DNA of 64,000 bases, taken from the IMG/VR virus record IMGVR_UViG_3300047560_001569, positions 1 to 64,000 of that record, one strand, 5' to 3'. This document shows, one piece after another, positions 1 to 64,000 of this stretch. Made by a program: the position numbers and the translations under genes. How positions within the stretch are numbered: position 1 is the first letter of the stretch; each line of letters begins with the position of its first letter. A model generated the notes under the pieces. It was not told the DNA's origin and did no database searches. It was given only the letters and a program-made list of their open reading frames with translations. The DNA is from a virus.

Positions 1-682
1 CTACAGAACCATCATACCCGCGGGATCCTGTAAAGCCAACAGAACCATCGTATCCACGAGAACCAGTATACCCAATAGATCCAGTATAGCCTACGGATCC
101 GTTATAGCCAGTCGAACCATTGTATCCAGTTGATCCATTATAACCTACCGATCCAGTATAACCAATTGATCCAGTATAGCCAATACTACCATTGTATCCA
201 GTTGATCCATTATAACCTACCGATCCAGTATAACCAATTGATCCAGTATATCCAATTGATCCAGTATAACCTACTGATCCGTTATATCCTATAAATCCAT
301 CGGTACCTTTGGACCCAGTATAACCAACTGACCCGTTATAACCGACTGCTGCGTATGCGCCAGACGACCCTGTATAACCTATATCACCCTTTGAACCTGT
401 ATATCCTGTTGTGCCTGTTAGACCCGTAGGTCCGACATCACCAGCCGGCCCTCGAGGACCGTCTGATCCTCTTATACCAGCAGAGCCAGTATATCCAACT
501 GTTCCCTCATCACCTTTTGATCCAGTATATCCTACTGGACCCATAAGCATATTACCAATGACCTGCACTGCAGCTGGGTCTGTCACCGCTCCTGTATCTG
601 TAACTGCACCCGCAGCGATAGCAGCAGTTACCGTACGAGATAACTGCTCTGTAATATCATTTGGTGTTGCTGGTGTTGCCAT
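1..682 (-). CDS. Collagen-like repeat protein (3' end outside window)
   Basis: The minus-strand frame opens at ATG 682-680 and is still open at base 1, so at least 227 residues are present and the C-terminus is missing. After about 45 ordinary residues it becomes Gly-X-Y repeats dominated by GYTGS and GYNGS units. Such repeats form triple helices in phage fibres and adhesins; whether this protein is virion-attached is not shown. It overlaps the stop of the upstream nuclease gene by one base (TAATG), so the two are probably translationally coupled. It sits at the end of an operon of nucleotide and redox genes, an odd place for a fibre gene. Confidence 0.8.
   Translation of the reverse strand, partial: MATPATPNDITEQLSRTVTAAIAAGAVTDTGAVTDPAAVQVIGNMLMGPVGYTGSKGDEGTVGYTGSAGIRGSDGPRGPAGDVGPTGLTGTTGYTGSKGDIGYTGSSGAYAAVGYNGSVGYTGSKGTDGFIGYNGSVGYTGSIGYTGSIGYTGSVGYNGSTGYNGSIGYTGSIGYTGSVGYNGSTGYNGSTGYNGSVGYTGSIGYTGSRGYDGSVGFTGSRGYDGSV
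116..250. repeat. Tandem 72-bp repeat inside collagen-like gene
   Basis: A 63-base block at 116-178 recurs without change at 188-250, giving a 72-base (24-codon) period, with shorter degenerate 9- and 18-base units around it. It encodes the GYTGS/GYNGS series. Perfect identity at the DNA level implies recent duplication or slippage, so length variation between relatives is expected. Confidence 0.85.
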
Positions 683-1446
683 TAATGGATGCCACTCCAA
701 TCGTTTACATTAAATGTATCTTCTATATGGTGAAGATTGTCAGGAAGTTTAGGCATGAAATTAATTCCTGTATATGCTTCGATCTGCTTAACAGATACAG
801 CATATTTTGGAAGATCTTGCACAGGCAATGGGGCATTAGGCATAAAGAACCCAATTGTCTTTCCTGTTGTACGATCAACTACAACCTTCCATATATGTGA
901 TGGAATTCCGACTTTATTATTACCAATCGTTTGATATGGATTAGAATAGAATGTTCCTGTCACCAAGTAAATGTCTTTACCTTCCATCACCCAGTTGCGA
1001 ATATACCCCTCTAACTGCTTCCATATCCCACGATTGTTATTTGGAACCTGAGGCATCATATTAGACAAGAAGAAACTCTCACTCATCATTTGATCGGTTT
1101 TGTTGTTGTTAGCACCTGGTGCCAAGTGCCCTCGGTCGTATGGAAATCCAGTATAATCAGACAACTGAGACTGATATTGAGTTGGTATTGCTGGGTCTGG
1201 TCGGAAATCGTCTTTTCGTTTTGCTGTACCTGTAATCACATCTTTCGTGACATGCTCGACAACATACTCAGGCGTCTTTGTATCATACCGATAGTGTATC
1301 GCATAATTGCCTTTACAGAGATATTGTGTGTTTGTTAGCTTACTTACAGGTGCACCCTGAACGACAAACTGTGGACAGCTATCGTCAATTGGGTTTGCAA
1401 GTACTAATAACGGTGCCAGTAATATGGCAATTAATATTTTTTTCAT
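682..1446 (-). CDS. Secreted DNA/RNA non-specific endonuclease (NUC1/EndoG type)
   Basis: The 254-residue product starts with a Sec-type signal peptide (MKK, hydrophobic residues 4-16, probable cut near residue 18). The beta-beta-alpha-metal nuclease signature DRGH is at 104-107, followed by FFLSNMMPQ and the metal-binding Asn region NNNRGIWKQLE near 136-146. Members of this family are sugar-nonspecific endonucleases that cut DNA and RNA with Mg2+. The signal peptide predicts action in the periplasm or outside the cell, for example on nucleic acid from lysed neighbours or on incoming foreign DNA; that role is inference. It lies 2 bases downstream of the thioredoxin gene in the nrdA/thyX operon. 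Confidence 0.85.
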   Translation of the reverse strand: MKKILIAILLAPLLVLANPIDDSCPQFVVQGAPVSKLTNTQYLCKGNYAIHYRYDTKTPEYVVEHVTKDVITGTAKRKDDFRPDPAIPTQYQSQLSDYTGFPYDRGHLAPGANNNKTDQMMSESFFLSNMMPQVPNNNRGIWKQLEGYIRNWVMEGKDIYLVTGTFYSNPYQTIGNNKVGIPSHIWKVVVDRTTGKTIGFFMPNAPLPVQDLPKYAVSVKQIEAYTGINFMPKLPDNLHHIEDTFNVNDWSGIH

Positions 1447-1448
1447 TT

Positions 1449-1706
1449 TTATTCTCTCTTATCTAGTTGCAATGCTTCTAATAGTTTTTGTTTTGATACC
1501 GATCCTCCCACACGAGTAATAATATTATTATTATCGTCTAACAAAATTAAATGAGGGACACTACGAATTCCATATTCTAAAACCGCATCCCTATTATTAT
1601 CAATATCAACACGCTCGACATAATATGGAAATTCAATTGTATCCATAACTTGTGTTAGTTGTTTGCATGGTTGACACCATGAAGCTTCAAATTTTAATAG
1701 TCTCAT
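1449..1706 (-). CDS. Thioredoxin-like protein
   Basis: The 85-residue protein carries the active-site motif WCQPC at residues 10-14 in a short thioredoxin fold, with the conserved cis-proline region as SVPHL near 50-54. It is shorter than bacterial TrxA (about 108 residues), like glutaredoxin/thioredoxin hybrids of other T4-like phages. In the same operon as nrdA it is the obvious candidate reductant for the phage ribonucleotide reductase, whose C-terminal Cys pair is present. Its ATG overlaps the previous stop (ATGA). Confidence 0.85.
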   Translation of the reverse strand: MRLLKFEASWCQPCKQLTQVMDTIEFPYYVERVDIDNNRDAVLEYGIRSVPHLILLDDNNNIITRVGGSVSKQKLLEALQLDKRE

Positions 1707-1900
1707 TCTTCATCCAACACTAATTCTATAATTCCTAATCGCGTATTAAACCTAACATCGACAACTTCGCGATACCCCCCATCATTAGTCCAAACAACAG
1801 CTTTCATCTCAATAACTGGTTGTTCGATCGAACCACTGTTCTTGGGCCAATTGTCTGCCCATGTGGCAAGCAACTTCTTTGAAATATCTCGAGCGTCCAT
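1703..1900 (-). CDS. Hypothetical protein
   Basis: A 65-residue acidic protein if it starts at ATG 1900, two bases after the SOD stop; a GTG at 1915 would add five residues. No Shine-Dalgarno sequence is clear for either start. No recognised domain; a beta-strand-rich C-terminal half ends in LVLDEE. It is sandwiched between SOD and thioredoxin with overlapping or adjoining ends. Confidence 0.65.
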   Translation of the reverse strand: MDARDISKKLLATWADNWPKNSGSIEQPVIEMKAVVWTNDGGYREVVDVRFNTRLGIIELVLDEE

Positions 1901-1901
1901 A

Positions 1902-2447
1902 TCATTTATCTTCACATCTATTGTTAATAATTCGCCAATCGATAATACTCCAAATATTTTTTAAATACTTGCCTTTATCAGCTTGATAGTCTAGTGCCCA
2001 CGCGTGCTCCCACCAATCAACTAATAAAGCAATATCATCAGGCATCTGCGAGTGATTAGGGAAAGTTATGATTTTTCCGCTTTTGCTCAAATAAATCCAA
2101 CCACTCCCTTGTATTTTCATTGCTATCTTTTCAAACTCTTCTTTAAAATTATTAAAAGTTTGAAACTTAGAAATGATTAATTTCTTTACTACACCATCAG
2201 GTCTATTGTTCTGTTGTGGTGATTGAAACTGCTCGAAAAATACATTATGGAGAAATGCCCCATGCTTATTGAATATGGGATCTCCTTCACCCTTATTAAA
2301 TCTTTTAACATAACCAGCAGCAAGGTGATGGAAATGGTAGTCGATTGTATTCTTACTCATTACCGGCTCGAGCTCAGAGTCTCCACACGGTAATGGGGTT
2401 TGTTGTAACTGTTCTCTTGCTTCGTAAAATGTCGTAAACTTTTGCAT
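1902..2447 (-). CDS. sod: Superoxide dismutase (Fe/Mn family)
   Basis: The 181-residue protein has the whole Fe/Mn-SOD ligand set: His38 in DYHFHH, His67 in AFLHN, and Asp144 and His148 in VDWWEHAW, followed by the family block LDYQADKGKYLKNIW and the middle motif GSGWIYL. It converts superoxide to oxygen and hydrogen peroxide in the cytoplasm (no signal peptide). The N-terminal helical hairpin is preceded by about 25 extra residues. The metal (Fe or Mn) cannot be told from the sequence alone. The gene follows the amidotransferase-like gene without a gap, in the nrdA operon. Confidence 0.9.
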   Translation of the reverse strand: MQKFTTFYEAREQLQQTPLPCGDSELEPVMSKNTIDYHFHHLAAGYVKRFNKGEGDPIFNKHGAFLHNVFFEQFQSPQQNNRPDGVVKKLIISKFQTFNNFKEEFEKIAMKIQGSGWIYLSKSGKIITFPNHSQMPDDIALLVDWWEHAWALDYQADKGKYLKNIWSIIDWRIINNRCEDK

Positions 2448-3101
2448 TTATTTTCCCATTAATCGATCAACAAATTTTAATAATAAATGATGATGATGAC
2501 CATTATGCCAGTGTTGTCTTAACACTGACGGGTATGGGTTATCAAACCAATACTGTTGGCTTTCAGGATGGCAGCCAATCAGTCCTATTTTATTCTGTAT
2601 GATTGCCATCGGATCACCATTGTGATACCTAGCAACCGTTTCAAACTTACTCTCATCTCCCACCAACGCACATCCATCATAGAAGTACATCGTCTCAGGT
2701 TTGCCTTCCCATATAACAGGAGCAACCGTACCGTAAGACCTCTTAACATCTGCTCCAGGTCTTTTTATATACTGCGTTGCATCTACTCCATCTAATATAT
2801 CGAAGAAGTGACTACCAGCCCAATAAGCACCCATGCAAACACCAAGATACCTACCACCACGAGCAACATAGTCGGCCACAGCATTTGCAGCCTTTCTTCT
2901 GAAAAATTTATCATATGCCATGGCATCTCCAAATCCTCCCGGGAACGCAACCATATCAACTGTATTAAAAGTTGTCTCGTTGCATTGTTGTTCTGTGAAT
3001 ATTTTAAGTTGATAATTTGAAGATAGGGCAGCCACCATTGCATCACAACAATCTTGTGAGGCCTCTGGATGATGCAGAAAAAGCCCTATCGTCCGGTTCA
3101 C
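2448..3101 (-). CDS. Class I amidotransferase-like protein (biotin-protein-ligase N-terminal type)
   Basis: A 217-residue protein starting at GTG 3101, supported by AAGGAT six bases upstream. It has a flavodoxin-like glutaminase fold: PGGFGDA near 54-60, the nucleophile elbow LGVCMGAYWAG near 85-95 with a Cys, and a His-Pro-Glu triad end at CHPESQQYWF. This resembles the BPL_N family, proteins found next to or fused with biotin ligases and also in phages; the substrate is unknown. The gene begins three bases after the nrdA stop region, so it is co-transcribed with nucleotide-metabolism genes. Confidence 0.7.
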   Translation of the reverse strand: MNRTIGLFLHHPEASQDCCDAMVAALSSNYQLKIFTEQQCNETTFNTVDMVAFPGGFGDAMAYDKFFRRKAANAVADYVARGGRYLGVCMGAYWAGSHFFDILDGVDATQYIKRPGADVKRSYGTVAPVIWEGKPETMYFYDGCALVGDESKFETVARYHNGDPMAIIQNKIGLIGCHPESQQYWFDNPYPSVLRQHWHNGHHHHLLLKFVDRLMGK

Positions 3102-3104
3102 TTA

Positions 3105-4922
3105 TTATCCTTCACATGCTAGACATACATCTCCATCTGCTACAGCTTTTAAGTCAATCTCTTGCATCACTTGTCTCTCGATTTTACGTGACACTTTATC
3201 TGCTTTTGCCAGCTTTTCACTGCGGCAATAGTATAGTGTTTTCAGTCCCATCTTCCATGCTAAGAAATGTACGCTATGTATATATTTAAGGTGACTATCT
3301 GGCCTAAAGAACAAATTTAACGACTGTGCTTGGTCGATATATTGCTGACGATCAGCAGCATGTTCTACCAACCAGCGTTGATCAATCTCCATTGAAGTTT
3401 TGAATACATCTTTTGTCCAATCGTCCATCCAATCGAGATGTTGAACACTACCATCATTGGCGATAATGCTTGACCAAATATCAGCATACTCTTGTTCACC
3501 CTTTGGTGTCAATGGAGTACCGTCAGGTGCTAAGTGACTCATAATAACTCTGTCTAGATATTTGTTCTTATTAAGGTGCGCACCAGAAAGAGTGTCTTGA
3601 CGATAAGCATTAGCGCGATAGGGCTCAATACTAGGACTGGTATTACCCATGATGATGGAGCTGGAAGCATTAGGAGCAATAGCCATAAGATGACTAAAAC
3701 GTAACCCAGTACCAGCAGCATCAGGTGCCTCACCTCTTTCCGCACCGAGCTGTTTGTTTGCTTCATTTAGCTTCTCCCTGATATTCTTAAACATCTGGTT
3801 GTTAATTGATTTTGCCATAACCCCTTCAAAAGGAATATTCTGCTGCTGTAGATAAGCGTGAAACCCCAAAGCACCAATACCAATACTACGTTCACGTACT
3901 GCAGAATATTTGGCTCTACTAATTACGTCAGGTGCATTATCAATAAAATACTGAAGAACATTATCAAGCATTTCTGCAACGTCACGAAGGAATAGATAAT
4001 TATCTTTCCACTGATCATAGTATTCTAAATTTAATGATGATAAGCAACATACGGCTGTACGTTCTTTATCTGTTGGAAGAATAATTTCTGAACATAGGTT
4101 AGACTGTTTGATACTCAATCCTAACTTCTTTTGAAACACAGGCATCTGTCTATTACTTGTATCAATAAAATGCAAGTATGGCTCACCAGTATGCATCCTC
4201 ATATCGATAACTCTTTGCCATAGATCTTTGGCTGAGACAACTTCTCTCACTTCACCGTTATGGGGATCTTTTAATTCCCAGTCATCATTTGCTGTCGGAT
4301 CTTTCATACACCGTTCAATAATTTCCATGAACGAATCAGGTATATTAATGCCATGATGAAGATTCATTGTCCTCATGTTAGGATCACCTGTCGGTTTACG
4401 CATCTCTAAAAAGATAAGAATATCGGGATGAGAAATATCAAGATAAGCAGCATAAGACCCCCTCCTCGTCCGCCCCTGTCTGTATGCCAAACTACTAGCG
4501 TCATAAGTGCGAAGATGAGGCATAACGCCAACGCTCTTATCATCTGCTGATCTAATACCAATTCCAATTCCGACTCCTCCGCCCAGCATACTGAGCCAAT
4601 TTACTTCCGAAAGTGTGTCAACCAATCCAGCCGAACTATCATGGAGATAAGGTAAGAAACATGATATAGGAAGGCCACGAGCACTACGCCCAAAAGACAA
4701 AATAGGAGTACTATACGACAACCAATGTTTGCTAGAATATTCATACAGCCTCTGAGCATGGTCCGTGGTTGTCCCAAATTGTTTCGATACAAATGCTAGC
4801 CTTTCTTGTGGAGATTTTTCATCATCCCTCATATACGATTCCTGCAATCGCTTGATCCCTAACGAATCGAATAACTGATCTCTACTATAATCAATGACCA
4901 ATTCGCTTATATCTTTCTGCAT
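3105..4922 (-). CDS. nrdA: Ribonucleotide reductase class Ia alpha subunit
   Basis: The 605-residue large subunit reduces ribonucleoside diphosphates for phage DNA synthesis. Visible elements are the redox Cys88 (PISCFLP), the radical loop NLCSE at 275-279 with the thiyl Cys277, the partner Cys292 (VCCLSSLN), and the C-terminal shuttle pair Cys600/Cys603 (CLAC). The N-terminal ATP-cone regulatory domain of E. coli NrdA is absent, which explains the short length and suggests loss of the usual dATP feedback. The beta subunit nrdB is not in the window. It follows thyX by 14 bases. Confidence 0.95.
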   Translation of the reverse strand: MQKDISELVIDYSRDQLFDSLGIKRLQESYMRDDEKSPQERLAFVSKQFGTTTDHAQRLYEYSSKHWLSYSTPILSFGRSARGLPISCFLPYLHDSSAGLVDTLSEVNWLSMLGGGVGIGIGIRSADDKSVGVMPHLRTYDASSLAYRQGRTRRGSYAAYLDISHPDILIFLEMRKPTGDPNMRTMNLHHGINIPDSFMEIIERCMKDPTANDDWELKDPHNGEVREVVSAKDLWQRVIDMRMHTGEPYLHFIDTSNRQMPVFQKKLGLSIKQSNLCSEIILPTDKERTAVCCLSSLNLEYYDQWKDNYLFLRDVAEMLDNVLQYFIDNAPDVISRAKYSAVRERSIGIGALGFHAYLQQQNIPFEGVMAKSINNQMFKNIREKLNEANKQLGAERGEAPDAAGTGLRFSHLMAIAPNASSSIIMGNTSPSIEPYRANAYRQDTLSGAHLNKNKYLDRVIMSHLAPDGTPLTPKGEQEYADIWSSIIANDGSVQHLDWMDDWTKDVFKTSMEIDQRWLVEHAADRQQYIDQAQSLNLFFRPDSHLKYIHSVHFLAWKMGLKTLYYCRSEKLAKADKVSRKIERQVMQEIDLKAVADGDVCLACEG

Positions 4923-4936
4923 AAAAACTCCAATTA

Positions 4937-5626
4937 TTATTTTTGTACTAGTTGACTGGTAAGAGGGAATACCTCCGCGATGACTTCAGCACATGCTTTG
5001 GCTATATCAACATGCTCTAACTGTGTTCCGTTCGCGCTACGGAGTTGTATATAGTGAATCCACGAGCGCAGCGTTCCGTTCATATACAACCGTGATTTTG
5101 TTAGTCCTTCTGGCAGTAATGCGCGTGCCTGTTCTTTAGCAATTCCACGTTCGATCGCCCAATTGTATTCTTGTTTTACCCATGTCAATACACGTTGCTG
5201 ACATCGCTCCCACTCTACTGCAAGCATCCTATGCTCTTGAATGTTTGTATCGATTTTAATGCTGTTTTGACGATTAGTGGTGTCTTGTAAACGACACTCC
5301 CTCAACTCAAACGCATCCTCCATCTCTTTTGTAGGATCAGCATATCTTTGGCTAAATTCTTGGAACGAAAATGACCTATGTCTGAGGATTTGTCTTGCTA
5401 TGTCCCTTGTCGTCTCTATCTCGAGACACACATTAACCATCTCAAGCGGACTCCAATGTTGATTATTAATTAGGTACTTGATTAGTTTAGTCGATGTCTC
5501 TAACGACATTTGGTTGGAAGGATTTGATACACGAGCACAAAAAGCAACAAGTTCTTGCGCATCATAAAGGCCATTGGACACTAACTCCCTCGATGGCTTC
5601 GAGTGGCTGATTAATCTGATTTTCAT
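4937..5626 (-). CDS. thyX: Flavin-dependent thymidylate synthase
   Basis: The 229-residue protein has the ThyX signature RHRSFSFQEFSQR at 82-94 (RHRxxSxxxxSxR), which binds FAD and dUMP. It methylates dUMP to dTMP using methylene-tetrahydrofolate and NAD(P)H. T4 itself uses the unrelated ThyA (td), so this is a replacement shared with cyanophage-like relatives. Together with dCMP deaminase, dCTP-deaminase/dUTPase, dNMP kinase and NrdA it completes a phage dNTP supply route. Confidence 0.95.
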   Translation of the reverse strand: MKIRLISHSKPSRELVSNGLYDAQELVAFCARVSNPSNQMSLETSTKLIKYLINNQHWSPLEMVNVCLEIETTRDIARQILRHRSFSFQEFSQRYADPTKEMEDAFELRECRLQDTTNRQNSIKIDTNIQEHRMLAVEWERCQQRVLTWVKQEYNWAIERGIAKEQARALLPEGLTKSRLYMNGTLRSWIHYIQLRSANGTQLEHVDIAKACAEVIAEVFPLTSQLVQK

Positions 5627-5633
5627 AGTAAAT

Positions 5634-5816
5634 TTACGCTATGACCTTCATTACCCAGTTTTCTGCACAATCCTCTGCATATATTACGTTATGCTCACGT
5701 ATTTCTCGAGTCTCTACAAGTTGGTCATCCTTATAAAACTCTACATCAAATCCCTGTTCTACCGATAATACCCGAGCTTTACGCTCATTTTGAATATATT
5801 CGCTTATTAATTTCAT
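5634..5816 (-). CDS. Hypothetical small protein
   Basis: The start chosen is ATG 5816, which overlaps the primase stop as ATGA; an upstream in-frame ATG at 5828 would add four residues. The 60-residue acidic product (MKLISEYIQN...) has no recognised domain. It lies between the primase and thyX genes and resembles small conserved proteins seen there in other aquatic T4-like phages (from memory, not searched). Confidence 0.7.
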   Translation of the reverse strand: MKLISEYIQNERKARVLSVEQGFDVEFYKDDQLVETREIREHNVIYAEDCAENWVMKVIA

Positions 5817-6832
5817 ATCTTCTTCCATTGAGTCAGTGCAGCTAGTGCGGTTAATCCACTCTTCGTATTCTCTCTAATTATTGCCTCAGGATCAAGCCCT
5901 GCAACAACAATATCATTAATATCTTTATACTGTAGGTCATCTGGCCAAATGCAAACGTTGTAACCTCGATTGATTGCTTTCTCAACACGATCCACGATTT
6001 GTTTATTACGTGGCTCGTTGTCCATGATAATAACAAACTCGTTTGCAGGTTTATCGGGGAATGCTATATTTAGATCTATGTCAGCTCCGGCCATTGCAAT
6101 ACAATTTGGTAGGAATAACGAATCTATTGGCCCTTCAACACACCATATATTACCCGCTGAATTAACGGTATCCCACCCGAACAACTTCGGCTTGTCATAA
6201 TCAAGCATGATTGTAATGTACCGCCTCTGAGACTCCTTCTTGAAGCTCCTACCCTGGAATCCAAACAACTCTCCCTTGCTGTCAATGAACGGAATAACAA
6301 GCCTAGGTTCATCGTCTTTGACATTTAACTTCTCCGGAACAATCGAATTGACCCACGCATTAAATTTGGGGGCAAAGAATAGCTTGAAGTGTGCACTCGA
6401 CGGAATTTTTCTCCTCAATACATACTTCTTTGCTGGATGGTCGTGGTCTAGTTGAGATATCTTCTTGATTGCTTTTAGAGGTTGATTTCCTTTTAGGTAC
6501 TTCGGAATAACCACTCTTGCAATATCAGGTTGTGTTGGGTTTTCTTGGATAGTATTCTTCTCCAAGAACCTTTCCCGCTTATACTGATCACATAGCTCTC
6601 CATCTATATGAGATAGAAAGTTTGCAAGTGACATGGATGCATGACAATTATGACAAAAGTAGATAGTGCCAACTACTGGCTTCTCTATAATGTAACCTCT
6701 TGTCTTGAATTTATTTGTTTTTGAGTCACCGCATATAGGGCAACGCATATTAAATACATTGTTTTGCTGGCGCTTGAATTGCTCAACACGATTGCTGATA
6801 AGCCCAATGTACTTCTGATCGATCCAATCCAT
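5813..6832 (-). CDS. 61: DNA primase (T4 gp61-like)
   Basis: The 339-residue DnaG-type primase has an N-terminal zinc ribbon with Cys31, Cys34, Cys60 and Cys63 (CPIC...CHNC) and a TOPRIM domain visible as VEGPIDSLFL and the metal-site stretch IIMDNEPRNK. In T4 the homologue works with helicase gp41 to lay down RNA primers on the lagging strand. It opens the left-hand operon, directly after a terminator/promoter hairpin, and overlaps the next small gene by ATGA. Confidence 0.92.
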   Translation of the reverse strand: MDWIDQKYIGLISNRVEQFKRQQNNVFNMRCPICGDSKTNKFKTRGYIIEKPVVGTIYFCHNCHASMSLANFLSHIDGELCDQYKRERFLEKNTIQENPTQPDIARVVIPKYLKGNQPLKAIKKISQLDHDHPAKKYVLRRKIPSSAHFKLFFAPKFNAWVNSIVPEKLNVKDDEPRLVIPFIDSKGELFGFQGRSFKKESQRRYITIMLDYDKPKLFGWDTVNSAGNIWCVEGPIDSLFLPNCIAMAGADIDLNIAFPDKPANEFVIIMDNEPRNKQIVDRVEKAINRGYNVCIWPDDLQYKDINDIVVAGLDPEAIIRENTKSGLTALAALTQWKKI

Positions 6833-6837
6833 AAAGA

Positions 6838-6878
6838 AAACCCAGTATAATAAACGACAAGTCGATTATACTGGGTTT
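6838..6878 (-). terminator. Intrinsic terminator of the lysis cassette
   Basis: Perfect 14-base inverted repeat, arms 6838-6851 and 6865-6878, with a nested cgac/gtcg hairpin in the loop and a T-run on the minus strand after the left arm. It separates the lysis genes from the primase operon. The right arm also holds a promoter -10 element. Confidence 0.85.
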
Positions 6879-6892
6879 ATATTTTGAATCAA
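6865..6892 (-). promoter_or_regulatory. Sigma70-like promoter for the primase operon
   Basis: On the minus strand TTGATT (6892-6887) and TATAAT (6870-6865) are separated by 16 bases. The -10 box lies inside the first arm of the terminator stem, so the terminator and the start of the next transcript overlap. Confidence 0.55.
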
Positions 6893-6908
6893 CAGCTAGC
6901 GGCAGGAT

Positions 6909-7214
6909 TTAGTGGAAGAATTTCGCAACGACATCCATATGACCAGATACCCATCCTATTGCGGCAACTACGCCAGCAGCAGTCCATATCCATTTATCAC
7001 GTTCGACTTTGAGAGCATTGATCTCTTTTGCTAAAGCAGAGTGTTGAGTACACGATGCATCATACATCGTCTTCAACTGATCCTTCAGCTCATCCCTTGT
7101 TCTATCTAAACAATCGTGAACATCCTTTACATCTGTCTTGAGATCGTCTATCTTTTCGTCCAAGTTATGAACTTTCGTCTCGACTATACCTAATCGCTCT
7201 ACTGTTGTAGCCAT
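6909..7214 (-). CDS. Coiled-coil membrane protein, XhlA/holin-like
   Basis: A 101-residue protein: residues 1-70 are a charged coiled coil (heptads around VETKVHNLDEKIDDL), then one transmembrane segment about 76-92 and a short tail. This layout resembles hemolysin XhlA-type lysis accessories. Last gene before the terminator in the lysis cassette, so a role at the membrane during lysis is likely but unproven. Confidence 0.65.
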   Translation of the reverse strand: MATTVERLGIVETKVHNLDEKIDDLKTDVKDVHDCLDRTRDELKDQLKTMYDASCTQHSALAKEINALKVERDKWIWTAAGVVAAIGWVSGHMDVVAKFFH

Positions 7215-7442
7215 TTATTTTTTCACAGGAACTTCTGTGCCTTCTAGTTTTTTATGAACCTTGATTGTTTTACAGGCCTGTTTTGGTTTGCCGTCTTTAC
7301 CAACAACAGGTTTGCCATCTTTCCCAATCACGCCCTTACAGACTTCCTTTGTCTCAGCAGCGTATACAGGAGTATTCCATTGAAGGAACGTCGCACTAGC
7401 TAACACACACAATATCCAGAATGTTCTTTTAATTTGTAGCAT
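7215..7442 (-). CDS. Small secreted protein with lysine-rich repeat
   Basis: Start taken at ATG 7442 with AAAGGAT upstream; 75 residues. It has a signal peptide (hydrophobic residues 7-20, cut near VYAAE) and a mature part containing two GKDGKP repeats, two Cys and many Lys. No family recognised. It sits inside the lysis cassette. Confidence 0.65.
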   Translation of the reverse strand: MLQIKRTFWILCVLASATFLQWNTPVYAAETKEVCKGVIGKDGKPVVGKDGKPKQACKTIKVHKKLEGTEVPVKK

Positions 7443-7452
7443 ATTTATCCTT

Positions 7453-7971
7453 TTATAAAAGCGGCTGTGAGGCTGGAGGAGGAGCAAGTTTACCGCCGAA
7501 CCCTACTGACGGTGCTGCAGGAGGAGTAACACTGACTGACTCTGCGATTGGCGCAGAAAAGACAGGTGCTGCTGGCAAGCTTGCTGGTGGTTCGTTCTTT
7601 GGGGGTGGAGAGACTGTTGTTGGTCTGTTTGCTGCATCTAATGCCTTTGCTTGTAAATCTTTATCATTCCCCGCCAACATAATACCCGAAAGTGTACCAG
7701 TTAAGAATGTTGCAATAGGAATAATCAATTCAAAAAACTTTTGATCGATAGGACTTATAGCATTCAAAGGCTGAGTTACAAAGATAATTGAATATAACAC
7801 AACAAAAACAATTCCTGTCAATGTTAATGCTAAACAAATACCAATGAAGAACTTTAAACGAGCCATTAACTGCTCTTCGGTATACATAAAATTATTATTT
7901 TCCACAGGTCGCTCCTTGTGTTGGGCATGATGATGCTGGAGCCAGCTGAATAGTTGTTTGATTTTGTCCAT
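7453..7971 (-). CDS. Two-helix membrane protein with proline-rich tail
   Basis: The 172-residue protein has transmembrane segments near 38-66 and 83-101 and a Pro/Ala-rich C-terminal tail from about 115 onward, a shape suited to crossing the periplasm. It overlaps the upstream Cys-rich gene by 77 bases in another frame, an arrangement often met in phage lysis genes. Holin or spanin partner are both possible; no family match is claimed. Confidence 0.7.
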   Translation of the reverse strand: MDKIKQLFSWLQHHHAQHKERPVENNNFMYTEEQLMARLKFFIGICLALTLTGIVFVVLYSIIFVTQPLNAISPIDQKFFELIIPIATFLTGTLSGIMLAGNDKDLQAKALDAANRPTTVSPPPKNEPPASLPAAPVFSAPIAESVSVTPPAAPSVGFGGKLAPPPASQPLL

Positions 7972-8185
7972 CTTTAGGGGGTCCTACTCTAGGGTCGCGT
8001 TGCCCTTTAAAGATATGTTCAGGGCACGTTCTCGTCACATCACATATCGGTAATTTACAAAAATCCTTGTCCCAGTTGGCTGGGTCTTGGCACGGGTATC
8101 TAAATCTATCACCACTACATATTGCCAGAGCAACAGGCAATATGAGCAGCAATAACATATATTTAACTAATTTACGATCGTTCAT
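7895..8185 (-). CDS. Cys-rich exported protein
   Basis: Start taken at ATG 8185. The 96-residue product has an N-terminal hydrophobic export segment (10-21) and seven Cys (23, 32, 43, 48, 54, 87, 94), suggesting disulfides in the periplasm. Cys23 lies where a lipobox Cys would be, but the preceding AI is not a good lipobox. Its last 77 bases overlap the start of the next gene. Function unknown; lysis context. Confidence 0.6.
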   Translation of the reverse strand: MNDRKLVKYMLLLLILPVALAICSGDRFRYPCQDPANWDKDFCKLPICDVTRTCPEHIFKGQRDPRVGPPKDGQNQTTIQLAPASSCPTQGATCGK

Positions 8186-8207
8186 ATTACTTCTTATACT
8201 GTATTTT

Positions 8208-8438
8208 TTACCAAGTGATTGCGCCAGCTGAGATCTTACGAAGAGCCATGTTAACAACACTAAGTGCTAACATCTGATACTCTAAAGGTAACACAAAACC
8301 ATAACTAGTTTGTGCAACTACTGCTACACCAGCAATAATGTTAGCCCAAAATGTTTTGCTGTAATACCATTTTTTACCTGTCATCTCACCTTCAATGACT
8401 TCTGCTACCGCTTCTGTAATTTTTTGGTTTGTTGCCAC
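8208..8438 (-). CDS. Putative holin
   Basis: The 76-residue protein starts at GTG 8438 (GGAG seven bases upstream). A charged amphipathic N-terminus is followed by the segment KTFWANIIAGVAVVAQ and a second hydrophobic stretch, ending in a basic region, typical of small phage holins. It directly follows the endolysin gene by one base. Holin identity is inferred from size, topology and neighbour. Confidence 0.65.
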   Translation of the reverse strand: MATNQKITEAVAEVIEGEMTGKKWYYSKTFWANIIAGVAVVAQTSYGFVLPLEYQMLALSVVNMALRKISAGAITW

Positions 8439-8439
8439 G

Positions 8440-9066
8440 TTATTCTCCCATTACGTGTAATGCATGCTCGTAGTGACTAATTCGATCTTCCAATCCAATA
8501 TAGCCGCCGTTAATGGCTTTAGTAAGCCCCTTCATGTCACCTACATCTGCAAATCTATTTAAATTGTTAGATTCCCAGAACCAGCATGCCGACTGCGCAG
8601 CACCTTCAAAAGTTCCCAAATACTCAGACACCTCTTCAGGTGTAATCTCTAGACTATCAGCAAACGCTGTGTAGTTTTGTTTGCCAGTCAATTGAATTAA
8701 TCCACGACCACAGTAGCGATATCCATCACCACTAGATTCTGGACCATTTCCCATTCTATTGGCGTAAACTCTATTTGCAATAGCTTCTTGTTTATTTGGC
8801 TTAGAAGCATATTCTTTTGCTATTTGATCATCAGGAAAATACTTCGGAAAAATCTTGCGAAGTGTTTCGAAACGATAGTTGAGGTTTTCTTTTAATGCAG
8901 TAAACCCCCCTGACTCATGTGAACACTGAGCCATGAATGCTGCTATTCTTTTTGGTGTATTGATTTCATAATCGGGTAGTAACTTTGATAATGCATCATA
9001 CCAATGATCAATATATGGGTTCTTTGGAAGCAACTGCTTCAACTGATCCTTTGTCAATTCTGTCAT
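8440..9066 (-). CDS. Endolysin, glycoside hydrolase family 19 (chitinase/muramidase-like)
   Basis: Start at ATG 9066, which follows a strong AAGGAGAT. The 208-residue enzyme shows the GH19 catalytic blocks FMAQCSHESGGF and YCGRGLIQLTGKQNY, with the catalytic Glu in HESGG. Phage GH19 enzymes cut peptidoglycan at the end of infection. No signal peptide, so it needs the neighbouring holin to reach the wall. Confidence 0.92.
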   Translation of the reverse strand: MTELTKDQLKQLLPKNPYIDHWYDALSKLLPDYEINTPKRIAAFMAQCSHESGGFTALKENLNYRFETLRKIFPKYFPDDQIAKEYASKPNKQEAIANRVYANRMGNGPESSGDGYRYCGRGLIQLTGKQNYTAFADSLEITPEEVSEYLGTFEGAAQSACWFWESNNLNRFADVGDMKGLTKAINGGYIGLEDRISHYEHALHVMGE

Positions 9067-9067
9067 C

Positions 9068-9121
9068 TTATCTCCTTGGATGCTTGTGGCCACACACTGG
9101 GCAATCTTCTGCGTTATTCAT
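9068..9121 (-). CDS. Possible 17-residue CPVCGH peptide
   Basis: An ATG at 9121 overlaps the preceding lipoprotein stop (ATGA) and reads 17 codons, including CPVCGHKH, a half zinc-ribbon, to a TAA just before the endolysin start. The endolysin Shine-Dalgarno lies inside its last codons. It may be a real minipeptide or simply a coupling leader for the endolysin. Its small size makes chance hard to exclude. Confidence 0.35.
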   Translation of the reverse strand: MNNAEDCPVCGHKHPRR

Positions 9122-9378
9122 TTTACACTTTCGAATATATGTTTTTGAATCTTATACCACTCAACTAATCCATCATGTCTCACAGCACAATCATAATAAG
9201 TAGAGTAATTAACTGTTACTGTTTTAGCGACGTCGCTTAATTTTACTTCGTCTCCTAATTTTTCTAACTGAGGGCATGTTACTAACAACCTTTCTGGTAC
9301 TTCCGGAAACGTACGCTTGACAGGAACACTACCACATCCAACTAGTAATACAGTAATCAGTATATATTTAACATTCAT
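9118..9378 (-). CDS. Lipoprotein, outer-membrane spanin-like
   Basis: The 86-residue protein has a lipoprotein signal with lipobox LVGC (Cys15), then GSVPVKRTFPEVPE, a Pro-containing stretch as in Rz1-type o-spanins. It lies in the lysis cassette, downstream of the membrane/coiled-coil protein at 9841-10269 that looks like its inner-membrane partner. Longer than lambda Rz1 (60 residues). Confidence 0.7.
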   Translation of the reverse strand: MNVKYILITVLLVGCGSVPVKRTFPEVPERLLVTCPQLEKLGDEVKLSDVAKTVTVNYSTYYDCAVRHDGLVEWYKIQKHIFESVK

Positions 9379-9548
9379 TTTTTATCTTGGGCATCAATAA
9401 AATTTTGTTTTGTAGGCGCACCTTTGGATCCTGGCTTACGCATCTTCTCACCAGAACCATGCTTGATACGTTCTTGTTTAGCATGAATATTGGCCCACAA
9501 TCCACCCTCACCCAACGTTGACTTAATGAATTGTTGTAGCTTTTTCAT
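9375..9548 (-). CDS. Conserved small basic phage protein
   Basis: A 57-residue ORF whose ATG (9548) overlaps the previous stop as ATGA and whose stop overlaps the next ATG as ATGA. It contains GEGGLWANIHAKQERIK and MRKPGSKGAPT, which I recognise as a widely distributed small phage protein of unknown function; the basic character suggests nucleic-acid or virion association. Tight overlaps on both sides make it a credible gene. Confidence 0.75.
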   Translation of the reverse strand: MKKLQQFIKSTLGEGGLWANIHAKQERIKHGSGEKMRKPGSKGAPTKQNFIDAQDKK

Positions 9549-9844
9549 CAGTCACGTCCTTTTGGATGCTTGGCATAATCAGCTGCAATAGCAGAACCAT
9601 AATCACTATATGCTGGAGTCTTTGGTTTAGGTGCATCAGAACGCGTTCTGATCTTTTGCAACAGGTTAAAAGCTTTTCTAGATTTGATCATGTGATGAGT
9701 CTCTGCTTCACGATTCTTAGGGTACTCCTGTCGTGCTGCACTAGCCTGAACATCATGGTGGTATTTAATTTGGCCAACCTTGTTTTGCCAACGGTTGTTG
9801 TTATCTTCGGTTCCCTCTTTTACGTACTGTAATAGTGATTTCAT
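9548..9844 (-). CDS. Hypothetical protein, basic
   Basis: A 98-residue hydrophilic protein beginning MKSLLQYVKEG, a short N-terminal pattern shared with several probable virion proteins further right (MKSLIQIL, MKNFQSFV, MRKFQTYI). No domain recognised. It overlaps neighbours at both ends. Confidence 0.7.
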   Translation of the reverse strand: MKSLLQYVKEGTEDNNNRWQNKVGQIKYHHDVQASAARQEYPKNREAETHHMIKSRKAFNLLQKIRTRSDAPKPKTPAYSDYGSAIAADYAKHPKGRD

Positions 9845-10269
9845 TTTGGTTGCTCCGCTGCGTTATTATGAGCTTTGATAAACTCTTTAGGTATTACACA
9901 CTGACTATCATATTTAACAACTTCCCTATCGACATATTTAATAATATCGTCTCCGCGTTGTTTTATAACTTCAGTCCTTTTAACAATCTTATCTAGTAAC
10001 TTCGTATTCTCTTTTGCCGATTGCGCTTCTGCTGCTGCAACCTTAGCTTCTAATTCTTTTACTTTCGCCTGCCACGCTTCTTCATTTGAAATAGCGCCAG
10101 CCATGTATGTACCAAAAATAATAGCGACAACAGAGGCCGCTTGTAATGGTGTTCGGTACATAGACACGAACGGAATAAACTTTAAAACAAAACTTGCTAG
10201 TAGACCTAGCAAGCCTATAAAAAATATACTATAAAATATCCAGTTAGGTAGAAAATTAAGTACCCACAT
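9841..10269 (-). CDS. Inner-membrane spanin-like protein
   Basis: The 142-residue protein has two N-terminal hydrophobic helices (about 6-32 and 42-60), then a long coiled coil (KVKELEAKVAAAEAQSA) and a C-terminal periplasm-type tail ending in CVIPKEFIKAHN. This is the shape of an Rz-like i-spanin, and the conserved tail recurs in other aquatic T4-like phages. A lipoprotein that could be its o-spanin is encoded 460 bases downstream. Confidence 0.65.
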   Translation of the reverse strand: MWVLNFLPNWIFYSIFFIGLLGLLASFVLKFIPFVSMYRTPLQAASVVAIIFGTYMAGAISNEEAWQAKVKELEAKVAAAEAQSAKENTKLLDKIVKRTEVIKQRGDDIIKYVDREVVKYDSQCVIPKEFIKAHNNAAEQPK

Positions 10270-10717
10270 TCCAACGTCTCCTCAGCATCAACCGTGCTTT
10301 CGTTAGCAGTGCTTGCCGTCCAGGAGGTTCACCTTGAGGACCAACTCCGAGCCCTGCTACACTTGCAACTCCCATATTTTCATTTAATGAAAGTAGGTAT
10401 TGTTGGCAACCCTCAACAAGAGCATCAATGTCTTGGTGCTTCTTTTGCTCTCTCATTAAATATGCAGCAGCTGCAAAGTTTGCAATTCTCGTCTTACCGC
10501 CAGGCAGCTTAGCAATCATCTTCTTAACATTTGCTACTAGGATATCAAAAAACCCCCAAGAATTTTGTTCTTGAGGGGTTAGATCTTTGCGATGTTTGAT
10601 TACATTGCCATCTTTATCAATGATGCCTAACTTAAACGCTTCCCACTTAGGAAACGGAGTAATTAGACGACTGACAAGTTGATAGACAAGGTATGAATCA
10701 ACTAACTTGCTGGCCAT
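10256..10717 (-). CDS. Conserved T4-like phage protein
   Basis: A 153-residue protein with the block LITPFPKWEAFKLGIID and KTRIANFAAAAYLM, which I recognise as a conserved family of aquatic T4-like phages with no assigned function. Overlaps its neighbours by 20 bases upstream and 14 downstream. Confidence 0.75.
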   Translation of the reverse strand: MASKLVDSYLVYQLVSRLITPFPKWEAFKLGIIDKDGNVIKHRKDLTPQEQNSWGFFDILVANVKKMIAKLPGGKTRIANFAAAAYLMREQKKHQDIDALVEGCQQYLLSLNENMGVASVAGLGVGPQGEPPGRQALLTKARLMLRRRWNVGT

Positions 10718-11111
10718 TTAAATTCCTTAATACACTTACTATAACAGGATCCATGGCAATGTCGCTAGTACATATATCTTTACCTTCTAATCCAATTGCC
10801 TTAACGACATCAGGACACGTGCCCATCAAATCTAAAAAAGGCTTGATCAGCGGTAGTTGATCTTTTAACTTTAAGAATAAAAGTCTTGTTCCAGCAACAG
10901 CACCGAATACATTGTATATTACAGTTAAGTGGTTGATTATCAGTCGCTCTTTAATCTCACCACTTTCTTGATATTTGTTTAATAAACGTTTTATATATTT
11001 GAAACGATTCAAATCTTCATAAAACTCAACAGTATCATAACAATGTGGGTTGTCGTAATGCTTCGCAGCGTATAATAAAAAGTTGGTCTCATCGACCTTG
11101 TCAATATTCAT
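10698..11111 (-). CDS. Conserved T4-like phage protein
   Basis: A 137-residue, largely helical protein with NFLLYAAKHYDNPHCYDT and FYEDLNRFKYIKRLLNKY, a block I know from many T4-like phages of aquatic bacteria. Function unknown; its position beside virion-type genes suggests a virion or assembly role. Confidence 0.75.
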   Translation of the reverse strand: MNIDKVDETNFLLYAAKHYDNPHCYDTVEFYEDLNRFKYIKRLLNKYQESGEIKERLIINHLTVIYNVFGAVAGTRLLFLKLKDQLPLIKPFLDLMGTCPDVVKAIGLEGKDICTSDIAMDPVIVSVLRNLNGQQVS

Positions 11112-11112
11112 A

Positions 11113-11382
11113 TTAGAACGAGCTCAGAGAGATCCTTTTCCATACATCAGTAGTAACAGCAATATAAAGATACGTCGAATCGTACATAATTGTTCCTGCC
11201 GTAGCAGCCATACTACTACTCGTAGGAGTTCCACTAATAATCCTAGCACCAAACAAATCACCCACCGACACTTGCTTTGTAACGGCATTCGACGATGGGC
11301 TATCCACAATAACTAAAAGATCATCGACTGTCGGTGTGGATAACACCGGCAACTCAGATATTTTCTTTGCTCTGTTCGTCAT
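11113..11382 (-). CDS. Putative virion/fibre protein
   Basis: The 89-residue protein starts with KKISELPVLSTPTVDDLLVI, a motif frequent at the N-terminus of T4-like virion and fibre proteins, followed by a small beta-rich domain ending YIAVTTDVWKRISLS, typical of surface-exposed tips. No further assignment. Confidence 0.65.
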   Translation of the reverse strand: MTNRAKKISELPVLSTPTVDDLLVIVDSPSSNAVTKQVSVGDLFGARIISGTPTSSSMAATAGTIMYDSTYLYIAVTTDVWKRISLSSF

Positions 11383-11388
11383 TTAATT

Positions 11389-11919
11389 TTATGTATCTGC
11401 GGCTACGCTATCATCACTTGCATCACCAGCGACTGCTTGAGTCATGCTCTTAACGAAAACAAGTTGCTCTACTTGTTTACGACCAGAACGGCCACCAGTA
11501 CCAGCAACATAGTTGTACCAACCTGGCGACTTCAAACCACGACCACGGTTAGCCGACACACGTGCCTCCGTAACGTCTACACCAACGATATCGCGGTTAT
11601 TGACGATTGAGCTGTTAGCATATGACTGATTGTAGCTACGTGGTGCTTGCTGATACCACATAGTGGCGCCGGCAGCAGTAGTTGCTGTGTATGCAGAGGC
11701 CAATGTCAACGAAGTTGTGTTGGCGATTGCTGCAACTTTATAACGTGTAGTAGTACCTGGTGCTGTGTTAGCTGTAGACAAGAATACCATATCTCCAACT
11801 TTAAGTTCAGTTGTGAACGCAGTACCGGAACCAGTTACAGTTGCGCTAGTTTGCGTGAATGTGACTGTGCCAGTAGCAGCTCCTGGTGAGCCTCCGTCTT
11901 TTTTACCCCATAATGCCAT
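11389..11919 (-). CDS. Probable virion structural protein
   Basis: A 176-residue Thr/Ala/Ser-rich beta protein beginning MALWGKKDG, the characteristic start of a small structural protein of aquatic T4-like phages. It contains GTVTFTQTSATVTGSGTAF and a C-terminal acidic tail. A 7/8 match to the late octamer is present upstream on the minus strand near 11952-11959. Confidence 0.65.
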   Translation of the reverse strand: MALWGKKDGGSPGAATGTVTFTQTSATVTGSGTAFTTELKVGDMVFLSTANTAPGTTTRYKVAAIANTTSLTLASAYTATTAAGATMWYQQAPRSYNQSYANSSIVNNRDIVGVDVTEARVSANRGRGLKSPGWYNYVAGTGGRSGRKQVEQLVFVKSMTQAVAGDASDDSVAADT

Positions 11920-11960
11920 GTTTTTCTCCTTGAGATGTTATTATTATACTTATTTATCGT

Positions 11961-12428
11961 TTATTTAAGTCTGCCGTAGACAGCCATCATATTATCATGG
12001 GATTGATATAAAAATTCAGCAACCTTCAATCTGTCTTCAGGTTTAATTTTTTCCATAGACTCAACTAGCTTCTTAGCTACCGTGCCTTCAACAAACACCT
12101 TTTGACCATCACCGAAAGTGATGTCTGCACCGCCTTGTGTGCCGTGTTCGAGGATGTCAATTGGTTTTCTCAATTGAACCAGAATATTCATGTCTGCCTC
12201 TGGCTCAACTTCTTCCTTAATGTGCTTGATCTTAGCACCCATCTCTGACGCATCATCGAGATGTGTGTCTGTTAGATGCTCACCAACTTTAATGCCATGT
12301 GATAGGTTCTTACCAACTGCTTTCACATGATATTTCGTTTGGCCATTGACCTTGACTGGCGTTACATGCAACGCGTTGGGATGTAATTTAGGAGATGTTA
12401 CTTCTAAAATTTGTATTAATGATTTCAT
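11961..12428 (-). CDS. Probable virion-associated protein
   Basis: A 155-residue protein with the MKSLIQILEV start shared by this gene block, a His/Val-rich beta domain and a helical C-terminus ending SHDNMMAVYGRLK. No domain recognised. Adjacent, no gap, to the Cys-rich gene upstream. Confidence 0.6.
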   Translation of the reverse strand: MKSLIQILEVTSPKLHPNALHVTPVKVNGQTKYHVKAVGKNLSHGIKVGEHLTDTHLDDASEMGAKIKHIKEEVEPEADMNILVQLRKPIDILEHGTQGGADITFGDGQKVFVEGTVAKKLVESMEKIKPEDRLKVAEFLYQSHDNMMAVYGRLK

Positions 12429-12851
12429 TTACTTAATATCCTTATTATCTAACGGACCGTTTGTTAACCATGCATCACAAGTTCTGCTACCAGCACACTT
12501 AAAATCCAATAATTCACAGTATCCTAGATCTGCTTTATTAATAACACCTTCTATAGCGGCCATATCATCTTTACTGTCCGATATACCATCTACTATACAT
12601 TGTCGAATTTGATCTGATACATTAAAAGCAGCACAAGTACAGCAACGTGCCTTCTGTGCATACTCTATCGTTACCTTCCACATCTTGGCTTTTGCTTTCC
12701 AAAAGTCCAATGAGGGCTCCATTGGATTCATTGGTCCATAACCATAATTATCAATTGCGTGCTGACGATTGATTAAATTCTGCGCAAGATTGTGAGTCAC
12801 TGGAGGACATACGCTCTTTGCCTCAGCCACAAAAGATTGAAAATTCTTCAT
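12429..12851 (-). CDS. Cys-rich conserved phage protein
   Basis: A 140-residue protein with MKNFQSFVAEAKS start and seven Cys, including CCTC at about 69-72 and CAGSRTCDAWL near 118-128. The Cys spacing suggests a metal site, but no known zinc-finger or Fe-S pattern fits. The block KCAGSRTCDAWL recurs in aquatic T4-like phages (recollection). Confidence 0.65.
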   Translation of the reverse strand: MKNFQSFVAEAKSVCPPVTHNLAQNLINRQHAIDNYGYGPMNPMEPSLDFWKAKAKMWKVTIEYAQKARCCTCAAFNVSDQIRQCIVDGISDSKDDMAAIEGVINKADLGYCELLDFKCAGSRTCDAWLTNGPLDNKDIK

Positions 12852-13435
12852 TTCTTTTCCTGTGGTTTTTGTATTGGTTGTCCCAATGCACGTCGTATGT
12901 TAGCTTCTTTTCTTGTATCTTCTAAATCTTGTTGCTGCCTTGCTTTTTGCATGGCTAGATATAACCTCACTCTAGCTGACTGAGCTTCTTTAATAGGTGT
13001 AATCTGATCAGCTTCTTCATTGCGTAAAGACTTACCAGCAGCTGCTGCTTTTTGATATTTCTTCTTACCATACTTTTTACGACCAATCCAAGCAGCGAGT
13101 GCAGCACTACCAACGGCTCTCGCTGTCTTGTCGAATCCCATATACTTTTCTTCAATCTGATCAACTTCTTCTTTTACTTGACCGGATACATAAGAATGGA
13201 CAAACCGCTTTGCTGTTTCAGGAGTAAGACTGTGTTTCTTAGCGATTGCCATATGAGCCCTAACAATTCTTTCACCAAATTGATTGTGTCCCAAATGGCC
13301 AGCTTTATAATCAGCAATGTGTTTATCCATCACGTTGCTGATACTATGATGCAAGTCAGACATTCCACCTTCACTAATTGAAGTGTCTTCCTCAACAGTC
13401 TTCGTTTGAGCGATAATATCTGATAGCTGTTTCAT
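12848..13435 (-). CDS. Hypothetical basic helical protein
   Basis: A 195-residue Lys/Gln-rich protein with a weakly hydrophobic stretch near 106-118 (AVGSAALAAWIG) before GRKKYGKKKYQK. Overlaps the next ATG as ATGA. Probably virion-associated from its block; no family assigned. Confidence 0.6.
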   Translation of the reverse strand: MKQLSDIIAQTKTVEEDTSISEGGMSDLHHSISNVMDKHIADYKAGHLGHNQFGERIVRAHMAIAKKHSLTPETAKRFVHSYVSGQVKEEVDQIEEKYMGFDKTARAVGSAALAAWIGRKKYGKKKYQKAAAAGKSLRNEEADQITPIKEAQSARVRLYLAMQKARQQQDLEDTRKEANIRRALGQPIQKPQEKK

Positions 13436-13436
13436 G

Positions 13437-14354
13437 CTAAGCCTTTTTCTTTTTCTTTAATGGATGATTGCCGTGACTCATAGACTCCAATACTTCGAGT
13501 TCGGTAATAGGAACGCGCTTCTCGATACCATGTTCGAACATCACATCATACCACTCAACTAAACCATTTTCATCAGGCTCAGCATGTTGTGTGGGAATTG
13601 TTCTACCGATACCGAATGATTCATTCTTCACATGAATAGCACATTGGTGTTCATAGCTGTTCCCAGGCGTATCTGTGTTCTCTTCGACCGATTCCGATTT
13701 AACATCTTCGTTAGGATTCTTTTCCTTAGTCCACTTACGTGAGTATACAGTACCAGTAGATATCTTTTTAGAATCAAATCCAGCCTTCTCGCCAGGTTTA
13801 GAAGGAATATTGCTCTTATATGATTTCCAGTTGAAAGGAGTATTGTCTGATTTCTTTTCATCATCCTTTTCGCTGATCACTTCACCATCTAACTGAACCG
13901 AATCAGCCACATCTTGACTAATTTTAGATTTACGGTCCCGAAGAACTTTAAAATCATATGCGTCGATCTTCTTAGGATCGCCAGCAACAGATGCAATTTT
14001 CTTTTGTTTCGGCGATAACTCTGCTTCGACAATAGGAGCAACACCGCCCTTCTTACCATATGATTTTTGAATCAGAGCAGCACGTTCTTGTTGAGCTGCT
14101 TCTTGTTCTTTAATGGTACTATTGTGTACTTGTGTGATAGTATCAGTTAAGCGCTTCTTAGCTGCAACAGCAGGACTGGCAGTATAATCAATGTTCTCTG
14201 CAGCTAATGGACGTAACGAAGCATGCATCTTACTGTACATTGGGGCTTCAGCAGCTGCTTGATCGGCAACTTTCTTGTTTGATTCACCAACTACTTTAGA
14301 GGCTGCATCAATCAAGCTTTGCGATAGTTTTAAGTCTGTAAATTTGAATGACAT
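13437..14354 (-). CDS. Probable virion protein
   Basis: A 305-residue, charged, low-complexity protein with Lys-rich ends and a compact C-terminal beta domain around EWYDVMFEHGIEKRVP. A late-promoter-like octamer (7/8) lies about 20 bases upstream. No known fold recognised. Confidence 0.6.
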   Translation of the reverse strand: MSFKFTDLKLSQSLIDAASKVVGESNKKVADQAAAEAPMYSKMHASLRPLAAENIDYTASPAVAAKKRLTDTITQVHNSTIKEQEAAQQERAALIQKSYGKKGGVAPIVEAELSPKQKKIASVAGDPKKIDAYDFKVLRDRKSKISQDVADSVQLDGEVISEKDDEKKSDNTPFNWKSYKSNIPSKPGEKAGFDSKKISTGTVYSRKWTKEKNPNEDVKSESVEENTDTPGNSYEHQCAIHVKNESFGIGRTIPTQHAEPDENGLVEWYDVMFEHGIEKRVPITELEVLESMSHGNHPLKKKKKA

Positions 14355-14379
14355 ATCGTTTCCTTGTTATTGTTATTAA

Positions 14380-14925
14380 TTATTTATTAGGGCTTTGATT
14401 TGTGTTGAGGAGATATATTTTAACATCCTCTGAAGGTGGTGCAGCCATTTCTACTTGTTCTTTGACTGGGTTGTTGATCGTCATAACATTCATACTAGAG
14501 CGCAGCATCCATGCGTGTTTTTGATGACGGTCGATCCTAGCTTCAATGAAATTACCAACCAAACCATATAGATTTTGATCGCTAGCTAACTTATGTGCCT
14601 CATTCAGTAGTCCAATAATGGTCTGATTGTCAGCATACAACTCACGTACCATCGATTCGATATCTGTAAAACCAGATGCAGCATCTGAGATGCGGGAAAG
14701 TACAGTAAACTCTTTTAATCCACCAGGAGCAGCAACATTCAATGCTCTGATTTGTTCGGCTGTTGTATCAACAGCTTCAAATAACTCTTCATAGAAGTCG
14801 CCAAAGAAAGAATGGAACTGACTAAAGTCCTTACCACGTACATTCCAGTGAAAATTATGTCCCTTAAGATATAAGGCAAATGTCGTTGCTAGCAACTCAT
14901 TCATTTTTGCGATTAATGCTTCCAT
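14380..14925 (-). CDS. dps: Dps-like ferritin family protein
   Basis: The 181-residue protein is clearly Dps-type: ATTFALYLKGHNFHWNV at 13-29, FHSFFGDFYEELFEAVD at 37-53 and TTAEQIRALN at 54-63. The ferroxidase residues His26, His38 and the acidic pair of the second helix are in place. Dps dodecamers oxidise Fe(II) with H2O2 and can bind DNA. The C-terminal 30 residues extend past the ferritin core. It sits among probable virion genes, one base from the large nucleotidyltransferase gene, so late expression or packaging is possible. Confidence 0.88.
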   Translation of the reverse strand: MEALIAKMNELLATTFALYLKGHNFHWNVRGKDFSQFHSFFGDFYEELFEAVDTTAEQIRALNVAAPGGLKEFTVLSRISDAASGFTDIESMVRELYADNQTIIGLLNEAHKLASDQNLYGLVGNFIEARIDRHQKHAWMLRSSMNVMTINNPVKEQVEMAAPPSEDVKIYLLNTNQSPNK

Positions 14926-16962
14926 TTAGGCTCCTACCTTTTTATTTGCTGACCAAGACCAATTACACGACCACCAATTAGCTTTCCACTTCGGTCCTGG
15001 ATTATCACAACCGTGACGTGCACGATATGCTCTACGACGATCTGGATCGTCGCGTTTAATTTCTAAGTTAGGATCACCAAACCCTAGCTTGATTATATTA
15101 CCTTTATCATTTTTTACATACACAGCAAACTTCTTTGGTCCACCAGTTGTACGGAATGGTTTATTCAACGTGCGTCCTTCGTTATCATTTTCAAGCAATA
15201 TATTCCATTGTTCTTCAGTCCACTCTTCATATATGTAATCCTCTTCAATTACACATTCGCTATTCGCGAATAGTGAACGAGAGAGCGCTTCAATAGATTC
15301 TACTAGTGATGGACTAACTGTATCTCTAACGCCACGATCCTCTGTTACTTTTCTAACATACTCTGTAGTCTTACGACGAATAATATCAGCACGTTTTCTG
15401 TATTTTGTTACTTCACTATCATCCATTGTATCTTTAATGTTATCGGCGTGATGGGCACGTGGTTGTGCAGCCATAATATCTTGTGGGTCAACTGTATCCA
15501 TATTGCGAGGTGTGCGCAAACCAGTTGACATGATACTTCTTAATGTGGGTCTTGTTGATTGTTCACGCAAATCGATATCTTCCTTGAATGCTTTACCGCC
15601 AGCAACATAAGAATTCAAACGATCAAATGCATACTGACTTGGTGTTTTACCTGGTGGCTTGTTGCTATTCCATGCATTTTTACCGCGATTGAATACTTGC
15701 AGTAGTGTTTGATAATTAATACCAGACGATTCAGCCTTCTCAACAATTGCTCTATTCTCTTTTTCTGTAATTACATCACCAATTAACTGATATGCTGCAG
15801 ATACAACCATACGTGATGTTTTGTATTTGTTACCAGTCGTTACAGATTGTAATCGACGTAACTCATCACCCTTCACTCTTGGTGCTATTTTAGCTGCTAT
15901 CCTTTTGATAGCACCCTTCTTACGCTCAACCATTTTATCGATAGCAATTTTCTGTGAAGCAGATAATTTGGTATAGTTTGTACCTTGGTCTCCGGCGAGA
16001 CGAGTGCGCAAGATGTTCTTTGCTTTCTTCATCGTGCGACGACTGAGAGCTACATTTTTTGCTAGACGACGGCGAGCAATCTCTCTTGCACGAGTCAACT
16101 TAGCTTTATTCTTTTTCATATTAACAGAGCGATGCATACGAGTAGTCATACCAACCACATTTTCATCGATCTGCTCTAAATCAATTTCCTCTTTTATTGC
16201 TTTAATATGATTAGCAATTTCTGTAGCATGTGGATGTAGTGCTTTTGGCAATCCAGCCTTAAACTTTGACATCTCACCTGCACGTGCATGCGCACGTAAC
16301 TTTGTACCAGACATGCCTTCTACACCAGGCGCATCAGGATCACGTTGGCCTGCTGATACTACCTTGATCGATTTGAAATTATATAATTTACCCTCTCCAG
16401 TACCATTATACTGGTGGAGTTTATTATGATATGCATCGACGCGATCTGAACCCGCAACCATCACTAAATGTTGATGACCAGCAGCGTGGAGTTTTGCAGC
16501 AGCTTGTAAAAATGATGGTTCATCTTTAGTCGAACCGTGAACTTTAGTACCCTTAGATACAACTTTATTGAGGTATCCAAGTTTAGCTTTTTGCGGAAGG
16601 GGATTATCAGACTTGCCTTCTGAATGGCTAGCAAAAATATGTGCCGTACTTCCATGCTCTTTAGCAACAGACTCTACTTTGTGGATTAATTTCTCGTGGC
16701 CGACAGTGGGAGGATTAAAACGGCCGAATGCCATCGTGGCTGTCTTTTCGTTTGCCTCGTTTACTGGTTTTTCTTGGGGGTTGATAACAACGTTATCGGC
16801 TGGATCACCAAGCATCGTTACTCCATCTTTTTGTTTGATGGGTTTTGGTTCAGCGGTTGTTTGTTCAGGGGATGGAGCAGGTGGCTGTGCACCGCTTTTA
16901 CCTAGCGATTGTACATCTTCGACGGACAACTCTCCGTCAAACGGATCTTCTCTTTTAATCAT
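14926..16962 (-). CDS. Large protein with nucleotidyltransferase domain and Cys-containing C-terminal domain
   Basis: A 678-residue multidomain protein. Residues 1-70 are Pro-rich linker. Residues about 75-260 form a cytidylyltransferase-type Rossmann domain: FGRFNPPTVGHEKLI holds the (T/H)xGH motif and GMSGTKLRAHA the (I/M)SxTxxR motif. The middle (265-560) is Arg/Lys-rich and helical. The last 100 residues hold IKRDDPDRRRAYRARHGCDN and the sequel PGPKWKANWWSC, a small conserved phage domain of unknown function. The NTase substrate is not predictable. A late octamer lies 48 bases upstream. Confidence 0.7.
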   Translation of the reverse strand: MIKREDPFDGELSVEDVQSLGKSGAQPPAPSPEQTTAEPKPIKQKDGVTMLGDPADNVVINPQEKPVNEANEKTATMAFGRFNPPTVGHEKLIHKVESVAKEHGSTAHIFASHSEGKSDNPLPQKAKLGYLNKVVSKGTKVHGSTKDEPSFLQAAAKLHAAGHQHLVMVAGSDRVDAYHNKLHQYNGTGEGKLYNFKSIKVVSAGQRDPDAPGVEGMSGTKLRAHARAGEMSKFKAGLPKALHPHATEIANHIKAIKEEIDLEQIDENVVGMTTRMHRSVNMKKNKAKLTRAREIARRRLAKNVALSRRTMKKAKNILRTRLAGDQGTNYTKLSASQKIAIDKMVERKKGAIKRIAAKIAPRVKGDELRRLQSVTTGNKYKTSRMVVSAAYQLIGDVITEKENRAIVEKAESSGINYQTLLQVFNRGKNAWNSNKPPGKTPSQYAFDRLNSYVAGGKAFKEDIDLREQSTRPTLRSIMSTGLRTPRNMDTVDPQDIMAAQPRAHHADNIKDTMDDSEVTKYRKRADIIRRKTTEYVRKVTEDRGVRDTVSPSLVESIEALSRSLFANSECVIEEDYIYEEWTEEQWNILLENDNEGRTLNKPFRTTGGPKKFAVYVKNDKGNIIKLGFGDPNLEIKRDDPDRRRAYRARHGCDNPGPKWKANWWSCNWSWSANKKVGA

Positions 16963-17009
16963 TTTAATTCCTGTTCAGGTTTGCCTTAGCCTATACTGAT
17001 GGCGTCATC

Positions 17010-17017
17010 TATTTATA
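17010..17017 (-). promoter_or_regulatory. T4-type late promoter
   Basis: TATAAATA on the minus strand, exact match to the T4 late octamer read by gp55, 47 bases before ATG 16962. Confidence 0.65.
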
Positions 17018-17024
17018 TTAACTA

Positions 17025-18215
17025 TTATCCGCGGGTCTTATTGAAGTTGTTCTTACTAAATTCCGCACGATCGACAATTTTTGTCGGTCTATTGTTAATT
17101 GCAATCACGTGACCTTCTGGCTTCACCTTCTTATTGCCAACAGAGTGGCCATAATCGGTGTGAGAAGAGAACGAATGAGCTAATTGATCTTTAGCTGTCT
17201 GCAAACTGTGATGCATTCCCCATAGATGATTAAATACTTCTCTATGTGTTTCAACGTGGTTAATCATCTTTTCACCGGCAGCCATCTTATCTGCTTTACT
17301 GGCAGGAGTCTTTACTTTATCTGCTAGCTTTTGGTGTATCTCGCCCAAGTGAGAGTTATATCCTTTGGTTGATGGAGTATCCCCGGTACGTACAGTTTTA
17401 TTAATGTAAGTCTTCAAGTGCTCTGTGTGTGGTTCTAAATGATGATAACCACCAGCTTTTTCAATTGCATTGTGATGCTCTTCAGCCTTAGCCATGTGCT
17501 GTTTAAAGGTTGCTTGTTGTTCGGGCGTGTACTTACTCTTACCAATGTCATGCGTGACGTCCATCAGATGAACATCTTTATGACTTCCGAATCCTGCATG
17601 CCCCGTATTATACTGTGCTTTCATCTTTTCAAATGAAGGACCATGATATGCAGTATGGACGGCTACACCAATCTTCGAATCAGCTACCTTTTCAGCCTCA
17701 CCTGGTTTCTTGGTAGAATATGTGATAGTGTTTGGTGTGAAGTGGGCTTGTCCACCACGTATCTTAACATCACCATGTGGATTGGATTTACTTTGTACAC
17801 CACTGTGCATTACGTCGCCTTGGTATACTCCTTCTTTCGGAGTCACTTTTGGTAGATGTTTCAAAGCTGCTGATAATTTTGATACTAAACCAGGTGCATG
17901 ACCATGATTGGCTTCAATATCTTTTTCAGTATAATTTAATTTGGGATTCTTGTTGAATGCAGACTTGGAAGCGACAAAGAACTTACCTGTCTCAGGATGA
18001 TGTCCAAACACAATAGAAGGTGAACCATCGTACTTCGTCGTAACAGTTGCATTAGTTTGTTTACCAAGTAATGCATTGTGACCGGCCATCAATGTTTTCT
18101 TAGCATGTTGAAACCCAGCAGCACCAGCATTTATTGGATGGTCTTCTGCATGCTCTAAATGAGTCAGTTTATCCTCATTTGTAGATTCAATGATGTATGT
18201 CTGAAACTTTCTCAT
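17025..18215 (-). CDS. Nucleic-acid-ligase/nucleotidyltransferase-like protein
   Basis: The 396-residue protein starts MRKFQTYIIES like other proteins of this block. Residues 58-100 read VTTKYDGSPSIVFG, then KFFVASKSAFNK, and later GVYQGDVMHSG: these match the order of motif I (KxDGS, lysine adenylation), III and IIIa of the covalent nucleotidyltransferase superfamily (RNA and DNA ligases, capping enzymes). The rest is Lys/His-rich and helical. Activity is unproven; an RNA-ligase-like fold is inferred from these motifs only. It overlaps the upstream gene by four bases. Confidence 0.6.
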   Translation of the reverse strand: MRKFQTYIIESTNEDKLTHLEHAEDHPINAGAAGFQHAKKTLMAGHNALLGKQTNATVTTKYDGSPSIVFGHHPETGKFFVASKSAFNKNPKLNYTEKDIEANHGHAPGLVSKLSAALKHLPKVTPKEGVYQGDVMHSGVQSKSNPHGDVKIRGGQAHFTPNTITYSTKKPGEAEKVADSKIGVAVHTAYHGPSFEKMKAQYNTGHAGFGSHKDVHLMDVTHDIGKSKYTPEQQATFKQHMAKAEEHHNAIEKAGGYHHLEPHTEHLKTYINKTVRTGDTPSTKGYNSHLGEIHQKLADKVKTPASKADKMAAGEKMINHVETHREVFNHLWGMHHSLQTAKDQLAHSFSSHTDYGHSVGNKKVKPEGHVIAINNRPTKIVDRAEFSKNNFNKTRG

Positions 18216-19195
18216 GCCTTAGCCTTTAGAGTACCAAACTTAAAGTTTGCTTGTGGACTTAGGAAAGATCCGTGTGTAGTTCTATGCTCAGTCGTCGCAA
18301 TATGCTGTCCATGTTCATTATGGAAGTGTACCAAATTATTCTTTACAGTAGCATGCAGCGACTTAGCTGAGTTTATTGCTTTGACGTGTTCCATCTCATG
18401 GTGAGGCGTTGACGAACCGCCCTTCTCACCTTTGACATAGTGGTATGGTAAATCGGGGGTAGCTTTAAGAAAGTGTAGTAAGTGTTGCTGCTGTTGTGCA
18501 TGGGAAGCTGTATTAAATGCGGCAGCGTGAGCTGTAGCAGATTTACGTTGCGTTGTCTGATTGTGAGCTATAATTTCTGGATTCTTTTTGACTGCTTTAA
18601 TTTCTGCACTAGACTTACCAGTCAACCCAGCATTCTTTTTGCCACGAGTCCAGGTTGCAGATGTTTTCGTATTCATTCCGTGGCTGGCACTAATACGTTC
18701 AAAAGAACCAGCAGCATTATTAGATGCAGTACCACTTGTTGCCTTCAACGAGGCACCATGTAAGAAGTTCTTTTTACCTTTAGCGCCCTTAACGATTAGA
18801 TCATGGGGATTGCTTGGACGATCAACCTGACGTCCAATATGTGTATCAATTCCTTGATTTGTGTGATGGACTTGCTGGATGTGTTCCGGCTTGATACCTT
18901 CATGCTTTTGCAAGCTATTCAAATATGCTGAACCAGAAGCATGAGCTGCTTGAAGTGCTTTATGTGCTTTATCAGAGGGTAAAGAAGCGATTGCCGCATT
19001 GTGCTTCTTACGAAGAGCACCGATCGATGCTTGATATTCTCTATCTTTATTATGTTTGGCGGCACTATTATCGTGGATATGTAAAACTGTACCTGTCTCA
19101 TAAGCATCACCATATACTGTATTGTGCTTACTGTCCTCGATAATGAATTCTTCGTTGAGGAAGCTCTCGCTAATATAGCTCTTAAATTTTAACAT
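18212..19195 (-). CDS. Uncharacterised protein of the virion block
   Basis: A 327-residue His/Ala/Lys-rich protein with N-terminal MLKFKSYISESFLNEEF. A segment NPHDLIVKGAKGKKNFLHGA followed by SLKATSG resembles the spacing of PD-(D/E)XK nucleases, but Ser replaces the acidic residue of the second half. It forms a pair with the ligase-like gene downstream (ATGA-type overlap). Confidence 0.55.
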   Translation of the reverse strand: MLKFKSYISESFLNEEFIIEDSKHNTVYGDAYETGTVLHIHDNSAAKHNKDREYQASIGALRKKHNAAIASLPSDKAHKALQAAHASGSAYLNSLQKHEGIKPEHIQQVHHTNQGIDTHIGRQVDRPSNPHDLIVKGAKGKKNFLHGASLKATSGTASNNAAGSFERISASHGMNTKTSATWTRGKKNAGLTGKSSAEIKAVKKNPEIIAHNQTTQRKSATAHAAAFNTASHAQQQQHLLHFLKATPDLPYHYVKGEKGGSSTPHHEMEHVKAINSAKSLHATVKNNLVHFHNEHGQHIATTEHRTTHGSFLSPQANFKFGTLKAKA

Positions 19196-19244
19196 CGTTA
19201 CCCCTGTATGTTTTTAAATATCAGCAGGTATTTAGCTAAGTTGA

Positions 19245-19457
19245 TCACAGACGGAAAACCATAGCATTGTAGACCAATGGTTTATTTTCTCGGAAATGTT
19301 CTTCCAACATCTCAATGACATATGCTTCATCTTCCCTGCCTTTGACCTCTAGATCCTCTTTGGCAGCTTTGAGGAACTTGACTAGTGTCATTGCGTTAAT
19401 CTTATCCCCACCATCCATCGGTGCAATCTTACTACTGCTCACTCTCTGGTACATCAT
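19245..19457 (-). CDS. Hypothetical small protein
   Basis: Start taken at ATG 19457 (GGAG four bases upstream; a second ATG follows at once). The 70-residue helical, acidic product has no recognised domain. It overlaps the upstream gene by 26 bases. Confidence 0.6.
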   Translation of the reverse strand: MMYQRVSSSKIAPMDGGDKINAMTLVKFLKAAKEDLEVKGREDEAYVIEMLEEHFRENKPLVYNAMVFRL

Positions 19458-19695
19458 AATCTCCATAAACAACGTCTGTGAAAAACAGATGAGCATCTAT
19501 CTCACTATCAAAGTATCTCACAATACAACGAGTTGTAGCAACATTAAAAAGGATAAGATTAATTGTTTTGTTGTTTAGTACACTGAGCTGTACAACCCAG
19601 TCATGTATTTTGACCGGATCGAGAGAAACGAGGCGGAAGGTTTTAAGTGTCACGCTCTTTATCTGTTGTAGGAAAATGGTGTCCAAATGCTTCAC
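19432..19695 (-). CDS. Hypothetical protein
   Basis: An 87-residue reading from ATG 19695 overlaps the upstream gene by 53 bases; a GTG at about 19653, overlapping the upstream stop, is an equally good start and gives 73 residues (GTG-ACA-CTT). Beta-rich, no family recognised; contains VVQLSVLNNKTINLILF. Confidence 0.55.
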   Translation of the reverse strand: MKHLDTIFLQQIKSVTLKTFRLVSLDPVKIHDWVVQLSVLNNKTINLILFNVATTRCIVRYFDSEIDAHLFFTDVVYGDYDVPESEQ

Positions 19696-20137
19696 AAAAG
19701 CGAAGGTATAGACCTTTTTCTCTACCGTGGGCTTCTATTTCCCATGGTGAGTCCCAATAATCTAACGATTTAGGAACACGTATTCCCTTCCACGTGTTCA
19801 TATGTTCGTCAATTTCACCTAGTGCATATTGTTTCAAATGGACACATTCGTGCGCCAATGTCATTAATTTGTATCTTTGAGATGGGTTGTTTTGAACCTC
19901 AATCTCAAACTCACGAGCACGTTTTTGAGAGTTATATCCAGCAACACTACAATAACCATCAGCTCCTTCATCCAGCTTTTTACGGAATGTTAGATCGATT
20001 GCAATACTGTTAATAATTCTGCGAGGTAAAAGTTTATGAAGGTAGAAATCCACTGCATCTTCTATAAGAGCTATTTCACGCTTGGTTTTAATTCCAGATA
20101 TACCTATTTCCATATACCTCATTTTACAAGTTCTCAT
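19643..20137 (-). CDS. Zincin-like metalloprotease domain protein
   Basis: The 164-residue protein has the zinc signature HECVH at 96-100 (HExxH) and a downstream Glu candidate ligand in PWEIEAHGRE (131-140), the layout of SprT/ImmA-like minimal zincins. An intact catalytic Glu97 argues that it is active. Possible roles are processing of a host regulator or of virion proteins; the substrate is unknown. Start at ATG 20137 with AGG at a good distance. Confidence 0.7.
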   Translation of the reverse strand: MRTCKMRYMEIGISGIKTKREIALIEDAVDFYLHKLLPRRIINSIAIDLTFRKKLDEGADGYCSVAGYNSQKRAREFEIEVQNNPSQRYKLMTLAHECVHLKQYALGEIDEHMNTWKGIRVPKSLDYWDSPWEIEAHGREKGLYLRFCEAFGHHFPTTDKERDT

Positions 20138-20167
20138 ACTTACCTACGCGTTCAACTAATATAATAT

Positions 20168-20323
20168 CTACCCACTTCTATGTATATCATCTAAGAGTTC
20201 TCGAAGATCTTCCCAAACCTCTAAAGGTAATTCTAACAACATAGTTATACAAACAAGAAGTGATATACACAGTCTAATTGGAAATACTACAACCCAAGCT
20301 CCGAGTATGGTGAAGAAGTTCAA
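20168..20323 (-). CDS. Small membrane protein, TTG start
   Basis: A 51-residue ORF starting at TTG 20323, which overlaps the helicase stop in TTGA, with AAAGGA five bases upstream. It encodes one long hydrophobic segment (FFTILGAWVVVFP to LVCITMLL, residues 3-30) and an acidic amphipathic tail (EVWEDLRELLDDIH). The coupling pattern and tidy topology support a real gene; no family known. Confidence 0.55.
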   Translation of the reverse strand: MNFFTILGAWVVVFPIRLCISLLVCITMLLELPLEVWEDLRELLDDIHRSG

Positions 20324-21705
20324 TTGAATCCTTTAAACTTGTCTTTATCAAACTTACGTTCATTGACAAGTCGTTTACCAGTATCGGTATTATCGAACGC
20401 TGGACCATCGTCTATAATATCATTTTGAGCATGTTGTTCTACATCATACAACTTCATTTTAGCCCGATCGACCCCAATAACAAACTTACGGTTACTGCTC
20501 GGATCTGCATAACGGTTTTTCAGTTGCTTAACTAACATTTGGTTTAGGTCTTGGAGTTCGTCTGTTGAGATGAGGGCGAGCATGAAGTCTGCTGTTGCTG
20601 GGAGTCCAAACGATTCGCTCGTATCTTCGAGTCCAATGTCTGAACTTGAAAATCCAGAACGAGTAGTTTGAGTCGCACTGACAATCGGTACATCGCACTC
20701 GACCGCCAGACCACGTAACTCCTCCGCAATCGCCTTAATGTATGTGTAAGAGTTGACATTCGCACCATGTTTAATCCTTGATGAAGCACATATATTCAAA
20801 TAATCGATATAAATGATTTCAGGTTTAAAGTTGCGCTTTATCTTCAACTCATTTAATAAATGTCTAAAATTAGCTGAGCCAGCAGAAGACGTTGGGTATT
20901 CTTTAATAATCAACTTGCCTTTTGTATTATCCCTGACTCGTTCCATCCTTTTCTGATATACGTCCTTCGGCAAAAACTCAATCTCATCCAGAGTAATATT
21001 CATTAGGTTGGCATCAATACGTTCAGCAATACGCTCTTCTGCCATCTCCATAGTGATGTAGAGTACATTCTGCCCTTTTGTTAAATTGGCAGCAGCACAA
21101 TGGCACATAAACAACGACTTACCAACACCAGTACCAGCAAGTATAATGTTTAGCGTTTTAGTTGGCAATCCGCCCTTTGTTATTCGATTGAGATAATCGA
21201 GATCGAATGGTACTCGCTTTTCCTTTTTATGATAGAAGTCATACCGAGTATCAGAATCATCTAAGAAGTCGTGACCAATGTGTGTATCGAACGATACAGC
21301 TAATGCGTCAGATAGAATTTGCGGGATTGCACCTTTGTCGTTTTTACTCTTGCCATCCATAATACTAATGCTTTGGTATATCGCATTGAAGATAGCCTTA
21401 TCCTGACAAAACTTCTCCGTCTCGTCTAACAACCATTGTAAGTCAGTTTCAATATCCTCAATAGCATTAACTTGTTGCTGTAGTTTAACACATTCATCTT
21501 CATTAATAGAAGATACACTATCAATCTCAATCAATAGTGCTTGTTTTGAAGGCAGCTTATTATACTTGTTAACAAACTGTTCAATAATGCTATAAAGTAC
21601 TTTGTCTAGGCGATTTTGAAAGTATTCGGACTTTATAAACGGTAGTGCCTTTCTAGCATATTGCTCATTGCCAATCAGATTGGCGAAAATCACTTGTTCA
21701 ATCAT
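20320..21705 (-). CDS. 41: Replicative DNA helicase (T4 gp41-like)
   Basis: The 461-residue DnaB-family helicase has an N-terminal helical domain, Walker A GTGVGKS at 191-197, Walker B in IIYIDYLNIC and the sensor region SATQTTRSGFSS. It unwinds the fork hexamerically and activates the primase gp61. Start ATG 21705 overlaps the uvsX stop by four bases. Confidence 0.95.
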   Translation of the reverse strand: MIEQVIFANLIGNEQYARKALPFIKSEYFQNRLDKVLYSIIEQFVNKYNKLPSKQALLIEIDSVSSINEDECVKLQQQVNAIEDIETDLQWLLDETEKFCQDKAIFNAIYQSISIMDGKSKNDKGAIPQILSDALAVSFDTHIGHDFLDDSDTRYDFYHKKEKRVPFDLDYLNRITKGGLPTKTLNIILAGTGVGKSLFMCHCAAANLTKGQNVLYITMEMAEERIAERIDANLMNITLDEIEFLPKDVYQKRMERVRDNTKGKLIIKEYPTSSAGSANFRHLLNELKIKRNFKPEIIYIDYLNICASSRIKHGANVNSYTYIKAIAEELRGLAVECDVPIVSATQTTRSGFSSSDIGLEDTSESFGLPATADFMLALISTDELQDLNQMLVKQLKNRYADPSSNRKFVIGVDRAKMKLYDVEQHAQNDIIDDGPAFDNTDTGKRLVNERKFDKDKFKGFN

Positions 21706-22718
21706 ACAGACCCGTAACTATATTCCTTTTGTGCAGCTTCTTCTAACTTAGCCATTATTTCTGGTGTGTATACATCTTCTGGATGCTCGTTGATGTACTT
21801 ACCAAATACTTTACGTCCATCAGGCAACTCATATCGAGTAGATACTTTTTTAAAGATTTCATACTTCTCAGCTAAGTCTACTAGTCCGTAGTAGCGGTCG
21901 AGACCTTTGTCGTAAGTAAGTAACACTTCAACTCGTCCGTTCTCTTTTGAGAGACGAGACTTTGCCATGTTGATTTTAATGATGTTTCCGATAACTTCGG
22001 TGCCGTCTTTTTCTTTCCTTTTCGAGAGGAACGCAATAGTGCTGGCAGCGTACTTGAGTCCTGTACCTCCGCCCATTTCTTTTGTTGGGACATATGAACC
22101 GATTACCTCATAAACGTGGTTGGTAACTAACAAAGGCACTTTGACCCTTGCCAACTTAAGAGTGAGGACTCGGAACGCCGCTTTAATGACTTGAGATTTA
22201 GTCATATCACGAGTTTCCTTGCCCTCACCGATATCCTCAACCTCTTTCGTTGTAGAAAGAAGGCCGAGAGAATCCAAGACCATCATCATTGGTGGTCGTT
22301 TATCTTCTGCTGTCTTTTCATATGATTCTAACACCTTCATAGCATGAGTGCGGAACTTTTGTATTGTATCTGGCTCTGATATGATAACCCGCTTAGTATC
22401 AATACCGCGAGCTTCCATCATTCCTTTTGTGACTGCGGCTTCCGTGTCATAGTATACGCATCCGGCGTCTGGGTGGGCGTCGAGGAATGATTTGACGACC
22501 CCAAGTACGAAGTAAGTTTTACCAGTAGCGGACTCTCCTGCAAATGCAGTAACCTTATTATTAGGTACGCCACCATAGAGGCTACCTGAGAGAGCAGCAT
22601 TGAGGATGTAGCTACCAGTATCAATACAACCGCTAAACTCAGCACTGCCATTGCCGTCAGCGGCCAAAGTAGTATCTTCATCTTTCATCTCCTCAACCAA
22701 ATCTTTAAAAAAACTCAT
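21702..22718 (-). CDS. uvsX: RecA-like recombinase UvsX
   Basis: The 338-residue recombinase has Walker A GESATGKT at 61-68, Walker B MMMVLDSLG near 143-151 and the DNA-loop motif KEMGGGTGLKY. It forms filaments on ssDNA for strand exchange and recombination-dependent replication, loaded by UvsY (encoded at 55.9 kb). Slightly shorter than T4 UvsX. Confidence 0.95.
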   Translation of the reverse strand: MSFFKDLVEEMKDEDTTLAADGNGSAEFSGCIDTGSYILNAALSGSLYGGVPNNKVTAFAGESATGKTYFVLGVVKSFLDAHPDAGCVYYDTEAAVTKGMMEARGIDTKRVIISEPDTIQKFRTHAMKVLESYEKTAEDKRPPMMMVLDSLGLLSTTKEVEDIGEGKETRDMTKSQVIKAAFRVLTLKLARVKVPLLVTNHVYEVIGSYVPTKEMGGGTGLKYAASTIAFLSKRKEKDGTEVIGNIIKINMAKSRLSKENGRVEVLLTYDKGLDRYYGLVDLAEKYEIFKKVSTRYELPDGRKVFGKYINEHPEDVYTPEIMAKLEEAAQKEYSYGSV

Positions 22719-22897
22719 ATTTCCTCCGATTGCATTTGTCTAATATATTGGCCATACAGTCTGTTATATGCTTGTATGATTTTAACAGGTAATTCACAAT
22801 TATGCGATTGAAGCTCTTCTTCAATAGCAGATGCTAATGCGCGCGAGGCTTTAATTTCATCGAATGTGCCGCGTGGATGTACTTCGAAGTCTTCCAT
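22715..22897 (-). CDS. Conserved small protein upstream of uvsX
   Basis: A 60-residue acidic helical protein (MEDFEVHPRGTFDEIKASRA...) whose end overlaps the uvsX ATG. First gene after the promoter at 22917-22945. Similar short proteins precede uvsX in other aquatic T4-like phages (recollection); function unknown. Confidence 0.75.
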   Translation of the reverse strand: MEDFEVHPRGTFDEIKASRALASAIEEELQSHNCELPVKIIQAYNRLYGQYIRQMQSEEI

Positions 22898-22916
22898 AAT
22901 TCACTCCAATCATATT

Positions 22917-22945
22917 ACTATACTCGTTCATTAGAAAGTAATCAA
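22917..22945 (-). promoter_or_regulatory. Sigma70-like promoter for uvsX/41
   Basis: Minus-strand TTGATT (22945-22940), 17-base spacer, TATAGT (22922-22917), 20 bases before ATG 22897. The -35 lies in the 3' end of the preceding membrane-protein gene. Confidence 0.65.
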
Positions 22946-23845
22946 CGAGTCCTTATCTATTTCAATTTTATTATTACTCTTTCTCTGTCTACGTTTCTTT
23001 TCGTGTAACTTCTTCATTCTCTTCACACGAGTCTCTCTTAACAACCATTCAGGCATTTTTTGCTTGACTGATTTGGTTTTTGTTAATGTTGGTTGTACTG
23101 TACCACCACGTAGCGAATGGTTAGCAGCAACTAATAAGATAATTGCAAGTGGATCAAATACTACAACTAAAAGAATAATCACCCACCGTACAGCTTTATC
23201 TAATATTGTACTATCAGCATTCTCATAAAACAATTCAGCAATATACTTAATTGGTCCTACTTCTGCAACAACCTTCCGGACCTCTGCTGCAATGGGTGCA
23301 CGTTGCTCTTGTAGCGCAGTAATGTTGGCTTGTGATTTCGCGATCTCAGTAGCCATTTGAGTACGCTCTTTCTGCTGCGATCGACGTAGATATGCTGCCT
23401 TATTGGCACCCTTTTCATCTTCTGTGCGTAATAAAGTCTGATCGACAGCATCATCCATTTGTTTGATTGCTTTGCGATAAGCATCAATATTGTCCTTTTC
23501 AGTTTTTATCTTCTCATCAAATAGAGCTAGCTGATCTTGTACTTGGCTTGCTGGCACTCCTTGATCTACGTGTGCTTTCGATAAGAAGCCAAAAATGCCC
23601 ATACTTGTAACAAGCATCAATACTGCGATTGCTAATGTCAGATAATATTTAATGAATCGAGGTGCTGTATCCCAATTACGATACACCCACGATGTAGCTA
23701 CAACCTTAGCAAATTCTAACGTTGATGCCATCACCATTACAGGAATAGCAGCCGCGGCGAATAATACAACAAGACCGGCAATAGAATAATACGCAGCGAC
23801 AGCAGATAATGCTAACGCTACAAACAATACCAAATAATTCAACAT
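22931..23845 (-). CDS. Multipass membrane protein with central coiled coil
   Basis: The 304-residue protein has about four N-terminal transmembrane helices (1-95), a charged coiled coil (105-205) and another transmembrane pair (220-245), then a basic tail. The same topology occurs in a conserved protein located near polymerase genes in aquatic T4-like phages. It could anchor replication or infection complexes in the membrane; this is inference. Confidence 0.75.
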   Translation of the reverse strand: MLNYLVLFVALALSAVAAYYSIAGLVVLFAAAAIPVMVMASTLEFAKVVATSWVYRNWDTAPRFIKYYLTLAIAVLMLVTSMGIFGFLSKAHVDQGVPASQVQDQLALFDEKIKTEKDNIDAYRKAIKQMDDAVDQTLLRTEDEKGANKAAYLRRSQQKERTQMATEIAKSQANITALQEQRAPIAAEVRKVVAEVGPIKYIAELFYENADSTILDKAVRWVIILLVVVFDPLAIILLVAANHSLRGGTVQPTLTKTKSVKQKMPEWLLRETRVKRMKKLHEKKRRQRKSNNKIEIDKDSLITF

Positions 23846-23846
23846 A

Positions 23847-24143
23847 TCATGTATCCATTAATGTATCCACTTTGATAATAAAATCAGTCATCTTTTTATG
23901 ACGATCAGGCCAATAGATATAGGCCTTATCAGTATCCTTAGCCAAGTTCTTTAGTAATGGCATAATCATACCATACAAAGTGTTTAGTTTCTCTTCGTAC
24001 GTTTGGGATACTTGTTGTAACTCTTGACTCTGTTGTTGAACAGTAGCTTGAAGTTGTTGTTCCTTAGCCTTCAACTCTTGTTCGGATACAGCAGTGAATC
24101 CGAAATCAAAGTCTGCTAATTGTACTGGCTGTGTTGTCGCCAT
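23847..24143 (-). CDS. Coiled-coil small protein
   Basis: A 98-residue protein, Gln/Glu-rich coiled coil at 20-55 (EQQLQATVQQQSQELQQVSQ) and a conserved tail with KAYIYWPDRHKKM near 74-86. The tail block is known in T4-like phages near the polymerase gene. Function unknown. Confidence 0.7.
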   Translation of the reverse strand: MATTQPVQLADFDFGFTAVSEQELKAKEQQLQATVQQQSQELQQVSQTYEEKLNTLYGMIMPLLKNLAKDTDKAYIYWPDRHKKMTDFIIKVDTLMDT

Positions 24144-24152
24144 ATTTATTCC

Positions 24153-26672
24153 TTAGAAAAAGTCTGAGAGTGTCCTGCGTTTGCTTTCAATGCTCCAACC
24201 AATAGCATCCGTGATTGTCTTGATTGGTTCAACAAACGATTTATTAAATTGCATCTCACGATCGATATACTGCTCGATGTTCAACTCGGCTGGGATTGAT
24301 CCTGGTGCAGCAATGACAGTTGCAGTTGTGGGGTTAGGTGTCTTTAAATGACAAAACTTGATCTTCTCACCTTCACCTATTAAAGGATATTTATTAGCAA
24401 GTCCTCTCACCTTAAGAATATGATTGTATATCAACGCACCCTTAACGTGAATTGGAGTACTCTTACGATATATTGTTGATGGATCTATGTACTTGTGTAG
24501 TCCGCGGACACTTCTAGGAAAAGCAATATCTTCAAATGATAGTGTTGTATAATGCTCCTTAAAATTCTCAACGAACGACCGCAACTGTCCCTCATCACCA
24601 GCCATGATTACTTTCAATGCTTCTTTAATGTTATCTCGACAAGCACTCGGTGTAGAAGATCGTACTGCCTCAATACCAGATAACTTTAACTTCGGCTCAC
24701 TATACTGCACACCTTCGTTATTGTATACATTGAGAATGTATCTCTTCTTTGCAGTCCATATTCCTTTATCTGCAATTGCCTCTCGCTTCATCTTCATCTT
24801 CTGATCATATGCATTAACATAATCAGCAAGTTTTTGATATGTCTTATCAATAAATGGTTCAAATATCTTTTCACAAACATTATCGAGGTACTTAACAATC
24901 TGCTCTGTGTTCTTCCCTTTGCAAGTTTGCTCAACCAAGGTGCCCAACTTTAAATACATAGAGTCAGTGTCGCATGCGATAACATAATCAACCTTCTCGG
25001 TATTGAGTGTCTTACTGAGGAATTGGTTGATATGTATTTCCATCCAACGAATAGATAGCTGGCCAGACTTCGTAATCGATTCTGCGAGATTAGTATCGAA
25101 CCACCTAAAGTATACATTTGATAAGGCACCATAAGCACTGTTCAATTGAATCTTTTTGGCAAGCTGCATATTGTGGCAACGTGCAATCTCTTTTTCTAAT
25201 TCGTATGTGGGTGTTATCTCATATTGTTGCTTGGCTGCCAACATCTGCTTCTTATATCGAACCCGATCATTATACATCTTCAACATTAACGCTGGAAGAA
25301 ATCCTTGTCTATCTCGATCGAACATACATCCAGAAGCAGCAACAGCAACATTCTGACTAACCATCTTCTCACGTATATCAGAATCATTCAATGCTCCGTC
25401 TAAAATAGAATCGATAGAGAGACTCGGCAATTGACCAACCAACGTTTCGGGTGAAATGTTATACTGCATAATCAAATGAGGATATAGACTGTTCAAGTCA
25501 AAAGAACATACCCATTCATGCATTCCGACTTGAGGATCCTTTACATATGCACCAACAATCTGACCATCCTTTTCTTGCTTACTTGCAAACGGAATTGCAA
25601 CGCCCTGTTTGATTAGGTAGTTATGAATAATGATGTCCCACATACGAACAGACGTGAATGCATCGACGTAGTTTACTTTACCATCATATGCGATAGCAAA
25701 GATCTGCTCAATGAACTTTAACTTATCTTCTAGTTTATCTACAAGTATAACGTCATGGATGTTATAATCAATATATTTTTCATAGTCCTTCTCATAGAAC
25801 TCATGCATCGACTCATACTCAGAATAATCCAGCTTACGTTCGCCAAGTTCAATGAATGCAATATGGTCGAGCTTGAATGATTCCTGTTGTTGGAATGAGA
25901 ACTTCTTATATGCTTGAAGGTAGTCGATGATGCTGATTCCCAATGGAACATATACAGTATATTGTCTACCCATAATTTCAAGTTGACGCTCTTCGAGTAT
26001 GCCCCATGGCGACAATCTCTTTGCAGATTTCTCACCAAGCTGTCGACGTATGCGGTTGACAAGGTATGGAATATCAAAGAACTCAACATTCCAACCAGTC
26101 AACACATCAGGTGCATATTGTTTAGATTGCCATACAGTTAGGAACTTTTCAAGCATATCCTCTTCGCTCTTACATTTAAAGTAGCGAACAGAATCGTTTT
26201 TCGATGTGTAATCTCTCAACCCTAATACGACCGACTGACCGTCTTTACGAAGTGTGATAGCAGTTACTTTTTTATCAGCCTCGTCGATATCAGGAAAACC
26301 ACCATCCGTTGATACCTCAATATCAAGAGTAACAACGGCTATCTTTTTAGGGTCGTAGTCGATATCGCCTGGATAATTATCATTGATAAATGCATACTGG
26401 AAACTAGTAAGACCATACAGTCGTTTATTCGTTATCTCAGCAACATCCTTTATGTAATTGCGAGCATCACGTATTGTGTCAAATTCTTGCTTATATAAAG
26501 GCTCACCCTTCAATGTCTTGTAGGGTGTCTCAATTCCACGTTCTTTGTATGCTTTGTTCGGTTCAAACAAGTATGGTTGATATGGAATTGAGCGCTGGAT
26601 ACGCTCTCCATTTTCGTACCCTCTTAGTAAGATCTCGTCCCTATAGATTTGTACGTTGGTGTAGAAATTCAA
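24153..26672 (-). CDS. 43: DNA polymerase, B family (T4 gp43-like)
   Basis: The 839-residue polymerase has the 3'-5' exonuclease motif VVTLDIEVST (Asp/Glu) in the N-terminal third, polymerase motif A FDLNSLYPHL, motif B KIQLNSAYGALSN and motif C CDTDSMY. It replicates the phage genome with clamp gp45 and loader gp44/62. The start is a TTG (26672) inside TTGA with the upstream stop; the following residues match the usual gp43 N-terminus and no better ATG exists. A little shorter than T4 gp43 (898). Confidence 0.95.
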   Translation of the reverse strand: MNFYTNVQIYRDEILLRGYENGERIQRSIPYQPYLFEPNKAYKERGIETPYKTLKGEPLYKQEFDTIRDARNYIKDVAEITNKRLYGLTSFQYAFINDNYPGDIDYDPKKIAVVTLDIEVSTDGGFPDIDEADKKVTAITLRKDGQSVVLGLRDYTSKNDSVRYFKCKSEEDMLEKFLTVWQSKQYAPDVLTGWNVEFFDIPYLVNRIRRQLGEKSAKRLSPWGILEERQLEIMGRQYTVYVPLGISIIDYLQAYKKFSFQQQESFKLDHIAFIELGERKLDYSEYESMHEFYEKDYEKYIDYNIHDVILVDKLEDKLKFIEQIFAIAYDGKVNYVDAFTSVRMWDIIIHNYLIKQGVAIPFASKQEKDGQIVGAYVKDPQVGMHEWVCSFDLNSLYPHLIMQYNISPETLVGQLPSLSIDSILDGALNDSDIREKMVSQNVAVAASGCMFDRDRQGFLPALMLKMYNDRVRYKKQMLAAKQQYEITPTYELEKEIARCHNMQLAKKIQLNSAYGALSNVYFRWFDTNLAESITKSGQLSIRWMEIHINQFLSKTLNTEKVDYVIACDTDSMYLKLGTLVEQTCKGKNTEQIVKYLDNVCEKIFEPFIDKTYQKLADYVNAYDQKMKMKREAIADKGIWTAKKRYILNVYNNEGVQYSEPKLKLSGIEAVRSSTPSACRDNIKEALKVIMAGDEGQLRSFVENFKEHYTTLSFEDIAFPRSVRGLHKYIDPSTIYRKSTPIHVKGALIYNHILKVRGLANKYPLIGEGEKIKFCHLKTPNPTTATVIAAPGSIPAELNIEQYIDREMQFNKSFVEPIKTITDAIGWSIESKRRTLSDFF

Positions 26673-26983
26673 TTTCGCTCTTTAGTAAAAAATACTTGTT
26701 TCTTGTGTTCGTCGCTCCAGCTACGAGCGTACGTATTATCCTCATCACACAACTGTAATGCTTCTTGTTCAGTAACAACACGATGTGATACTATAACTTC
26801 CCCCAAGTGGTGCTGTGAGAACTCCTCACAGTCTCCCATAGTAACATCATCCAAAGCATATTCGGGGTGGCGGTGATGTACTTCTACCATATAGCGTATG
26901 CGGAATTGTGAGACTGCTTCGACAAGGACCCACACCTTATCATCAGTTGACTCAACTCGCTCATTGACTATCTTCTTGCCCAT
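26669..26983 (-). CDS. Hypothetical conserved protein upstream of gene 43
   Basis: Start at ATG 26983, preceded by GGAG at seven bases; longer upstream readings lack support. The 104-residue protein contains VWVLVEAVSQFRIRYMVEV, which resembles a small conserved protein of aquatic T4-like phages. Its TGA overlaps the polymerase TTG, implying coupled translation. Confidence 0.75.
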   Translation of the reverse strand: MGKKIVNERVESTDDKVWVLVEAVSQFRIRYMVEVHHRHPEYALDDVTMGDCEEFSQHHLGEVIVSHRVVTEQEALQLCDEDNTYARSWSDEHKKQVFFTKERN

Positions 26984-26996
26984 ATATATCTCCATT

Positions 26997-27040
26997 AGAA
27001 AAACCTTAATCTCTAGTATCAATGATACAAAAGATTAAGG
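26997..27040 (-). terminator. Intrinsic terminator after phosphoesterase gene
   Basis: Stem CCTTAATC/GATTAAGG (27004-27011 with 27033-27040) enclosing a second hairpin gtatc/gatac, followed on the minus strand by TTTTT. Confidence 0.75.
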
Positions 27041-27046
27041 CAACAA

Positions 27047-27991
27047 TCACACATCCAAATATACTAACTCAAATGTATCGGCTATTGCTTCATATCCATC
27101 ATACCCACGTGGGTTGCAAACAACACGCGTCGAACCGACCATATAATCAAACCTATCATGTGTATGCCCATGGGTCCACAATTTGATTTGTGGATGTTCA
27201 AGAATATATTCATCCAATGAAGAACTATATGCACCATTCATCAAAGTATCATGCTTATAACGAGGGTGAGTAGATAAACGGCTTGGTGCATGATGACCAA
27301 CAACAACAAACTTTTCATCAAACTTACCTTCAATCACGGACTGAATGTATTGCAACATTTTTTTGTGGTCATCAAATGCATCTTGTGGTGAAAAACTAGA
27401 AGGTTCTTGTTTTTTCTTTTCGCCAATTTTGATATGAAAACCCGCTTCATTCTGAAGATACTTACCACCGTTCTTACCATCAGGTGTATAATTGGGATTC
27501 AATTCGTATAATGGAACTGTACGAGTAACCATACGAGTAGAATTCTGAACACATTGAAAATCATTCATTCTACGAGTAACATGAAACTTGGTCATTTCAT
27601 TATCATTGTTCATATCTGTCCACAATGTACCACCGACAAATGTAACATCATCAATCTTTTTAGATTCTTTTTCAAGCAAATAAACATTACTCAACATATT
27701 AGATTCTAGCAATGATTTAATTTTGTTTCCACTTGTCGCAAAGTCACCATGATAATGTTCATGGTTACCCATAACATAAACTACATGCGGAAATTGAGCT
27801 GAGCAGTTCTTGAAGAAATCAACAATACGTTTACTTTTTGCACCAGCCATAAAACTATCCAAGCTGCCTTCAATGATATCGGCAACGGTACAGATATCTC
27901 CGCCGAGTATCAATACATCGGCGTTGTTTGTGTTTTGTAATTCAATAGGGCCAAACTCTAAATGTAAGTCTGAGCAAAGTGCGATTTTCAT
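27047..27991 (-). CDS. Calcineurin-like metallophosphoesterase
   Basis: Start at ATG 27991 with GGAG upstream (314 residues). Metallophosphoesterase motifs in order: CSDLHLE (DxH), ILGGDIC (GD), MGNHEHY (GNH[DE]), VVGHHAPS and THGHTHDRFDY (GHxH). The family hydrolyses phosphomono- or diesters with a dinuclear metal; the substrate is unknown. A second, shorter enzyme of the class is at 31680-32261. Confidence 0.88.
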   Translation of the reverse strand: MKIALCSDLHLEFGPIELQNTNNADVLILGGDICTVADIIEGSLDSFMAGAKSKRIVDFFKNCSAQFPHVVYVMGNHEHYHGDFATSGNKIKSLLESNMLSNVYLLEKESKKIDDVTFVGGTLWTDMNNDNEMTKFHVTRRMNDFQCVQNSTRMVTRTVPLYELNPNYTPDGKNGGKYLQNEAGFHIKIGEKKKQEPSSFSPQDAFDDHKKMLQYIQSVIEGKFDEKFVVVGHHAPSRLSTHPRYKHDTLMNGAYSSSLDEYILEHPQIKLWTHGHTHDRFDYMVGSTRVVCNPRGYDGYEAIADTFELVYLDV

Positions 27992-28045
27992 ACCATCTCC
28001 CAATTTAAATGTACATTCTACTACATTCCAACCAGCCAGACAACA

Positions 28046-28135
28046 TTAATATCGTGCTGTTAGATGGGGATTATTTTGAATATGTTTCTTACGCTGCTCA
28101 GCTAAAAGAACAATAAAATTCCAAATCTTTTTCAT
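28046..28135 (-). CDS. Possible 29-residue protein
   Basis: ATG 28135 overlaps the previous stop (ATGA) and reads MKKIWNFIVLLAEQRKKH..., a short amphipathic/hydrophobic N-terminus with a basic tail, to TAA. The overlap argues for translation; size and lack of homology keep it tentative. Confidence 0.45.
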   Translation of the reverse strand: MKKIWNFIVLLAEQRKKHIQNNPHLTARY

Positions 28136-28317
28136 AGCATTCCCCTCTTTTGTAAGAGTTTCATTCTATTCTCAAGCTCAGCAGTGTCTGCTGACTGTTC
28201 AAGATAGTATTGCACTTCGTCTTGATATGAAACAGTAAATGTACGTCTCGCCCAATTCCAAAAATTTTTATATGTTGGTGTTTCTACTCCACCCAGAGCT
28301 TCTAATCCGTTATGCAT
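28132..28317 (-). CDS. Small protein resembling bacterial DUF3563
   Basis: Start at ATG 28317; 61 residues. The C-terminal half, VQYYLEQSADTAELENRMK, resembles the YLxxSxDxxDLExRMR core of short proteobacterial DUF3563 proteins. These have no assigned function; the resemblance suggests capture from the host. First gene after the hsp20 terminator. Confidence 0.6.
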   Translation of the reverse strand: MHNGLEALGGVETPTYKNFWNWARRTFTVSYQDEVQYYLEQSADTAELENRMKLLQKRGML

Positions 28318-28348
28318 GTTTATACCCATATGTCTTTTGAACAAAATA

Positions 28349-28377
28349 AAAGCCAGCACCTTTTGAGTGCTGGCTTT
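28349..28377 (-). terminator. Intrinsic terminator after hsp20
   Basis: Perfect 11-base stem AAAGCCAGCAC/GTGCTGGCTTT (28349-28359 and 28367-28377), followed on the minus strand by TTTTATTTTG. Confidence 0.9.
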
Positions 28378-28387
28378 ACGATACTGC

Positions 28388-28891
28388 TTAAGCAGCGTCT
28401 TCTACGAGAAGTTGTTTAGTGTCCTTTTTCTTGGACGATGTTTGTTCAACATCTTTTACTTCAATTTTCTTTGGCTTCTTGTGCTCAGGAATAATACGCT
28501 CAAGGAAAACCTTTAGCATACCGTTGAGCATTTGAGCATCTTTAACTTCAATTTGGTCTTCTAGTGCAAAGACGCGTGTAAAGTTACGAGCAGCAATACC
28601 TTTGAAAAGGAAGTTGTTGTCATCTTCTTCAGCACTCTGCACATTGCCTTTCACAACCATCTTACCGTCAGCCAACTCAATCTCAATATCTTGTTTAGCA
28701 AAACCGGCCACGGCGAGTTCGACAACATATGTGTTGTCGCCAGTTTTCTTAATATTATATGGAGGATAGTTAGGGATATTCTTTGTTAGATCATCATGTA
28801 ATTTTGCAATACGGTTATACTGCTCATCGAATCCAACAAAGAAGCGGTCAAAGTCCTTGAACCCAGGTCCAAATACTGATAAATGTGTCAT
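28388..28891 (-). CDS. hsp20: Small heat-shock protein Hsp20
   Basis: Start at ATG 28891 after TAGGAGG; 167 residues. The alpha-crystallin domain is visible from YNIKKTGDNTYVVELAVAGF to the closing GMLKVFLERIIPE (G-x-L-x-V motif), with a Lys-rich C-terminal tail. Hsp20 proteins hold unfolded proteins in the cytoplasm; they are common in T4-like cyanophages. It follows the phasin-like gene and ends at a strong terminator. Confidence 0.93.
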   Translation of the reverse strand: MTHLSVFGPGFKDFDRFFVGFDEQYNRIAKLHDDLTKNIPNYPPYNIKKTGDNTYVVELAVAGFAKQDIEIELADGKMVVKGNVQSAEEDDNNFLFKGIAARNFTRVFALEDQIEVKDAQMLNGMLKVFLERIIPEHKKPKKIEVKDVEQTSSKKKDTKQLLVEDAA

Positions 28892-28904
28892 AACAAACCT
28901 CCTA

Positions 28905-29129
28905 TCACTTAGCTTTAGCTGTAGCAGGGAAAGCCAATTTATGAGCAGCATCATACGAAGCTGTCAATACATCGGCATACGTCTTTGCAATTTGTTTTGC
29001 AAATGAGCGCTGCGACTCTACAAATGATTGAAGTGGTTTCTGCAACGATTCGTCTTTAACGAATGTTTTAATGAAAGTTGTTTTAGCGTCTTGAACTGCG
29101 TCAATAGCTGTATCAGCGAAAAAAGTCAT
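28905..29129 (-). CDS. Helical protein, phasin-like
   Basis: A 74-residue, all-helical protein with KPLQSFVESQRSFAKQIAKT, a pattern reminiscent of phasins (polyhydroxyalkanoate granule surface proteins), including the Ala/Lys-rich tail. Strong AAGGAG before ATG 29129. Co-transcribed with hsp20 behind a structured leader. Phasin identity is a weak inference from composition and helix pattern. Confidence 0.6.
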   Translation of the reverse strand: MTFFADTAIDAVQDAKTTFIKTFVKDESLQKPLQSFVESQRSFAKQIAKTYADVLTASYDAAHKLAFPATAKAK

Positions 29130-29149
29130 AAAGATCTCCTTAAATAAGC

Positions 29150-29240
29150 GAGTTAAAAAATACCAACCCTAAAAGGCGTTGGCCCGAGGAATCTTTATAC
29201 AGCCGACCCTCGGACTGCTGTTTCCCATCCCTGAGATGTA
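29150..29240 (-). promoter_or_regulatory. Structured leader with possible attenuator before the phasin-like/hsp20 genes
   Basis: On the minus strand a hairpin CCAAC/GTTGG (29178-29182 with 29163-29167, with CC/GG extending it around a bulge) is followed by TATTTTTT, like an intrinsic terminator, only 21 bases before the Shine-Dalgarno. Just upstream, 29208-29213 can pair either with 29184-29189 (CCGAGG/CCTCGG) or, via TCGG/CCGA, with 29203-29206; the two pairings exclude each other. This looks like a switchable 5' leader, but no known riboswitch consensus was recognised. Confidence 0.5.
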
Positions 29241-29242
29241 AT

Positions 29243-29250
29243 TATTTATA
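29243..29250 (-). promoter_or_regulatory. Late-promoter octamer in the hsp20 leader
   Basis: Exact TATAAATA on the minus strand just inside the 3' end of the region downstream of the rubredoxin stop. It would start transcription at the structured leader, giving the stress genes a late promoter. Confidence 0.5.
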
Positions 29251-29254
29251 TAAG

Positions 29255-29386
29255 TTACTCCATCAGGATATAGTCTTCTTTACCTACACCACATTCCGGA
29301 CATAAAAAATCAATAGGAAGCTCTTCCCATTTACCTTCTACTACTTCGTCATGGACATGGCCACAAACTACACATACACGATCCAT
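29255..29386 (-). CDS. Rubredoxin
   Basis: A 43-residue ORF with both rubredoxin iron knuckles: CVVCG (Cys5, Cys8) and CPECGVGKEDY (Cys29, Cys32). The four Cys bind one iron and pass single electrons. It is shorter than the usual 52 residues, having lost part of the loop between the knuckles. Its ATG overlaps the rubrerythrin stop as ATGA, so the two are translated together; the pair equals the two domains of classical rubrerythrin. Confidence 0.88.
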   Translation of the reverse strand: MDRVCVVCGHVHDEVVEGKWEELPIDFLCPECGVGKEDYILME

Positions 29387-29838
29387 CATTGTACCTCCTG
29401 TAACATTCTTTGATAAGCAGTTGCATGACGCTCTTCTACTTTCTTCAATGCAGCAAAACGTCTTTCTGCTTTAGCAAGAATATCAGAGAATTGGGCAGCA
29501 TGATCTTTTGATTCTGCAATTTGTTCTTGCATTTCTTTCTGCACTTCCAATTTACCTTCCGCAACAGCAATGGATTCGAACTGTGGATACATTTCTGTAA
29601 ACTCATACGTTTCACCATCGATTGCTTTTTGCAAGCATTCTTTAGTAGATGGCTTGCCAATCAATAATCCCAAATGACCCCATGCATGCTTGATCTCTTG
29701 ATCAGCTGTATGTTCAAAATGCTTCGCTACGTCCTCGAATCCCTCTTCACGAGCGATCTTTGCGAAGTAACGATACTTAACATGAGCCATCGACTCACCA
29801 GCCAATGCGCTTTCTAAATTTGCCAATGTTGCTGACAT
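29386..29838 (-). CDS. Rubrerythrin (diiron peroxidase domain)
   Basis: The 150-residue protein is a four-helix diiron protein: Glu15 in GESMAH, Glu48-x2-His51 in QEIKHAWGH, the Glu-rich third helix EFTEMYPQFE and AEGK, and Glu135-x2-His138 in VEERHATAY. Rubrerythrins reduce hydrogen peroxide to water, drawing electrons through a rubredoxin. The C-terminal rubredoxin domain of the classical protein is missing here, and is supplied by the overlapping downstream gene. Confidence 0.88.
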   Translation of the reverse strand: MSATLANLESALAGESMAHVKYRYFAKIAREEGFEDVAKHFEHTADQEIKHAWGHLGLLIGKPSTKECLQKAIDGETYEFTEMYPQFESIAVAEGKLEVQKEMQEQIAESKDHAAQFSDILAKAERRFAALKKVEERHATAYQRMLQEVQ

Positions 29839-29919
29839 TATATCCCTTTCAAATAGATATATAATTATATATTATATCGGAAACAATTTTCCAATTGATA
29901 TTATTAATCGTCATTATAG
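29839..29919 (-). promoter_or_regulatory. AT-rich intergenic promoter candidate before rubrerythrin
   Basis: Short hairpin GGAAA/TTTCC followed, in transcription order, by two overlapping TATAAT-like boxes (minus strand ...TATAATATATAAT...). No -35 element at a good distance could be chosen, so this is only a candidate start site for the rubrerythrin/rubredoxin pair. Confidence 0.35.
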
Positions 29920-30453
29920 TTATGGATTCTTAGGTGAATGTGGGACATCGAATACAAATGTTATCCTATCAACTGTTCCATTATTTAATGCTGAGTGGTG
30001 CTTTTTATTATCAAACCAAAAAAACGTACCAGGTTCTATTTGGTGATACTCACCATCAACCTCATAAAGATATGTGCCTTGCAGTGATAAGTGGTATCTA
30101 TCTCTAGTCAAATAATACTTACCCTCATCAATATGTCGCCCTACACTGCCTCCTGGCTTCAATCTAAAGAACGCAGCTCTGCTCGTATTAAATACGTTTC
30201 GATTACGAAGCCACTTTCTTATTTCAGAATACTTTTTATACAGTGGTGTGTTCTGTTGGAGTTCAGTATCTTTCGGGCTGTCGTTTATATCTCTAACAAC
30301 TGCCATTACTAATGGCAAAAACCCATATGGCTTTAGATCGCCTGCTATGTTCTTGTAGGATGATACTGCTTGCCAGTCTTCAGGATTATCATTAATTTGT
30401 TTGATAATCTTACTGACGTCAACATTACGTTCAATAAATCTAAAATTACTCAT
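29920..30453 (-). CDS. Aspartyl/asparaginyl beta-hydroxylase-like 2-oxoglutarate oxygenase
   Basis: Start at ATG 30453, overlapping the previous stop (TGATG); 177 residues. A double-stranded beta-helix core is visible with the Fe(II) ligands HID at 107-109, the distal His in NKKHHSALNN (152/153) and the 2-oxoglutarate Arg in VDRITFVF (163), the AspH/LpxO arrangement. These enzymes hydroxylate Asp/Asn side chains or lipid A. The target here is unknown. Confidence 0.8.
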   Translation of the reverse strand: MSNFRFIERNVDVSKIIKQINDNPEDWQAVSSYKNIAGDLKPYGFLPLVMAVVRDINDSPKDTELQQNTPLYKKYSEIRKWLRNRNVFNTSRAAFFRLKPGGSVGRHIDEGKYYLTRDRYHLSLQGTYLYEVDGEYHQIEPGTFFWFDNKKHHSALNNGTVDRITFVFDVPHSPKNP

Positions 30454-30629
30454 CAATCCTCACGTTCATCTGACAAAGCTTCCTCGGTAGTCAACACATC
30501 ATAATATTCGTCTTTAGTCGTATTGGTATTGTCTTCTTTACTTTTTTTACCGAAAACTCTCTCCCAATTATTATCATATGTGTTTTTATCTACACTATAT
30601 GGTCTAGGAGCACTTCCTTTTCCTGACAT
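30453..30629 (-). CDS. Conserved small protein of the MSGKGSAPRP type
   Basis: A 58-residue ORF, MSGKGSAPRPYSVDKNTYDN and onward WERVFGKK, which I recognise as a short protein widespread in phages with no known function. The rest is acidic and probably disordered. Its stop overlaps the hydroxylase ATG. Confidence 0.75.
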   Translation of the reverse strand: MSGKGSAPRPYSVDKNTYDNNWERVFGKKSKEDNTNTTKDEYYDVLTTEEALSDERED

Positions 30630-30642
30630 ATATCATCCCTAT

Positions 30643-30966
30643 TCAAACTGGTCTAAAACTCTCACCACATCCACATCTATCACGCTCGTTAGGATTCTTG
30701 AACTCAAACCCCTCATTCAATCCGTTTCTAGCATAGTCGATTGTCATTCCTTTCAAGTATAATAAACTTTTAGGATCAACAATAACCGATACTTCATTAG
30801 TATTAAATACATTATCCTCAACATTTACCTGATCAACATATTCTAATACATATGCCATTCCAGAACAACCAGTAGTACGAACGCCAACTCGTACACCTAT
30901 TCCTTTGCCACGCTTTACTAGATGGTTGGATATTCTTTTTGCTGCTTGTGGTGTTATCTCAATCAT
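30643..30966 (-). CDS. A-type Fe-S carrier (IscA/HesB family)
   Basis: A 107-residue IscA-family protein with the three cluster-binding Cys: Cys34 (TTGCSGMAY), Cys98 and Cys100 (RCGCGESF). A-type carriers take Fe-S clusters from the scaffold to apo-proteins. It is the closer of two paralogues to E. coli IscA in its C-terminal CGCGESF. Overlaps the second carrier by four bases. Confidence 0.92.
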
Positions 30967-31280
30967 ACACTAAAAGATGATCCACATCCACAGGTCGTCT
31001 GTGCATTTGGATTGATAATTTTAAATTGACTACCAGTCAAATCATCAGTGTAATCGATTGTTGCTCCAGTTAAGTATTGCATACTCAATGCATCTGCTAC
31101 AACTGGTGCACCATTAATTTCAAAATCATCTTCATTCTGTACATCTTCCAACATGAATCCATATTGAAATCCTGAACAGCCGCCACCTTCAACATACACA
31201 CGAACCTTCAATCCGGGTTCATTTTCTTCTGCAATAATTTCTTGAATTTTTGCTACTGCCGATTCGGTAATTGTTAGCAT
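30963..31280 (-). CDS. A-type Fe-S carrier (ErpA-like)
   Basis: A 105-residue protein with Cys35 ([11 protein letters not shown]), Cys97 and Cys99 ([11 protein letters not shown]). The GGGCSGFxYxF block and long N-terminal acidic helix are ErpA-like. Overlaps iscU by seven bases. Two A-type carriers next to a scaffold mimic part of a bacterial isc operon. Confidence 0.92.
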
Positions 31281-31660
31281 GTTAGAGCAGCCTTTCTTTT
31301 ATAATCCGCTACTGCGGCTTTGATGGCGTCTTCGGCGAGGATTGAACAATGGATTTTGACTGGGGGGAGAGCAAGTTCTTCAGCAATCTCGCTATTACGT
31401 ATGGATCCTGCTTCCTCAAGTGTTCGACCTTTGACCCATTCTGTAACGAGGCTACTGCTGGCAATGGCTGACCCACAACCGTATGTTTTGAATCTTGCAT
31501 CTGTAATGATCCCGTCTTGTACTTTTATTTGTAATTTCATTACATCACCACAAGCGGGCGCTCCTACCATGCCTGTGCCTATACCTTCTTCATCTTTAGA
31601 AAATGAACCCACATTACGTGGGTTCTCGTAGTGATCAACAACTTTATCTGAATATGCCAT
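31274..31660 (-). CDS. iscU: Fe-S cluster scaffold IscU
   Basis: The 128-residue scaffold is complete: Cys37 with Asp39 ([11 protein letters not shown]), Cys62 ([11 protein letters not shown]), the HscA recognition motif LPPVK at 98-102 and His104-Cys105. IscU receives sulfur from a cysteine desulfurase (IscS) and builds [2Fe-2S] clusters. No iscS, hscA/B or fdx is in the window, so host partners would be needed; the intact LPPVK fits use of host HscA. Confidence 0.95.
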
Positions 31661-31679
31661 GATATCCTCCTACAAATAT

Positions 31680-32261
31680 TTAGTCTGGACCATATACGGC
31701 TTCGCGGTCTTTCATACCAACTTCACCACCTTCTTCTTTGATTCGTTTGATAACATCTTCAAATAGAATTGGCCTGTAATCTGTATGTTCAACACAAACA
31801 CAATGATAACGAGGATCAATTTCCCATTTGCCCCATATTTCAGCCATCACACGATTTGCATGAAGATGTCCGTGGATATTTGTACCGAAGCGACCAAGAC
31901 TTTCCGGATGTATAGGGATGTGACTCAATATCATTCCGTTCAATACATGGTATGCACGAAGTTCACGGAAGTGTTCCCGATACTCATCATCTCTAAAGAT
32001 GTCGTGATTACCACGAATCAATACTTTATCGCCATTGAGCCTACGCATAATACCCAAAGCTTTGCGGTTGATCACAACATCACCAAGGTGATATACTTTG
32101 TCTTTTGGTCGGACTGTTTCATTCCAACGCTTTACCATTTCCTCATCCATCTCATCAGCATTATCCCATGGACGGAGTTTAGTAACACCATCATTACGGG
32201 TGAACCTACACACACCAGTATGACCAAAGTGTGTATCGCTTACAAGGAATATAGCTGGCAT
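31680..32261 (-). CDS. Calcineurin-like phosphoesterase
   Basis: Start at ATG 32261 (193 residues). Motifs SDTHFGH, LGDVV, IRGNHD, LSHIPIH and IHGHLH are in order, as in small phage metallophosphoesterases. Substrate unknown. It lies directly upstream of iscU with 19 bases between, so probably in the same transcript. Confidence 0.88.
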   Translation of the reverse strand: MPAIFLVSDTHFGHTGVCRFTRNDGVTKLRPWDNADEMDEEMVKRWNETVRPKDKVYHLGDVVINRKALGIMRRLNGDKVLIRGNHDIFRDDEYREHFRELRAYHVLNGMILSHIPIHPESLGRFGTNIHGHLHANRVMAEIWGKWEIDPRYHCVCVEHTDYRPILFEDVIKRIKEEGGEVGMKDREAVYGPD

Positions 32262-32291
32262 CAATGTTTCCGAGAAAATCTAATAATTACA

Positions 32292-32729
32292 TTACGCATA
32301 TTGATAATTTACCGTGTTCGTATTTGTCCTGAACACACTAGCTCCATTTTTAAGATGGAATCGTCTTGCCATTTCAGTTGTAGGACTCAATGTAATGTAC
32401 CTATTAATATGTGAGTAGTTGTCACCGAGATATTGGCGAGACTTGATGAGTAAATCCCGACCAGCACCAGGTGTATAACTCCATATAGTATAGAACACTG
32501 CAATGTTAGGGTCAACTCCTACATCTTGGTATAGCGTCTCTACACTATCTGGCACATCCCTACAATAGGCAACACATACAATTGCTGTTGGTTGATTGTT
32601 CTCACCAAGAAGAACAAACACTTCTCTGCTAGAGGATATTCTCCAATCGGCAGGAATCTCCGGACGTACAGGGTCGTCTTTAATATATTCAATTAGCGGG
32701 TCAGTTAATGATTTTATAATATGTAGCAT
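32292..32729 (-). CDS. GNAT-like acetyltransferase family protein
   Basis: A 145-residue alpha/beta protein with AIVCVAYCRDVPDSV, FYTIWSYTPGAGRDLLI and the closing EMARRFHLKNGA, which resembles the GNAT fold ending (aRxFYek.GF) and is known as a conserved protein of aquatic T4-like phages. No acetyl-CoA loop of the classical kind is obvious, so activity is uncertain. Confidence 0.6.
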   Translation of the reverse strand: MLHIIKSLTDPLIEYIKDDPVRPEIPADWRISSSREVFVLLGENNQPTAIVCVAYCRDVPDSVETLYQDVGVDPNIAVFYTIWSYTPGAGRDLLIKSRQYLGDNYSHINRYITLSPTTEMARRFHLKNGASVFRTNTNTVNYQYA

Positions 32730-32814
32730 GATGTTCTTAGGAGTTAAATTTGGCTAAAATATTTAGCACAATGAACACCATTCGAATAAATATTATTACA
32801 AACTTATATAAAAA

Positions 32815-33003
32815 ATGTCAGCATTCGATCACGATACAGAGAATTTAAAACTTCTCTATCAATTCAGCAAACAAACATACGAGCCCAAATCATCTTGGAC
32901 GACTGGGACATGGGCTCTCGATCCCTTACATCAAAAACCAAAAGTAGAATTCAAACTCGACCCACTTCCACCACAGATCCAATTAAATTTAAGATTTAAG
33001 TGA
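32815..33003 (+). CDS. Possible plus-strand small protein
   Basis: A 62-codon frame, the only credible plus-strand gene in the window, in a stretch (32730-32988) with no minus-strand reading. The product (MSAFDHDTENLKLLYQF...) has a polar helical start and a Pro-rich tail PLPPQIQLNLRFK. No Shine-Dalgarno is visible; an AATAAATA late-like octamer precedes it at about 32785-32792. It overlaps the convergent gene at its 3' end by 15 bases. Confidence 0.5.
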   Translation: MSAFDHDTENLKLLYQFSKQTYEPKSSWTTGTWALDPLHQKPKVEFKLDPLPPQIQLNLRFK

Positions 33004-33225
33004 TCTACTCTTTTTCAGAGTTGGTTCATTAATCTTTTCAACCTCATGCGGTTCTGCAAACCGCTGAGGTATATGAAATACATCAAACGCGCCACCCCAT
33101 GTTATTGGTTTCCAATACTTACTAAGAATATTATTAATAACAACAATACCTATGCAAATAACAATGAAACCGAGCATAGTAAGAATCGACGCTGCAAGGA
33201 ATGTTGCTGATTGATCCATGTCCAT
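32989..33225 (-). CDS. Small membrane protein
   Basis: Start at ATG 33225 (GGAG seven bases upstream; ATG 33231 is also possible). The 78-residue protein has one long hydrophobic helix (ATFLAASILTMLGFIVICIG), then a cytosolic Trp/Pro stretch and basic tail. Resembles short membrane proteins in other aquatic T4-like phages. Last gene of the tRNA transcript. Confidence 0.7.
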   Translation of the reverse strand: MDMDQSATFLAASILTMLGFIVICIGIVVINNILSKYWKPITWGGAFDVFHIPQRFAEPHEVEKINEPTLKKSRSLKS

Positions 33226-33248
33226 AAACATATCTCCTAATTAAAATT

Positions 33249-33324
33249 TGGTACTCCGTGGGGGAATCGAACCCCTCCTTACCCGCGTGAAAGGCGAGTG
33301 TCCTAACCGATAGACGAACGGAGC
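33249..33324 (-). tRNA. tRNA-Glu (TTC), copy 1
   Basis: Full cloverleaf with anticodon loop CTTTCAC, D arm GTCTATCGGTTAGGAC, T arm GGGGTTCGATTCCCC and encoded CCA. Confidence 0.93.
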
Positions 33325-33337
33325 ACATATCTGGTTT

Positions 33338-33415
33338 TGGAGCAACGGGCTGGATTCGAACCAGCGGCTTTTGGGATTTGCAATCCCATGCATTGGGCCT
33401 CTCTGCCACCGTTGC
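33338..33415 (-). tRNA. tRNA-Cys (GCA)
   Basis: Cloverleaf with anticodon loop TTGCAAA on stem TGGGA/TCCCA, T arm GGTTCGAATCC, discriminator T (U73, the cysteine identity base) and encoded CCA. Confidence 0.93.
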
Positions 33416-33431
33416 AGTATCTAATTCATGT

Positions 33432-33460
33432 ATTATACGCAATTTATATATCAATGTCAA
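33432..33460 (-). promoter_or_regulatory. Perfect-consensus sigma70 promoter inside tRNA cluster
   Basis: Minus-strand TTGACA (33460-33455), 17-base spacer, TATAAT (33437-33432). Both boxes match the bacterial consensus completely. It starts just after the degenerate tRNA and drives tRNA-Cys, tRNA-Glu and probably the small membrane protein. Confidence 0.8.
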
Positions 33461-33463
33461 TTG

Positions 33464-33534
33464 TACCTTGTGACGGAATCGAACTGCCGTCTGCGCCGTG
33501 TAAACACACGGCCCTACCATTAGACGAACGAGGC
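33464..33534 (-). tRNA. Degenerate tRNA-like gene (Val TAC or other)
   Basis: The unit has an acceptor stem with a C:A mismatch, a D arm GTCTAATGGTAGGGC, and a T arm GGCAG/CCGTC with an A:C mismatch around TTCGATT. The anticodon arm is a palindrome whose best pairing leaves a 6- or 8-base loop; with a regular 7-base loop (TTTACAC) the anticodon is TAC (Val) but the closing pair is G:G. CCA is not encoded, unlike its neighbours. Possibly a decaying gene. Confidence 0.5.
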
Positions 33535-33537
33535 ATA

Positions 33538-33625
33538 TGGTGGAGGCTCTCCGATTCGAACAGAGAAGAGACAAAGCTAACAGATTTACAGTCTGCCCCC
33601 GACACCGTTACGGGACTAAACCTCC
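33538..33625 (-). tRNA. tRNA-Tyr (GTA), copy 1
   Basis: Class II tRNA with long variable arm, anticodon loop CTGTAAA, T arm CTGTTCGAATCGG and encoded CCA. Confidence 0.9.
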
Positions 33626-33635
33626 ACACTTTTTT

Positions 33636-33711
33636 TGGCTGGCCAACCTGGGCTCGAACCAGGGACACCTTGATTAACAGTCAAGTGCTCTACCAACTGA
33701 GCTATAGGCCA
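33636..33711 (-). tRNA. tRNA-Asn (GTT), copy 1
   Basis: Cloverleaf with D arm AGCTCAGTTGGTAGAGC, anticodon loop CTGTTAA, T arm CCTGGTTCGAGCCCAGG, discriminator G, encoded CCA. One T:T mismatch in the acceptor stem. Confidence 0.92.
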
Positions 33712-33716
33712 ATAAT

Positions 33717-33793
33717 TGGTTCCTCGACTTGGATTTGAACCAAGGACCAATGGATTATGAGTCCACTGCTCTAACCAACTGAGCTATCGAGGA
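33717..33793 (-). tRNA. tRNA with CAT anticodon (elongator Met, or Ile2 if lysidine-modified)
   Basis: Cloverleaf with acceptor TCCTCGA/TCGAGGA, anticodon loop CTCATAA, T loop TTCAAAT, encoded CCA. Lacks the initiator features (three G:C pairs in the anticodon stem, 1:72 mismatch). The 5' end is overlapped by the 3' end of the upstream CDS. Confidence 0.9.
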
Positions 33794-34035
33794 GTAATCT
33801 TTTTCTTTCTTAATTTCATTCCTATAAACGTACCACAAAAAGCTCCGATACCGGCTGGTATCAGCAACCAGTGATCTGTAGTATAGTTGATTACGGCTGT
33901 ACTTGCGACAACAAACACGATTACTGCCCATGAGCTGGCCAGCAATGGTTTATCATGTTCTACAGATTTCAAATAATGTGTATAAAACAAATCTGTAAAA
34001 AATAATGCAAGAAACGTAACAACCCAATCAACCAT
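33784..34035 (-). CDS. Small multispanning membrane protein
   Basis: Start at ATG 34035 with AAGGAG 11 bases upstream; a GTG at 34068 is an alternative. The 83-residue product has three predicted membrane helices (4-22, 30-50, 57-75) and a basic tail (KLRKKK). Resembles a short phage membrane-protein family. Its last codons and TAG stop lie within the first ten bases of the tRNA-CAT gene. Confidence 0.65.
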   Translation of the reverse strand: MVDWVVTFLALFFTDLFYTHYLKSVEHDKPLLASSWAVIVFVVASTAVINYTTDHWLLIPAGIGAFCGTFIGMKLRKKKITPR

Positions 34036-34074
34036 AGATTTTAAATCTCCTTTTACTTTCCTTACCACAAAACT

Positions 34075-34149
34075 TGGTGCCGACTATCGGATTCGAACTG
34101 ATGACCTATCGCTTACAAGGCGATTGCACTACCACTGTGCTAAGTCGGC
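34075..34149 (-). tRNA. tRNA-Thr (TGT)
   Basis: Cloverleaf with acceptor GCCGACT/AGTCGGC, anticodon loop CTTGTAA on ATCGC/GCGAT, T loop TTCGAAT, encoded CCA. Confidence 0.92.
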
Positions 34150-34153
34150 TAAT

Positions 34154-34231
34154 TGGTCGGAGTACAAGGATTCGAACCTTGGACCCTCTGGTCCCAAACC
34201 AGATGCGCTAGCCAGACTGCGCTATACTCCG
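34154..34231 (-). tRNA. tRNA-Pro (TGG)
   Basis: Cloverleaf with acceptor CGGAGTA/TACTCCG, anticodon loop TTTGGGA, T arm CAAGGTTCGAATCCTTG, encoded CCA. Overlapped by the 3' end of the upstream CDS. Confidence 0.93.
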
Positions 34232-34621
34232 AATTTTGGTGGTGATGGATGGAATCGAGCCATCGACCGACTGCGTATGAATTGGTAAGATAATTTCACC
34301 AAGAGTATGATCCATACTCCAAGTATCCCAGTAATCAATCTTTACATACTTTCTTGGCAGTTTCTCTTTTTGTTTATCAATCCAAAGCAGAAACTTATAC
34401 AACCACGTTTCATGGCGATCTCTATCCCATTTAGTGATATCGCCAACCTGTGGTTCTGGTTCTACACTACCATGCGCTAACCATTCACCAAAATTATGAA
34501 CACGATCAGCAGGATGCTCAAATCCAAATTCATCTTTTTCTTTTGGAACCCAGAACATCAGCTTTTCAGCTAACTGATATGGTCCAAACCAGTTGCGAGG
34601 TTTTCCAATCCAAACTTTCAT
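34208..34621 (-). CDS. Conserved phage protein with tRNA-derived C-terminus
   Basis: Start at ATG 34621. Residues 1-113 match a widespread phage family I recognise by MKVWIGKPRNWFGPYQLAEK, FGEWLAHG, TWLYKFLLWI and DYWDTWSMDHTLGEIILP; function unknown. After GEIILPI the frame runs into sequence that is plainly the 3' half of a tRNA (34237-34274) and then into tRNA-Pro, so the last 25 residues are not native. The gene has been cut by recombination with a tRNA and may be partly degraded. Confidence 0.75.
   Translation of the reverse strand: MKVWIGKPRNWFGPYQLAEKLMFWVPKEKDEFGFEHPADRVHNFGEWLAHGSVEPEPQVGDITKWDRDRHETWLYKFLLWIDKQKEKLPRKYVKIDYWDTWSMDHTLGEIILPIHTQSVDGSIPSITTKIRSIAQSG
34237..34274 (-). 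pseudogene. tRNA 3'-half remnant
   Basis: Perfect T arm (GATGG/CCATC around CTCGATT), the 3' acceptor strand CATCACC, discriminator A and CCA, preceded by GCAGTC-GGTC like an anticodon-stem 3' side plus variable loop. No matching 5' half follows; instead coding sequence is joined on. Confidence 0.75.
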
Positions 34622-34821
34622 CACTCACTCCCAATTTTGTTGATCAGAGTTTTATTCATTTCCATAGATCTTTCAAGCATTGTATCCAAGTGATCAATTC
34701 GATCTTCATAAAATTTAATCAAATCTTGAATGCGTTTTTCATGCTCAGCTTCACGCTCTTTCTTTTCAGCGGATAGTGCTTCAGCAACTGCTTTCCAATC
34801 TTCTTCATTGTCCCAAGGCAT
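34621..34821 (-). CDS. Small coiled-coil protein
   Basis: Start at ATG 34821 after AAGGAGAAGTAT. The 66-residue protein (MPWDNEEDWKAVAEALSAEK...) is a charged helix. Its TGA overlaps the next ATG (TGATG). Similar short acidic coiled coils occur in phages; no function known. Confidence 0.7.
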   Translation of the reverse strand: MPWDNEEDWKAVAEALSAEKKEREAEHEKRIQDLIKFYEDRIDHLDTMLERSMEMNKTLINKIGSE

Positions 34822-34838
34822 ATACTTCTCCTTAAAGG

Positions 34839-34913
34839 TGGCTCCACAGGCAGGGATCGAACCTACGACCAATTGATTAACAGTCAACTGCACTACCGCT
34901 GTGCTACTGTGGA
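34839..34913 (-). tRNA. tRNA-Asn (GTT), copy 2
   Basis: Cloverleaf with acceptor TCCACAG/CTGTGGA, anticodon loop CTGTTAA, discriminator G, encoded CCA. The acceptor and D arms differ strongly from copy 1, so this is not a recent tandem copy. Confidence 0.92.
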
Positions 34914-34950
34914 ATATAAACTTGAAAGTTCCGATACTACCCATCGTCAC

Positions 34951-35097
34951 TTACAACCGTTGGGAAAGAGGTACAGCTTTCGCAAACATTTCCATTTGTT
35001 CTGGCGGTCTCAAGGGGTAACGATCCCCTTCTTCATGCGTGACAGGCATGCGTGCGTCCATGAACACTTTGAAACCAAATTGGTGCAGGGCTTCCAC
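34951..35097 (-). CDS. Possible small ORF or gene fragment between tRNAs
   Basis: A 48-codon frame from GTG 35097 (or ATG at MDARM, 13 codons later) to TAA, product ending EEGDRYPLRPPEQMEMF and a further dozen residues. Composition looks protein-like but no start has a Shine-Dalgarno sequence. Between it and tRNA-Tyr lie two hairpins (CCTTGA/TCAAGG at 35132-35150 and a GAAA-capped stem). May be a remnant. Confidence 0.3.
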   Translation of the reverse strand: MEALHQFGFKVFMDARMPVTHEEGDRYPLRPPEQMEMFAKAVPLSQRL

Positions 35098-35158
35098 CTG
35101 CTGCTAATCAAACCTTTCGGTGATTAATCTGCCTTGATCTATCCTCAAGGACTTTTAT

Positions 35159-35251
35159 TGGTGGAGGCAGTTGGAGTCGAACCAACAATGTTTACCACGA
35201 GGGAACGGATTTACAGTCCGCTGCAGAACACGCCATATCTACAATGCCTCC
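35159..35251 (-). tRNA. tRNA-Tyr (GTA), copy 2
   Basis: Class II tRNA, acceptor GGAGGCA/TGCCTCC, large D loop, anticodon loop CTGTAAA on GCGGA/TCCGT, long variable arm, T arm GTTGGTTCGACTCCAAC, encoded CCA. Confidence 0.88.
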
Positions 35252-35259
35252 AAAAATTT

Positions 35260-35383
35260 CCATTAGTTTTGCTGACTGCACTATTTGCTATGCTCAACGG
35301 AATTGCTAGCTAGACGTACCGTTTATGTACATAGTTACTCAGGCGTGATCAAGCCCATGGCTTACAATCAGCAAAACTAATGG
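35260..35383 (-). ncRNA. Long-stem non-coding element A
   Basis: Perfect 16-base inverted repeat, 35260-35275 with 35368-35383, enclosing 92 bases that contain no reading frame but several short hairpins. Its first three bases in the transcript are the CCA of tRNA-Glu copy 2, and it ends nine bases before tRNA-Tyr copy 2. It may be an RNA in its own right or a processing element between tRNAs. Confidence 0.55.
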
Positions 35384-35456
35384 TAGTCGGTGCGGGAATC
35401 GAACCCAGCCTTACTGCCGTGAAAGGGCAGTGTCCTAACCGATAGACGAACCGACC
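35381..35456 (-). tRNA. tRNA-Glu (TTC), copy 2
   Basis: Cloverleaf with acceptor GGTCGGT/ACCGACT, anticodon loop CTTTCAC, D arm as in copy 1, encoded CCA. The acceptor and T stems differ from copy 1. Confidence 0.93.
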
Positions 35457-35608
35457 AAAGTGCAGAGGAAGCCCCCACCCAACGCATCTCTACAGTATCA
35501 TTCTCCCAACGATACCCCTTACGTGGGGATTCCAGACGTAACTGGTAACTCCCCAATACCCCATGCTTGCGAATCGACACAAGACTCATAGAGGATTTCA
35601 GAACTACT

Positions 35609-35637
35609 ATTATACTACATATAAAATTGCAAGACAA
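35609..35637 (-). promoter_or_regulatory. Sigma70-like promoter between tRNA-Asp and tRNA-Glu
   Basis: Minus-strand TTGTCT (35637-35632), 17-base spacer, TATAAT (35614-35609). The 150 bases downstream to tRNA-Glu hold no convincing gene; they include a CCCC/GGGG hairpin near 35514-35527 and a 24-45 codon open frame of low credibility. Confidence 0.6.
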
Positions 35638-35645
35638 TACTTTTT

Positions 35646-35719
35646 TGGCGTCCCGTGAGAGATTCGAACTCCTATCAACGGCGTGACAAGCCGCTATACT
35701 AACCATTATACTATGAGAC
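35646..35719 (-). tRNA. tRNA-Asp (GTC)
   Basis: Cloverleaf with anticodon loop TTGTCAC on GCGGC/GCCGT, T loop TTCGAAT, discriminator G, encoded CCA. The acceptor stem has one A:C mismatch and one wobble. Confidence 0.88.
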
Positions 35720-35724
35720 CAAAT

Positions 35725-35809
35725 TGGTGGAGAATCAGGGATTCGAACCCCGTATACCTGAGGTGGAAGATTTACAGTCTCCTGAAGTCGCCAATGCTTC
35801 TCATTCTCC
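35725..35809 (-). tRNA. tRNA-Tyr (GTA), copy 3
   Basis: Class II tRNA, acceptor GGAGAAT/ATTCTCC, anticodon loop CTGTAAA on GGAGA/TCTTC, long variable arm, T loop TTCGAAT, encoded CCA. First tRNA of the cluster in transcription order. Confidence 0.88.
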
Positions 35810-35903
35810 ATATAGAAACACACTAATGGTTTTTCCCCGTATACAGGTAAATTTCCTCCACCAAAAGGACATCCAGCGCTAGATGTTAGTGTGTTTCTAT
35901 ATG
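35809..35903 (-). ncRNA. Long-stem non-coding element B
   Basis: Perfect 18-base inverted repeat, 35809-35826 with 35886-35903, enclosing 59 bases with a CATCTAGC/GCTGGATG hairpin. The 3' arm runs directly into the first base of tRNA-Tyr copy 3, so the element and the tRNA must be processed apart or fold in competition. Confidence 0.55.
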
Positions 35904-35905
35904 AA

Positions 35906-36056
35906 CCATTTATTTAGTGCTATCGCGCCTATTTGTCAACAAATTAGCTAAATCTGACAAGCGAATAGCGGTTATATCAGGACCTGTTCCTCGCACAGTT
36001 AGGCCCGCATAGTATACACGTCTGCACACGATACCCTGATAGCACTAAACAAATGG
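35906..36056 (-). ncRNA. Long-stem non-coding element C
   Basis: A 19-base inverted repeat with one G:T wobble, 35906-35924 with 36038-36056, enclosing 113 bases with internal hairpins (TTGTCA/TGACAA among them). It is separated from element B by two bases. No reading frame. Confidence 0.55.
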
Positions 36057-36255
36057 TGTAGGCTACGTCTTTCCATCTTCGCCCCTACATGAGTTGTTAC
36101 CCTGTCCATCCCATTTATCCGGTACCTGTGTGCAGTTGGGATTCTGCCTATCAGAGTCTGAGTGGGTTACACTCGCTAACGGTTTTCTGCCACCGGATCT
36201 CTATCGTTAATCAAACGCTACTTTAACGGAAGTAGTAACGGGATTCTTTTGAACT
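36057..36255 (-). ncRNA. Structured non-coding leader D of the tRNA transcript
   Basis: About 200 bases without a gene. On the minus strand they contain CTACTT/AAGTAG, ATCCGGT/ACCGGAT (long-range, about 70 bases apart), GAGTG/CACTC, GCAG/CTGC and GTAGG/CCTAC pairings, which fit into one multi-branched fold. It begins just after a sigma70-like promoter. No known RNA family was recognised. Confidence 0.45.
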
Positions 36256-36261
36256 GCGCCC

Positions 36262-36290
36262 AGTATACCTCTGTTTACATATTCCAGCAA
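36262..36290 (-). promoter_or_regulatory. Sigma70-like promoter of the tRNA/ncRNA cluster
   Basis: Minus-strand TTGCTG (36290-36285), 17-base spacer, TATACT (36267-36262). It lies between the transporter terminator and the non-coding elements. Confidence 0.5.
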
Positions 36291-36317
36291 CTAGCTATTA
36301 CTAACCCATAAACAAAA

Positions 36318-36345
36318 AACCCTGGAGTCTTTCGAGTCCAGGGTT
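36318..36345 (-). terminator. Intrinsic terminator after the transporter gene
   Basis: Stem AACCCTGGA/TCCAGGGTT (36318-36326 with 36337-36345), with TTTTTTG following on the minus strand. Confidence 0.9.
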
Positions 36346-36368
36346 CATTGAGTGACTATTTTTAGTCT

Positions 36369-37004
36369 CTATGTCCCCTGCTTTGCCTCGTCTAATTTAT
36401 TTTGCAAATAATTCAACAAGACACCATATGCCGGCAATATTACTAATAAACTAACAACAATCTTAGTAATACTTTGGTTTGTTGCAACGATGTGCCAATT
36501 ATTTGACATGAATTCGTCTTTACCTCCAGCAAATGCTGTGAAGAAGAAAACATACGTATCAAAGAATGTAGACACAACTGAACTTAATGTAGGTGCGATC
36601 CACCACTGAGGGTACTTCTCACGGAAGTATTGGAATACATACACATCAAGTAAATTGCTAACAAAGTATGCTGTACCAGAACCTAATCCAATACGGAATG
36701 CTACCGATTCAGGAGCACCACCCGCTAGCACCACAAGAATGCTAACAACAATTGCTGGAATAAACGCTAAGCCAATCACTGCACGACCCAACTGTTTACC
36801 TAAAAGGCGAACAGTCAAGTCAGTAGCAACAACAACCAACGGAAATGTGAACGCCGCTGCTGCCAAAGGATAACCGAGTATTTCAAATTTGAATTGAACT
36901 AGCCAGTTGCTAAGAGCAATAACAAATACATGAAACGCCATTATCTTATAGGCTAATGAACGATCAACACCAGATAATACTTTATCCAAAAGATTGTTAA
37001 ACAT
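36369..37004 (-). CDS. yhhQ: Queuosine-precursor transporter family protein (YhhQ/VUT)
   Basis: The 211-residue membrane protein has six predicted helices and the family blocks FPLVVVATDLTVRLLGKQLG, GTAYFVSNLLDVYVF and SSVVSTFFDTYVFFFTAFAG (conserved Asp residues). YhhQ imports the 7-deazaguanine bases preQ0/preQ1. It fits the queD, queE, folE and TGT-like genes elsewhere in the window. Ends at a strong terminator. Confidence 0.85.
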   Translation of the reverse strand: MFNNLLDKVLSGVDRSLAYKIMAFHVFVIALSNWLVQFKFEILGYPLAAAAFTFPLVVVATDLTVRLLGKQLGRAVIGLAFIPAIVVSILVVLAGGAPESVAFRIGLGSGTAYFVSNLLDVYVFQYFREKYPQWWIAPTLSSVVSTFFDTYVFFFTAFAGGKDEFMSNNWHIVATNQSITKIVVSLLVILPAYGVLLNYLQNKLDEAKQGT

Positions 37005-37014
37005 AGTTTATATC

Positions 37015-37557
37015 TTAGAAACTAAAACCAACGCCTAAACCATAAGCGTTCTCTTTAATGTCTTGGTATGACTTGCTCAAGTTAAAATTAACAGCAACGC
37101 CCTTTGCGACTGGAACAGAGTATGTACCAAATGCAACAGTTTGATGTGTCATGTTAGCTTCTGTGCTACTAACACGTGTCTTGGCGCCCACCAAGGCATA
37201 ACCTGGACCAACTGGTAAACCAGTTGTTGCACCAATCAAACTATAACGGTAGTCGCTATTCTTAGCGCCATTAGCACCATTGTCGAATCCTACACCAACG
37301 AAAGGTGTAAACCCACCGATAGACTTACCAGCAGTAGTTTCCAAGCTGTTATACATTCCACCATTCGATGAAACGCTTGTGCGGCTCTGCAAACCCAATT
37401 GGATACCACCGACTTCCTTGCCTGCACGAACATACTGAGCTGTGCTGTCTGCATAGCCTTGTTTGCTCTTCACGTGGTCGATATCGACGGTAACATAATC
37501 AGCAGCATATGCTGCAGCAGATAATGCAACTAATGTTGCGATTGCGGTTTTCTTCAT
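37015..37557 (-). CDS. Outer-membrane beta-barrel protein
   Basis: The 180-residue protein has a signal peptide (cut after AAAYA, about residue 18) and a mature part of alternating beta strands ending in the terminal Phe (GVGFSF) needed for BAM recognition; size fits an eight-stranded barrel. A phage-made barrel could change the surface receptor (superinfection exclusion) or permeability; no specific family was recognised. Directly followed by the YhhQ-type transporter gene (10 bases apart). Confidence 0.8.
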   Translation of the reverse strand: MKKTAIATLVALSAAAYAADYVTVDIDHVKSKQGYADSTAQYVRAGKEVGGIQLGLQSRTSVSSNGGMYNSLETTAGKSIGGFTPFVGVGFDNGANGAKNSDYRYSLIGATTGLPVGPGYALVGAKTRVSSTEANMTHQTVAFGTYSVPVAKGVAVNFNLSKSYQDIKENAYGLGVGFSF

Positions 37558-37604
37558 TTAAACTCCTTAATTGAAAGAATAAGTTTGGTTGAGGTCAAAC
37601 TTTG

Positions 37605-38057
37605 CTAAACACCTTCTTGATCTGTATAAATATCAACGAACAAAACATTCATTTCGGCTTCTTTAAACATCTGTAAAGTAACAGCATAATGATTGTGTGT
37701 TCTCGTTTCATCAGGTTTTGGTGTAACTACAGTTTTAATTCCTTTTTGAATTATTCCTTTAGCACACTCATTGCAAGGAAATAACGTGGTATACATTATC
37801 GCCCCATCGACATTGCAAAAAGCATTATCTAGAGCATTTCTTTCAGCATGAACAACATACAAGTACTTGGTTTCCTTGTTTGCGTATCGAGACTGAAAAT
37901 CAAATATCCCCCTTGGAAGCCCATTGAATCCTATACTAATAACTTGTCTGTCTGCATTAACAATGCATGCTCCAACTTTAGTATTTGGATCCTTTGACCA
38001 CTGCGCTACGTGCAGTGCTAATTCATAAAAACGCTTATGCCATTTGCCTGTAACCAT
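37605..38057 (-). CDS. cd: Deoxycytidylate deaminase
   Basis: The 150-residue enzyme has the zinc/catalytic signature HAE at 70-72 and PCNEC (Cys95, Cys98). It deaminates dCMP to dUMP, the substrate for ThyX. T4 cd homologue. Confidence 0.93.
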   Translation of the reverse strand: MVTGKWHKRFYELALHVAQWSKDPNTKVGACIVNADRQVISIGFNGLPRGIFDFQSRYANKETKYLYVVHAERNALDNAFCNVDGAIMYTTLFPCNECAKGIIQKGIKTVVTPKPDETRTHNHYAVTLQMFKEAEMNVLFVDIYTDQEGV

Positions 38058-38092
38058 TATATTATTATCTCTCCTTCAGGCAACTCAGTCAA

Positions 38093-38491
38093 CTATTTTT
38101 TATGACCGATGTTGTATTTTGCAATCAATTCCCATTCATTCTTTTCTTTGAACGGAAGTACCTTTATCTGGGATAATGGTGAGGTCGATTCCATTGTCTT
38201 ATTGGTATCCACCAACTCCACTAAACCCCACTCAGCAATCAAATTGGCAATAGTATTTCGTCTAGAAATATCATCTTCAGTTATATTTGTCGGTTTACCA
38301 TCAAGTGCAAACAACTCTTTAAAATGAACAATATAGTACCGACCTTGTTTATGTAGGATGTGACAAGATTGAAATAAAATCTGGTCCTTTTTTGATGCTA
38401 CACCTATTCTTGTTAACGTCTCGCGTACTTTTAAAAAATCATCTTCATTTGCAAGCTTCACCTCGACTAACGAGTCAAGTATATTTGTCAT
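38093..38491 (-). CDS. regA: RegA translational repressor
   Basis: Start at ATG 38491 with GGAG upstream (a GTG 12 bases earlier is less likely). The 132-residue protein follows T4 RegA closely: VRETLTRIGVASKKD, LFQSCHILHKQGRYYIVHFK and IANLIAEWGLVE. RegA binds early mRNA start regions and shuts translation of replication genes. Overlaps gene 62 by 17 bases. Confidence 0.93.
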   Translation of the reverse strand: MTNILDSLVEVKLANEDDFLKVRETLTRIGVASKKDQILFQSCHILHKQGRYYIVHFKELFALDGKPTNITEDDISRRNTIANLIAEWGLVELVDTNKTMESTSPLSQIKVLPFKEKNEWELIAKYNIGHKK

Positions 38492-38876
38492 GTTCAACTC
38501 CACTTGTTATTATAGTTTTTATAATGGACAGTTGTTCGTTAGATAATAGTGGTAGTGCTTGTTTCGCTTTATCGACACCATACCCATAGTATTGCATCAC
38601 TGCCAACAAATCAGCACTATCTTCTTTTTTTACCCATTTAGAAAAACGTTTTCCTGATCGAATACTATTTAGCAGGAAGTGGAATTGTAGCTTTTTATCG
38701 AGATCTGGGTATTGGTTGATCTCGTTTACATACATTAACGTATCAGGAAAGTAAGAGAGAGACCGATTAACCACAAATGGAACATAATCTTTTTCAGCTT
38801 GTTGATCATCTTCTCCTCCCGTCATCAAGTCTTTCTTGGTTTTATTTATTGCATTCACATAATCAAATGGGTTCAT
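38475..38876 (-). CDS. 62: Clamp-loader small subunit (gp62)
   Basis: A 133-residue protein with MNPFDYVNAINKTKKDLM and YVPFVVNRSLSYFPDT, the conserved N-terminus of gp62. With four gp44 subunits it loads the gp45 clamp. Shorter than T4 gp62 (187). Confidence 0.92.
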   Translation of the reverse strand: MNPFDYVNAINKTKKDLMTGGEDDQQAEKDYVPFVVNRSLSYFPDTLMYVNEINQYPDLDKKLQFHFLLNSIRSGKRFSKWVKKEDSADLLAVMQYYGYGVDKAKQALPLLSNEQLSIIKTIITSGVEHDKYT

Positions 38877-39160
38877 GTAATCATCCTAATTAACCCCACC
38901 ATATCGATTGTCACTAACAGTAGATAGTTAGCCAACATCCCAAAGCTTTTGCGAGTGTAAGCAGCCCATGCATACATAGCACAGCCACTAATCCAGATAG
39001 GATATAATATAACAAGAGGAGGATTAGGGACGGTTGTTGCCATGGTGATCGAGCAACCAATACTAATAGTCCAAGCAAGCAGCTCAACACAAAAACGTAT
39101 TGAATGAGTCCGATAATCATGTCTTATCCATTCAAAAGTAGGTTTAAATATATCCAACAT
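38873..39160 (-). CDS. Conserved membrane protein
   Basis: Start at ATG 39160, overlapping the previous stop (TAATG). The 95-residue protein has three hydrophobic helices, including WTISIGCSITMATTVPNPPL and YLLLVTIDMVGLIRM. Known as a conserved protein beside gene 62 in aquatic T4-like phages (recollection); function unknown. Confidence 0.75.
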   Translation of the reverse strand: MLDIFKPTFEWIRHDYRTHSIRFCVELLAWTISIGCSITMATTVPNPPLVILYPIWISGCAMYAWAAYTRKSFGMLANYLLLVTIDMVGLIRMIT

Positions 39161-39312
39161 TACCAGTGCCTTATAACGCCAGCCACAATGAAGCAGTTGG
39201 TAATAACATAACATAATACTATACCCGTTCGTATAATTGCAATACGATCAGCCTCTTTATTATTTGAGCCGGCCTTCTCACCTAACGCCTTAGCCCACAA
39301 TCTCCACCCCAC
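39160..39312 (-). CDS. Small membrane protein, GTG or TTG start
   Basis: The frame opens directly after the TAG of the kinase/NTase gene; GTG 39312 with GAGG eight bases upstream gives 50 residues, TTG 39300 gives 46. Product WAKALGEKAGSNNKEADRIA then a hydrophobic helix (IVLCYVITNCFIVAGVI) ending HW. The NKEAD plus single helix pattern is shared with small proteins of T4-like cyanophages (recollection). Confidence 0.6.
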   Translation of the reverse strand: MGWRLWAKALGEKAGSNNKEADRIAIIRTGIVLCYVITNCFIVAGVIRHW

Positions 39313-39315
39313 AAC

Positions 39316-40173
39316 CTATTCCTCGAGGCCCATACTCCGTCTCATAGCCGTCGCAGAGATATTGGTAATCGATTCGTCGAAGAACTCTTGCTCGAAAGCA
39401 TAACCGACATCCCGACCATAAGTAATATTAGTAATATTAGGAACAACTTGTATTTCATACTTGCCTTGATATATAGGATCGAGGTCCCGTTTGATGAAAT
39501 TCTTTACTTGCTCAATCGCAAATGGATTAGTACCTTGCCACCCCTGACAATCTCGTATCTGTATAACAACTTGGCCAGTCTTTTGAATTGCACGCTCAAA
39601 TAATGCTCTGTGGCCAGCATGCCATGGTTGCCATCGACCGAGCATTTGTACAGTTTCTTTCTTCCAATCGAATACAGGTCGTCTGATATTACCTAGGATG
39701 TGGTGAGCAATAAAATCTCCCCATGTCTCTGCATTCTGCTCTGTTATTCTAAAGTCATACACTTCAGGTGGTATGAATGCTTTGTTAGTGTCTTCAAATC
39801 GTCCCTTTTCGATCGTATCGACCCAGATAGTCCAATCTGCTTTAAAATTGTTACGCATCTCAACTAGAGGTGCAACAAAATCACAAATTACATAATCCAT
39901 ATCTGTCATGGAATCTGCTAACTCGCGCATACGGATACTTTGACGAATGCGTCCCTCGTGACTGAAATCCCAATCATTATACTGTTTACGAATATCATCT
40001 GCATTCAACCATCCAACCTTGACTACAGCATCATGCAAAGGTCGTAAAGATGTATCTGATATATTTCTATAAGCAGACTGTAAATGCCCCAATACATACT
40101 GCGCTAAGTACGTCTTACCTGACCCAGGTAACCCCATAATTAAAATTCGTTGTGGTCTATTTAATTTTGACAT
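39316..40173 (-). CDS. Bifunctional P-loop kinase and nucleotidyltransferase
   Basis: Start at ATG 40173 after AGGAG (285 residues). N-terminal half: P-loop GLPGSGKT at 14-21 and GWLNADDIRKQYNDWDFS, as in adenylylsulfate (APS) kinases. C-terminal half: GRWQPWHAGHRALFERA (HxGH) and ISATAMRRSMG (ISxTxxR), a cytidylyltransferase-type domain. The fusion looks like a miniature bifunctional salvage enzyme; substrates are unknown. T4-like cyanophages carry similar fusions. Confidence 0.8.
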   Translation of the reverse strand: MSKLNRPQRILIMGLPGSGKTYLAQYVLGHLQSAYRNISDTSLRPLHDAVVKVGWLNADDIRKQYNDWDFSHEGRIRQSIRMRELADSMTDMDYVICDFVAPLVEMRNNFKADWTIWVDTIEKGRFEDTNKAFIPPEVYDFRITEQNAETWGDFIAHHILGNIRRPVFDWKKETVQMLGRWQPWHAGHRALFERAIQKTGQVVIQIRDCQGWQGTNPFAIEQVKNFIKRDLDPIYQGKYEIQVVPNITNITYGRDVGYAFEQEFFDESITNISATAMRRSMGLEE

Positions 40174-40414
40174 CTTTATACTCCTGTGGATTGTCCAGCA
40201 ATATTTCACTCTCAGTCTCAATCCAAACCCTAGCACCACAACTGAGAGGCTTATCTGGTGAATACACAACCTTACTTGGTCCAGTGATCGTTACACCATC
40301 TGCATATACATTGGACTTACCTGTCTTTACTGTAAAGACTGGTACACGGTCTGCAGACTCTACCTTACGATTGTGTCTAATATAGGCTTGGTTAACATGA
40401 ATCTTCGTTTTCAT
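40157..40414 (-). CDS. Conserved small beta-rich phage protein
   Basis: The 85-residue protein has MKTKIHVNQAYIRHN, PVFTVKTGKSNVYADGV and PSKVVYSPDKPLSCGARVWI, a highly conserved short protein found in very many phages, without known function. It overlaps the kinase gene by 17 bases and gene 44 by four. Confidence 0.85.
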   Translation of the reverse strand: MKTKIHVNQAYIRHNRKVESADRVPVFTVKTGKSNVYADGVTITGPSKVVYSPDKPLSCGARVWIETESEILLDNPQEYKDVKIK

Positions 40415-41349
40415 TTAAACTCACACTCTACCATAATCTCAGTCAAACAAGCAACAATATTGATCTCGCTATCGACAACAAACGCTTGCTTATATTGATA
40501 CTGAGCTAATATCAATACTAGTTGCGGAACACTTGATGTAGTAAAATAATCATAGGACGTATCATAAAACTGCCTATACAATACATTCGGTTCCATATCG
40601 ATATTATCAACGACCCACTTACGCACACTAGTGAAGTCCTTTACCTTCATATGCTCTATCAATTGTTTGATTGATTGTTCTTGTACGTTAGCGAGTATAC
40701 CAACATCGATTGAGCCTGTAGCGCTATACCTTTGTAATTCGTTTAGAGTGCGTCTAAAATCAGGGAAATGCTTCTCAACAATGCCAGCAACAGCCTTAGG
40801 CTCAAACGCTACTTGTTCGCTCAGTAGTATGTCGGATACACGCTTGAAGAACTTCGCTGCTAGCTTAGGCTTTTCAGTATTTGCTATCTTGAAGTTTATT
40901 ACACTACAACGACTATGTAACTCTTTAATGATTCGATTCGGATAGTTGCAAGTAAGAATGAAGCCACAATTCTTCGAGAACTCTTCCATAAAGTTACGGA
41001 GAGCTGGTTGTGTTGAATTTGCATTCAGATAATCTGCTTCATCTAAAATAACATACTTACGTCCGCCAGCCAACGACATGCTCGAAGCAAACTGTTGAAT
41101 ATCGTTACGAAGTGTATCAATATTACCATTTAGACTACCGTTAATGATAATATAATCACATCCCAATTCCTCTAACATTGCTCGAGCAACAGTAGTCTTA
41201 CCTGTACCAGCTCGACCAGTTAATAATAGATTGGGAATCGCTTTATCGTTTACGAACTGTTGGAATGTAGATTTTAACTCCGACGGAAGAACCGTATCCG
41301 CAACTACTCTAGGTCTGTACTTCTCACACCACAGAAAGTCTTCTCTCAT
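40411..41349 (-). CDS. 44: Clamp-loader large subunit (gp44)
   Basis: The 312-residue AAA+ ATPase has Walker A GRAGTGKT at 45-52, Walker B VILDEAD and the Arg-finger motif LHSRC. It drives clamp loading with gp62. Confidence 0.95.
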   Translation of the reverse strand: MREDFLWCEKYRPRVVADTVLPSELKSTFQQFVNDKAIPNLLLTGRAGTGKTTVARAMLEELGCDYIIINGSLNGNIDTLRNDIQQFASSMSLAGGRKYVILDEADYLNANSTQPALRNFMEEFSKNCGFILTCNYPNRIIKELHSRCSVINFKIANTEKPKLAAKFFKRVSDILLSEQVAFEPKAVAGIVEKHFPDFRRTLNELQRYSATGSIDVGILANVQEQSIKQLIEHMKVKDFTSVRKWVVDNIDMEPNVLYRQFYDTSYDYFTTSSVPQLVLILAQYQYKQAFVVDSEINIVACLTEIMVECEFK

Positions 41350-41355
41350 AATATA

Positions 41356-41502
41356 TTATTTCACTTTATCTTTTAGGCTTTGTATTTGTCTGCGTAACTG
41401 ATCTACTACTTCATCATTACCTGGTCGGCTTTGGAGAAGTATGACGGCTTCTTCTAATTCAGCAATTAGATCTTCAACGTCAATAGGCAGCTGCTCACCC
41501 AT
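41356..41502 (-). CDS. Small coiled-coil protein between 45 and 44
   Basis: A 48-residue ORF with MGEQLPIDVEDLIAELEEAV and RPGNDEVVDQLRRQI, a charged coiled coil, ending six bases before gene 44. Its ATG comes one base after the previous stop. Consistent spacing and composition support a real gene. Confidence 0.65.
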   Translation of the reverse strand: MGEQLPIDVEDLIAELEEAVILLQSRPGNDEVVDQLRRQIQSLKDKVK

Positions 41503-41503
41503 A

Positions 41504-41686
41504 TTAATCTTCTTTATAGTCTTTAAAGTTCTTATCCATCTTCGAGCGACTAGCTTGCTCAGATGCTAACTGTGCTTGGATTGAGGATCGTTTAAACTCA
41601 CCACGATCATGTTGATTGGCAAACTTCAACAAAGCCATATACCGCTTTGTTTGTTTCGATATTCTAAACGAGCTGGTCGGTTTCAT
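41504..41686 (-). CDS. Conserved small basic protein
   Basis: A 60-residue basic protein (MKPTSSFRISKQTKRYMALL...) overlapping the gp45 stop by ATGA. Similar short basic proteins lie downstream of gene 45 in aquatic T4-like phages (recollection). Function unknown. Confidence 0.75.
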   Translation of the reverse strand: MKPTSSFRISKQTKRYMALLKFANQHDRGEFKRSSIQAQLASEQASRSKMDKNFKDYKED

Positions 41687-42342
41687 TTATTTCCTTGTGT
41701 AGAGTTGGCTTCAGTAGCAATCCAGTATTCAATATCGTCGCACTTGAAATGTGCTACACCCTTGAATGCTATTGTAACATCATAATCAGCTTGAATCAAC
41801 TTCATGTTCTCGGCTCTAAAGATCATCCTAAATGTGTGTGGTGTAGTCCCCACATTAAGAGCAAAGCTGTCTCCAGTAGTGTTACGCGAATCAATAGCTT
41901 GTACAGTGATGTTAGTACCATTCCCAGCAACAGCTAGTTCAGGCATACTCAACACTCCCATTGCTTTCAATACTTTATTCAAAGAATCGCTTGTTAATTT
42001 AAATTGTATGTCAGGCGATACTGTTGGATTCTTATCCATCGGTAACGCAATCATTTGTGGATCAGCAAATGTATAATTCACCTTTTGATGGCCATCGCTA
42101 ATCTCAGCATATTTCTCAAGGCAATTTATCGATGGAGAATCGAATAGACTCATTACCCCAAGAAAGCGGCTCAAATCATATATTGCAAAACTACTTGGTA
42201 TTGTCTCAGATATAGTCGCTTGAGCTAGGACCGTACTCTGAGGACTCATTGTCCTCAAAGAAGTTCCAGGCTTAAACATAATCGAGGGATTAATACTAGC
42301 AAAATTCTTCAATATCGTAATTGTACGATTTTCAAATTTCAT
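41683..42342 (-). CDS. 45: Sliding clamp (gp45)
   Basis: The 219-residue protein has the gp45 pattern: MKFENRTITILKNFASINPS, SMSLFDSP-type centre (GVMSLFDSPSI) and the two-domain repeat typical of T4 clamps. It tethers polymerase gp43 and, in T4, activates late transcription with gp55. Confidence 0.92.
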   Translation of the reverse strand: MKFENRTITILKNFASINPSIMFKPGTSLRTMSPQSTVLAQATISETIPSSFAIYDLSRFLGVMSLFDSPSINCLEKYAEISDGHQKVNYTFADPQMIALPMDKNPTVSPDIQFKLTSDSLNKVLKAMGVLSMPELAVAGNGTNITVQAIDSRNTTGDSFALNVGTTPHTFRMIFRAENMKLIQADYDVTIAFKGVAHFKCDDIEYWIATEANSTQGNK

Positions 42343-42350
42343 ATACTATC

Positions 42351-43307
42351 TCACTTTTTCTTTTTACCGCCAATTTTACTTGCATCTGCTGTAGCTGATG
42401 CACCGATTGAAGCAAGGTCAGCTAAGCTACCAGCAAACACATAACTTCCAACGTGCTGTAATTGCATCCAAGGACAGAACCACACACGACCGCCCATTCG
42501 TTGAACATTATAACAGAACATATAATCTTCTGACAAATAACGCTTAGATGCAGTCTTTTCCCCACTAATCATTTTCTTAGCAATCTCTTGCAGCTCTGCG
42601 CCCTTACCAGCAGCAACATCAGCTAACAATTGATGGAGGTTCTCATACCCATAACCACGATCGATTACACAATCGAAGTATGCCATAATTTCCCGTGTAC
42701 CATCAAAATGCTCAGTACGAATGTGATCGGGCTTATAGTGAAGATGTGGAAATGCTTTCTCATAATCTTCGAATGTTTTACGACGGACCATCATAAACCC
42801 AGTACCAATCTCCATCACCTCAACTGGCTCACCGAGAGGGATCTGGCTGACATTTCCTTTAGGATTAAACACATAGTCACCAACAAATCGGTCCAATACA
42901 TTTGGATCTTCATCAGCTACGCCTTTGTCGACTGCCATTTTAATCTTCTCCCAAGAAATGCACTTCTTAGGATACGGACCACCCATCACATCATATGGAC
43001 TATCGTCAGTCATAAGCGACAACAAGGCCAATACATCATTGGGATTGAAGCCAATGTCCGAGTCAATGAACATTAGATGGGTTGCACCACTTCGCATGAA
43101 CTCATCGACACAATAATTACGAGCTCGAGTAATCAATGACTCGTTGAACAAGAAGTACAACTGTAATGGAATATTATATCTTGCACACAAAGCCGACAGA
43201 TCGGATACGGATCGTGTAAACATTCCTGCACACTGCCCACCATACATTGGTGCAGCTAAGAATAGTTTCTTCTTTTGTAGGTCGGCAATCTCCGCTTTAA
43301 TTTCCAT
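42351..43307 (-). CDS. Glycosyltransferase, GT-A fold
   Basis: The 318-residue protein has a GT-A core with MFIDSDIG (DxD, Asp82/Asp84), RARNYCVDEFMRSGATHL ahead of it and the long acceptor part YLSEDYMFCYNVQRMGGRVW. Related proteins occur in T4-like cyanophages. Targets could be DNA, phage protein or host surface; nothing in the sequence decides. It lies between sliding clamp and nucleotide genes. Confidence 0.75.
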   Translation of the reverse strand: MEIKAEIADLQKKKLFLAAPMYGGQCAGMFTRSVSDLSALCARYNIPLQLYFLFNESLITRARNYCVDEFMRSGATHLMFIDSDIGFNPNDVLALLSLMTDDSPYDVMGGPYPKKCISWEKIKMAVDKGVADEDPNVLDRFVGDYVFNPKGNVSQIPLGEPVEVMEIGTGFMMVRRKTFEDYEKAFPHLHYKPDHIRTEHFDGTREIMAYFDCVIDRGYGYENLHQLLADVAAGKGAELQEIAKKMISGEKTASKRYLSEDYMFCYNVQRMGGRVWFCPWMQLQHVGSYVFAGSLADLASIGASATADASKIGGKKKK

Positions 43308-43810
43308 TATTTGACTCCATATTTTTTATCATGCTCTTTATTCACACCATAATCACCATCATATTTTTTCAACGACTCTGCATTGAAGCTCAGATACTGA
43401 CCGATGCGCGTTCCTTTTTTAATTCTTGCAGGTCCTATAGTAACATGCAACACTCCAGCCATAACACCATGATACCCAGTGTCATACAAACCGCTCGTAA
43501 GGAATAAACCATTACGGTTTAGCGTAGATCGAGTGATTACCCATCCAGCCTCACCTTCGCCAACATTAATAATGTTTTCCATTATTACTTCATAGTGGCC
43601 TGGCATCAAAACAAAATAGTCTTGCCAGTCTGGCTCAAGTTCAAGTGCAGTTCCTCTATGCTTTTTCGATTCCTCTGATATCTCGAACGTGTTAGTGTGG
43701 TCAATCGCAAAGACTTTATCGAGTCTTAGATCAACTGCGTTTGGTTGGATATCGTCTGGTTGTACATTCGTAAGTGTAGACTTAGAATGTGGACCCATAA
43801 TATGTTTCAT
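43307..43810 (-). CDS. dCTP deaminase/dUTPase family enzyme
   Basis: Start at ATG 43810, overlapping the kinase stop by ATGA (167 residues). Family blocks: QPNAVDLRLDKVF, RSTLNRNGLFLTSGLYDTGY and the closing KKGTRIGQYLSF. Enzymes of this class make dUMP from dCTP or dUTP. Supports thymidylate supply with ThyX. Confidence 0.85.
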   Translation of the reverse strand: MKHIMGPHSKSTLTNVQPDDIQPNAVDLRLDKVFAIDHTNTFEISEESKKHRGTALELEPDWQDYFVLMPGHYEVIMENIINVGEGEAGWVITRSTLNRNGLFLTSGLYDTGYHGVMAGVLHVTIGPARIKKGTRIGQYLSFNAESLKKYDGDYGVNKEHDKKYGVK

Positions 43811-44391
43811 TCCCACTCCTTCATAATGTTCTTCATAACAACTTCAATACGAATTCGCAAATATTCTAAAGAGTTGTCATTCATTATTATACGATCAACT
43901 TGCGAATCATTAAACTCACGTTCCGTGATGTGCCCATCATATGTATATGCCGGCCGCTTGATTTTCACAAACTTAGCACCAATATCCTTTAACATTGTGT
44001 ACTCATTATCAAACCGCAGATCCGTTACAACCCATATCTTATTGGGTTGTTCTTGTATTTTTTGTTTAACATAGGCTGCGAACTGCTTCTCATCATATCG
44101 TCGCATCAGCATACCAATCTCGCGAACTACATGACGCCCCGATATGTTCTTCCATGTCGTTGGAACGTCAGTATCTCTAAATGTAGAGTGTGCGGTGAGA
44201 TTGGATCTCTTGAACCGATCATAATCTTCATTACTTCCTAGATCTAATTGGAAGATATGTTGTATCTCTTTTTTAATCGGATCAGCGAATGCTATTGTTT
44301 CAACATCAGTGTAATTCTCTTTGATTATTTGGCCGATGGTATCTTTACCACTACCCTTCGGCCCAGTAATAGCAATTACTTTAAGTGACAT
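43807..44391 (-). CDS. Deoxynucleoside monophosphate kinase (gp1-like)
   Basis: The 194-residue kinase has the P-loop GPKGSGKDT at 10-18 and the conserved blocks IAFADPIKKEI and WVVTDLRFDNEY of T4 gp1-type dNMP kinases. Phosphorylates dTMP, dGMP or modified dNMPs. Confidence 0.88.
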   Translation of the reverse strand: MSLKVIAITGPKGSGKDTIGQIIKENYTDVETIAFADPIKKEIQHIFQLDLGSNEDYDRFKRSNLTAHSTFRDTDVPTTWKNISGRHVVREIGMLMRRYDEKQFAAYVKQKIQEQPNKIWVVTDLRFDNEYTMLKDIGAKFVKIKRPAYTYDGHITEREFNDSQVDRIIMNDNSLEYLRIRIEVVMKNIMKEWE

Positions 44392-45302
44392 AATCTATTA
44401 ATGTATTCTATGTTCGAACGGACTAACTTAAATGCTGAATCTTTATCATCCAATTGTAATGCACTTGAATGGTTAAAGTCAACCTCTAATTCAAATTTCC
44501 CATCATGTAATCCAGATGGAGAATTATCAAACTCAATCCCGTTCAATCCTGCCCATACAGCTGCTGATGAGTCCCACGAATAGATATAATCAGCAAATCC
44601 AGCATCCTTCAACAATCGAATCTCATTTGGACCATCGGTCATCCCTAAGCAATGAAATCTCTTCCACGCATACGGACCCAGTACACCTTGTTCTTTCAGA
44701 TGAGAGAACATTCTCCAACGAGACAAGAATCGCTGCAACTTGTATGCATCGCTACGACGGGATTGATTACTACCACTATTCTCATGCTTTGTCTCGTTCA
44801 CACTAAACGCAATTGGGCATGTAAGGATAGATACACCAATGAGGTCAATTAAATCGTGCGAGAGAAGAGCCCACTTAAAAGAATCAGTAACACCCTCTAT
44901 ATCTCCAATTTCCGATTGTGGTACATAAAAGGTACCAAAGCCAGCACTCTTAATATCATCCGCCATGCGCAACGCGGCGTCTCGAGTCTTACGCCAATCC
45001 TCTTTCGGATAATCTGACATAACAATTACATCAGCATTACATTTCTTAGCCATACTGATCAACTTGCTCGACTCGTACATTGGTCGACCTTGCTTAAACA
45101 TCTCAAATGCTGAGTTGTCCATAATCTTCAACTTACCGTCAGCCAATCCAGCATAAAACTCTGCATACTTCTCATCTTCTTCAACTAAATGAGCTAAAAG
45201 TAGATGAGCCCCATTATCAGATGTAAACTCTTGTAGGTATGGCGTAGGGGAGATGTGACAAAAATTAATTGGATTCAAACTCGTTCTATCAATATATTTC
45301 AT
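44376..45302 (-). CDS. tRNA-guanine transglycosylase-like enzyme (DpdA candidate)
   Basis: Start at ATG 45302 (AGGAG seven bases upstream), 308 residues. The TGT barrel order is recognisable: IMDNSAFEMF (Asp62, cf. DSGGFQ), KCNADVIVMSDYP (Asp97, cf. GADIIMAFDE), FGTFYVPQSEIGD (cf. VQGG), LIDLIGVSIL, and HCLGMTDGPNEI then YIYSWDSS (Asp244 at the nucleophile position). TGT paralogues in phages (DpdA) exchange guanine for a 7-deazaguanine in DNA. The usual zinc Cys cluster of tRNA TGT is not visible. Clusters with folE, queD and queE within 5 kb. Confidence 0.7.
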   Translation of the reverse strand: MKYIDRTSLNPINFCHISPTPYLQEFTSDNGAHLLLAHLVEEDEKYAEFYAGLADGKLKIMDNSAFEMFKQGRPMYESSKLISMAKKCNADVIVMSDYPKEDWRKTRDAALRMADDIKSAGFGTFYVPQSEIGDIEGVTDSFKWALLSHDLIDLIGVSILTCPIAFSVNETKHENSGSNQSRRSDAYKLQRFLSRWRMFSHLKEQGVLGPYAWKRFHCLGMTDGPNEIRLLKDAGFADYIYSWDSSAAVWAGLNGIEFDNSPSGLHDGKFELEVDFNHSSALQLDDKDSAFKLVRSNIEYINRLCHLK

Positions 45303-45303
45303 A

Positions 45304-45726
45304 TCATACTCCTGTAAAATATAACCTGCATCCATTTTCGCCATCTTCTGACACTTCAATTACATAATCTCTATCTGGCCACATACTGATGCATTTGTTA
45401 TGCAAATCCTTTGCCATCATTTCACAAGATTTGTAATCTAGCTGCAATGTTCCGTCTGCATACCAACGTTCCATAATGCGCTTTGCTTGAATAAATTCAA
45501 CATCCCTATCATCATGGAACACTTCCATCTCCACCCTAAAATGAAAAATGTGACGATGAGGCGTACCTAAGAAACTAACATCGAGCCAATCCCCGGTTGC
45601 TAATTTAGGGTCTGTGGCAGCTGCTGGATATTTGTGTATACCTTCTTTCTGAAAGGTAACCCATATATAAGATTTCATATGAATAATCCTACCAGAGCCT
45701 GTGCCTTTTACAATACTTGAATCCAT
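45304..45726 (-). CDS. Conserved phage protein next to the TGT-like gene
   Basis: Start taken at ATG 45726, right after the previous stop; ATG 45678 (MKSYIWVTFQKEG) with AGGA upstream is an equally good start and matches how I recall homologues beginning. The core LGTPHRHIFHFRVEMEV then FHDDRDVEFIQ and EVSEDGENG is conserved in T4-like phages. The HRHxFHF strand is faintly like the T-fold zinc site of QueD, a weak inference only. Confidence 0.65.
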   Translation of the reverse strand: MDSSIVKGTGSGRIIHMKSYIWVTFQKEGIHKYPAAATDPKLATGDWLDVSFLGTPHRHIFHFRVEMEVFHDDRDVEFIQAKRIMERWYADGTLQLDYKSCEMMAKDLHNKCISMWPDRDYVIEVSEDGENGCRLYFTGV

Positions 45727-45727
45727 T

Positions 45728-46258
45728 TTATATCCATTTCGATAAATCGTAACTACATTTTGCTTGATCGAAGAACACATCCCCAATCCAATCATGCTTT
45801 ACAAATTCAGACTTGTTTGGAATAAAGAATCCCTTCTCTCCATAATCAAAATCTTCAAGTTGAAATGGATTATTGATAGAGTTTACTAAGTCTGAAACAT
45901 TCCACATTCTCACCTTACCAGTTAACATTTGATACTTGTTCGACCAGCCTGGTGATACTGTAATATATTTTTCTGCTTGAGTCAACAATAAAGCAGAGGG
46001 TAGTCCGCTCTTATAGTGCGTCTCAAAGAAGTTGGACAACCTCTTATCTCCTTTAAACGTCTTAGCTGAAAACTTAATCTCGACATGATGTTTACCCAAC
46101 ATCCCATCCCAATTGGTGTTCTTTCCTTCAGTTAAATCTACACTGTATGTTGTTTTTCTTTTGCGCGCAATCAAACTTAATAGAGCTTCTTCTGCTAGTT
46201 TGGACTTTTCAAATCCCCCATTAGCAATATCACCAAGTTCGTAAGTAGTTACAATCAT
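45728..46258 (-). CDS. Putative PD-(D/E)XK-type nuclease
   Basis: Start at ATG 46258 (176 residues). The middle has NWDGMLGKHHVEIKFSAK, where Asp ... Glu-x-Lys fits the PD-(D/E)XK catalytic pattern, after TTYSVDLTEGK with another acidic residue. It stands between an HTH gene's terminator and the TGT-like gene. Nuclease identity is inferred only from this pattern. Confidence 0.5.
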   Translation of the reverse strand: MIVTTYELGDIANGGFEKSKLAEEALLSLIARKRKTTYSVDLTEGKNTNWDGMLGKHHVEIKFSAKTFKGDKRLSNFFETHYKSGLPSALLLTQAEKYITVSPGWSNKYQMLTGKVRMWNVSDLVNSINNPFQLEDFDYGEKGFFIPNKSEFVKHDWIGDVFFDQAKCSYDLSKWI

Positions 46259-46281
46259 AATATAATTTAATTTAAACAAAG

Positions 46282-46304
46282 AAAAGGGGAGCATAGAGCT
46301 CCCC
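46282..46304 (-). terminator. Intrinsic terminator after the HTH gene
   Basis: Stem GGGGAGC/GCTCCCC (46286-46292 with 46298-46304), followed on the minus strand by TTTTCTTTG. Confidence 0.88.
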
Positions 46305-46335
46305 CAACTTTAAATTTTCACAAAGGCATTAATGC

Positions 46336-46590
46336 TTAAGCGAAAACGTCAGCACCAGCTACAGCGGCTGCCAAAGCAACCATACGGCGGCTAGGAGTAC
46401 CCAAACGGTACTTGTGAGTTACGCGGCCTTTTGTATCAGTACGCTTGTTCAAGTAGATGGCATAACCATCACGACGCAATTCGGAGATCACCTTGGTTGG
46501 TGAGCCAACTTGGAACATAGCACTGATTTGCTTTGCTGTAAACTCGTTACCTGATTGCAAAGAAGAGAGGATACGTTTTTTCTGTGTCAT
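46336..46590 (-). CDS. Winged-helix DNA-binding protein
   Basis: An 84-residue protein with a helix-turn-helix and wing: FTAKQISAMFQVGSPTKVIS ELRRDGY, then a beta wing (KRTDTKGRVTHKYRLG) and an Ala-rich tail. Small wHTH proteins of this type are frequent in T4-like phages. It is a one-gene transcription unit with its own strong promoter, which has a palindrome in its spacer, and its own terminator, so autoregulation is likely. Confidence 0.75.
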   Translation of the reverse strand: MTQKKRILSSLQSGNEFTAKQISAMFQVGSPTKVISELRRDGYAIYLNKRTDTKGRVTHKYRLGTPSRRMVALAAAVAGADVFA

Positions 46591-46641
46591 AATAAAATCA
46601 CTTTCTATAAAAAATTAAACACTGGCTAGACCAGAACACTC

Positions 46642-46670
46642 ACTATACATTATATAATGTAATAAGTCAA
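46642..46670 (-). promoter_or_regulatory. Strong sigma70-like promoter with palindromic operator candidate
   Basis: Minus-strand TTGACT (46670-46665), 17-base spacer, TATAGT (46647-46642). The spacer holds a perfect 16-base palindrome (46646-46661, TACATTATATAATGTA) and a second dyad CTGG/CCAG lies at 46622-46634 near the start site. The -35 covers the folE stop codon. Confidence 0.75.
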
Positions 46671-47404
46671 CGACATGATACAAACTGTAGTTTAACATGA
46701 GACATAAACTCAGATTTGACTGAATCGTTGTGGAACAGACCATGTACAACTGTGGTCTGAGTTAGGCTCGAATGAGCCATTACCCCGCGGTTCTCCATGC
46801 AACCATGAGTAGCTTGGATGTATACAGCACAATTCTCTGTATCTGTTGCAGTCATAATTTCCTTAGCAATTTGGTTAGCCAGGTCTTCTTGCAACGTACC
46901 GCGACGAGCACACCACTGAGCAATACGAGCGTACTTAGACAACCCAATTACTTCTCCTGTTGGAATAATACCAATAATGGCAGTACCCTTAACAGGTTGG
47001 TGGTGGTGTGAACACATAGAGATCAATTCGGCGCGTACGACTAGCATACCCTCGAATCGCTCTTTACCTTCATTAGGGAAGGCTGTGACTTTTGGTGGCT
47101 TCTCATATCGGCCAGCCATTAATTCATACACATACATCTTAGCCAAGCGGCGAGCTGTATCATGTGAATTAGGATCATTCTCTGTATCAATAATCAAAGA
47201 TTCCAATACACCTTGAAACTTCTCTGTGACTTCATCAACCAACACGGGAATCTCATCCTCCTTCAGAAACTCTGAAATGTTGTCATTAGCATTGAAGCGC
47301 TTATTAGCCTCCTTCAAGCGGTCACGTACTACTGTAGAAAGATAACGACCTTCGTCAGTTTTCTTATCACTCTTTTTGTTCTCATCAAATGCTTCTGCAA
47401 TCAT
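46667..47404 (-). CDS. folE: GTP cyclohydrolase I
   Basis: The 245-residue enzyme has the zinc ligands Cys131 and His134 (MCSHHHQPV) and Cys202 (THGCMENRGV), plus the long N-terminal helix of FolE. It turns GTP into dihydroneopterin triphosphate, the first step of both folate and 7-deazaguanine synthesis. With queD and queE in the same transcript, the latter use is the likely one. Confidence 0.95.
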   Translation of the reverse strand: MIAEAFDENKKSDKKTDEGRYLSTVVRDRLKEANKRFNANDNISEFLKEDEIPVLVDEVTEKFQGVLESLIIDTENDPNSHDTARRLAKMYVYELMAGRYEKPPKVTAFPNEGKERFEGMLVVRAELISMCSHHHQPVKGTAIIGIIPTGEVIGLSKYARIAQWCARRGTLQEDLANQIAKEIMTATDTENCAVYIQATHGCMENRGVMAHSSLTQTTVVHGLFHNDSVKSEFMSHVKLQFVSCR

Positions 47405-47619
47405 TTCTGCTCCGTCTTCTTAGGTGGTTTCAATGGGAAGTCTGGGAACGTACCCCATGGCTGCCTCAATTCCTCGGGTAATGTTGGAGGTCCTCCTTGA
47501 TCAACCCACATCTTCGATATCACTGTTTTAGCATTACCTTCAACAATAACATAGCGAACCTGATACTCTTCATAATCATAGGTACCATCAGGTACCCAAC
47601 CAAACTGTTTAAATGTCAT
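47401..47619 (-). CDS. Hypothetical protein
   Basis: A 72-residue protein (MTFKQFGWVPDGTYDYEEYQ...) with a beta-rich first half and a Pro-rich second half ending PPKKTEQK. Overlaps folE by ATGA. No family recognised. Confidence 0.65.
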   Translation of the reverse strand: MTFKQFGWVPDGTYDYEEYQVRYVIVEGNAKTVISKMWVDQGGPPTLPEELRQPWGTFPDFPLKPPKKTEQK

Positions 47620-47620
47620 A

Positions 47621-48334
47621 TTAATGTACGTTGCGGACTGTTGCTAGCCCTATCCTTTCCAGTATATTAATGTATATCCAACCAACATCAACCTCATATG
47701 GTTTACGGCTGAATTTTGGATTTGCCGCATCCCCATGATGGTTGTTATGGAGCTCTTCACCGCCAATCCATATCCCCCACGGAGTCAGATTGCGACTTGT
47801 ATCTTTTGTGTCATAATTACGATAACCCCACCAATGAGCTAAGCCGTTGATAACGCCCGCAGCCCAAAATGGAATCCATATCATTTGTACGCCCCAGATC
47901 AAAATACCCCACCACCCAAATATTAAGGTGTTGAGCAAAAGGAGAATGCTAATGCCAAGGGCAGGTCTAGCACTGTATATGTGAAGCTCCATCCAATCAG
48001 TAGGAGTACCATGACTAAGTGAATCAACCATATCTTTATCTTGCTTTGCTTGAACATACAGAAATGCTCCTCCAAACAATACACGCCAAATGCCAAACAA
48101 CTGTGGACTGTGTGGATCTCCTGGTGTATCACTTTTTTGATGATGTTTACGATGAATTGCAACCCACTCCTTCGTGACCATACCAGTAGTCAACCACAAC
48201 CAGAAGCGCATAAAATGCGCAACGATTGGATGAAACGTAACCGCTCTATGTGATTGCGATCTATGCAAGTATAACGTGACGCATGTTATTGTAATGTGCG
48301 TCATCAATAATACAGCTAAGAATACACCAATCAT
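47621..48334 (-). CDS. Fatty-acid desaturase
   Basis: The 237-residue integral-membrane enzyme has the three His boxes HRSQSH (24-29), HRKHH (61-65) and HNNHH (196-200), plus GYRNYDTKD, as in acyl-CoA/acyl-lipid delta-9 desaturases. These diiron enzymes introduce a double bond into membrane acyl chains using oxygen, fluidising the membrane. It lies inside the deazaguanine operon and overlaps queD by four bases. Confidence 0.9.
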   Translation of the reverse strand: MIGVFLAVLLMTHITITCVTLYLHRSQSHRAVTFHPIVAHFMRFWLWLTTGMVTKEWVAIHRKHHQKSDTPGDPHSPQLFGIWRVLFGGAFLYVQAKQDKDMVDSLSHGTPTDWMELHIYSARPALGISILLLLNTLIFGWWGILIWGVQMIWIPFWAAGVINGLAHWWGYRNYDTKDTSRNLTPWGIWIGGEELHNNHHGDAANPKFSRKPYEVDVGWIYINILERIGLATVRNVH

Positions 48335-48837
48335 TCGAATAGATCCTCATTCCATTCACGATGACCTTCGCGAAAAGCCATATTGGCTTGCGTCTCCCGA
48401 ACTTCTACACGATAGCACCAAAGACGATCAGCTTCTGATGGACCCCAATAGTCAGGTATATAAACGCCATTAACATACTTGTACAATTGATCGGCAAGAC
48501 CTTCACAACCCAATTTAGGTAACACTACTATCTTAGCCATATTTTTTTCTTGTAGTAGTTTGAACGTCTCGATTTCCGGATCATCTTGCGCAACAATCAA
48601 TGTATGGTCGAACTGATCTTCTAATATCTTCTTTAGTTCTTTAAGACCACCATAGTCTGCGGCCCAATTACGCACATCTAAATGATCAGTACCGAAGTAG
48701 AACTTCATACTAAAACTATAACCATGAATCAAGTTACAATGACTGTCAGCTCGCCATTGTCTATACGCACAAGGGAATGCGTCGTGGTATTCTTTGGTAC
48801 TGGTGTATTTGTAAACTACGGGATTTAATGTTGTCAT
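48331..48837 (-). CDS. queD: QueD-like 6-carboxytetrahydropterin synthase
   Basis: The 168-residue T-fold protein has FPCAYRQWRADSHC (catalytic Cys34), IHGYSFSMKF (His38) and FDHTLIV (Asp77/His78). The family normally has three zinc His, in AHR and HGH; here those positions read Tyr25, His38 and Tyr40, so the metal site is altered. It would convert dihydroneopterin triphosphate to 6-carboxytetrahydropterin. First gene after promoter 48857-48886. Confidence 0.82.
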   Translation of the reverse strand: MTTLNPVVYKYTSTKEYHDAFPCAYRQWRADSHCNLIHGYSFSMKFYFGTDHLDVRNWAADYGGLKELKKILEDQFDHTLIVAQDDPEIETFKLLQEKNMAKIVVLPKLGCEGLADQLYKYVNGVYIPDYWGPSEADRLWCYRVEVRETQANMAFREGHREWNEDLFE

Positions 48838-48856
48838 GCTGTTTCTCCTATGTTAA

Positions 48857-48886
48857 ATTATAGCATAGGCTGGCAGAGTTTGTAAA
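48857..48886 (-). promoter_or_regulatory. Sigma70-like promoter for queD/desaturase/folE
   Basis: Minus-strand TTTACA (48886-48881), 18-base spacer, TATAAT (48862-48857). CCTATG/CATAGG inverted repeat (48847-48869) brackets the -10. A late-like CATAAATA lies further upstream near 48909-48916. Confidence 0.7.
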
Positions 48887-48931
48887 GCGGGATGAAGCCA
48901 AAGGCCGCTGAAAGAAATATTTATGAATGCG

Positions 48932-49765
48932 TTAAGTACCCCATTCATTTTTGAACAACGGCACTTGCAGACGATCTGAATAGCGCCAACCATTATTCAT
49001 AGCCAACTCTGCAACCTTACGATTGTTTAGGCTATACACTGATTCTACACCGCCCACGGGCATTAAATATACAGGACCATAAAATCCCGCATCATAATAT
49101 TCTTTAACAGCTTTATGTGCTTCTTCAACATCATCCTCAGAAGCAACAACGAACTTTAGATACGTATAACCGATCTTAGAATAGTTAGCTACAACCTGAG
49201 GACAGATTGCTTCTTCCCATTTCTCGCCACTAACACTTAGTTTAGGGCTAACAGAGAATGTTAACTGATCATACTCAAACGAGTGCTTCAAGAAAGTAGC
49301 AAACTCTTTATCTAACTCTTGTGTACCATTGGTCTCAAATGTCAACTCTTTAAGACCTAACATATCGGTGTTCTTCAATAACTCAGGATATGCTCGTTGC
49401 CATCCCAATAATGGCTCACCACCAGTAATTACCAAATGTTCGTCGACCCATTTCTTGTGAGGAAGGATGTCCATAATCGAACTGGCAATACTATTAGTGT
49501 CCAAAACAGGAGACAGATGCTTAAAACGAGGATCCCAAGAAGCATATGAGTCACACCCAGTAGTAACCAAAGGGAGATCCCTATAGTTTTTAATGGATTC
49601 TCCGTCGATCGCAAAACGTTCATTGCTCATCTCTCCTTTGGGCAATCCGAAGCCCTCACATTTAAAATTACAACCAAACACACGCAAGAATACAGATGGC
49701 ACACCCATATATCTCCCCTCACCTTGGATGCTATAAAATAGCTCCGCGACTTTTAATTTTGCCAT
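48932..49765 (-). CDS. queE: 7-carboxy-7-deazaguanine synthase (radical SAM)
   Basis: The 277-residue protein has ELFYSIQGEG, FGCNFKCEGFG (Cys32, Cys36) and TTGCDSYASWD (Cys71), then VITGGEPLL and the QueE-typical FETNGT. It rearranges 6-carboxytetrahydropterin to 7-carboxy-7-deazaguanine with an Fe-S cluster and SAM. The third cluster Cys is displaced by a 34-residue insertion, as in a QueE subgroup. Needs Fe-S clusters, for which the phage iscU module may help. Confidence 0.9.
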   Translation of the reverse strand: MAKLKVAELFYSIQGEGRYMGVPSVFLRVFGCNFKCEGFGLPKGEMSNERFAIDGESIKNYRDLPLVTTGCDSYASWDPRFKHLSPVLDTNSIASSIMDILPHKKWVDEHLVITGGEPLLGWQRAYPELLKNTDMLGLKELTFETNGTQELDKEFATFLKHSFEYDQLTFSVSPKLSVSGEKWEEAICPQVVANYSKIGYTYLKFVVASEDDVEEAHKAVKEYYDAGFYGPVYLMPVGGVESVYSLNNRKVAELAMNNGWRYSDRLQVPLFKNEWGT

Positions 49766-49791
49766 AATAACTCCTTAATTATCGTTGCAGT

Positions 49792-49820
49792 ATTATATTA
49801 GATATGAAGTATTAAGACAA
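49792..49820 (-). promoter_or_regulatory. Sigma70-like promoter for queE
   Basis: Minus-strand TTGTCT (49820-49815), 17-base spacer, TATAAT (49797-49792); -35 inside the 3' end of the deformylase gene. Confidence 0.6.
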
Positions 49821-50471
49821 CGAGATAGTCTTAGCAGTTGGTGTTAAATCTATTGTTGGAGCTGTTAGTGCTTCACTCTCCTCAGGATTCAACAATGCAG
49901 TTTTCGATAACTTCTCCACTAATCTATCTGAAAGACCAATTGGAAGTTCCGATTCCTTATACCTTACTTCTCCACGTTTGAACTGACGTTCCAATTGCTT
50001 TTGCTGATTCAACGCTCTTGATAGATGTGGTCCCATGGCACGGCGTGTAAACACAACTCCATCCAAATGATCCAACTCATGCAAGAAACAACGAGCAGTC
50101 ATTCCGACAAATGTTTCGTTCTGTATTTCTCCAGTAACATCAGCAAAGCGAACCTTTATCACCTTTGGTCGACGTATCTTAATATGAAGATGTGGGTATG
50201 ACAAACACCCCTCCTCCATCAGCACGCCTTCTGATGTTTGGTCAACAATACGTGGATTGAAACATACTAATGGTTTCTCAGACCATAACACAAATACTCG
50301 ATATGGCAATCCACATTGGTTAGCTGATAGACCAAGACCCTTATTATGATGCATCGTCTCGATCAAATTATTTGCAAGTTCAATTGGATTGATTGGTGGA
50401 TTCTTGAAATCAAAAGTTGCCATCTTCTCGTATAGCAACTTTTCACTTAACGGCTTAATATCTAAAATCAT
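49812..50471 (-). CDS. def: Peptide deformylase
   Basis: The 219-residue enzyme has motif 1 GLGLSANQCG (Ser replaces the second Ala), motif 2 EEGCLSYP (Cys89) and motif 3 HELDHLDG (His131, Glu132, His135). It removes formyl groups from new proteins. The C-terminal 50 residues extend beyond bacterial PDF. Phage PDFs are common in cyanophages. Confidence 0.93.
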   Translation of the reverse strand: MILDIKPLSEKLLYEKMATFDFKNPPINPIELANNLIETMHHNKGLGLSANQCGLPYRVFVLWSEKPLVCFNPRIVDQTSEGVLMEEGCLSYPHLHIKIRRPKVIKVRFADVTGEIQNETFVGMTARCFLHELDHLDGVVFTRRAMGPHLSRALNQQKQLERQFKRGEVRYKESELPIGLSDRLVEKLSKTALLNPEESEALTAPTIDLTPTAKTISLS

Positions 50472-50565
50472 GGTCTTTCCTTTGGAATATAACTACGTTA
50501 AGAGGGTCACCATACTCAGCAACTTTTTGTAACGTATACCTTTTATGAAACGAGTTAACTCTTAT
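50455..50565 (-). CDS. Small ORF with possible ATA start
   Basis: A 36-codon frame between genes 46 and def with product RVNSFHKRYTLQKVAEYG, then DPLNVVIFQRKDH, protein-like and basic. It has no ATG, GTG or TTG start; ATA at 50565 overlaps the gene 46 stop in ATAA, mirroring the ATGA couplings of neighbours, with AGGA upstream. Either a rare ATA start or a gene that has lost its ATG. It runs 17 bases into the def gene. Confidence 0.4.
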   Translation of the reverse strand: MRVNSFHKRYTLQKVAEYGDPLNVVIFQRKDHDFRY

Positions 50566-52277
50566 GCTGATATCCTACTAAAGTTTTTATGCTTCTCAAA
50601 CTTAATCATATTTTCAAACTTATCCATTAGCTGATCAGTCTTATGGCTAATAACAAATACATTCGAATCACCAACAATACTTTGGATAATCTTAATCAAC
50701 TCATCACCACCTTGTACATCTAATGAACTATCGAATACCTCATCCATTATCAATAGGTTGGTGCTTGCACTATTACGTAACTTAGCAACAGCGCGCCAAG
50801 CGAACAACAAAGCCAAATCAATACGGCTTTTCTCGCCTTCACTAAAGGAGTCGTATGTGAATTCATCTCTAAATCTCGATTTAATTGTTTCTTCAAAACC
50901 TTCATTCAACTCAAAATTAACAAAGAAATCCATTGCAGCCAAGTACTTGTTAATTAGTTTATTAATTACAGGAACATACTGTTTAATGATTTTTGTTTTG
51001 ATTCCTGTATCTTTTAATAAGACAGCAGCAATATCATATACTTGCTTATCTTTAGCTAACTCTTCTTTCTGAGCAATCGCACTTCTCAATGCTTTTTTAA
51101 GAGAATCTATCTCTTCATTATTAGCATCAATCTGAGTTGTGTTTTGTGTCAGGTCCGTGATCTCTTTCTCGATAGTCTTAATGAACCCATTCCAAGTTCT
51201 GCACTGTACGAGAAGGTCGGATACCTCCCTGTTCTTGTTGGAAATCGTAGATGCGACATTATTAATTTCGGCCAATCGACTGTTAATATTATCCAGTTCG
51301 ACCACGATCTTTTCTCTGCCCGCTTCGATTTCGTCAATCTGGCTATTGCTTTTTGCAAGGATCTCACTCTTGTGCTCGTGTGCAATCCCCTGACGGCAAG
51401 TGGGACAGTCATTATGCAAAGTGAAGAATTGCGCTTCTTTACGGATCTTGTCCAATTTAAGATCCACTTGTCTTGCAATGTCCCTAATTTTCTCCAACCG
51501 AGACCGTACTTTGTCTTGGTCGTTAATACTGTTATTGTGCGAGATGACTTCATCTTGTAATGTTTGGACTTGCTGATTAGCTCCATCAATCTGCTCCTTT
51601 AAACTCTCCACTTGTTGTTTCTTTTGATTGACCAATTCGTCAGTGTTACGCTGCAACGATTCGATGTGCTTTTTATAAAGCTCAATCTTCTCACCATTAG
51701 ATCGAATAGCATGATCTACATCGCCAGTCTTAATCCTATTGAGAGCAACCTTATCTTTCAAAAGACCGTTCATCGTAGAGAAGATACCAATATCTAACAA
51801 GTCTTCAATAATCTCTCTACGATGAGCGGTAGGTAGTTGCATGAAGGGGATAAAAGATGCACTACCTAAAATAACTATCTGTGCAAAAGACTTTTGATTT
51901 AGTTTTAAAATCTGAGTCTCAAGCATTGTTTGATATTCTTTTGAATCGGCATTCTGATCAATCATTACACCATCACAGAAAATATCAAATACGTTTGGTT
52001 TGATCCCACGTATTATTTTATATTGTTTCTTACCAATACTAAACTCCAATTCTACAATCGCAGCTTTTGCATTTATTGAATTGATTAATTGGTTCTTATT
52101 GATCTTCCGAAACGGCTTACCATACATTGCGAACGATAATGCGTCCAACATTGTAGATTTACCCGCTCCATTCTCACCGACGATAAGAGTAGTCTTGTGC
52201 TTATCGAACTGGATTTCTGTAAACGCATTTCCCGTACTAAGAAAGTTGCGCCATCTTATACACTTAAAATAAATCAT
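50562..52277 (-). CDS. 46: Recombination endonuclease subunit (gp46, Rad50/SbcC-like)
   Basis: The 571-residue SMC-type ATPase has Walker A GENGAGKST at 34-42, coiled coils, the zinc hook CPTC near residue 296 and the signature/Walker B region FSEGEKSRIDLALLFAW and LLIMDEVFDSSLD. With gp47 it resects ends for recombination. Confidence 0.95.
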   Translation of the reverse strand: MIYFKCIRWRNFLSTGNAFTEIQFDKHKTTLIVGENGAGKSTMLDALSFAMYGKPFRKINKNQLINSINAKAAIVELEFSIGKKQYKIIRGIKPNVFDIFCDGVMIDQNADSKEYQTMLETQILKLNQKSFAQIVILGSASFIPFMQLPTAHRREIIEDLLDIGIFSTMNGLLKDKVALNRIKTGDVDHAIRSNGEKIELYKKHIESLQRNTDELVNQKKQQVESLKEQIDGANQQVQTLQDEVISHNNSINDQDKVRSRLEKIRDIARQVDLKLDKIRKEAQFFTLHNDCPTCRQGIAHEHKSEILAKSNSQIDEIEAGREKIVVELDNINSRLAEINNVASTISNKNREVSDLLVQCRTWNGFIKTIEKEITDLTQNTTQIDANNEEIDSLKKALRSAIAQKEELAKDKQVYDIAAVLLKDTGIKTKIIKQYVPVINKLINKYLAAMDFFVNFELNEGFEETIKSRFRDEFTYDSFSEGEKSRIDLALLFAWRAVAKLRNSASTNLLIMDEVFDSSLDVQGGDELIKIIQSIVGDSNVFVISHKTDQLMDKFENMIKFEKHKNFSRISA

Positions 52278-53332
52278 TCAGTACTCAAGGCTTCGTGGTA
52301 AAGGTCTCGCATCAAAGTATCCAACCGTTGACGGTCACCTTGGAATTGCGTTTGGTCAATATACTTATTAAGTATTGTCAGGGTATCCTCAGCTTCATTA
52401 ACGATATCCTCATCAGCTTCCAAATCCAAATGAAAATGGTCCTCCACAACTTGGATGTCAACGACATTAAATTTTTCCAACTTATCAATTACCATATCAA
52501 ACCAAGCTGGGTTGTTCTTGCTACGCACAATCAGCTTAACAATACAATCTCTATACATCTCATAATCAATATCGACTGTTTGTTCCATGGTCTTTGATGT
52601 ATCATCATACAGTATTTTATGGAACATCGTGAAAGGATTACGTATAAACTCCATCGTATTAGTATCGGTATCGTATATGTGGAACCCTTTTATATCATTA
52701 AAATCGGACCACGTAATTTCATATGGCGTACCAAGATAGTGTATATTATTATTATACGATTTGTGGTGGAAATGTCCGGATAATACTAGCGGTAAACGAC
52801 GGAACACACTAACATCTAATCCCTCATCACACACAGCACCGCGGTACATCTCAAACCCAGTAATTTCGAAATGACCGACAACAACATCAGCATCGGTAGT
52901 TGCTATTGCATCCAAACATTGTTTTTCATTTTCCGGACAAATCCAAGGAACAAGTAAGAACTTTTTATCTTCGAAATCAATCTCTAAAGGTGAATTGACA
53001 ACATTGATATTAGTATACCCATCCAACAATAAGTCTAACGAATTGACATCGTTGGTGTTCTTGTAGTATGTGTCATGGTTACCAACCAATGCCCACGTTG
53101 TATATTCTTGATTGAGAGGCTCTAACAAATACTCGCGCCCATGCTTAAGCGATTGGAAGTTGATATATTTCCGACGATCAAACATATCACCTAATTGAAT
53201 AACATGAAGTATGTTATGTTCTCTTAGATAGGGAAAAAATACTTCATCATAAAATCGCTTAAAAAATGCATGGAAATGTAAGTTATCATTCCGTGCTCCA
53301 ATATGCGTATCTCCAAGTAAACAAACCTTCAT
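52274..53332 (-). CDS. 47: Recombination nuclease subunit (gp47, Mre11/SbcD-like)
   Basis: The 352-residue phosphoesterase has LGDTHIGA, LGDMFDRR, VGNHDTY and SGHFHHKS. Works with gp46; start overlap of four bases with gene 46. Confidence 0.95.
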   Translation of the reverse strand: MKVCLLGDTHIGARNDNLHFHAFFKRFYDEVFFPYLREHNILHVIQLGDMFDRRKYINFQSLKHGREYLLEPLNQEYTTWALVGNHDTYYKNTNDVNSLDLLLDGYTNINVVNSPLEIDFEDKKFLLVPWICPENEKQCLDAIATTDADVVVGHFEITGFEMYRGAVCDEGLDVSVFRRLPLVLSGHFHHKSYNNNIHYLGTPYEITWSDFNDIKGFHIYDTDTNTMEFIRNPFTMFHKILYDDTSKTMEQTVDIDYEMYRDCIVKLIVRSKNNPAWFDMVIDKLEKFNVVDIQVVEDHFHLDLEADEDIVNEAEDTLTILNKYIDQTQFQGDRQRLDTLMRDLYHEALSTE

Positions 53333-53340
53333 GTTACCCT

Positions 53341-53950
53341 TTACTTTTCTTCGTCAATATCAATACCTTCCACTTCAATATCTACATGACCATCAACCTC
53401 ATCTTCCGATAAAATGTCTTCTTCGATAAACTTCTCTACGCCTTTTTTAGCTCTCTTCTTTTTCTTAGATAGCAGATTATCTTCAAAACTCTTAATGAAG
53501 TCAAACATATTATCATTATCGAGGTCTATATGTGTAGGAGTAAACTCTTGCTCACTAAACTCACCTTGCTCATACAACTCATTAAGAAGCATTGAGTTTT
53601 CAAGTGTCTTATGTTTAATATAAGTTTGCTTTTTCTCTTTCAAGATTCTACGCAAGAAAGCGTAATATATGATTTGGGTAAAGTAAGCAAAGGGGTTGTT
53701 TGATTTAGAAGGATCGAAATTATCAATATAACATATACAGTTTTCAATACCATCAGAAACCATATCATCTCTATATGAATAGTTAATGAAATTTGGTTTC
53801 GTTGATAGTCTGTTCGCTATCATTAGTATACACTCTCCAACATAATTAGGAATGCGAGGACGCTCTGTGTTGTGGAGCTTCTATTACTGATTCCCTATAT
53901 GCGACTATACATTTGTATAGTTCTTTATTATCTACATAATGCGTTGCCAT
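53341..53950 (-). CDS. 55: Late-transcription sigma factor gp55, split across two frames
   Basis: From ATG 53950 (AAGGGA upstream) a frame reads HYVDNKELYKCIVAYRESVI, which matches the N-terminus of gp55 but stops at 53846. The rest continues in the +1 frame, open from 53880: RPRIPNYVGECILMIANRLS, then NFINYSYRDDMVSDGIENC and FDPSKSNNPFAYFT, the gp55 core, to 53341. Joining the frames near 53850-53880 gives a full gp55 homologue of about 200 residues. An ATG at 53823 with GGAG could also start a shortened 160-residue form. gp55 directs host RNA polymerase to TATAAATA late promoters. True +1 frameshift, mutation or sequence error cannot be told apart here. Confidence 0.82.
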
Positions 53951-53983
53951 TAAAATCCCTTATTTACTACCTACTAGCGTAAC

Positions 53984-54012
53984 ACTATACCCACATAATA
54001 TAAAAGGGTCAA
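53984..54012 (-). promoter_or_regulatory. Sigma70-like promoter for gene 55
   Basis: Minus-strand TTGACC (54012-54007), 17-base spacer, TATAGT (53989-53984), 34 bases before ATG 53950. Confidence 0.7.
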
Positions 54013-54014
54013 CA

Positions 54015-54428
54015 CTAATTAAGAGGTCCGTTAACTTCTATTCGCTCAAGAATATCAGAGTATGCATCATCATCTAATGGCTGCTTAGATTTCCTGCTAC
54101 TAATACTATGCAACTCATCGTCAATATGTTGATCGATAGTCGTCCTATAATTATCTAATGCATAGAGATAGTATTCAACCACAGACGCACGTGGTTCAAC
54201 AATGTGAGTGATATCTCCGATGTCAAAAGTAAATGTGGTTTGACTAGCAAACGGCATGTATCTACTGATACTCATCGTCGGCATTGGTTGAAAGGAAACA
54301 AACTTGTAGTTAATCTGCAACGGATCGACTATACGAACGAGTCCTTTACGTTTTAATTCTTCTGTCTGTGCATCCACATCTCCCAACAACTCAGTACCAT
54401 TGCTAAGTTTTACTAACGATAACGCCAT
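54015..54428 (-). CDS. Conserved T4-like phage protein
   Basis: A 137-residue protein with SLVKLSNGTELLGDVD, DPLQINYKF and SISRYMPFASQT, an LSm-like small beta barrel pattern seen in conserved proteins of aquatic T4-like phages. Ends in an acidic helical tail. Located two bases after uvsW. Confidence 0.7.
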   Translation of the reverse strand: MALSLVKLSNGTELLGDVDAQTEELKRKGLVRIVDPLQINYKFVSFQPMPTMSISRYMPFASQTTFTFDIGDITHIVEPRASVVEYYLYALDNYRTTIDQHIDDELHSISSRKSKQPLDDDAYSDILERIEVNGPLN

Positions 54429-54429
54429 A

Positions 54430-55887
54430 TCATCCTTTCAGGTTTACAGTGTGTATTTTATACTCAAACTTTTCTTCACCGTAAATTTTAACACGCTCAG
54501 CCATATGCTGTATCGTATAATTCCTCCACGATTTCCACGTTAGATCATCTGCAATATCATACAATGTTGCTCTTATTTTAGTCTCACTCTTTCTCAATCC
54601 ACGTCCTATGGACTGTAGATTACGAATACGCGATTTACTGGGTGAAGCAAATATAATATTATGTAGGTTCTTAATGTTGACGCCAGTGGAAAATGTTCCA
54701 TAAGATGCAACAATAATAATATTATCGTTAATTTCAGCTAGACGTCTAACCTCTTCTCGTTCTGTGCTCTCAACCTTACCACTAACAAAAGATATACTCT
54801 TACCTGTATCCTTTAGTAGATCATATAAAACATCTCCATGTTTTTCTACAAATTGAAATAATACAAGAGTATTACCTTCGAGACTAGCAGCTAGTTTCGT
54901 AATGAATTTATTTCTACCTGGATGTCTAACAATCCAATCAATCTCATCTTTATAAGGAGACTTCTTCATTAGCTCCCTTTCTTGATCACTATACTTAAGG
55001 ACAATACAGTTGATAAGGAAGTTAGCGAGATGTTTTTGTTCGATCAACTCTGCTGTGGTTGTGACCTTCTTCACAGGACCGAATACACCCTCCAATACCA
55101 ATCTATGTGCATGAGTACCATCCAATGTCCCAGTGAACCCATATCGGTAATCGCAATTTACCATCTTCGACATAATAGACGTTAGACTCTTTGCTTTAAA
55201 TAAGTGAGCCTCATCTCCAACAACAACATCAAATTGCTCAAACCATTTACGAGGCAGACGATATATGGATTGCCATGTAGACACAACTATACGTTTATTA
55301 ACATGATTTGAGTGGCCTTCCATAATCTTCTGGCATAATGCATGATTGACACTAATGTTTGTATATGATTGGAAGTCAGATATCATCTGATGGACAAGGG
55401 ATGTAGTTGGCACTACAATCAATGCTCTTCCCTTTGTCTGAGCTAATGTATACATTAGCAACAAGAATATAATGAATGATTTACCAGAAGCTGTCGGGGA
55501 AAGTAGTAATGTTCTTTTATTTTGTACCGCATGTACGAACGCTTCTAGTTGGTAATCTCGAGGCTCCAATGTCAGATCTAGTTTATCACAAAATGCTTTT
55601 GCTTGTTCTAATGTGAATTGATTGCTAGAAAAATCTGTAAGATAATCTACAGTATAGTTGCGCTCTTCGGCAAACTGCTCAATGTAATGATTGAGTCCGC
55701 CATAGGTCAATTGTGTTCCCAGATGGAATAAGTGCATCTTACCATCCCACTTACGTTGTTTGACTAGTGGGCTGAACCGTGCACCTGGTACCTGAAAAGT
55801 AAAATATTCATATAACTCGCGAGCAATTGCTGGCTCACAATGTATTTTATTCGATACTGAATTAAACTTCTCAATCGATATATTCAT
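54430..55887 (-). CDS. uvsW: UvsW helicase
   Basis: Start at ATG 55887, overlapping the uvsY stop by ATGA (485 residues). Superfamily 2 motifs: SPTASGKS (I), VVGDEAHLFKA (II), YGFTGTLDG (III) and the C-terminal SIGRGLRKSE (VI). UvsW resolves R-loops and branched DNA at the switch from origin to recombination replication. Confidence 0.95.
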   Translation of the reverse strand: MNISIEKFNSVSNKIHCEPAIARELYEYFTFQVPGARFSPLVKQRKWDGKMHLFHLGTQLTYGGLNHYIEQFAEERNYTVDYLTDFSSNQFTLEQAKAFCDKLDLTLEPRDYQLEAFVHAVQNKRTLLLSPTASGKSFIIFLLLMYTLAQTKGRALIVVPTTSLVHQMISDFQSYTNISVNHALCQKIMEGHSNHVNKRIVVSTWQSIYRLPRKWFEQFDVVVGDEAHLFKAKSLTSIMSKMVNCDYRYGFTGTLDGTHAHRLVLEGVFGPVKKVTTTAELIEQKHLANFLINCIVLKYSDQERELMKKSPYKDEIDWIVRHPGRNKFITKLAASLEGNTLVLFQFVEKHGDVLYDLLKDTGKSISFVSGKVESTEREEVRRLAEINDNIIIVASYGTFSTGVNIKNLHNIIFASPSKSRIRNLQSIGRGLRKSETKIRATLYDIADDLTWKSWRNYTIQHMAERVKIYGEEKFEYKIHTVNLKG

Positions 55888-56318
55888 ATGCCGTTCTGAA
55901 ATTTGCTCCACTCAATTGCAGATTTAATATTGAATCCCAATGTCCCTATGCTCTTAATAATAGATTCTAAGAACATTACCTTTTCATTCTGCATTTCATT
56001 ACGAAGATTGGCAGCTCTCATTTCTGAATCAGCCTCCAAATACATTGCAATGTCTGTCCTGAGAATCTTTAGAGGATTTGGCTCCCATCCTCGCTCCTTC
56101 AACAACTCTTCGGATATTGATCCATTGTACCATTCATATTTGTCGCGGTACAACTCCTTAAAATCAGACTCCATCTTCTTCAGAAGAAGTCGCTCTTGCG
56201 AAAACAGCTTGAAGTATTTGGCATGCATGCGAGCAATACGCAGCGATTCGTCCCCCAACTCGGAACGATCAATATGTGCATCCTTTTCCCACAACGCTTG
56301 TATTTCTTCTAGCTTCAT
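55884..56318 (-). CDS. uvsY: Recombination mediator UvsY
   Basis: The 144-residue protein follows T4 UvsY: MKLEEIQALWEKDAHID, ISEELLKERGWEPNPLKILR and DIAMYLEADSE. It loads UvsX on gp32-covered ssDNA. Confidence 0.93.
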   Translation of the reverse strand: MKLEEIQALWEKDAHIDRSELGDESLRIARMHAKYFKLFSQERLLLKKMESDFKELYRDKYEWYNGSISEELLKERGWEPNPLKILRTDIAMYLEADSEMRAANLRNEMQNEKVMFLESIIKSIGTLGFNIKSAIEWSKFQNGI

Positions 56319-56344
56319 AAAACAACCATAATAAAGACATTCTA

Positions 56345-56373
56345 ACTATACCACCAAAAGGGTACGATTACAA
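56345..56373 (-). promoter_or_regulatory. Sigma70-like promoter for uvsY/uvsW
   Basis: Minus-strand TTGTAA (56373-56368), 17-base spacer, TATAGT (56350-56345). The -35 includes the stop codon of the preceding virion gene. Confidence 0.6.
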
Positions 56374-56862
56374 CGTATTGATGGTAAAATTACGATATCT
56401 AAATGTAGCAATAGATTCAATATAATCAACATCACCGGCCGTAGACATCATTGTAAATCCACCAAGATCAATTGGGAACATATCTTTAAATACAACTTCG
56501 TGCTTTGGATTCATAGCGCTAGAAAGGACGGAAAGTGTTGCATCTGAATACACTTGTTCAGGATCATATTGATCAAAGTTATCTGGTCGACCAATAGCAA
56601 TCATCCAATTGTATATTTCCAAATAGTTTGCTAATGCTTCATCTACCTTAAATGTGATTGTCAAATCCCCGTAAGTCAAATGATCACCTGCAATAGGAAC
56701 GCGAAGTAGTGGAGTTGGCATTGCAGTCGAGCCAAGAGTTACGCTTGGTAGATTGACCGACTGAACAAAGTAATTAATGTGTGGTGTTTTCTTTACCGAA
56801 AACTTAAATCCCAATGGGGATAAAAAGTTCTTATTCGATACTTCAGTTGTATTGAAACTCAT
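56368..56862 (-). CDS. Tail-tube-like virion protein
   Basis: Start at ATG 56862 after AGGAGG (164 residues). The phrases NYFVQSVNLPSVTLGS, RVPIAGDHLTYGDLTITF and NYLEIYNWMIAIGRPDNFDQ place it in the T4 gp19-like tube superfamily; proteins of this type lie next to gene 23 in aquatic T4-like phages. A separate, canonical gp19 is at 62858-63409, so this one may have a baseplate or tube-tip role. Confidence 0.75.
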   Translation of the reverse strand: MSFNTTEVSNKNFLSPLGFKFSVKKTPHINYFVQSVNLPSVTLGSTAMPTPLLRVPIAGDHLTYGDLTITFKVDEALANYLEIYNWMIAIGRPDNFDQYDPEQVYSDATLSVLSSAMNPKHEVVFKDMFPIDLGGFTMMSTAGDVDYIESIATFRYRNFTINTL

Positions 56863-56887
56863 AATGCCTCCTGATGTATTTAGGCAA

Positions 56888-56937
56888 AAAAAAGAAGGCC
56901 GCATAGCGGCCCTCTTCAAGTATCCCTCTTCGGGGAT
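56888..56937 (-). terminator. Double hairpin terminator after gene 23
   Basis: GGCCGC/GCGGCC (56897-56902 with 56906-56911) with a following T-run on the minus strand, preceded by a second hairpin ATCCC/GGGGAT (56922-56937). Confidence 0.85.
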
Positions 56938-56947
56938 TTAATTCTAA

Positions 56948-58273
56948 TTAAAGAATGTTGTCAACCATAACGCGACGATAGTACACATTAGAGTCTTTAG
57001 TGAGTGCACCGAGACCTGCGGTAGTACCTTCAGCGAACGGGTTAGCAACCATACCATAGCGGGTTTTGAAGCCAATCTTAGGTTGGAAAGTGCCTGTATC
57101 GACTGCACGAACCATTTGCAACGGAACGTATGGGCAATAGAACACACCAGCATCGAATGCAGAAGCACCCTTATAACCGACGGTCATATAGTTACCAGTG
57201 GTATATGGATCGATATAAACCTTGATACGTCCATTCAACACACCAGCAAAAGTATTACCAGTATCATCAACTTGCAAGTTGTTGCTGTTCAACGCGGGAG
57301 CGTAGTCCAACACACCAGCCATCTGAAGAGCAGAAGCTACGTCAGAAGAACAGATGATGATGTTACCTTTGCCACGACGTGTATTCTTGGCAATTTGGTT
57401 AGCTTCACGCTCAACTTGGAACATCAAACCTTTGAACTTCTCAACAGACCAGCGACCGTTAGCATCAACGTCCAAGTCGAAACGACCAGCAGTTGTAGTA
57501 CCAGCAGAAGCACCTTGTTGAGCAGTAACGTTGATCGTACGAACAACTTCACGGTTGATTTCAGCAAGAATTTCAGATGTCAAAATATTTGACAATTCTG
57601 TTTCAGCATCTAAACCATGGATTGCTTTCAAGTCTTGAGCAAGTTCCATTGTGTATTCTGCTTTCAAAGCACGTGACTTAGCAGTTACGGAAACTTTCTC
57701 AATTGTAAACGCCATTTCTGGGAAAGCAACAGAAGAGTTACCGATGCCTTCAGCGTTATTTGTGTTAGCACCACCAGCAAAGTTGTAAATGCCAGTTTCA
57801 GCCAAGTTGGCAGTACCAGTTGTAGTGTTACCAGGAACAGTACCGGTTTGACGGTTACCGATCGTAGCAGCATCAGTAACAGATGTACCAAACTGTGTAT
57901 TAACTTCGTTGTAGAATGTCTCACTAACTTTATTGTTAGAAGAGTTAGCATATTGAGCACGCATTGCAAAGATCAAGCCTGTTGGGCCAGTCATTGGTTG
58001 TACGCCGCAAATATCATATGCAACTAGGTTAGGCATTGCACGACGAACCAAGCTGATCAAGACTGGGTCAAAGTAGTTAGCAGAAGCTTGGTTAGCACCA
58101 GATTCTGTCAAAAACTGACCGCCAGCTTGTTGGCTAGCTTCGCGCAAAGCACGCTCTGTGTTCTCTAAGAGAACGGCTGTGACGCCACGCTTATGAGAAT
58201 CGCCGATCTTTGGGAGATCTTCGTGCTCAATAACTGGCTGCCATTTTTTCTGAATGTCTTCGGATAAGTACAT
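56948..58273 (-). CDS. 23: Major capsid protein (gp23)
   Basis: The 441-residue protein has a helical delta-like N-terminus, then a gp21 cleavage candidate LTE at 55-57 before SGANQ, then the HK97-fold body with FDPVLISLVRRAMPNLVAYD, VQPMTGPTGLIFAMR and the C-terminal YRRVMVDNIL typical of gp23. Late octamer upstream, double terminator downstream. Confidence 0.96.
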   Translation of the reverse strand: MYLSEDIQKKWQPVIEHEDLPKIGDSHKRGVTAVLLENTERALREASQQAGGQFLTESGANQASANYFDPVLISLVRRAMPNLVAYDICGVQPMTGPTGLIFAMRAQYANSSNNKVSETFYNEVNTQFGTSVTDAATIGNRQTGTVPGNTTTGTANLAETGIYNFAGGANTNNAEGIGNSSVAFPEMAFTIEKVSVTAKSRALKAEYTMELAQDLKAIHGLDAETELSNILTSEILAEINREVVRTINVTAQQGASAGTTTAGRFDLDVDANGRWSVEKFKGLMFQVEREANQIAKNTRRGKGNIIICSSDVASALQMAGVLDYAPALNSNNLQVDDTGNTFAGVLNGRIKVYIDPYTTGNYMTVGYKGASAFDAGVFYCPYVPLQMVRAVDTGTFQPKIGFKTRYGMVANPFAEGTTAGLGALTKDSNVYYRRVMVDNIL

Positions 58274-58314
58274 TTTTGGTTTCCCCTTCCTTATTAAAAA
58301 ATTTGGGCTCGAAC

Positions 58315-58322
58315 TATTTATA
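58315..58322 (-). promoter_or_regulatory. T4-type late promoter for gene 23
   Basis: Exact TATAAATA on the minus strand, 41 bases before ATG 58273. Confidence 0.8.
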
Positions 58323-58326
58323 AAAA

Positions 58327-59316
58327 TTATTTCTTGATTGATCGTGCGATGGCGCTAACATAAGATGATACTGGACCTTCCAACTTAGGTTGGTGCGTAA
58401 CTTCTTCGTCAAGCTCGACAATTTCTTGCTCTTCGATTGATTTAGCAACAACGGTCTTCTTCTCACCGAAGTACTGCTCTTTTACGAGCTCGAGCTTCTT
58501 GCGATAGTTTTCATCTGTATCAAAATCAATACCTTCAGACAATGTGCGAAGCTTCTCGACTTGCGTCATAGCAAGGCCTTCTGCAACATCATCAAAAATC
58601 TGTGATTGCTTGCTGGACTCTACAATCTTGCTCAACTCAATGTTTTCTGCAACTGTATCGTTCAACTTAGATTCTAGTTCTTCAACTTTAGCAGCCATTT
58701 CAGCTACCAAGTCGACTTTTTCTTTTGGAACTTGAATGTATGAATCTTCAAACAGACCTTTGAGTTTCTCGATGAACTCTTCAGCAATCATTGTGTTCAA
58801 TGAGCTGTCGATAGCAACTTGATTTGTATCCATCCATTGCTCAACAACATAGTCGAGGTAGTCGCTAACTTGATTAGACAACTCTTCAACCAAATCAGTA
58901 CGGGCTTTGGCAAAAGAAGCATTTAACTCTTCCTCTAAAGCTGCACGCTCTTCAGCAATACGACTAGCAATAGCCGCTTCGAAGATTACTGATGCTTTTT
59001 CTTTGAATTCTTCAGACAAATCCTCGCCGAATAGACCATCGATCTCTTCTTTCATTGAGCCAGCTGCGCTTGGCTTAGTTTTAATAGAAGCAGTGGTATC
59101 AGCATTACCCTTAGTGTTATTAGTATTGTTAGTAGCATCAGTACCTTGTACTTCACCAGCTAACTTAGCAGAGGCAGTATCACCTTCTTTTTTGTCTGTG
59201 TTGTTACGATTAGCATAAGCATCGCCAGTTGCATGTGGATCGGCAGACTTTGTCACACCGGTTGCTCCACCGCCTACTGGGTCAGATGCCTTCTCAATTA
59301 ATTCTGTTTTGGCCAT
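58327..59316 (-). CDS. 22: Prohead core scaffold (gp22)
   Basis: The 329-residue protein is acidic and strongly coiled coil (EERAALEEELNASFAKA and others) after a low-complexity Thr/Asn-rich N-terminus. Position between genes 21 and 23 and composition identify the scaffold that gp21 degrades. Confidence 0.9.
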   Translation of the reverse strand: MAKTELIEKASDPVGGGATGVTKSADPHATGDAYANRNNTDKKEGDTASAKLAGEVQGTDATNNTNNTKGNADTTASIKTKPSAAGSMKEEIDGLFGEDLSEEFKEKASVIFEAAIASRIAEERAALEEELNASFAKARTDLVEELSNQVSDYLDYVVEQWMDTNQVAIDSSLNTMIAEEFIEKLKGLFEDSYIQVPKEKVDLVAEMAAKVEELESKLNDTVAENIELSKIVESSKQSQIFDDVAEGLAMTQVEKLRTLSEGIDFDTDENYRKKLELVKEQYFGEKKTVVAKSIEEQEIVELDEEVTHQPKLEGPVSSYVSAIARSIKK

Positions 59317-59340
59317 TTGAATCTCCTGTTATGGTAGTTT

Positions 59341-59348
59341 TATTTATA
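59341..59348 (-). promoter_or_regulatory. T4-type late promoter for gene 22
   Basis: Exact TATAAATA on the minus strand, 25 bases before ATG 59316. Confidence 0.8.
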
Positions 59349-59355
59349 AGACTAA

Positions 59356-60009
59356 TTATTTAGTAGACAAGTAATTTACGTACTGCTGAAAGGCGCGTAC
59401 TTTTGCTTCTTGCAAATTCTTAGCGCTTGCTTTTGTGATAGTCTCTTTTACTCGTTCGACTTGACGTGCCTTTAAAACACCATTATCCCAAAGCCAATCT
59501 ACACCTTCCATAATACCTTGTACGAATGCGTCTGGTGCTGAAGGATCAGCAACAATATCTGCTGCTGTTGCTAGATAGAAGTCATCTTGTACTTCCATAA
59601 CCCCACCGACGTCTTTTAAAGAACCCATGCCACGAGTAGATACTCCTAAACTGACACCGCTCTCTAATAAATTTCTTGCAATGAGACCCATAGGGGTCTC
59701 AAGAATCTTTGCTTTACCGATAAAATTATTACCGTCTTGCTTCAATTCAACAATCTTATGTGACACACGATCGAGGTTGATTGAAGGACCGCTTGGATGA
59801 CCAAGTTCACCTAAAGCTCTGTTTGTGGTAACATATTCTTTAGTGTAGCGTGCAACTTCACGCTCAAGCAAATCTTTACGATAAATGCGACCATTACGGT
59901 TTTGCTGTTCGGCCTGCATAAAAGGACCAACAATGAATAGATCCTTCTTACCGTTGCGTTCTTCTACTACGTATTGAACGTCTTCTACTAATTCTGTGAA
60001 TAATTTCAT
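59356..60009 (-). CDS. 21: Prohead protease (gp21)
   Basis: The 217-residue serine protease has GELGHP (catalytic His) and GVSTRGMGSL (catalytic Ser), the gp21 pattern. Cleaves core and capsid proteins during head maturation. Confidence 0.94.
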   Translation of the reverse strand: MKLFTELVEDVQYVVEERNGKKDLFIVGPFMQAEQQNRNGRIYRKDLLEREVARYTKEYVTTNRALGELGHPSGPSINLDRVSHKIVELKQDGNNFIGKAKILETPMGLIARNLLESGVSLGVSTRGMGSLKDVGGVMEVQDDFYLATAADIVADPSAPDAFVQGIMEGVDWLWDNGVLKARQVERVKETITKASAKNLQEAKVRAFQQYVNYLSTK

Positions 60010-60015
60010 TTTTGT

Positions 60016-60282
60016 TTACCTAAATGCAATTGAAACTGCTTTAACATCCGTTCCAGTATCAACTTGTATTGTGTCTGACGGACTTTTGTAAATGATCATG
60101 TCTTGGCCGAATTGAATTGTTATTGTACCAAGAGTAGTACCACCAGTATCTTTCTTTGTGATAACTCTAGCAGTCGTTGCATTTGTGTTCAACAACCTGA
60201 CTAAAGAAGCACCATTAACTGTGTTGGCCGTTGTAGGTAATGTTATCTCTGCTGCTTTGGGACTGATTACAAAATCACTCAT
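60016..60282 (-). CDS. Small virion-type protein
   Basis: Start at ATG 60282 after GAGGAG (88 residues). A beta-rich Thr-rich protein (VITKKDTGGTTLGTITIQF) between genes 21 and 20; size and strand pattern suit a head decoration or core protein, but no family is claimed. Overlaps the upstream gene by eight bases. Confidence 0.65.
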   Translation of the reverse strand: MSDFVISPKAAEITLPTTANTVNGASLVRLLNTNATTARVITKKDTGGTTLGTITIQFGQDMIIYKSPSDTIQVDTGTDVKAVSIAFR

Positions 60283-60937
60283 CTTGTGTCTCCTCAGCAA
60301 GTATGTTCTGCACGGTGTCTAACAACTGCTCAAACTTCTCGTCTGATTCGAGCATGTCGATAAATTGTTCGCGAGACTGATCATCTTCTAAACTCTCATA
60401 CATTGCTTCGAGCATTGTAGTGATTGCCTCGACCTCTTGATTGTCTTGCTCTGCTATTACTGCCTCTAATATATCATCAAATTGCTCTACTTGTTCAGCT
60501 ACTTTTTTAGCTTGTGCAGTAGCAATTGCCATTTTCTTTTGCATGCTATATTCTGGATGATCCCGCTCAATCGCTTGTGCAATCTCTTCGCGCTTTTTCT
60601 TTTCTGCAAATGTCAATACTTTTTCATTAACATCTTCTGATTCTTTCGCACTATATCCGTGCCTAGCTGCTTTACGATCGTGATATTTAATATTTGATGC
60701 TTTGAATAGCTTATCATCATTACCATTCCGATCAGCAATCTTTTGTACTTCGTGATCGTCGATAAATTCTTGATCGCCCAATGTAGCAGCAGAAGGACCA
60801 CCCTTTTCAGAAGTTACGGTATTATCTTTATAAAATTTTTTCGGACCGACTTCCCCAGGTTTACGTGTACCCTGGTCGTGCTTGGGGCCTCGGAAGCCCC
60901 TCTCCATTTCGTTAAGCAGACTGTTCAGCGTTTTCAT
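60275..60937 (-). CDS. Probable prohead core protein
   Basis: A 220-residue charged protein, basic N-terminal half (GFRGPKHDQGTRKPGEVGPK, KYHDRKAARHGYSAKE) and very acidic helical C-terminal half. Position in the 20-21 interval and composition resemble internal prohead proteins removed by gp21. Confidence 0.6.
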   Translation of the reverse strand: MKTLNSLLNEMERGFRGPKHDQGTRKPGEVGPKKFYKDNTVTSEKGGPSAATLGDQEFIDDHEVQKIADRNGNDDKLFKASNIKYHDRKAARHGYSAKESEDVNEKVLTFAEKKKREEIAQAIERDHPEYSMQKKMAIATAQAKKVAEQVEQFDDILEAVIAEQDNQEVEAITTMLEAMYESLEDDQSREQFIDMLESDEKFEQLLDTVQNILAEETQDE

Positions 60938-61202
60938 GTGATTCCTCAGACTCTGTATTTGTTTCGTCTCCTACTGCCACTGTTTCAACATTGGTTCCGT
61001 CTTCGACGTTTTCATCATCTTCAACTTCAATATCTATCTCTTCTTGACCGAACATTGATCTAGCAACTTCGATCTTACGAGCTTGGATAGCATCATATAC
61101 TCGTTGACCGACTAACTGATCAAATGCAGATGAAATATTCACTGCATCCTTGTTCATCGCAAAGTTAACAATATCTGTAGGTGTGTAAGTAGGTGTTGTC
61201 AT
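60912..61202 (-). CDS. Prohead core protein (gp67/68-like)
   Basis: A 96-residue protein, helical N-terminus (IVNFAMNKDAVNISSAFDQL, KIEVARSMFG) followed by a strongly acidic tail, the typical look of gp67/gp68 core proteins next to gene 20. Confidence 0.7.
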   Translation of the reverse strand: MTTPTYTPTDIVNFAMNKDAVNISSAFDQLVGQRVYDAIQARKIEVARSMFGQEEIDIEVEDDENVEDGTNVETVAVGDETNTESEESHENAEQSA

Positions 61203-61213
61203 ATTCTCTCCAT

Positions 61214-61221
61214 TATTTATA
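61214..61221 (-). promoter_or_regulatory. T4-type late promoter before core/protease genes
   Basis: Exact TATAAATA on the minus strand, 11 bases before ATG 61202, leaving a very short leader with GGAG. Confidence 0.65.
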
Positions 61222-61225
61222 CAAA

Positions 61226-62806
61226 TTAATTTTGTTGGGCCTGCGGTAATTGCTGTCCTGGCATCATTTGTGTGCCATCAGGTGCAATCTGTGGATTTAA
61301 CACAGGATCTTTCAATTCAGCACGAATCTCTTCGTCCATACGCTTCATAACCTCATCATCTTGACCAAATATATTCGCTCTAGCCCATTTATGCGAATAG
61401 TATTTACCAACAACACCGGTGTTTAGCATATTTTGATAAGCTGTTAACTTATCATTTAATATCTCATTGTCTTTTAACTCTGAAAAGTAATTGTCTTTTG
61501 CATAACTAAATTTAATCAAAGGAGCAAGCTTTTGCCAGTCATCCTGTGTTAGAATTTGCTTGAGTACAAGTTGTTTCTCTAAAGACTTAATAAACAAATG
61601 ATTAAATCTAGCACGGAGACGATTAATAAATTTATTAAACTTAACTTCATCTCTTGATATCTCTGTTGCTCTACCCATACCAAACGTATTGTCGGATTGC
61701 AGACGAGCAGTAGGAACATTTAACGACCGATACAATACCTTTTGGAAGTACTCCACATCAGTCATCTCTCCTAAATTTTGACCCGCTGGTAAAGTAGAAA
61801 TTTCTGTACCGCGATTACCTTCACGACGCGGTAGCCAGAAATCTTCCAGCATCGTCATAAACTTGCGGTCGTCTCTTACCTCACCTGTACCAGCATCATA
61901 TACAACTTTATTCTTATAGCGAGTCATCATATCCCGTAGATATTGCTCCGCTTTCATTTTAGGAAGATTACCAACATCAATATAGAATACACGACGCTCG
62001 GGTGCACGTGATATTCTGTATATCACAGTAGCATCCTCAAGAGCTCTTAATTGATTTAATGGTTTGATCGCTTTATGTAGATGCGATATAATCAAAGAGT
62101 TCGTTTTATCTAGTAATCCTGATGTGCAATAGATAATACTATCTTTAGCAATCTTCATGCCAGTAGTCATCGGTGTGTTACCACCTACAATAGGCCTACC
62201 TGCAAAACCTTTATCATTGTATACAAAGTACTCTTGGCCATTTGTAGGCACAGATGGATCGCCATATGTCGGCGCATTAGTTACTTTCTTACGTTTTGTT
62301 TCTTTTATCTTTCGAATCTTACGTGAATCGATATAACGTAATTCCTGTATACCAGTTTTTGGATTCTCTTTGTCAATCACTGCTTGATAATACAAACGGC
62401 CATCAACATACCAGCGCTTGAATACATCATATCCTTGATGGTTAAAATCCAACAATACGAGAATATTCTCAAACTCTTGTGCTATGGCTTGTTTGACTGC
62501 GTCAGGTAATTCTATTCCATCGAGGTTGATAGATACAGTAGGTTCCTTATCTTCAACCACAATTGCTTCGTTTACGATATCATCAACCGCAGCATCTACT
62601 TCTGGATGTTGCAACATTTCTCGATATTTGGTTACAACCTCGGCTTCATTTTTTGCTGAACCCTCAAGGTCCACAACTGTCCCATAGGTACCACCAGCAG
62701 CAACAATCGTTGCGCCATCATCATTTTCTTTTGGAATAAACGTGTCCAGGTCCTGCTTTACAGCGGGAGCCTTGCGACGGAATTCAAATCCTAGGAACTC
62801 GGCCAT
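61226..62806 (-). CDS. 20: Portal protein (gp20)
   Basis: The 526-residue portal has the conserved blocks NEAEVVTKYREMLQHPEVD, WYVDGRLYYQAVIDKENP and FYIDVGNLPKMKAEQYL, and DDVEYFQKVLYRSLNVP-type sequence (MTDVEYFQKVLYRSLNVPT). It forms the dodecameric packaging vertex. Gln/Pro-rich C-terminus. Confidence 0.96.
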   Translation of the reverse strand: MAEFLGFEFRRKAPAVKQDLDTFIPKENDDGATIVAAGGTYGTVVDLEGSAKNEAEVVTKYREMLQHPEVDAAVDDIVNEAIVVEDKEPTVSINLDGIELPDAVKQAIAQEFENILVLLDFNHQGYDVFKRWYVDGRLYYQAVIDKENPKTGIQELRYIDSRKIRKIKETKRKKVTNAPTYGDPSVPTNGQEYFVYNDKGFAGRPIVGGNTPMTTGMKIAKDSIIYCTSGLLDKTNSLIISHLHKAIKPLNQLRALEDATVIYRISRAPERRVFYIDVGNLPKMKAEQYLRDMMTRYKNKVVYDAGTGEVRDDRKFMTMLEDFWLPRREGNRGTEISTLPAGQNLGEMTDVEYFQKVLYRSLNVPTARLQSDNTFGMGRATEISRDEVKFNKFINRLRARFNHLFIKSLEKQLVLKQILTQDDWQKLAPLIKFSYAKDNYFSELKDNEILNDKLTAYQNMLNTGVVGKYYSHKWARANIFGQDDEVMKRMDEEIRAELKDPVLNPQIAPDGTQMMPGQQLPQAQQN

Positions 62807-62822
62807 ATTATCTCCAATTAAT

Positions 62823-62844
62823 GAAGCCGGCTTCGGCCGGCTTC
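62823..62844 (-). terminator. Strong hairpin between genes 19 and 20
   Basis: Perfect 9-base stem GAAGCCGGC/GCCGGCTTC with a 4-base loop. No T-run follows on the minus strand, so it may slow polymerase or protect RNA ends rather than terminate fully. Confidence 0.7.
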
Positions 62845-62857
62845 CATACTAATAAAA

Positions 62858-63409
62858 TTAAGCGCCACCAGCGTCGCCAGTAGATCCTCCAGACACTTCC
62901 CACCAATCGTAGGCAAACGTCACTTGGAACTCCTGGATCGAGTCGGTATTATTCCAATCCAACTCGATAGGCGACACTTCGACTGGGAAAATACCATTGA
63001 ATTGATATTCCCGAATTGAGACACCAGTTTTCGAATACTGCGTTACATTTGCAGTAGACTTATATAATAGCGGAGAAGCTGCCCCAAATCCACGGAGGTT
63101 ACCCTGAAACGTATTAATTTGGTTAGACCACTCTTCCATCGCATTGCGGATTAAAAAGTCTTCGTCGTTCATTACAACAACAGACCATTGGCCGAATGTG
63201 CGATCGCCGGCAAGACGTACCTTACGACCAAAATACGGAACTTCAATCACGCCCAGCGTTGCGGCCGGGATAGAAGAAGCACGTACCATGAACGGTACCT
63301 TAATGTCACCTACTGCGTTGGCGGGGTTGCTCATGGTTACTTGGAATAACGAGCTACGTGCGCCACCGAGTGTTAGTTGACTTCTGATTTCATTTACATT
63401 AAATGCCAT
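62858..63409 (-). CDS. 19: Tail tube protein (gp19)
   Basis: The 183-residue protein has MSNPANAVGDIKVPFMVRAS, RKVRLAGDRTFGQWSV and VTFAYDWWEV, the gp19 tube pattern. Polymerises inside the sheath. A 7/8 late octamer lies upstream near 63428-63435. Confidence 0.93.
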   Translation of the reverse strand: MAFNVNEIRSQLTLGGARSSLFQVTMSNPANAVGDIKVPFMVRASSIPAATLGVIEVPYFGRKVRLAGDRTFGQWSVVVMNDEDFLIRNAMEEWSNQINTFQGNLRGFGAASPLLYKSTANVTQYSKTGVSIREYQFNGIFPVEVSPIELDWNNTDSIQEFQVTFAYDWWEVSGGSTGDAGGA

Positions 63410-63440
63410 GTTTATTCTCCTTATTGTTATTTATTATAGA

Positions 63441-64000
63441 TCACTTAGATCCAATAATTTCAGAGAACTCAACACCTGAACGTACAGCCACAAAGTTCAA
63501 CTGGATAAAGTTGATAGACTTAGCAGGCTTAATGTAGATGTCACCGACGAATTGATTACTATCAATTACTTGAGATGTGTTGTTAGAATCATCACACACA
63601 ACCTTAAATGCTGTGATACCGCGACGTCCTTGAACATCTCTCAAGAATGGCTCCACAATATTTCTGAATTGTGCACGAGTAAGGTCATCGTTGAATTCAA
63701 ACAGCAACGACTTAGCTGCTTTTGATATTGCTTTCTCCAACACAATGAACAAACGACGTACGTTAATTCTATCAAAAGCTGATGCATTAGCCAATAACGT
63801 CTTATCTCCAAATAATACTGTACCTTGACCAGAGAAGGTCACAACAGGGTTGATACCTGCTTTGTATAACTGATCACGATCAGCTTTGCCTGGATTGTAT
63901 GCAAGTTTGACAATATTCTTGATCTGGCCACGATTGAATCCAGCTGGTGAGAACCAAGGATCACGTGTATCATCAGTACGAACGCACAAGCCAGCAGTAT
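63441..64000 (-). CDS. 18: Tail sheath protein (gp18), 3' part
   Basis: The frame is open to the right edge, so the N-terminal part lies outside the window. The visible C-terminal 186 residues include DPWFSPAGFNRGQIKNI, FGDKTLLANASAFDRINVRR and FLRDVQGRRGITAFKVVCDD, diagnostic of the contractile sheath. Confidence 0.95.
   Translation of the reverse strand, partial: TAGLCVRTDDTRDPWFSPAGFNRGQIKNIVKLAYNPGKADRDQLYKAGINPVVTFSGQGTVLFGDKTLLANASAFDRINVRRLFIVLEKAISKAAKSLLFEFNDDLTRAQFRNIVEPFLRDVQGRRGITAFKVVCDDSNNTSQVIDSNQFVGDIYIKPAKSINFIQLNFVAVRSGVEFSEIIGSK

What the first reader, a model, noticed from the sequence alone, without database searches (positions are those of the whole stretch)
29255..29838. 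Rubrerythrin and rubredoxin as two overlapping phage genes
A 150-residue diiron rubrerythrin lacking its C-terminal rubredoxin domain is followed with ATGA overlap by a 43-residue rubredoxin. Together they equal one classical rubrerythrin split in two. This peroxide-reducing pair is typical of anaerobes and microaerophiles and is not a usual phage cargo. The rubredoxin is missing part of the loop between its knuckles.
Basis: partly seen in the sequence, partly recalled or inferred. Interest (0 to 1): 0.85.

Follow-up and report, generated by a model that had tools for sequence, protein, structure and literature searches.

The report
Phage-borne peroxide-reducing gene pair
This phage, like some 130 other uncultured viral contigs examined, carries two overlapping genes for an iron enzyme that probably destroys hydrogen peroxide and for the small iron protein that probably feeds it electrons, a compact copy of a two-gene unit that freshwater bacteria also have.

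Summary
On the minus strand lie a 150-aa rubrerythrin (29838-29386) and an overlapping 43/44-aa rubredoxin (29389-29255), on a T4-like phage contig. Both are under purifying selection, and a Shine-Dalgarno sequence inside the first gene serves the second. 78 of the 80 nearest viral relatives have the same rubredoxin straight after the rubrerythrin; the other two end at the contig edge.

'A classical rubrerythrin split in two' is not supported. The closest bacterial relatives (mostly freshwater Betaproteobacteria, 60-66% identity) already have a one-domain rubrerythrin plus a separate rubredoxin gene just downstream. They fit the 'cyanobacterial-type' group of aerobes, not anaerobes. The phage version adds gene overlap and a rubredoxin loop shortened by 9 or 12 residues.

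The whole group shows a ligand oddity: the helix-4 glutamate (Glu126 in sulerythrin) is an invariant serine preceded by an almost invariant Glu. Helix 4 is about 25 residues longer than usual and carries a second conserved ExxH.

Most likely function: a domain-swapped dimeric peroxidase, with rubredoxin passing electrons from a host reductase (none found in ten phage records). Activity is inferred, not shown.

The parts
29386..29838 (-). one-domain rubrerythrin, 150 aa
   Evidence: fold match to P. furiosus rubrerythrin and sulerythrin
29255..29389 (-). short-loop rubredoxin; 44 aa from the first ATG, 43 aa from the second ATG at 29386, which has the better SD spacing
29394..29399 (-). Shine-Dalgarno AGGAGG for the rubredoxin, inside the rubrerythrin gene
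   Evidence: sequence; context
29500..29514 (-). E109-S110-x-x-H113 in helix 4: Ser at the place of the canonical Glu ligand, invariant Glu just before it
29794..29796 (-). diiron ligand E15
   Evidence: invariant
29686..29697 (-). diiron ligands E48 and H51
   Evidence: invariant
29602..29613 (-). diiron ligands E76 and E79
   Evidence: invariant
29392..29472 (-). C-terminal extension of helix 4 (residues 123-149), not covered by any matched solved structure beyond residue 127
29425..29436 (-). second conserved motif E135xxH138 in the extension

Best explanation
The two genes are a translationally coupled NAD(P)H-peroxidase module that the phage brings into the infected cell. The rubrerythrin forms a homodimer, probably domain-swapped, with a diiron centre that reduces H2O2 (and perhaps organic hydroperoxides) to water. 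The separate rubredoxin carries electrons one at a time from a host flavoprotein reductase to the diiron centre. The module would protect iron enzymes needed in infection, such as ribonucleotide reductase and, in this phage, its own iron-sulfur assembly proteins. It descends from a bacterial two-gene unit (one-domain rubrerythrin plus rubredoxin) that was compacted and diversified widely in aquatic phages. Shown: genes, coupling, conservation, selection, kinship and predicted fold. Inferred: dimer form, peroxidase activity, rubredoxin as donor, host reductase, benefit to the phage.
For: Family and fold. Near-constant pairing with overlap and an SD-like motif. Purifying selection on both genes. 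Bacterial relatives are the same two-gene unit. The Vampirovibrio MAG has the pair just after a thiol-peroxidase-like gene. One-domain and cyanobacterial relatives are proven peroxidases: PMC3317640, PMC6616624. No reductase in ten phage records.
Against: No enzyme data. One canonical ligand position is Ser. Two studied relatives take electrons from FNR without a separate rubredoxin. The reductase search covered only two families and incomplete records.
Confidence: 0.68

Rival explanations
1. The rubrerythrin is a peroxidase fed directly by a host ferredoxin:NADP reductase; the rubredoxin is a carrier for some other enzyme and stays next to it only by operon inheritance.
For: FNR is the donor for ferriperoxin and Anabaena RbrA.
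Against: Pairing in 78 of 80 nearest phage relatives and translational overlap, kept across 164-356 kb genomes of different phages.
Confidence: 0.15
2. The rubrerythrin mainly handles iron (ferroxidase or iron donor for iron-sulfur assembly), with the phage IscU, ErpA and IscA nearby.
For: Isc genes lie at 31660-30643 in this phage; ferroxidase activity has been reported for rubrerythrins (PMC3317640).
Against: Isc genes are not seen around the pair in related phages; it does not explain the rubredoxin.
Confidence: 0.09
3. A classical two-domain rubrerythrin was split into two genes.
For: The two proteins together have the domain content of a rubrerythrin.
Against: Bacterial relatives have two genes with a full-length rubredoxin; the rubredoxin matches PF00301, not the rubrerythrin C-terminal type; its loop (20 or 17 residues) exceeds the 10-14 of classical rubrerythrins.
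Confidence: 0.03
4. Degraded or hitch-hiking genes with no function.
For: One canonical ligand position is not Glu.
Against: pN/pS about 0.19 for both genes; E109, S110, H113 invariant in 152 phage loci and Ser110 also invariant in the bacterial relatives.
Confidence: 0.04

Closest known systems
Two-gene rubrerythrin-rubredoxin unit of freshwater Betaproteobacteria (Rhodoferax, Limnohabitans, Polaromonas, Aquabacterium and others)
   Same: Same one-domain rubrerythrin with long helix 4 and ExxxH region (60-66% identity), with a rubredoxin gene directly downstream.
   Different: Genes mostly 15-170 nt apart rather than overlapping; rubredoxin about 54 aa with a full loop.
'Cyanobacterial-type' (group 5) rubrerythrins, incl. 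Anabaena RbrA (PMC5114695, PMC6616624)
   Same: One-domain proteobacterial members; rubredoxin of the long-spaced kind.
   Different: Cyanobacterial members are fused to the rubredoxin; RbrA takes electrons from FNR. No direct sequence comparison was made here.
Sulerythrin / ferriperoxin ('aerobic-type' rubrerythrins)
   Same: One-domain rubrerythrin, domain-swapped fold; ferriperoxin is a proven peroxidase.
   Different: Canonical Glu126 present; no helix-4 extension; no partner rubredoxin gene. Pelagibacter phage Mosig carries this type.
Pyrococcus furiosus two-domain rubrerythrin
   Same: Short loop between helices B and C, gap-free alignment over 119 residues, best fold match.
   Different: Fused C-terminal rubredoxin domain; Glu where the phage has Ser110.
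Short-loop rubredoxin PDB 6rxn (Desulfovibrio desulfuricans, from memory)
   Same: Natural rubredoxin of about 45 residues (46-residue chain), so a shortened loop has precedent.
   Different: Matched stretch is two residues longer; no known link to a rubrerythrin gene.

Membership tests
Rubrerythrin family (PF02915) | Significant match to the family profile over the ferritin-like domain | tested here: met
   63.6 bits against cut-off 22.8; fold match
Rubrerythrin family (PF02915) | Full set of diiron ligands incl. Glu of helix 4 (ExxH) | tested here: inconclusive
   Six of seven positions kept; Glu126-equivalent is Ser110, with invariant Glu109 beside it. Coordinates of the model were not available to measure.
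Rubrerythrin family (PF02915) | Peroxidase activity | not testable with these tools
   Needs biochemistry
Classical two-domain rubrerythrin | C-terminal rubredoxin domain in the same chain | tested here: not met
   Separate gene; below the NCBIfam rubrerythrin cut-off, 78.8 against 200
Cyanobacterial-type (group 5) rubrerythrin, proteobacterial clade | One-domain chain, relatives in proteobacteria and the cyanobacterial phylum, long-spaced rubredoxin as partner | tested here: inconclusive
   Features fit but reference sequences of the group were not compared
Aerobic-type rubrerythrin (sulerythrin, ferriperoxin) | ExxH in helix 4 and chain ending soon after it | tested here: not met
   Ser110 and a 25-residue extension
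Rubredoxin (PF00301) | Two CxxC knuckles and profile match above cut-off | tested here: met
   33.1 bits against 23; four Cys in all 77 phage rubredoxins checked
Phage auxiliary metabolic gene | Host-type metabolic gene inside a genuine phage genome, under selection | tested here: met
   T4-like core genes, synteny with related phages, pN/pS

The most novel reading that the evidence does not exclude
A phage-spread peroxide reductase with its own architecture: a diiron site whose helix-4 carboxylate has moved by one residue (ExxxH in place of ExxH), a helix extension with a second ExxH that serves as rubredoxin dock or extra metal site, and a minimal co-translated rubredoxin; phages may have passed it to a Vampirovibrio chromosome.
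Probability: 0.3. Interest if true: 0.68.

Novelty: new variant of a known kind. Interest (0 to 1): 0.52.

Why it matters
Peroxide removal by rubrerythrin is hardly recorded as a phage function: one silage virus in the papers found (PMC10146946) and one annotated gene among the phage records that matched (Mosig). Yet hundreds of uncultivated viral contigs encode a relative, and in this clade the pair is kept intact. That suggests that protecting the infected cell from peroxide is a common part of infection by aquatic T4-like phages. The Glu->Ser change and the long fourth helix concern a whole rubrerythrin group, found in bacteria as well, for which no matched solved structure covers the extension.

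Tried and rejected
Split classical rubrerythrin: rejected. Chance ORF for the rubredoxin: rejected (conservation, SD, pN/pS). The first structure job on phage sequences alone gave a weak model (pLDDT 74); adding bacterial relatives raised it to 95. I considered that the true helix 4 is the C-terminal half (E135xxH138) and residues 97-122 an insert; the gap-free alignment to P. furiosus rubrerythrin and to the last part of sulerythrin, and the continuous predicted helix, favour residues 97-122 as the bundle helix. A terminator after the rubredoxin looked plausible by eye, but the scan did not call it and the folding was not unusual. Promoter-like matches are no more frequent than in shuffles. 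BFVD gave no significant viral fold match. A reductase gene was sought in ten phage records without success. The Vampirovibrio MAG looked nested among phages, but the tree with phages as one clade without it is not rejected (p-AU 0.54), so the direction of transfer is open.

Full report
What is there. The window is part of a 67.6-kb virus record that is plainly T4-like: gp43-type DNA polymerase, UvsX, DnaB-like helicase, gp20 portal and gp23 major head protein. The closest cultured relatives of the head protein are Stenotrophomonas phage DLP6 (69%) and Methylophilales phages (64%), so a proteobacterial host is likely but not shown. On the minus strand at 29838-29386 lies a 150-aa rubrerythrin, and at 29389-29255 a 44-aa ORF (43 aa from the second ATG) that is a rubredoxin. 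The ATGATG start region overlaps the TGA stop, and AGGAGG sits at 29399-29394, seven bases before the second ATG, which makes the 43-aa form the better guess.

It is not an accident of this contig. 373 stretches of IMG/VR encode a relative of the rubrerythrin. Of the best 80, 78 have the short rubredoxin after it, nearly always overlapping or abutting, and the other two end at the contig edge. A second scan seeded with a bacterial sequence gave 451 relatives; its 72 newly fetched loci show a short rubredoxin after the rubrerythrin wherever sequence remains, with a few spaced by 142 nt. Some of these lie on contigs already seen, so together about 136 different contigs were examined. Records of 164-356 kb carry the pair. 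Six of the long ones (164-235 kb) have a gp20 portal 50-53% identical to the window's; the 356-kb one has a 34% partial match and a 264-kb one has none. All 143 overlapping or abutting pairs have an SD-like motif before the rubredoxin start, by a permissive test. Pooled pN and pS are 0.117 and 0.620 for rubredoxin, 0.127 and 0.670 for rubrerythrin.

Ancestry. The scan of bacterial and archaeal genomes brings back almost only Betaproteobacteria, many from freshwater (Rhodoferax, Limnohabitans, Polaromonas, Aquabacterium, Zoogloea, Gallionella), about 59-66% identical over nearly the full length. All 37 betaproteobacterial loci examined have a separate rubredoxin gene just downstream, mostly 15-170 nt away, of about 54 aa with 29 residues between its CxxC pairs. 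The nearest ancestor was thus probably already two genes; nothing suggests that a classical rubrerythrin was split. In the tree the phage sequences plus one Vampirovibrio MAG form one side of a branch with support 100/99, next to the Betaproteobacteria. The MAG (L149, 76% identical) carries the short-loop, overlapping form on a 1.49-Mb contig, just after a gene that reads as a thiol peroxidase. It may be a phage gift or a relic of the donor: a tree with the phages as one clade without it is not rejected (p-AU 0.54).

Which rubrerythrin. Cardenas et al. 2016 (PMC5114695) describe a 'cyanobacterial-type' group 5: cyanobacterial members are fused to a long-spaced rubredoxin and a proteobacterial clade lacks it. 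The features here fit that clade, though its sequences were not compared directly. Relatives at 47-56% also occur in the GTDB class of the Vampirovibrio MAG. The rubredoxin loop is 20 residues in 80 distinct phage sequences and 17 in 17 others, against 29 in the bacterial ones.

The active site. E15, E48, H51, E76, E79 and H113 are invariant. Alignments to sulerythrin and P. furiosus rubrerythrin, gap-free in this part, place Ser110 where sulerythrin has Glu126, the position changed in several engineered PDB entries. Glu109 is invariant in 152 phage loci, and among 37 betaproteobacterial sequences there is one Asp. On an ideal helix Glu109 is 40 degrees and Ser110 60 degrees from His113, so Glu109 could take over as an ExxxH ligand; this is inference. 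The AlphaFold2 model (pLDDT 95) has a fourth helix running from 97 to 149, about 25 residues beyond the usual end, with a second invariant ExxH at E135/H138. In the profile searches no solved structure matches beyond residue 127. Foldseek matches P. furiosus rubrerythrin and sulerythrin (both domain-swapped according to PMC3317640) at 1.3-1.7 A in nearly all cases, and D. vulgaris rubrerythrin poorly (rmsd about 14 A), so a domain-swapped dimer is likely.

How it most likely works. A one-domain and a cyanobacterial rubrerythrin studied so far are NADPH-dependent peroxidases (ferriperoxin, PMC3317640; Anabaena RbrA, PMC6616624). In both, FNR is the donor and no separate rubredoxin is needed; this is the main reason for caution about the rubredoxin's role. 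The constant coupling of the genes argues that here the rubredoxin is the donor. No reductase of two large families was found in ten phage records, so electrons would come from a host reductase. The benefit would lie in protecting iron enzymes; this phage also carries a ribonucleotide reductase large subunit and IscU, ErpA and IscA. The Isc genes are not seen around the pair in related phages, so they are not part of the module.

What is new. Rubrerythrin in a virus is mentioned once in the papers found (a silage virus, PMC10146946). Among the 8 phage records that matched, only one is annotated, in Pelagibacter phage Mosig, where it is of another type without a rubredoxin neighbour. The paper library is incomplete, so earlier reports cannot be excluded. 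The enzyme family is known; the widespread, compact phage form and the group-wide ligand change were not found described in the sources reached here.

Noticed in passing
window 30643-31660 (-): Three overlapping iron-sulfur assembly genes, IscU, ErpA and IscA, all above NCBIfam equivalog cut-offs. Related phages with the pair lack them at this place.
   Followed up: partly
L149 3340-4587: Vampirovibrio MAG: thiol-peroxidase-like gene, then the phage-like rubrerythrin and short-loop rubredoxin, between ordinary chromosomal genes.
   Followed up: partly
L189-L268: Virus contigs related to Pelagibacter phage Mosig carry a sulerythrin-type rubrerythrin with no rubredoxin gene after it (80 of 80); 349 relatives in IMG/VR.
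   Followed up: partly
window 29920-30456 (-): Aspartyl/asparaginyl beta-hydroxylase-like gene just upstream of the rubrerythrin.
   Followed up: no
window 28388-29129 (-): Hsp20 and a 74-aa protein of unknown function just downstream of the rubredoxin, often found near the pair in related phages.
   Followed up: partly
window 33249-35809 (-): Twelve tRNA genes, with Glu(ttc), Asn(gtt), Asp(gtc) and Tyr(gta) each present twice.
   Followed up: no
window 24153-26672 (-): The gp43-like DNA polymerase ORF opens with TTG; the match to the phage polymerase family begins at that residue.
   Followed up: no
L331 (356,312-base virus contig): A jumbo-sized virus contig with only a weak partial gp20 match carries the same pair, so the pair may have crossed between phage groups.
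   Followed up: no

What the first reader, a model, noticed from the sequence alone, without database searches (positions are those of the whole stretch)
53341..53950. Late sigma factor gene 55 needs a +1 frameshift
The N-terminal residues typical of gp55 are read from ATG 53950 in one frame and the rest in the +1 frame; both overlap between 53846 and 53880. A promoter and Shine-Dalgarno precede the first frame. Either programmed frameshifting controls the late switch, an internal start at 53823 makes a short sigma, or the sequence has an indel.
Basis: seen in the sequence. Interest (0 to 1): 0.75.

Follow-up and report, generated by a model that had tools for sequence, protein, structure and literature searches.

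The report
Broken reading frame in phage gene
In this T4-like phage fragment the gene for the late sigma factor gp55 is split by a small net loss of DNA between its first two helices, which none of the relatives examined shares; this is most likely an assembly error or a recent mutation, not a new way of controlling the late genes.

Summary
Gene 55 (T4-type late sigma factor, minus strand, 53950-53341) is read in two frames: a 34-codon leader (ATG 53950 to TAA 53848-53846), then the rest in the +1 frame, open from 53880. At least 78 of 80 IMG/VR relatives (two not scored by the motif test) and all 60 sampled phage records carry the gene as one frame. The eight nearest relatives all have 5 more bases in the loop between helices 1 and 2. 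The spacing across that loop is 33 residues in 77 of 78 relatives and 34 in one; even a perfect +1 slip here gives 31. The overlap still encodes TERPRIPNYVGEC in the downstream frame, with mostly synonymous differences from close relatives, so the switch must lie at about 53878-53865, not at the UCC-UAA stop. No prfB-like slippery site or Shine-Dalgarno stimulator, no 8-base anticodon loop and no unusual RNA fold was found. Among 58 genes compared, gp55 is the only one with a frame break. An internal start at 53823 would remove helix 1 and half of helix 2. Artefact and real mutation cannot be separated without the reads.

The parts
53846..53950 (-). Leader reading frame: N-terminal part of gp55 (helix 1), 34 codons and TAA stop (53848-53846); true homology to gp55 ends near codon 25 (53876)
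   Evidence: (phrog_234 E=1.5e-4)
53341..53880 (-). Downstream reading frame: rest of gp55 from the helix 1-2 loop to the stop; 85% identical to the G001 gp55 over 179 residues
53865..53878 (-). Site of the frame break: net 5 bases shorter than all eight nearest relatives, in the loop between helix 1 and helix 2
   Evidence: alignment A1; HMM scores of all possible switch points, best at codons 25-28; spacing
53821..53823 (-). Internal ATG (53823-53821 on the minus strand), candidate start of a 160-aa short form; lies mid helix 2. The GGAGAG before it is dictated by the conserved codons for Gly-Glu
53984..54012 (-). Sigma-70-like promoter match TTGACC-17-TATAGT upstream of gene 55 (consensus match only)
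52274..53332 (-). Downstream neighbour, gp47-like recombination nuclease subunit (name from T4 knowledge and synteny), intact
54015..54428 (-). Upstream neighbour, small conserved protein also found beside gp55 in relatives, intact

Best explanation
This is an ordinary T4-type late sigma factor gene (gp55) whose frame is broken in this record by a small net loss of bases in the loop between helices 1 and 2. The break is either an assembly or sequencing artefact of a metagenomic contig (more likely, because gp55 is an essential core gene and the rest of the gene shows strong purifying selection) or a recent real mutation in a defective variant. It is not a regulatory device. Shown: the break, its position, its absence in relatives, the intact rest of the gene. 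Inferred: that the sequenced population mostly carries an intact copy.
For: Of 80 relatives, 78 passed an automatic single-frame test and the other two (L034, L078) did not match the motif used; L078 reads as one frame by eye. All 60 phage records sampled across 2,266 match in one piece. The eight nearest relatives all have 5 more bases at one spot. Spacing between two invariant tyrosines is 33 residues in 77/78 relatives and 34 in one, 32 in T4 (from the alignment); here it is 94 nt. In the overlap and the codons up to 53826, differences from L003, L005 and L006 are all synonymous in the downstream frame, while the upstream frame would change or meet stops. Downstream of 53823, 50-62 codons differ synonymously and 6-9 nonsynonymously from the four nearest. 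Of 58 genes (12,865 codons) compared with G001, only gp55 has a frame break. Without gene 55 T4 late genes are not transcribed (PMC2988020). In a survey of 1,106 prokaryotic genomes, unclustered frameshifts validated by BLASTp were expected to be sequencing errors (PMC3711429).
Against: A net change of 5 bases outside a homopolymer is not a typical short-read error, and the rest of the window shows no other frame break, so assembly quality is good.
Confidence: 0.87

Rival explanations
1. Programmed +1 ribosomal frameshifting makes full-length gp55 and sets the timing of the late switch, with an architecture like bacterial prfB (short leader, the rest in +1).
For: The leader stop UCC-UAA, read +1, does continue into NYVGEC, and the short-leader layout resembles prfB (RF2 layout in PMC5009743). 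Every in-frame +1 fusion between codons 23 and 34 scores well against the gp55 profile (300-314 bits).
Against: The arrangement is found in no relative examined. A switch at UCC-UAA scores 13.8 bits worse than at codon 25, and the overlap is conserved in the downstream frame, which a shift at the stop would not preserve. At codons 25-28 there is no stop or rare codon: CCA is the commonest Pro codon and AGA is not rare. No prfB-like CUU-UGA site with a Shine-Dalgarno stimulator was seen; RNA fold z=-1.1. The product would be 2 residues short in a loop of conserved length.
Confidence: 0.05
2. The phage uses a short gp55 started at ATG 53823, by reinitiation after the leader stop about 22 bases upstream.
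For: ATG 53823 has a GGAGAG stretch about 9 bases upstream and lies just after the leader stop. The 160-aa ORF is intact and conserved.
Against: The predicted model of a relative puts the matching residue (Met45) inside helix 2 (residues 37-50), so helix 1 (8-28) and half of helix 2 of the sigma-R2 fold would be missing. The missing part contains invariant residues Y5, V6, N8, P33, Y38, G40 and C42, and the T4 review notes absolute conservation of aromatic residues there (PMC2988020). Met at this place is not conserved across relatives, and GGAGAG merely encodes Gly-Glu.
Confidence: 0.06
3. A phage tRNA that reads four bases (for example CCAC as proline) restores the frame.
For: The window encodes 12 tRNAs, one of them tRNA-Pro(UGG), and CCA-C lies at the break.
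Against: All 12 tRNAs have ordinary 7-base anticodon loops, tRNA-Pro(UGG) included; CCA is the commonest Pro codon and is read normally in the other genes.
Confidence: 0.01

Closest known systems
T4 gp55 late sigma factor (PDB 7d7c/7d7d; PHROG phrog_234)
   Same: Sequence match (phmmer E=1.6e-17 for relative L005), fold match of the L001 model (Foldseek rank 1, E=1.9e-6)
   Different: Frame broken in the helix 1-2 loop in this record only; T4 and the relatives examined are single-frame
gp55 of IMG/VR contigs L001-L006
   Same: 86-89% identical over 157-160 residues, same neighbours: gp47-like and small upstream protein
   Different: Intact single frame with 5 more bases at the break site
Bacterial prfB (RF2) +1 programmed frameshift
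   Same: Short leader in frame 0 with the bulk of the protein in +1
   Different: No CUU-UGA site, no Shine-Dalgarno stimulator, no conservation of the arrangement, switch point not at the stop codon

Membership tests
T4-type late sigma factor gp55 | Profile match to phrog_234 | tested here: met
   (E=1.4e-41 for the downstream ORF; leader E=1.5e-4)
T4-type late sigma factor gp55 | Sigma-R2-like helices H1-H4 plus helix-loop-helix, as in PDB 7d7c | tested here: met
   Met for relative L001: model helices 8-28, 37-50, 62-75, 88-130, 148-169 and Foldseek match to 7d7c; for the window only by homology
T4-type late sigma factor gp55 | One continuous reading frame | tested here: not met
T4-type late sigma factor gp55 | C-terminal sliding-clamp-binding motif | not tested
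   C-terminus is acidic and of low confidence in the model; motif not examined
Programmed +1 frameshift (prfB type) | Frame arrangement conserved among relatives | tested here: not met
Programmed +1 frameshift (prfB type) | Slippery codon before a slow or stop codon with a Shine-Dalgarno-like stimulator | tested here: not met
   Sequence read directly; codon use; switch point scores
Programmed +1 frameshift (prfB type) | Trans-frame product made in the cell | not testable with these tools
   Needs reporter assay or mass spectrometry

The most novel reading that the evidence does not exclude
A lineage-specific +1 frameshift at about 53878-53865 makes full-length gp55 at low efficiency and so delays late transcription: a recoding switch on a T4-type late sigma factor.
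Probability: 0.04. Interest if true: 0.75.

Novelty: not a real feature. Interest (0 to 1): 0.12.

Why it matters
If the frameshift were programmed it would put the late switch of a T4-like phage under translational control. The evidence instead shows how an isolated frame break in a metagenomic contig can look like recoding, and which comparisons (frame conservation in the overlap, loop-length conservation, other genes in the same contig, tRNA loops) weigh on the matter without reads.

Tried and rejected
Megablast against phage records found nothing. Four-base decoding by a phage tRNA was considered and rejected. A shift at UCC-UAA was considered and rejected on overlap conservation and profile score. 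A recoding stimulator in the RNA was looked for; the fold is unremarkable. Other genes flagged as possibly broken (9.1-9.4 kb, 10.2-11.4 kb, 60.3-61.1 kb) proved to be alternative starts, in-frame length differences, a short C-terminal difference or an overlapping ORF; flagged genes at 11.9-12.4, 13.7 and 21.9 kb are length differences or weak partial matches to divergent homologues, judged from the match coordinates only. A second gp55 was sought and not found, but the record is only a fragment. The paper searches found no report of a gp55 frameshift.

Full report
Observation. On the minus strand, ATG 53950 begins MATHYVDNKELYKCIVAYRESVIEAPQHRASSHS and stops at TAA 53848-53846. The remainder of gp55 reads in the +1 frame from 53880 to 53341. 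The gp55 profile phrog_234 matches the two pieces separately, with no other copy in the 67,626-base record that contains the window.

Relatives. A search of IMG/VR with the downstream ORF returned 80 loci, the best 86-89% identical. In 78 of them a motif test found the N-terminal helix and the following core in one frame; two loci did not match the motif, of which L078 is a single frame by eye. In the phage collection 2,266 records match a full-length relative; the 60 sampled evenly down the ranking all match in one piece, 59 of them from residue 1-7. In a DNA alignment the eight nearest relatives all have 5 bases that the window lacks, at one place. The distance between the conserved tyrosines of YVDN and YVGEC is 33 residues in 77 of 78 relatives, 34 in one, and 32 in T4 by the alignment. 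In the window it is 94 nt, so a +1 slip would give 31.

Where the switch lies. In the 15 codons before ATG 53823, all differences from L003, L005 and L006 are synonymous in the downstream frame, whereas in the upstream frame the same differences change residues or make stops. More distant relatives also show some amino-acid changes there. Scoring every possible +1 fusion against a profile of 48 intact relatives gives the best values at codons 25-28 (312.9-313.7 bits) and the worst at UCC-UAA (299.9 bits); the short form from 53823 scores 246.0 and an intact relative 322.5. So the frame most likely changes at about 53878-53865, and the overlap up to the leader stop was until recently read in the downstream frame.

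Mechanism. At that place there is no stop codon, no rare codon and no +1 site that I recognise: CCA is the commonest Pro codon and AGA is used 67 times in 21 genes. Nothing like the prfB signal precedes UCC-UAA. All 12 phage tRNAs have 7-base anticodon loops. The RNA around the site folds no better than shuffles (z=-1.1). The remaining explanation is an indel. Among 58 genes (12,865 codons) compared with the 234,864-base relative G001, gp55 is the only one with a frame break, so the contig is otherwise well assembled; this neither proves nor excludes a local artefact.

Consequence. AlphaFold on 48 relatives (first row L001; mean pLDDT 75.7 overall, above 90 for residues 11-110 by blocks of ten) gives helices 8-28, 37-50, 62-75, 88-130 and 148-169, and the best PDB match is T4 gp55, 7d7c chain F (E=1.9e-6). 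The published structure describes H1-H4 as the sigma-R2 homology domain (PMC7892883). The break lies at the end of helix 1 and in the loop before helix 2, and the internal ATG is within helix 2. That paper also notes that the disordered N-terminal tail of T4 gp55 is poorly conserved and absent in many homologues; by the alignment and the model, the segment at issue here is the ordered helix 1, not that tail (my reading). Gene 55 is required for T4 late transcription (PMC2988020), so a phage with this sequence as its only gp55 would probably be defective (inference).

Verdict. The frame break is present in the record, and the programmed-frameshift reading is not supported. An assembly artefact or a recent mutation explains all the data; the reads would separate the two. 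A survey of frame transitions in prokaryotic genomes expected isolated, BLASTp-validated cases to be sequencing errors (PMC3711429). Novelty is given as 'not a real feature' because no functional device is supported; the broken frame itself may still be a true mutation.

Noticed in passing
window 33249-35809 (-): Cluster of 12 tRNA genes (Glu x2, Cys, Asn x2, Met, Thr, Pro, Asp x2, Tyr x2).
   Followed up: partly
window 14926-16962 (-): 678-aa ORF about twice as long as its 344-aa G001 homologue, with roughly 200 extra residues between two matching parts.
   Followed up: no
window 11961-12428 (-): 155-aa protein lacking, in frame, a large middle part of its 287-aa G001 homologue.
   Followed up: no
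window 30700-37600: Only one short match to the first 80 kb of relative G001 across this stretch, which includes the tRNA cluster.
   Followed up: no
window 60275-61205 (-): The start of the 220-aa ORF (60937) overlaps a second conserved ORF (homology 61205-60915) in another frame, as in G001; tblastn across it looks like a frame break but is not one.
   Followed up: yes
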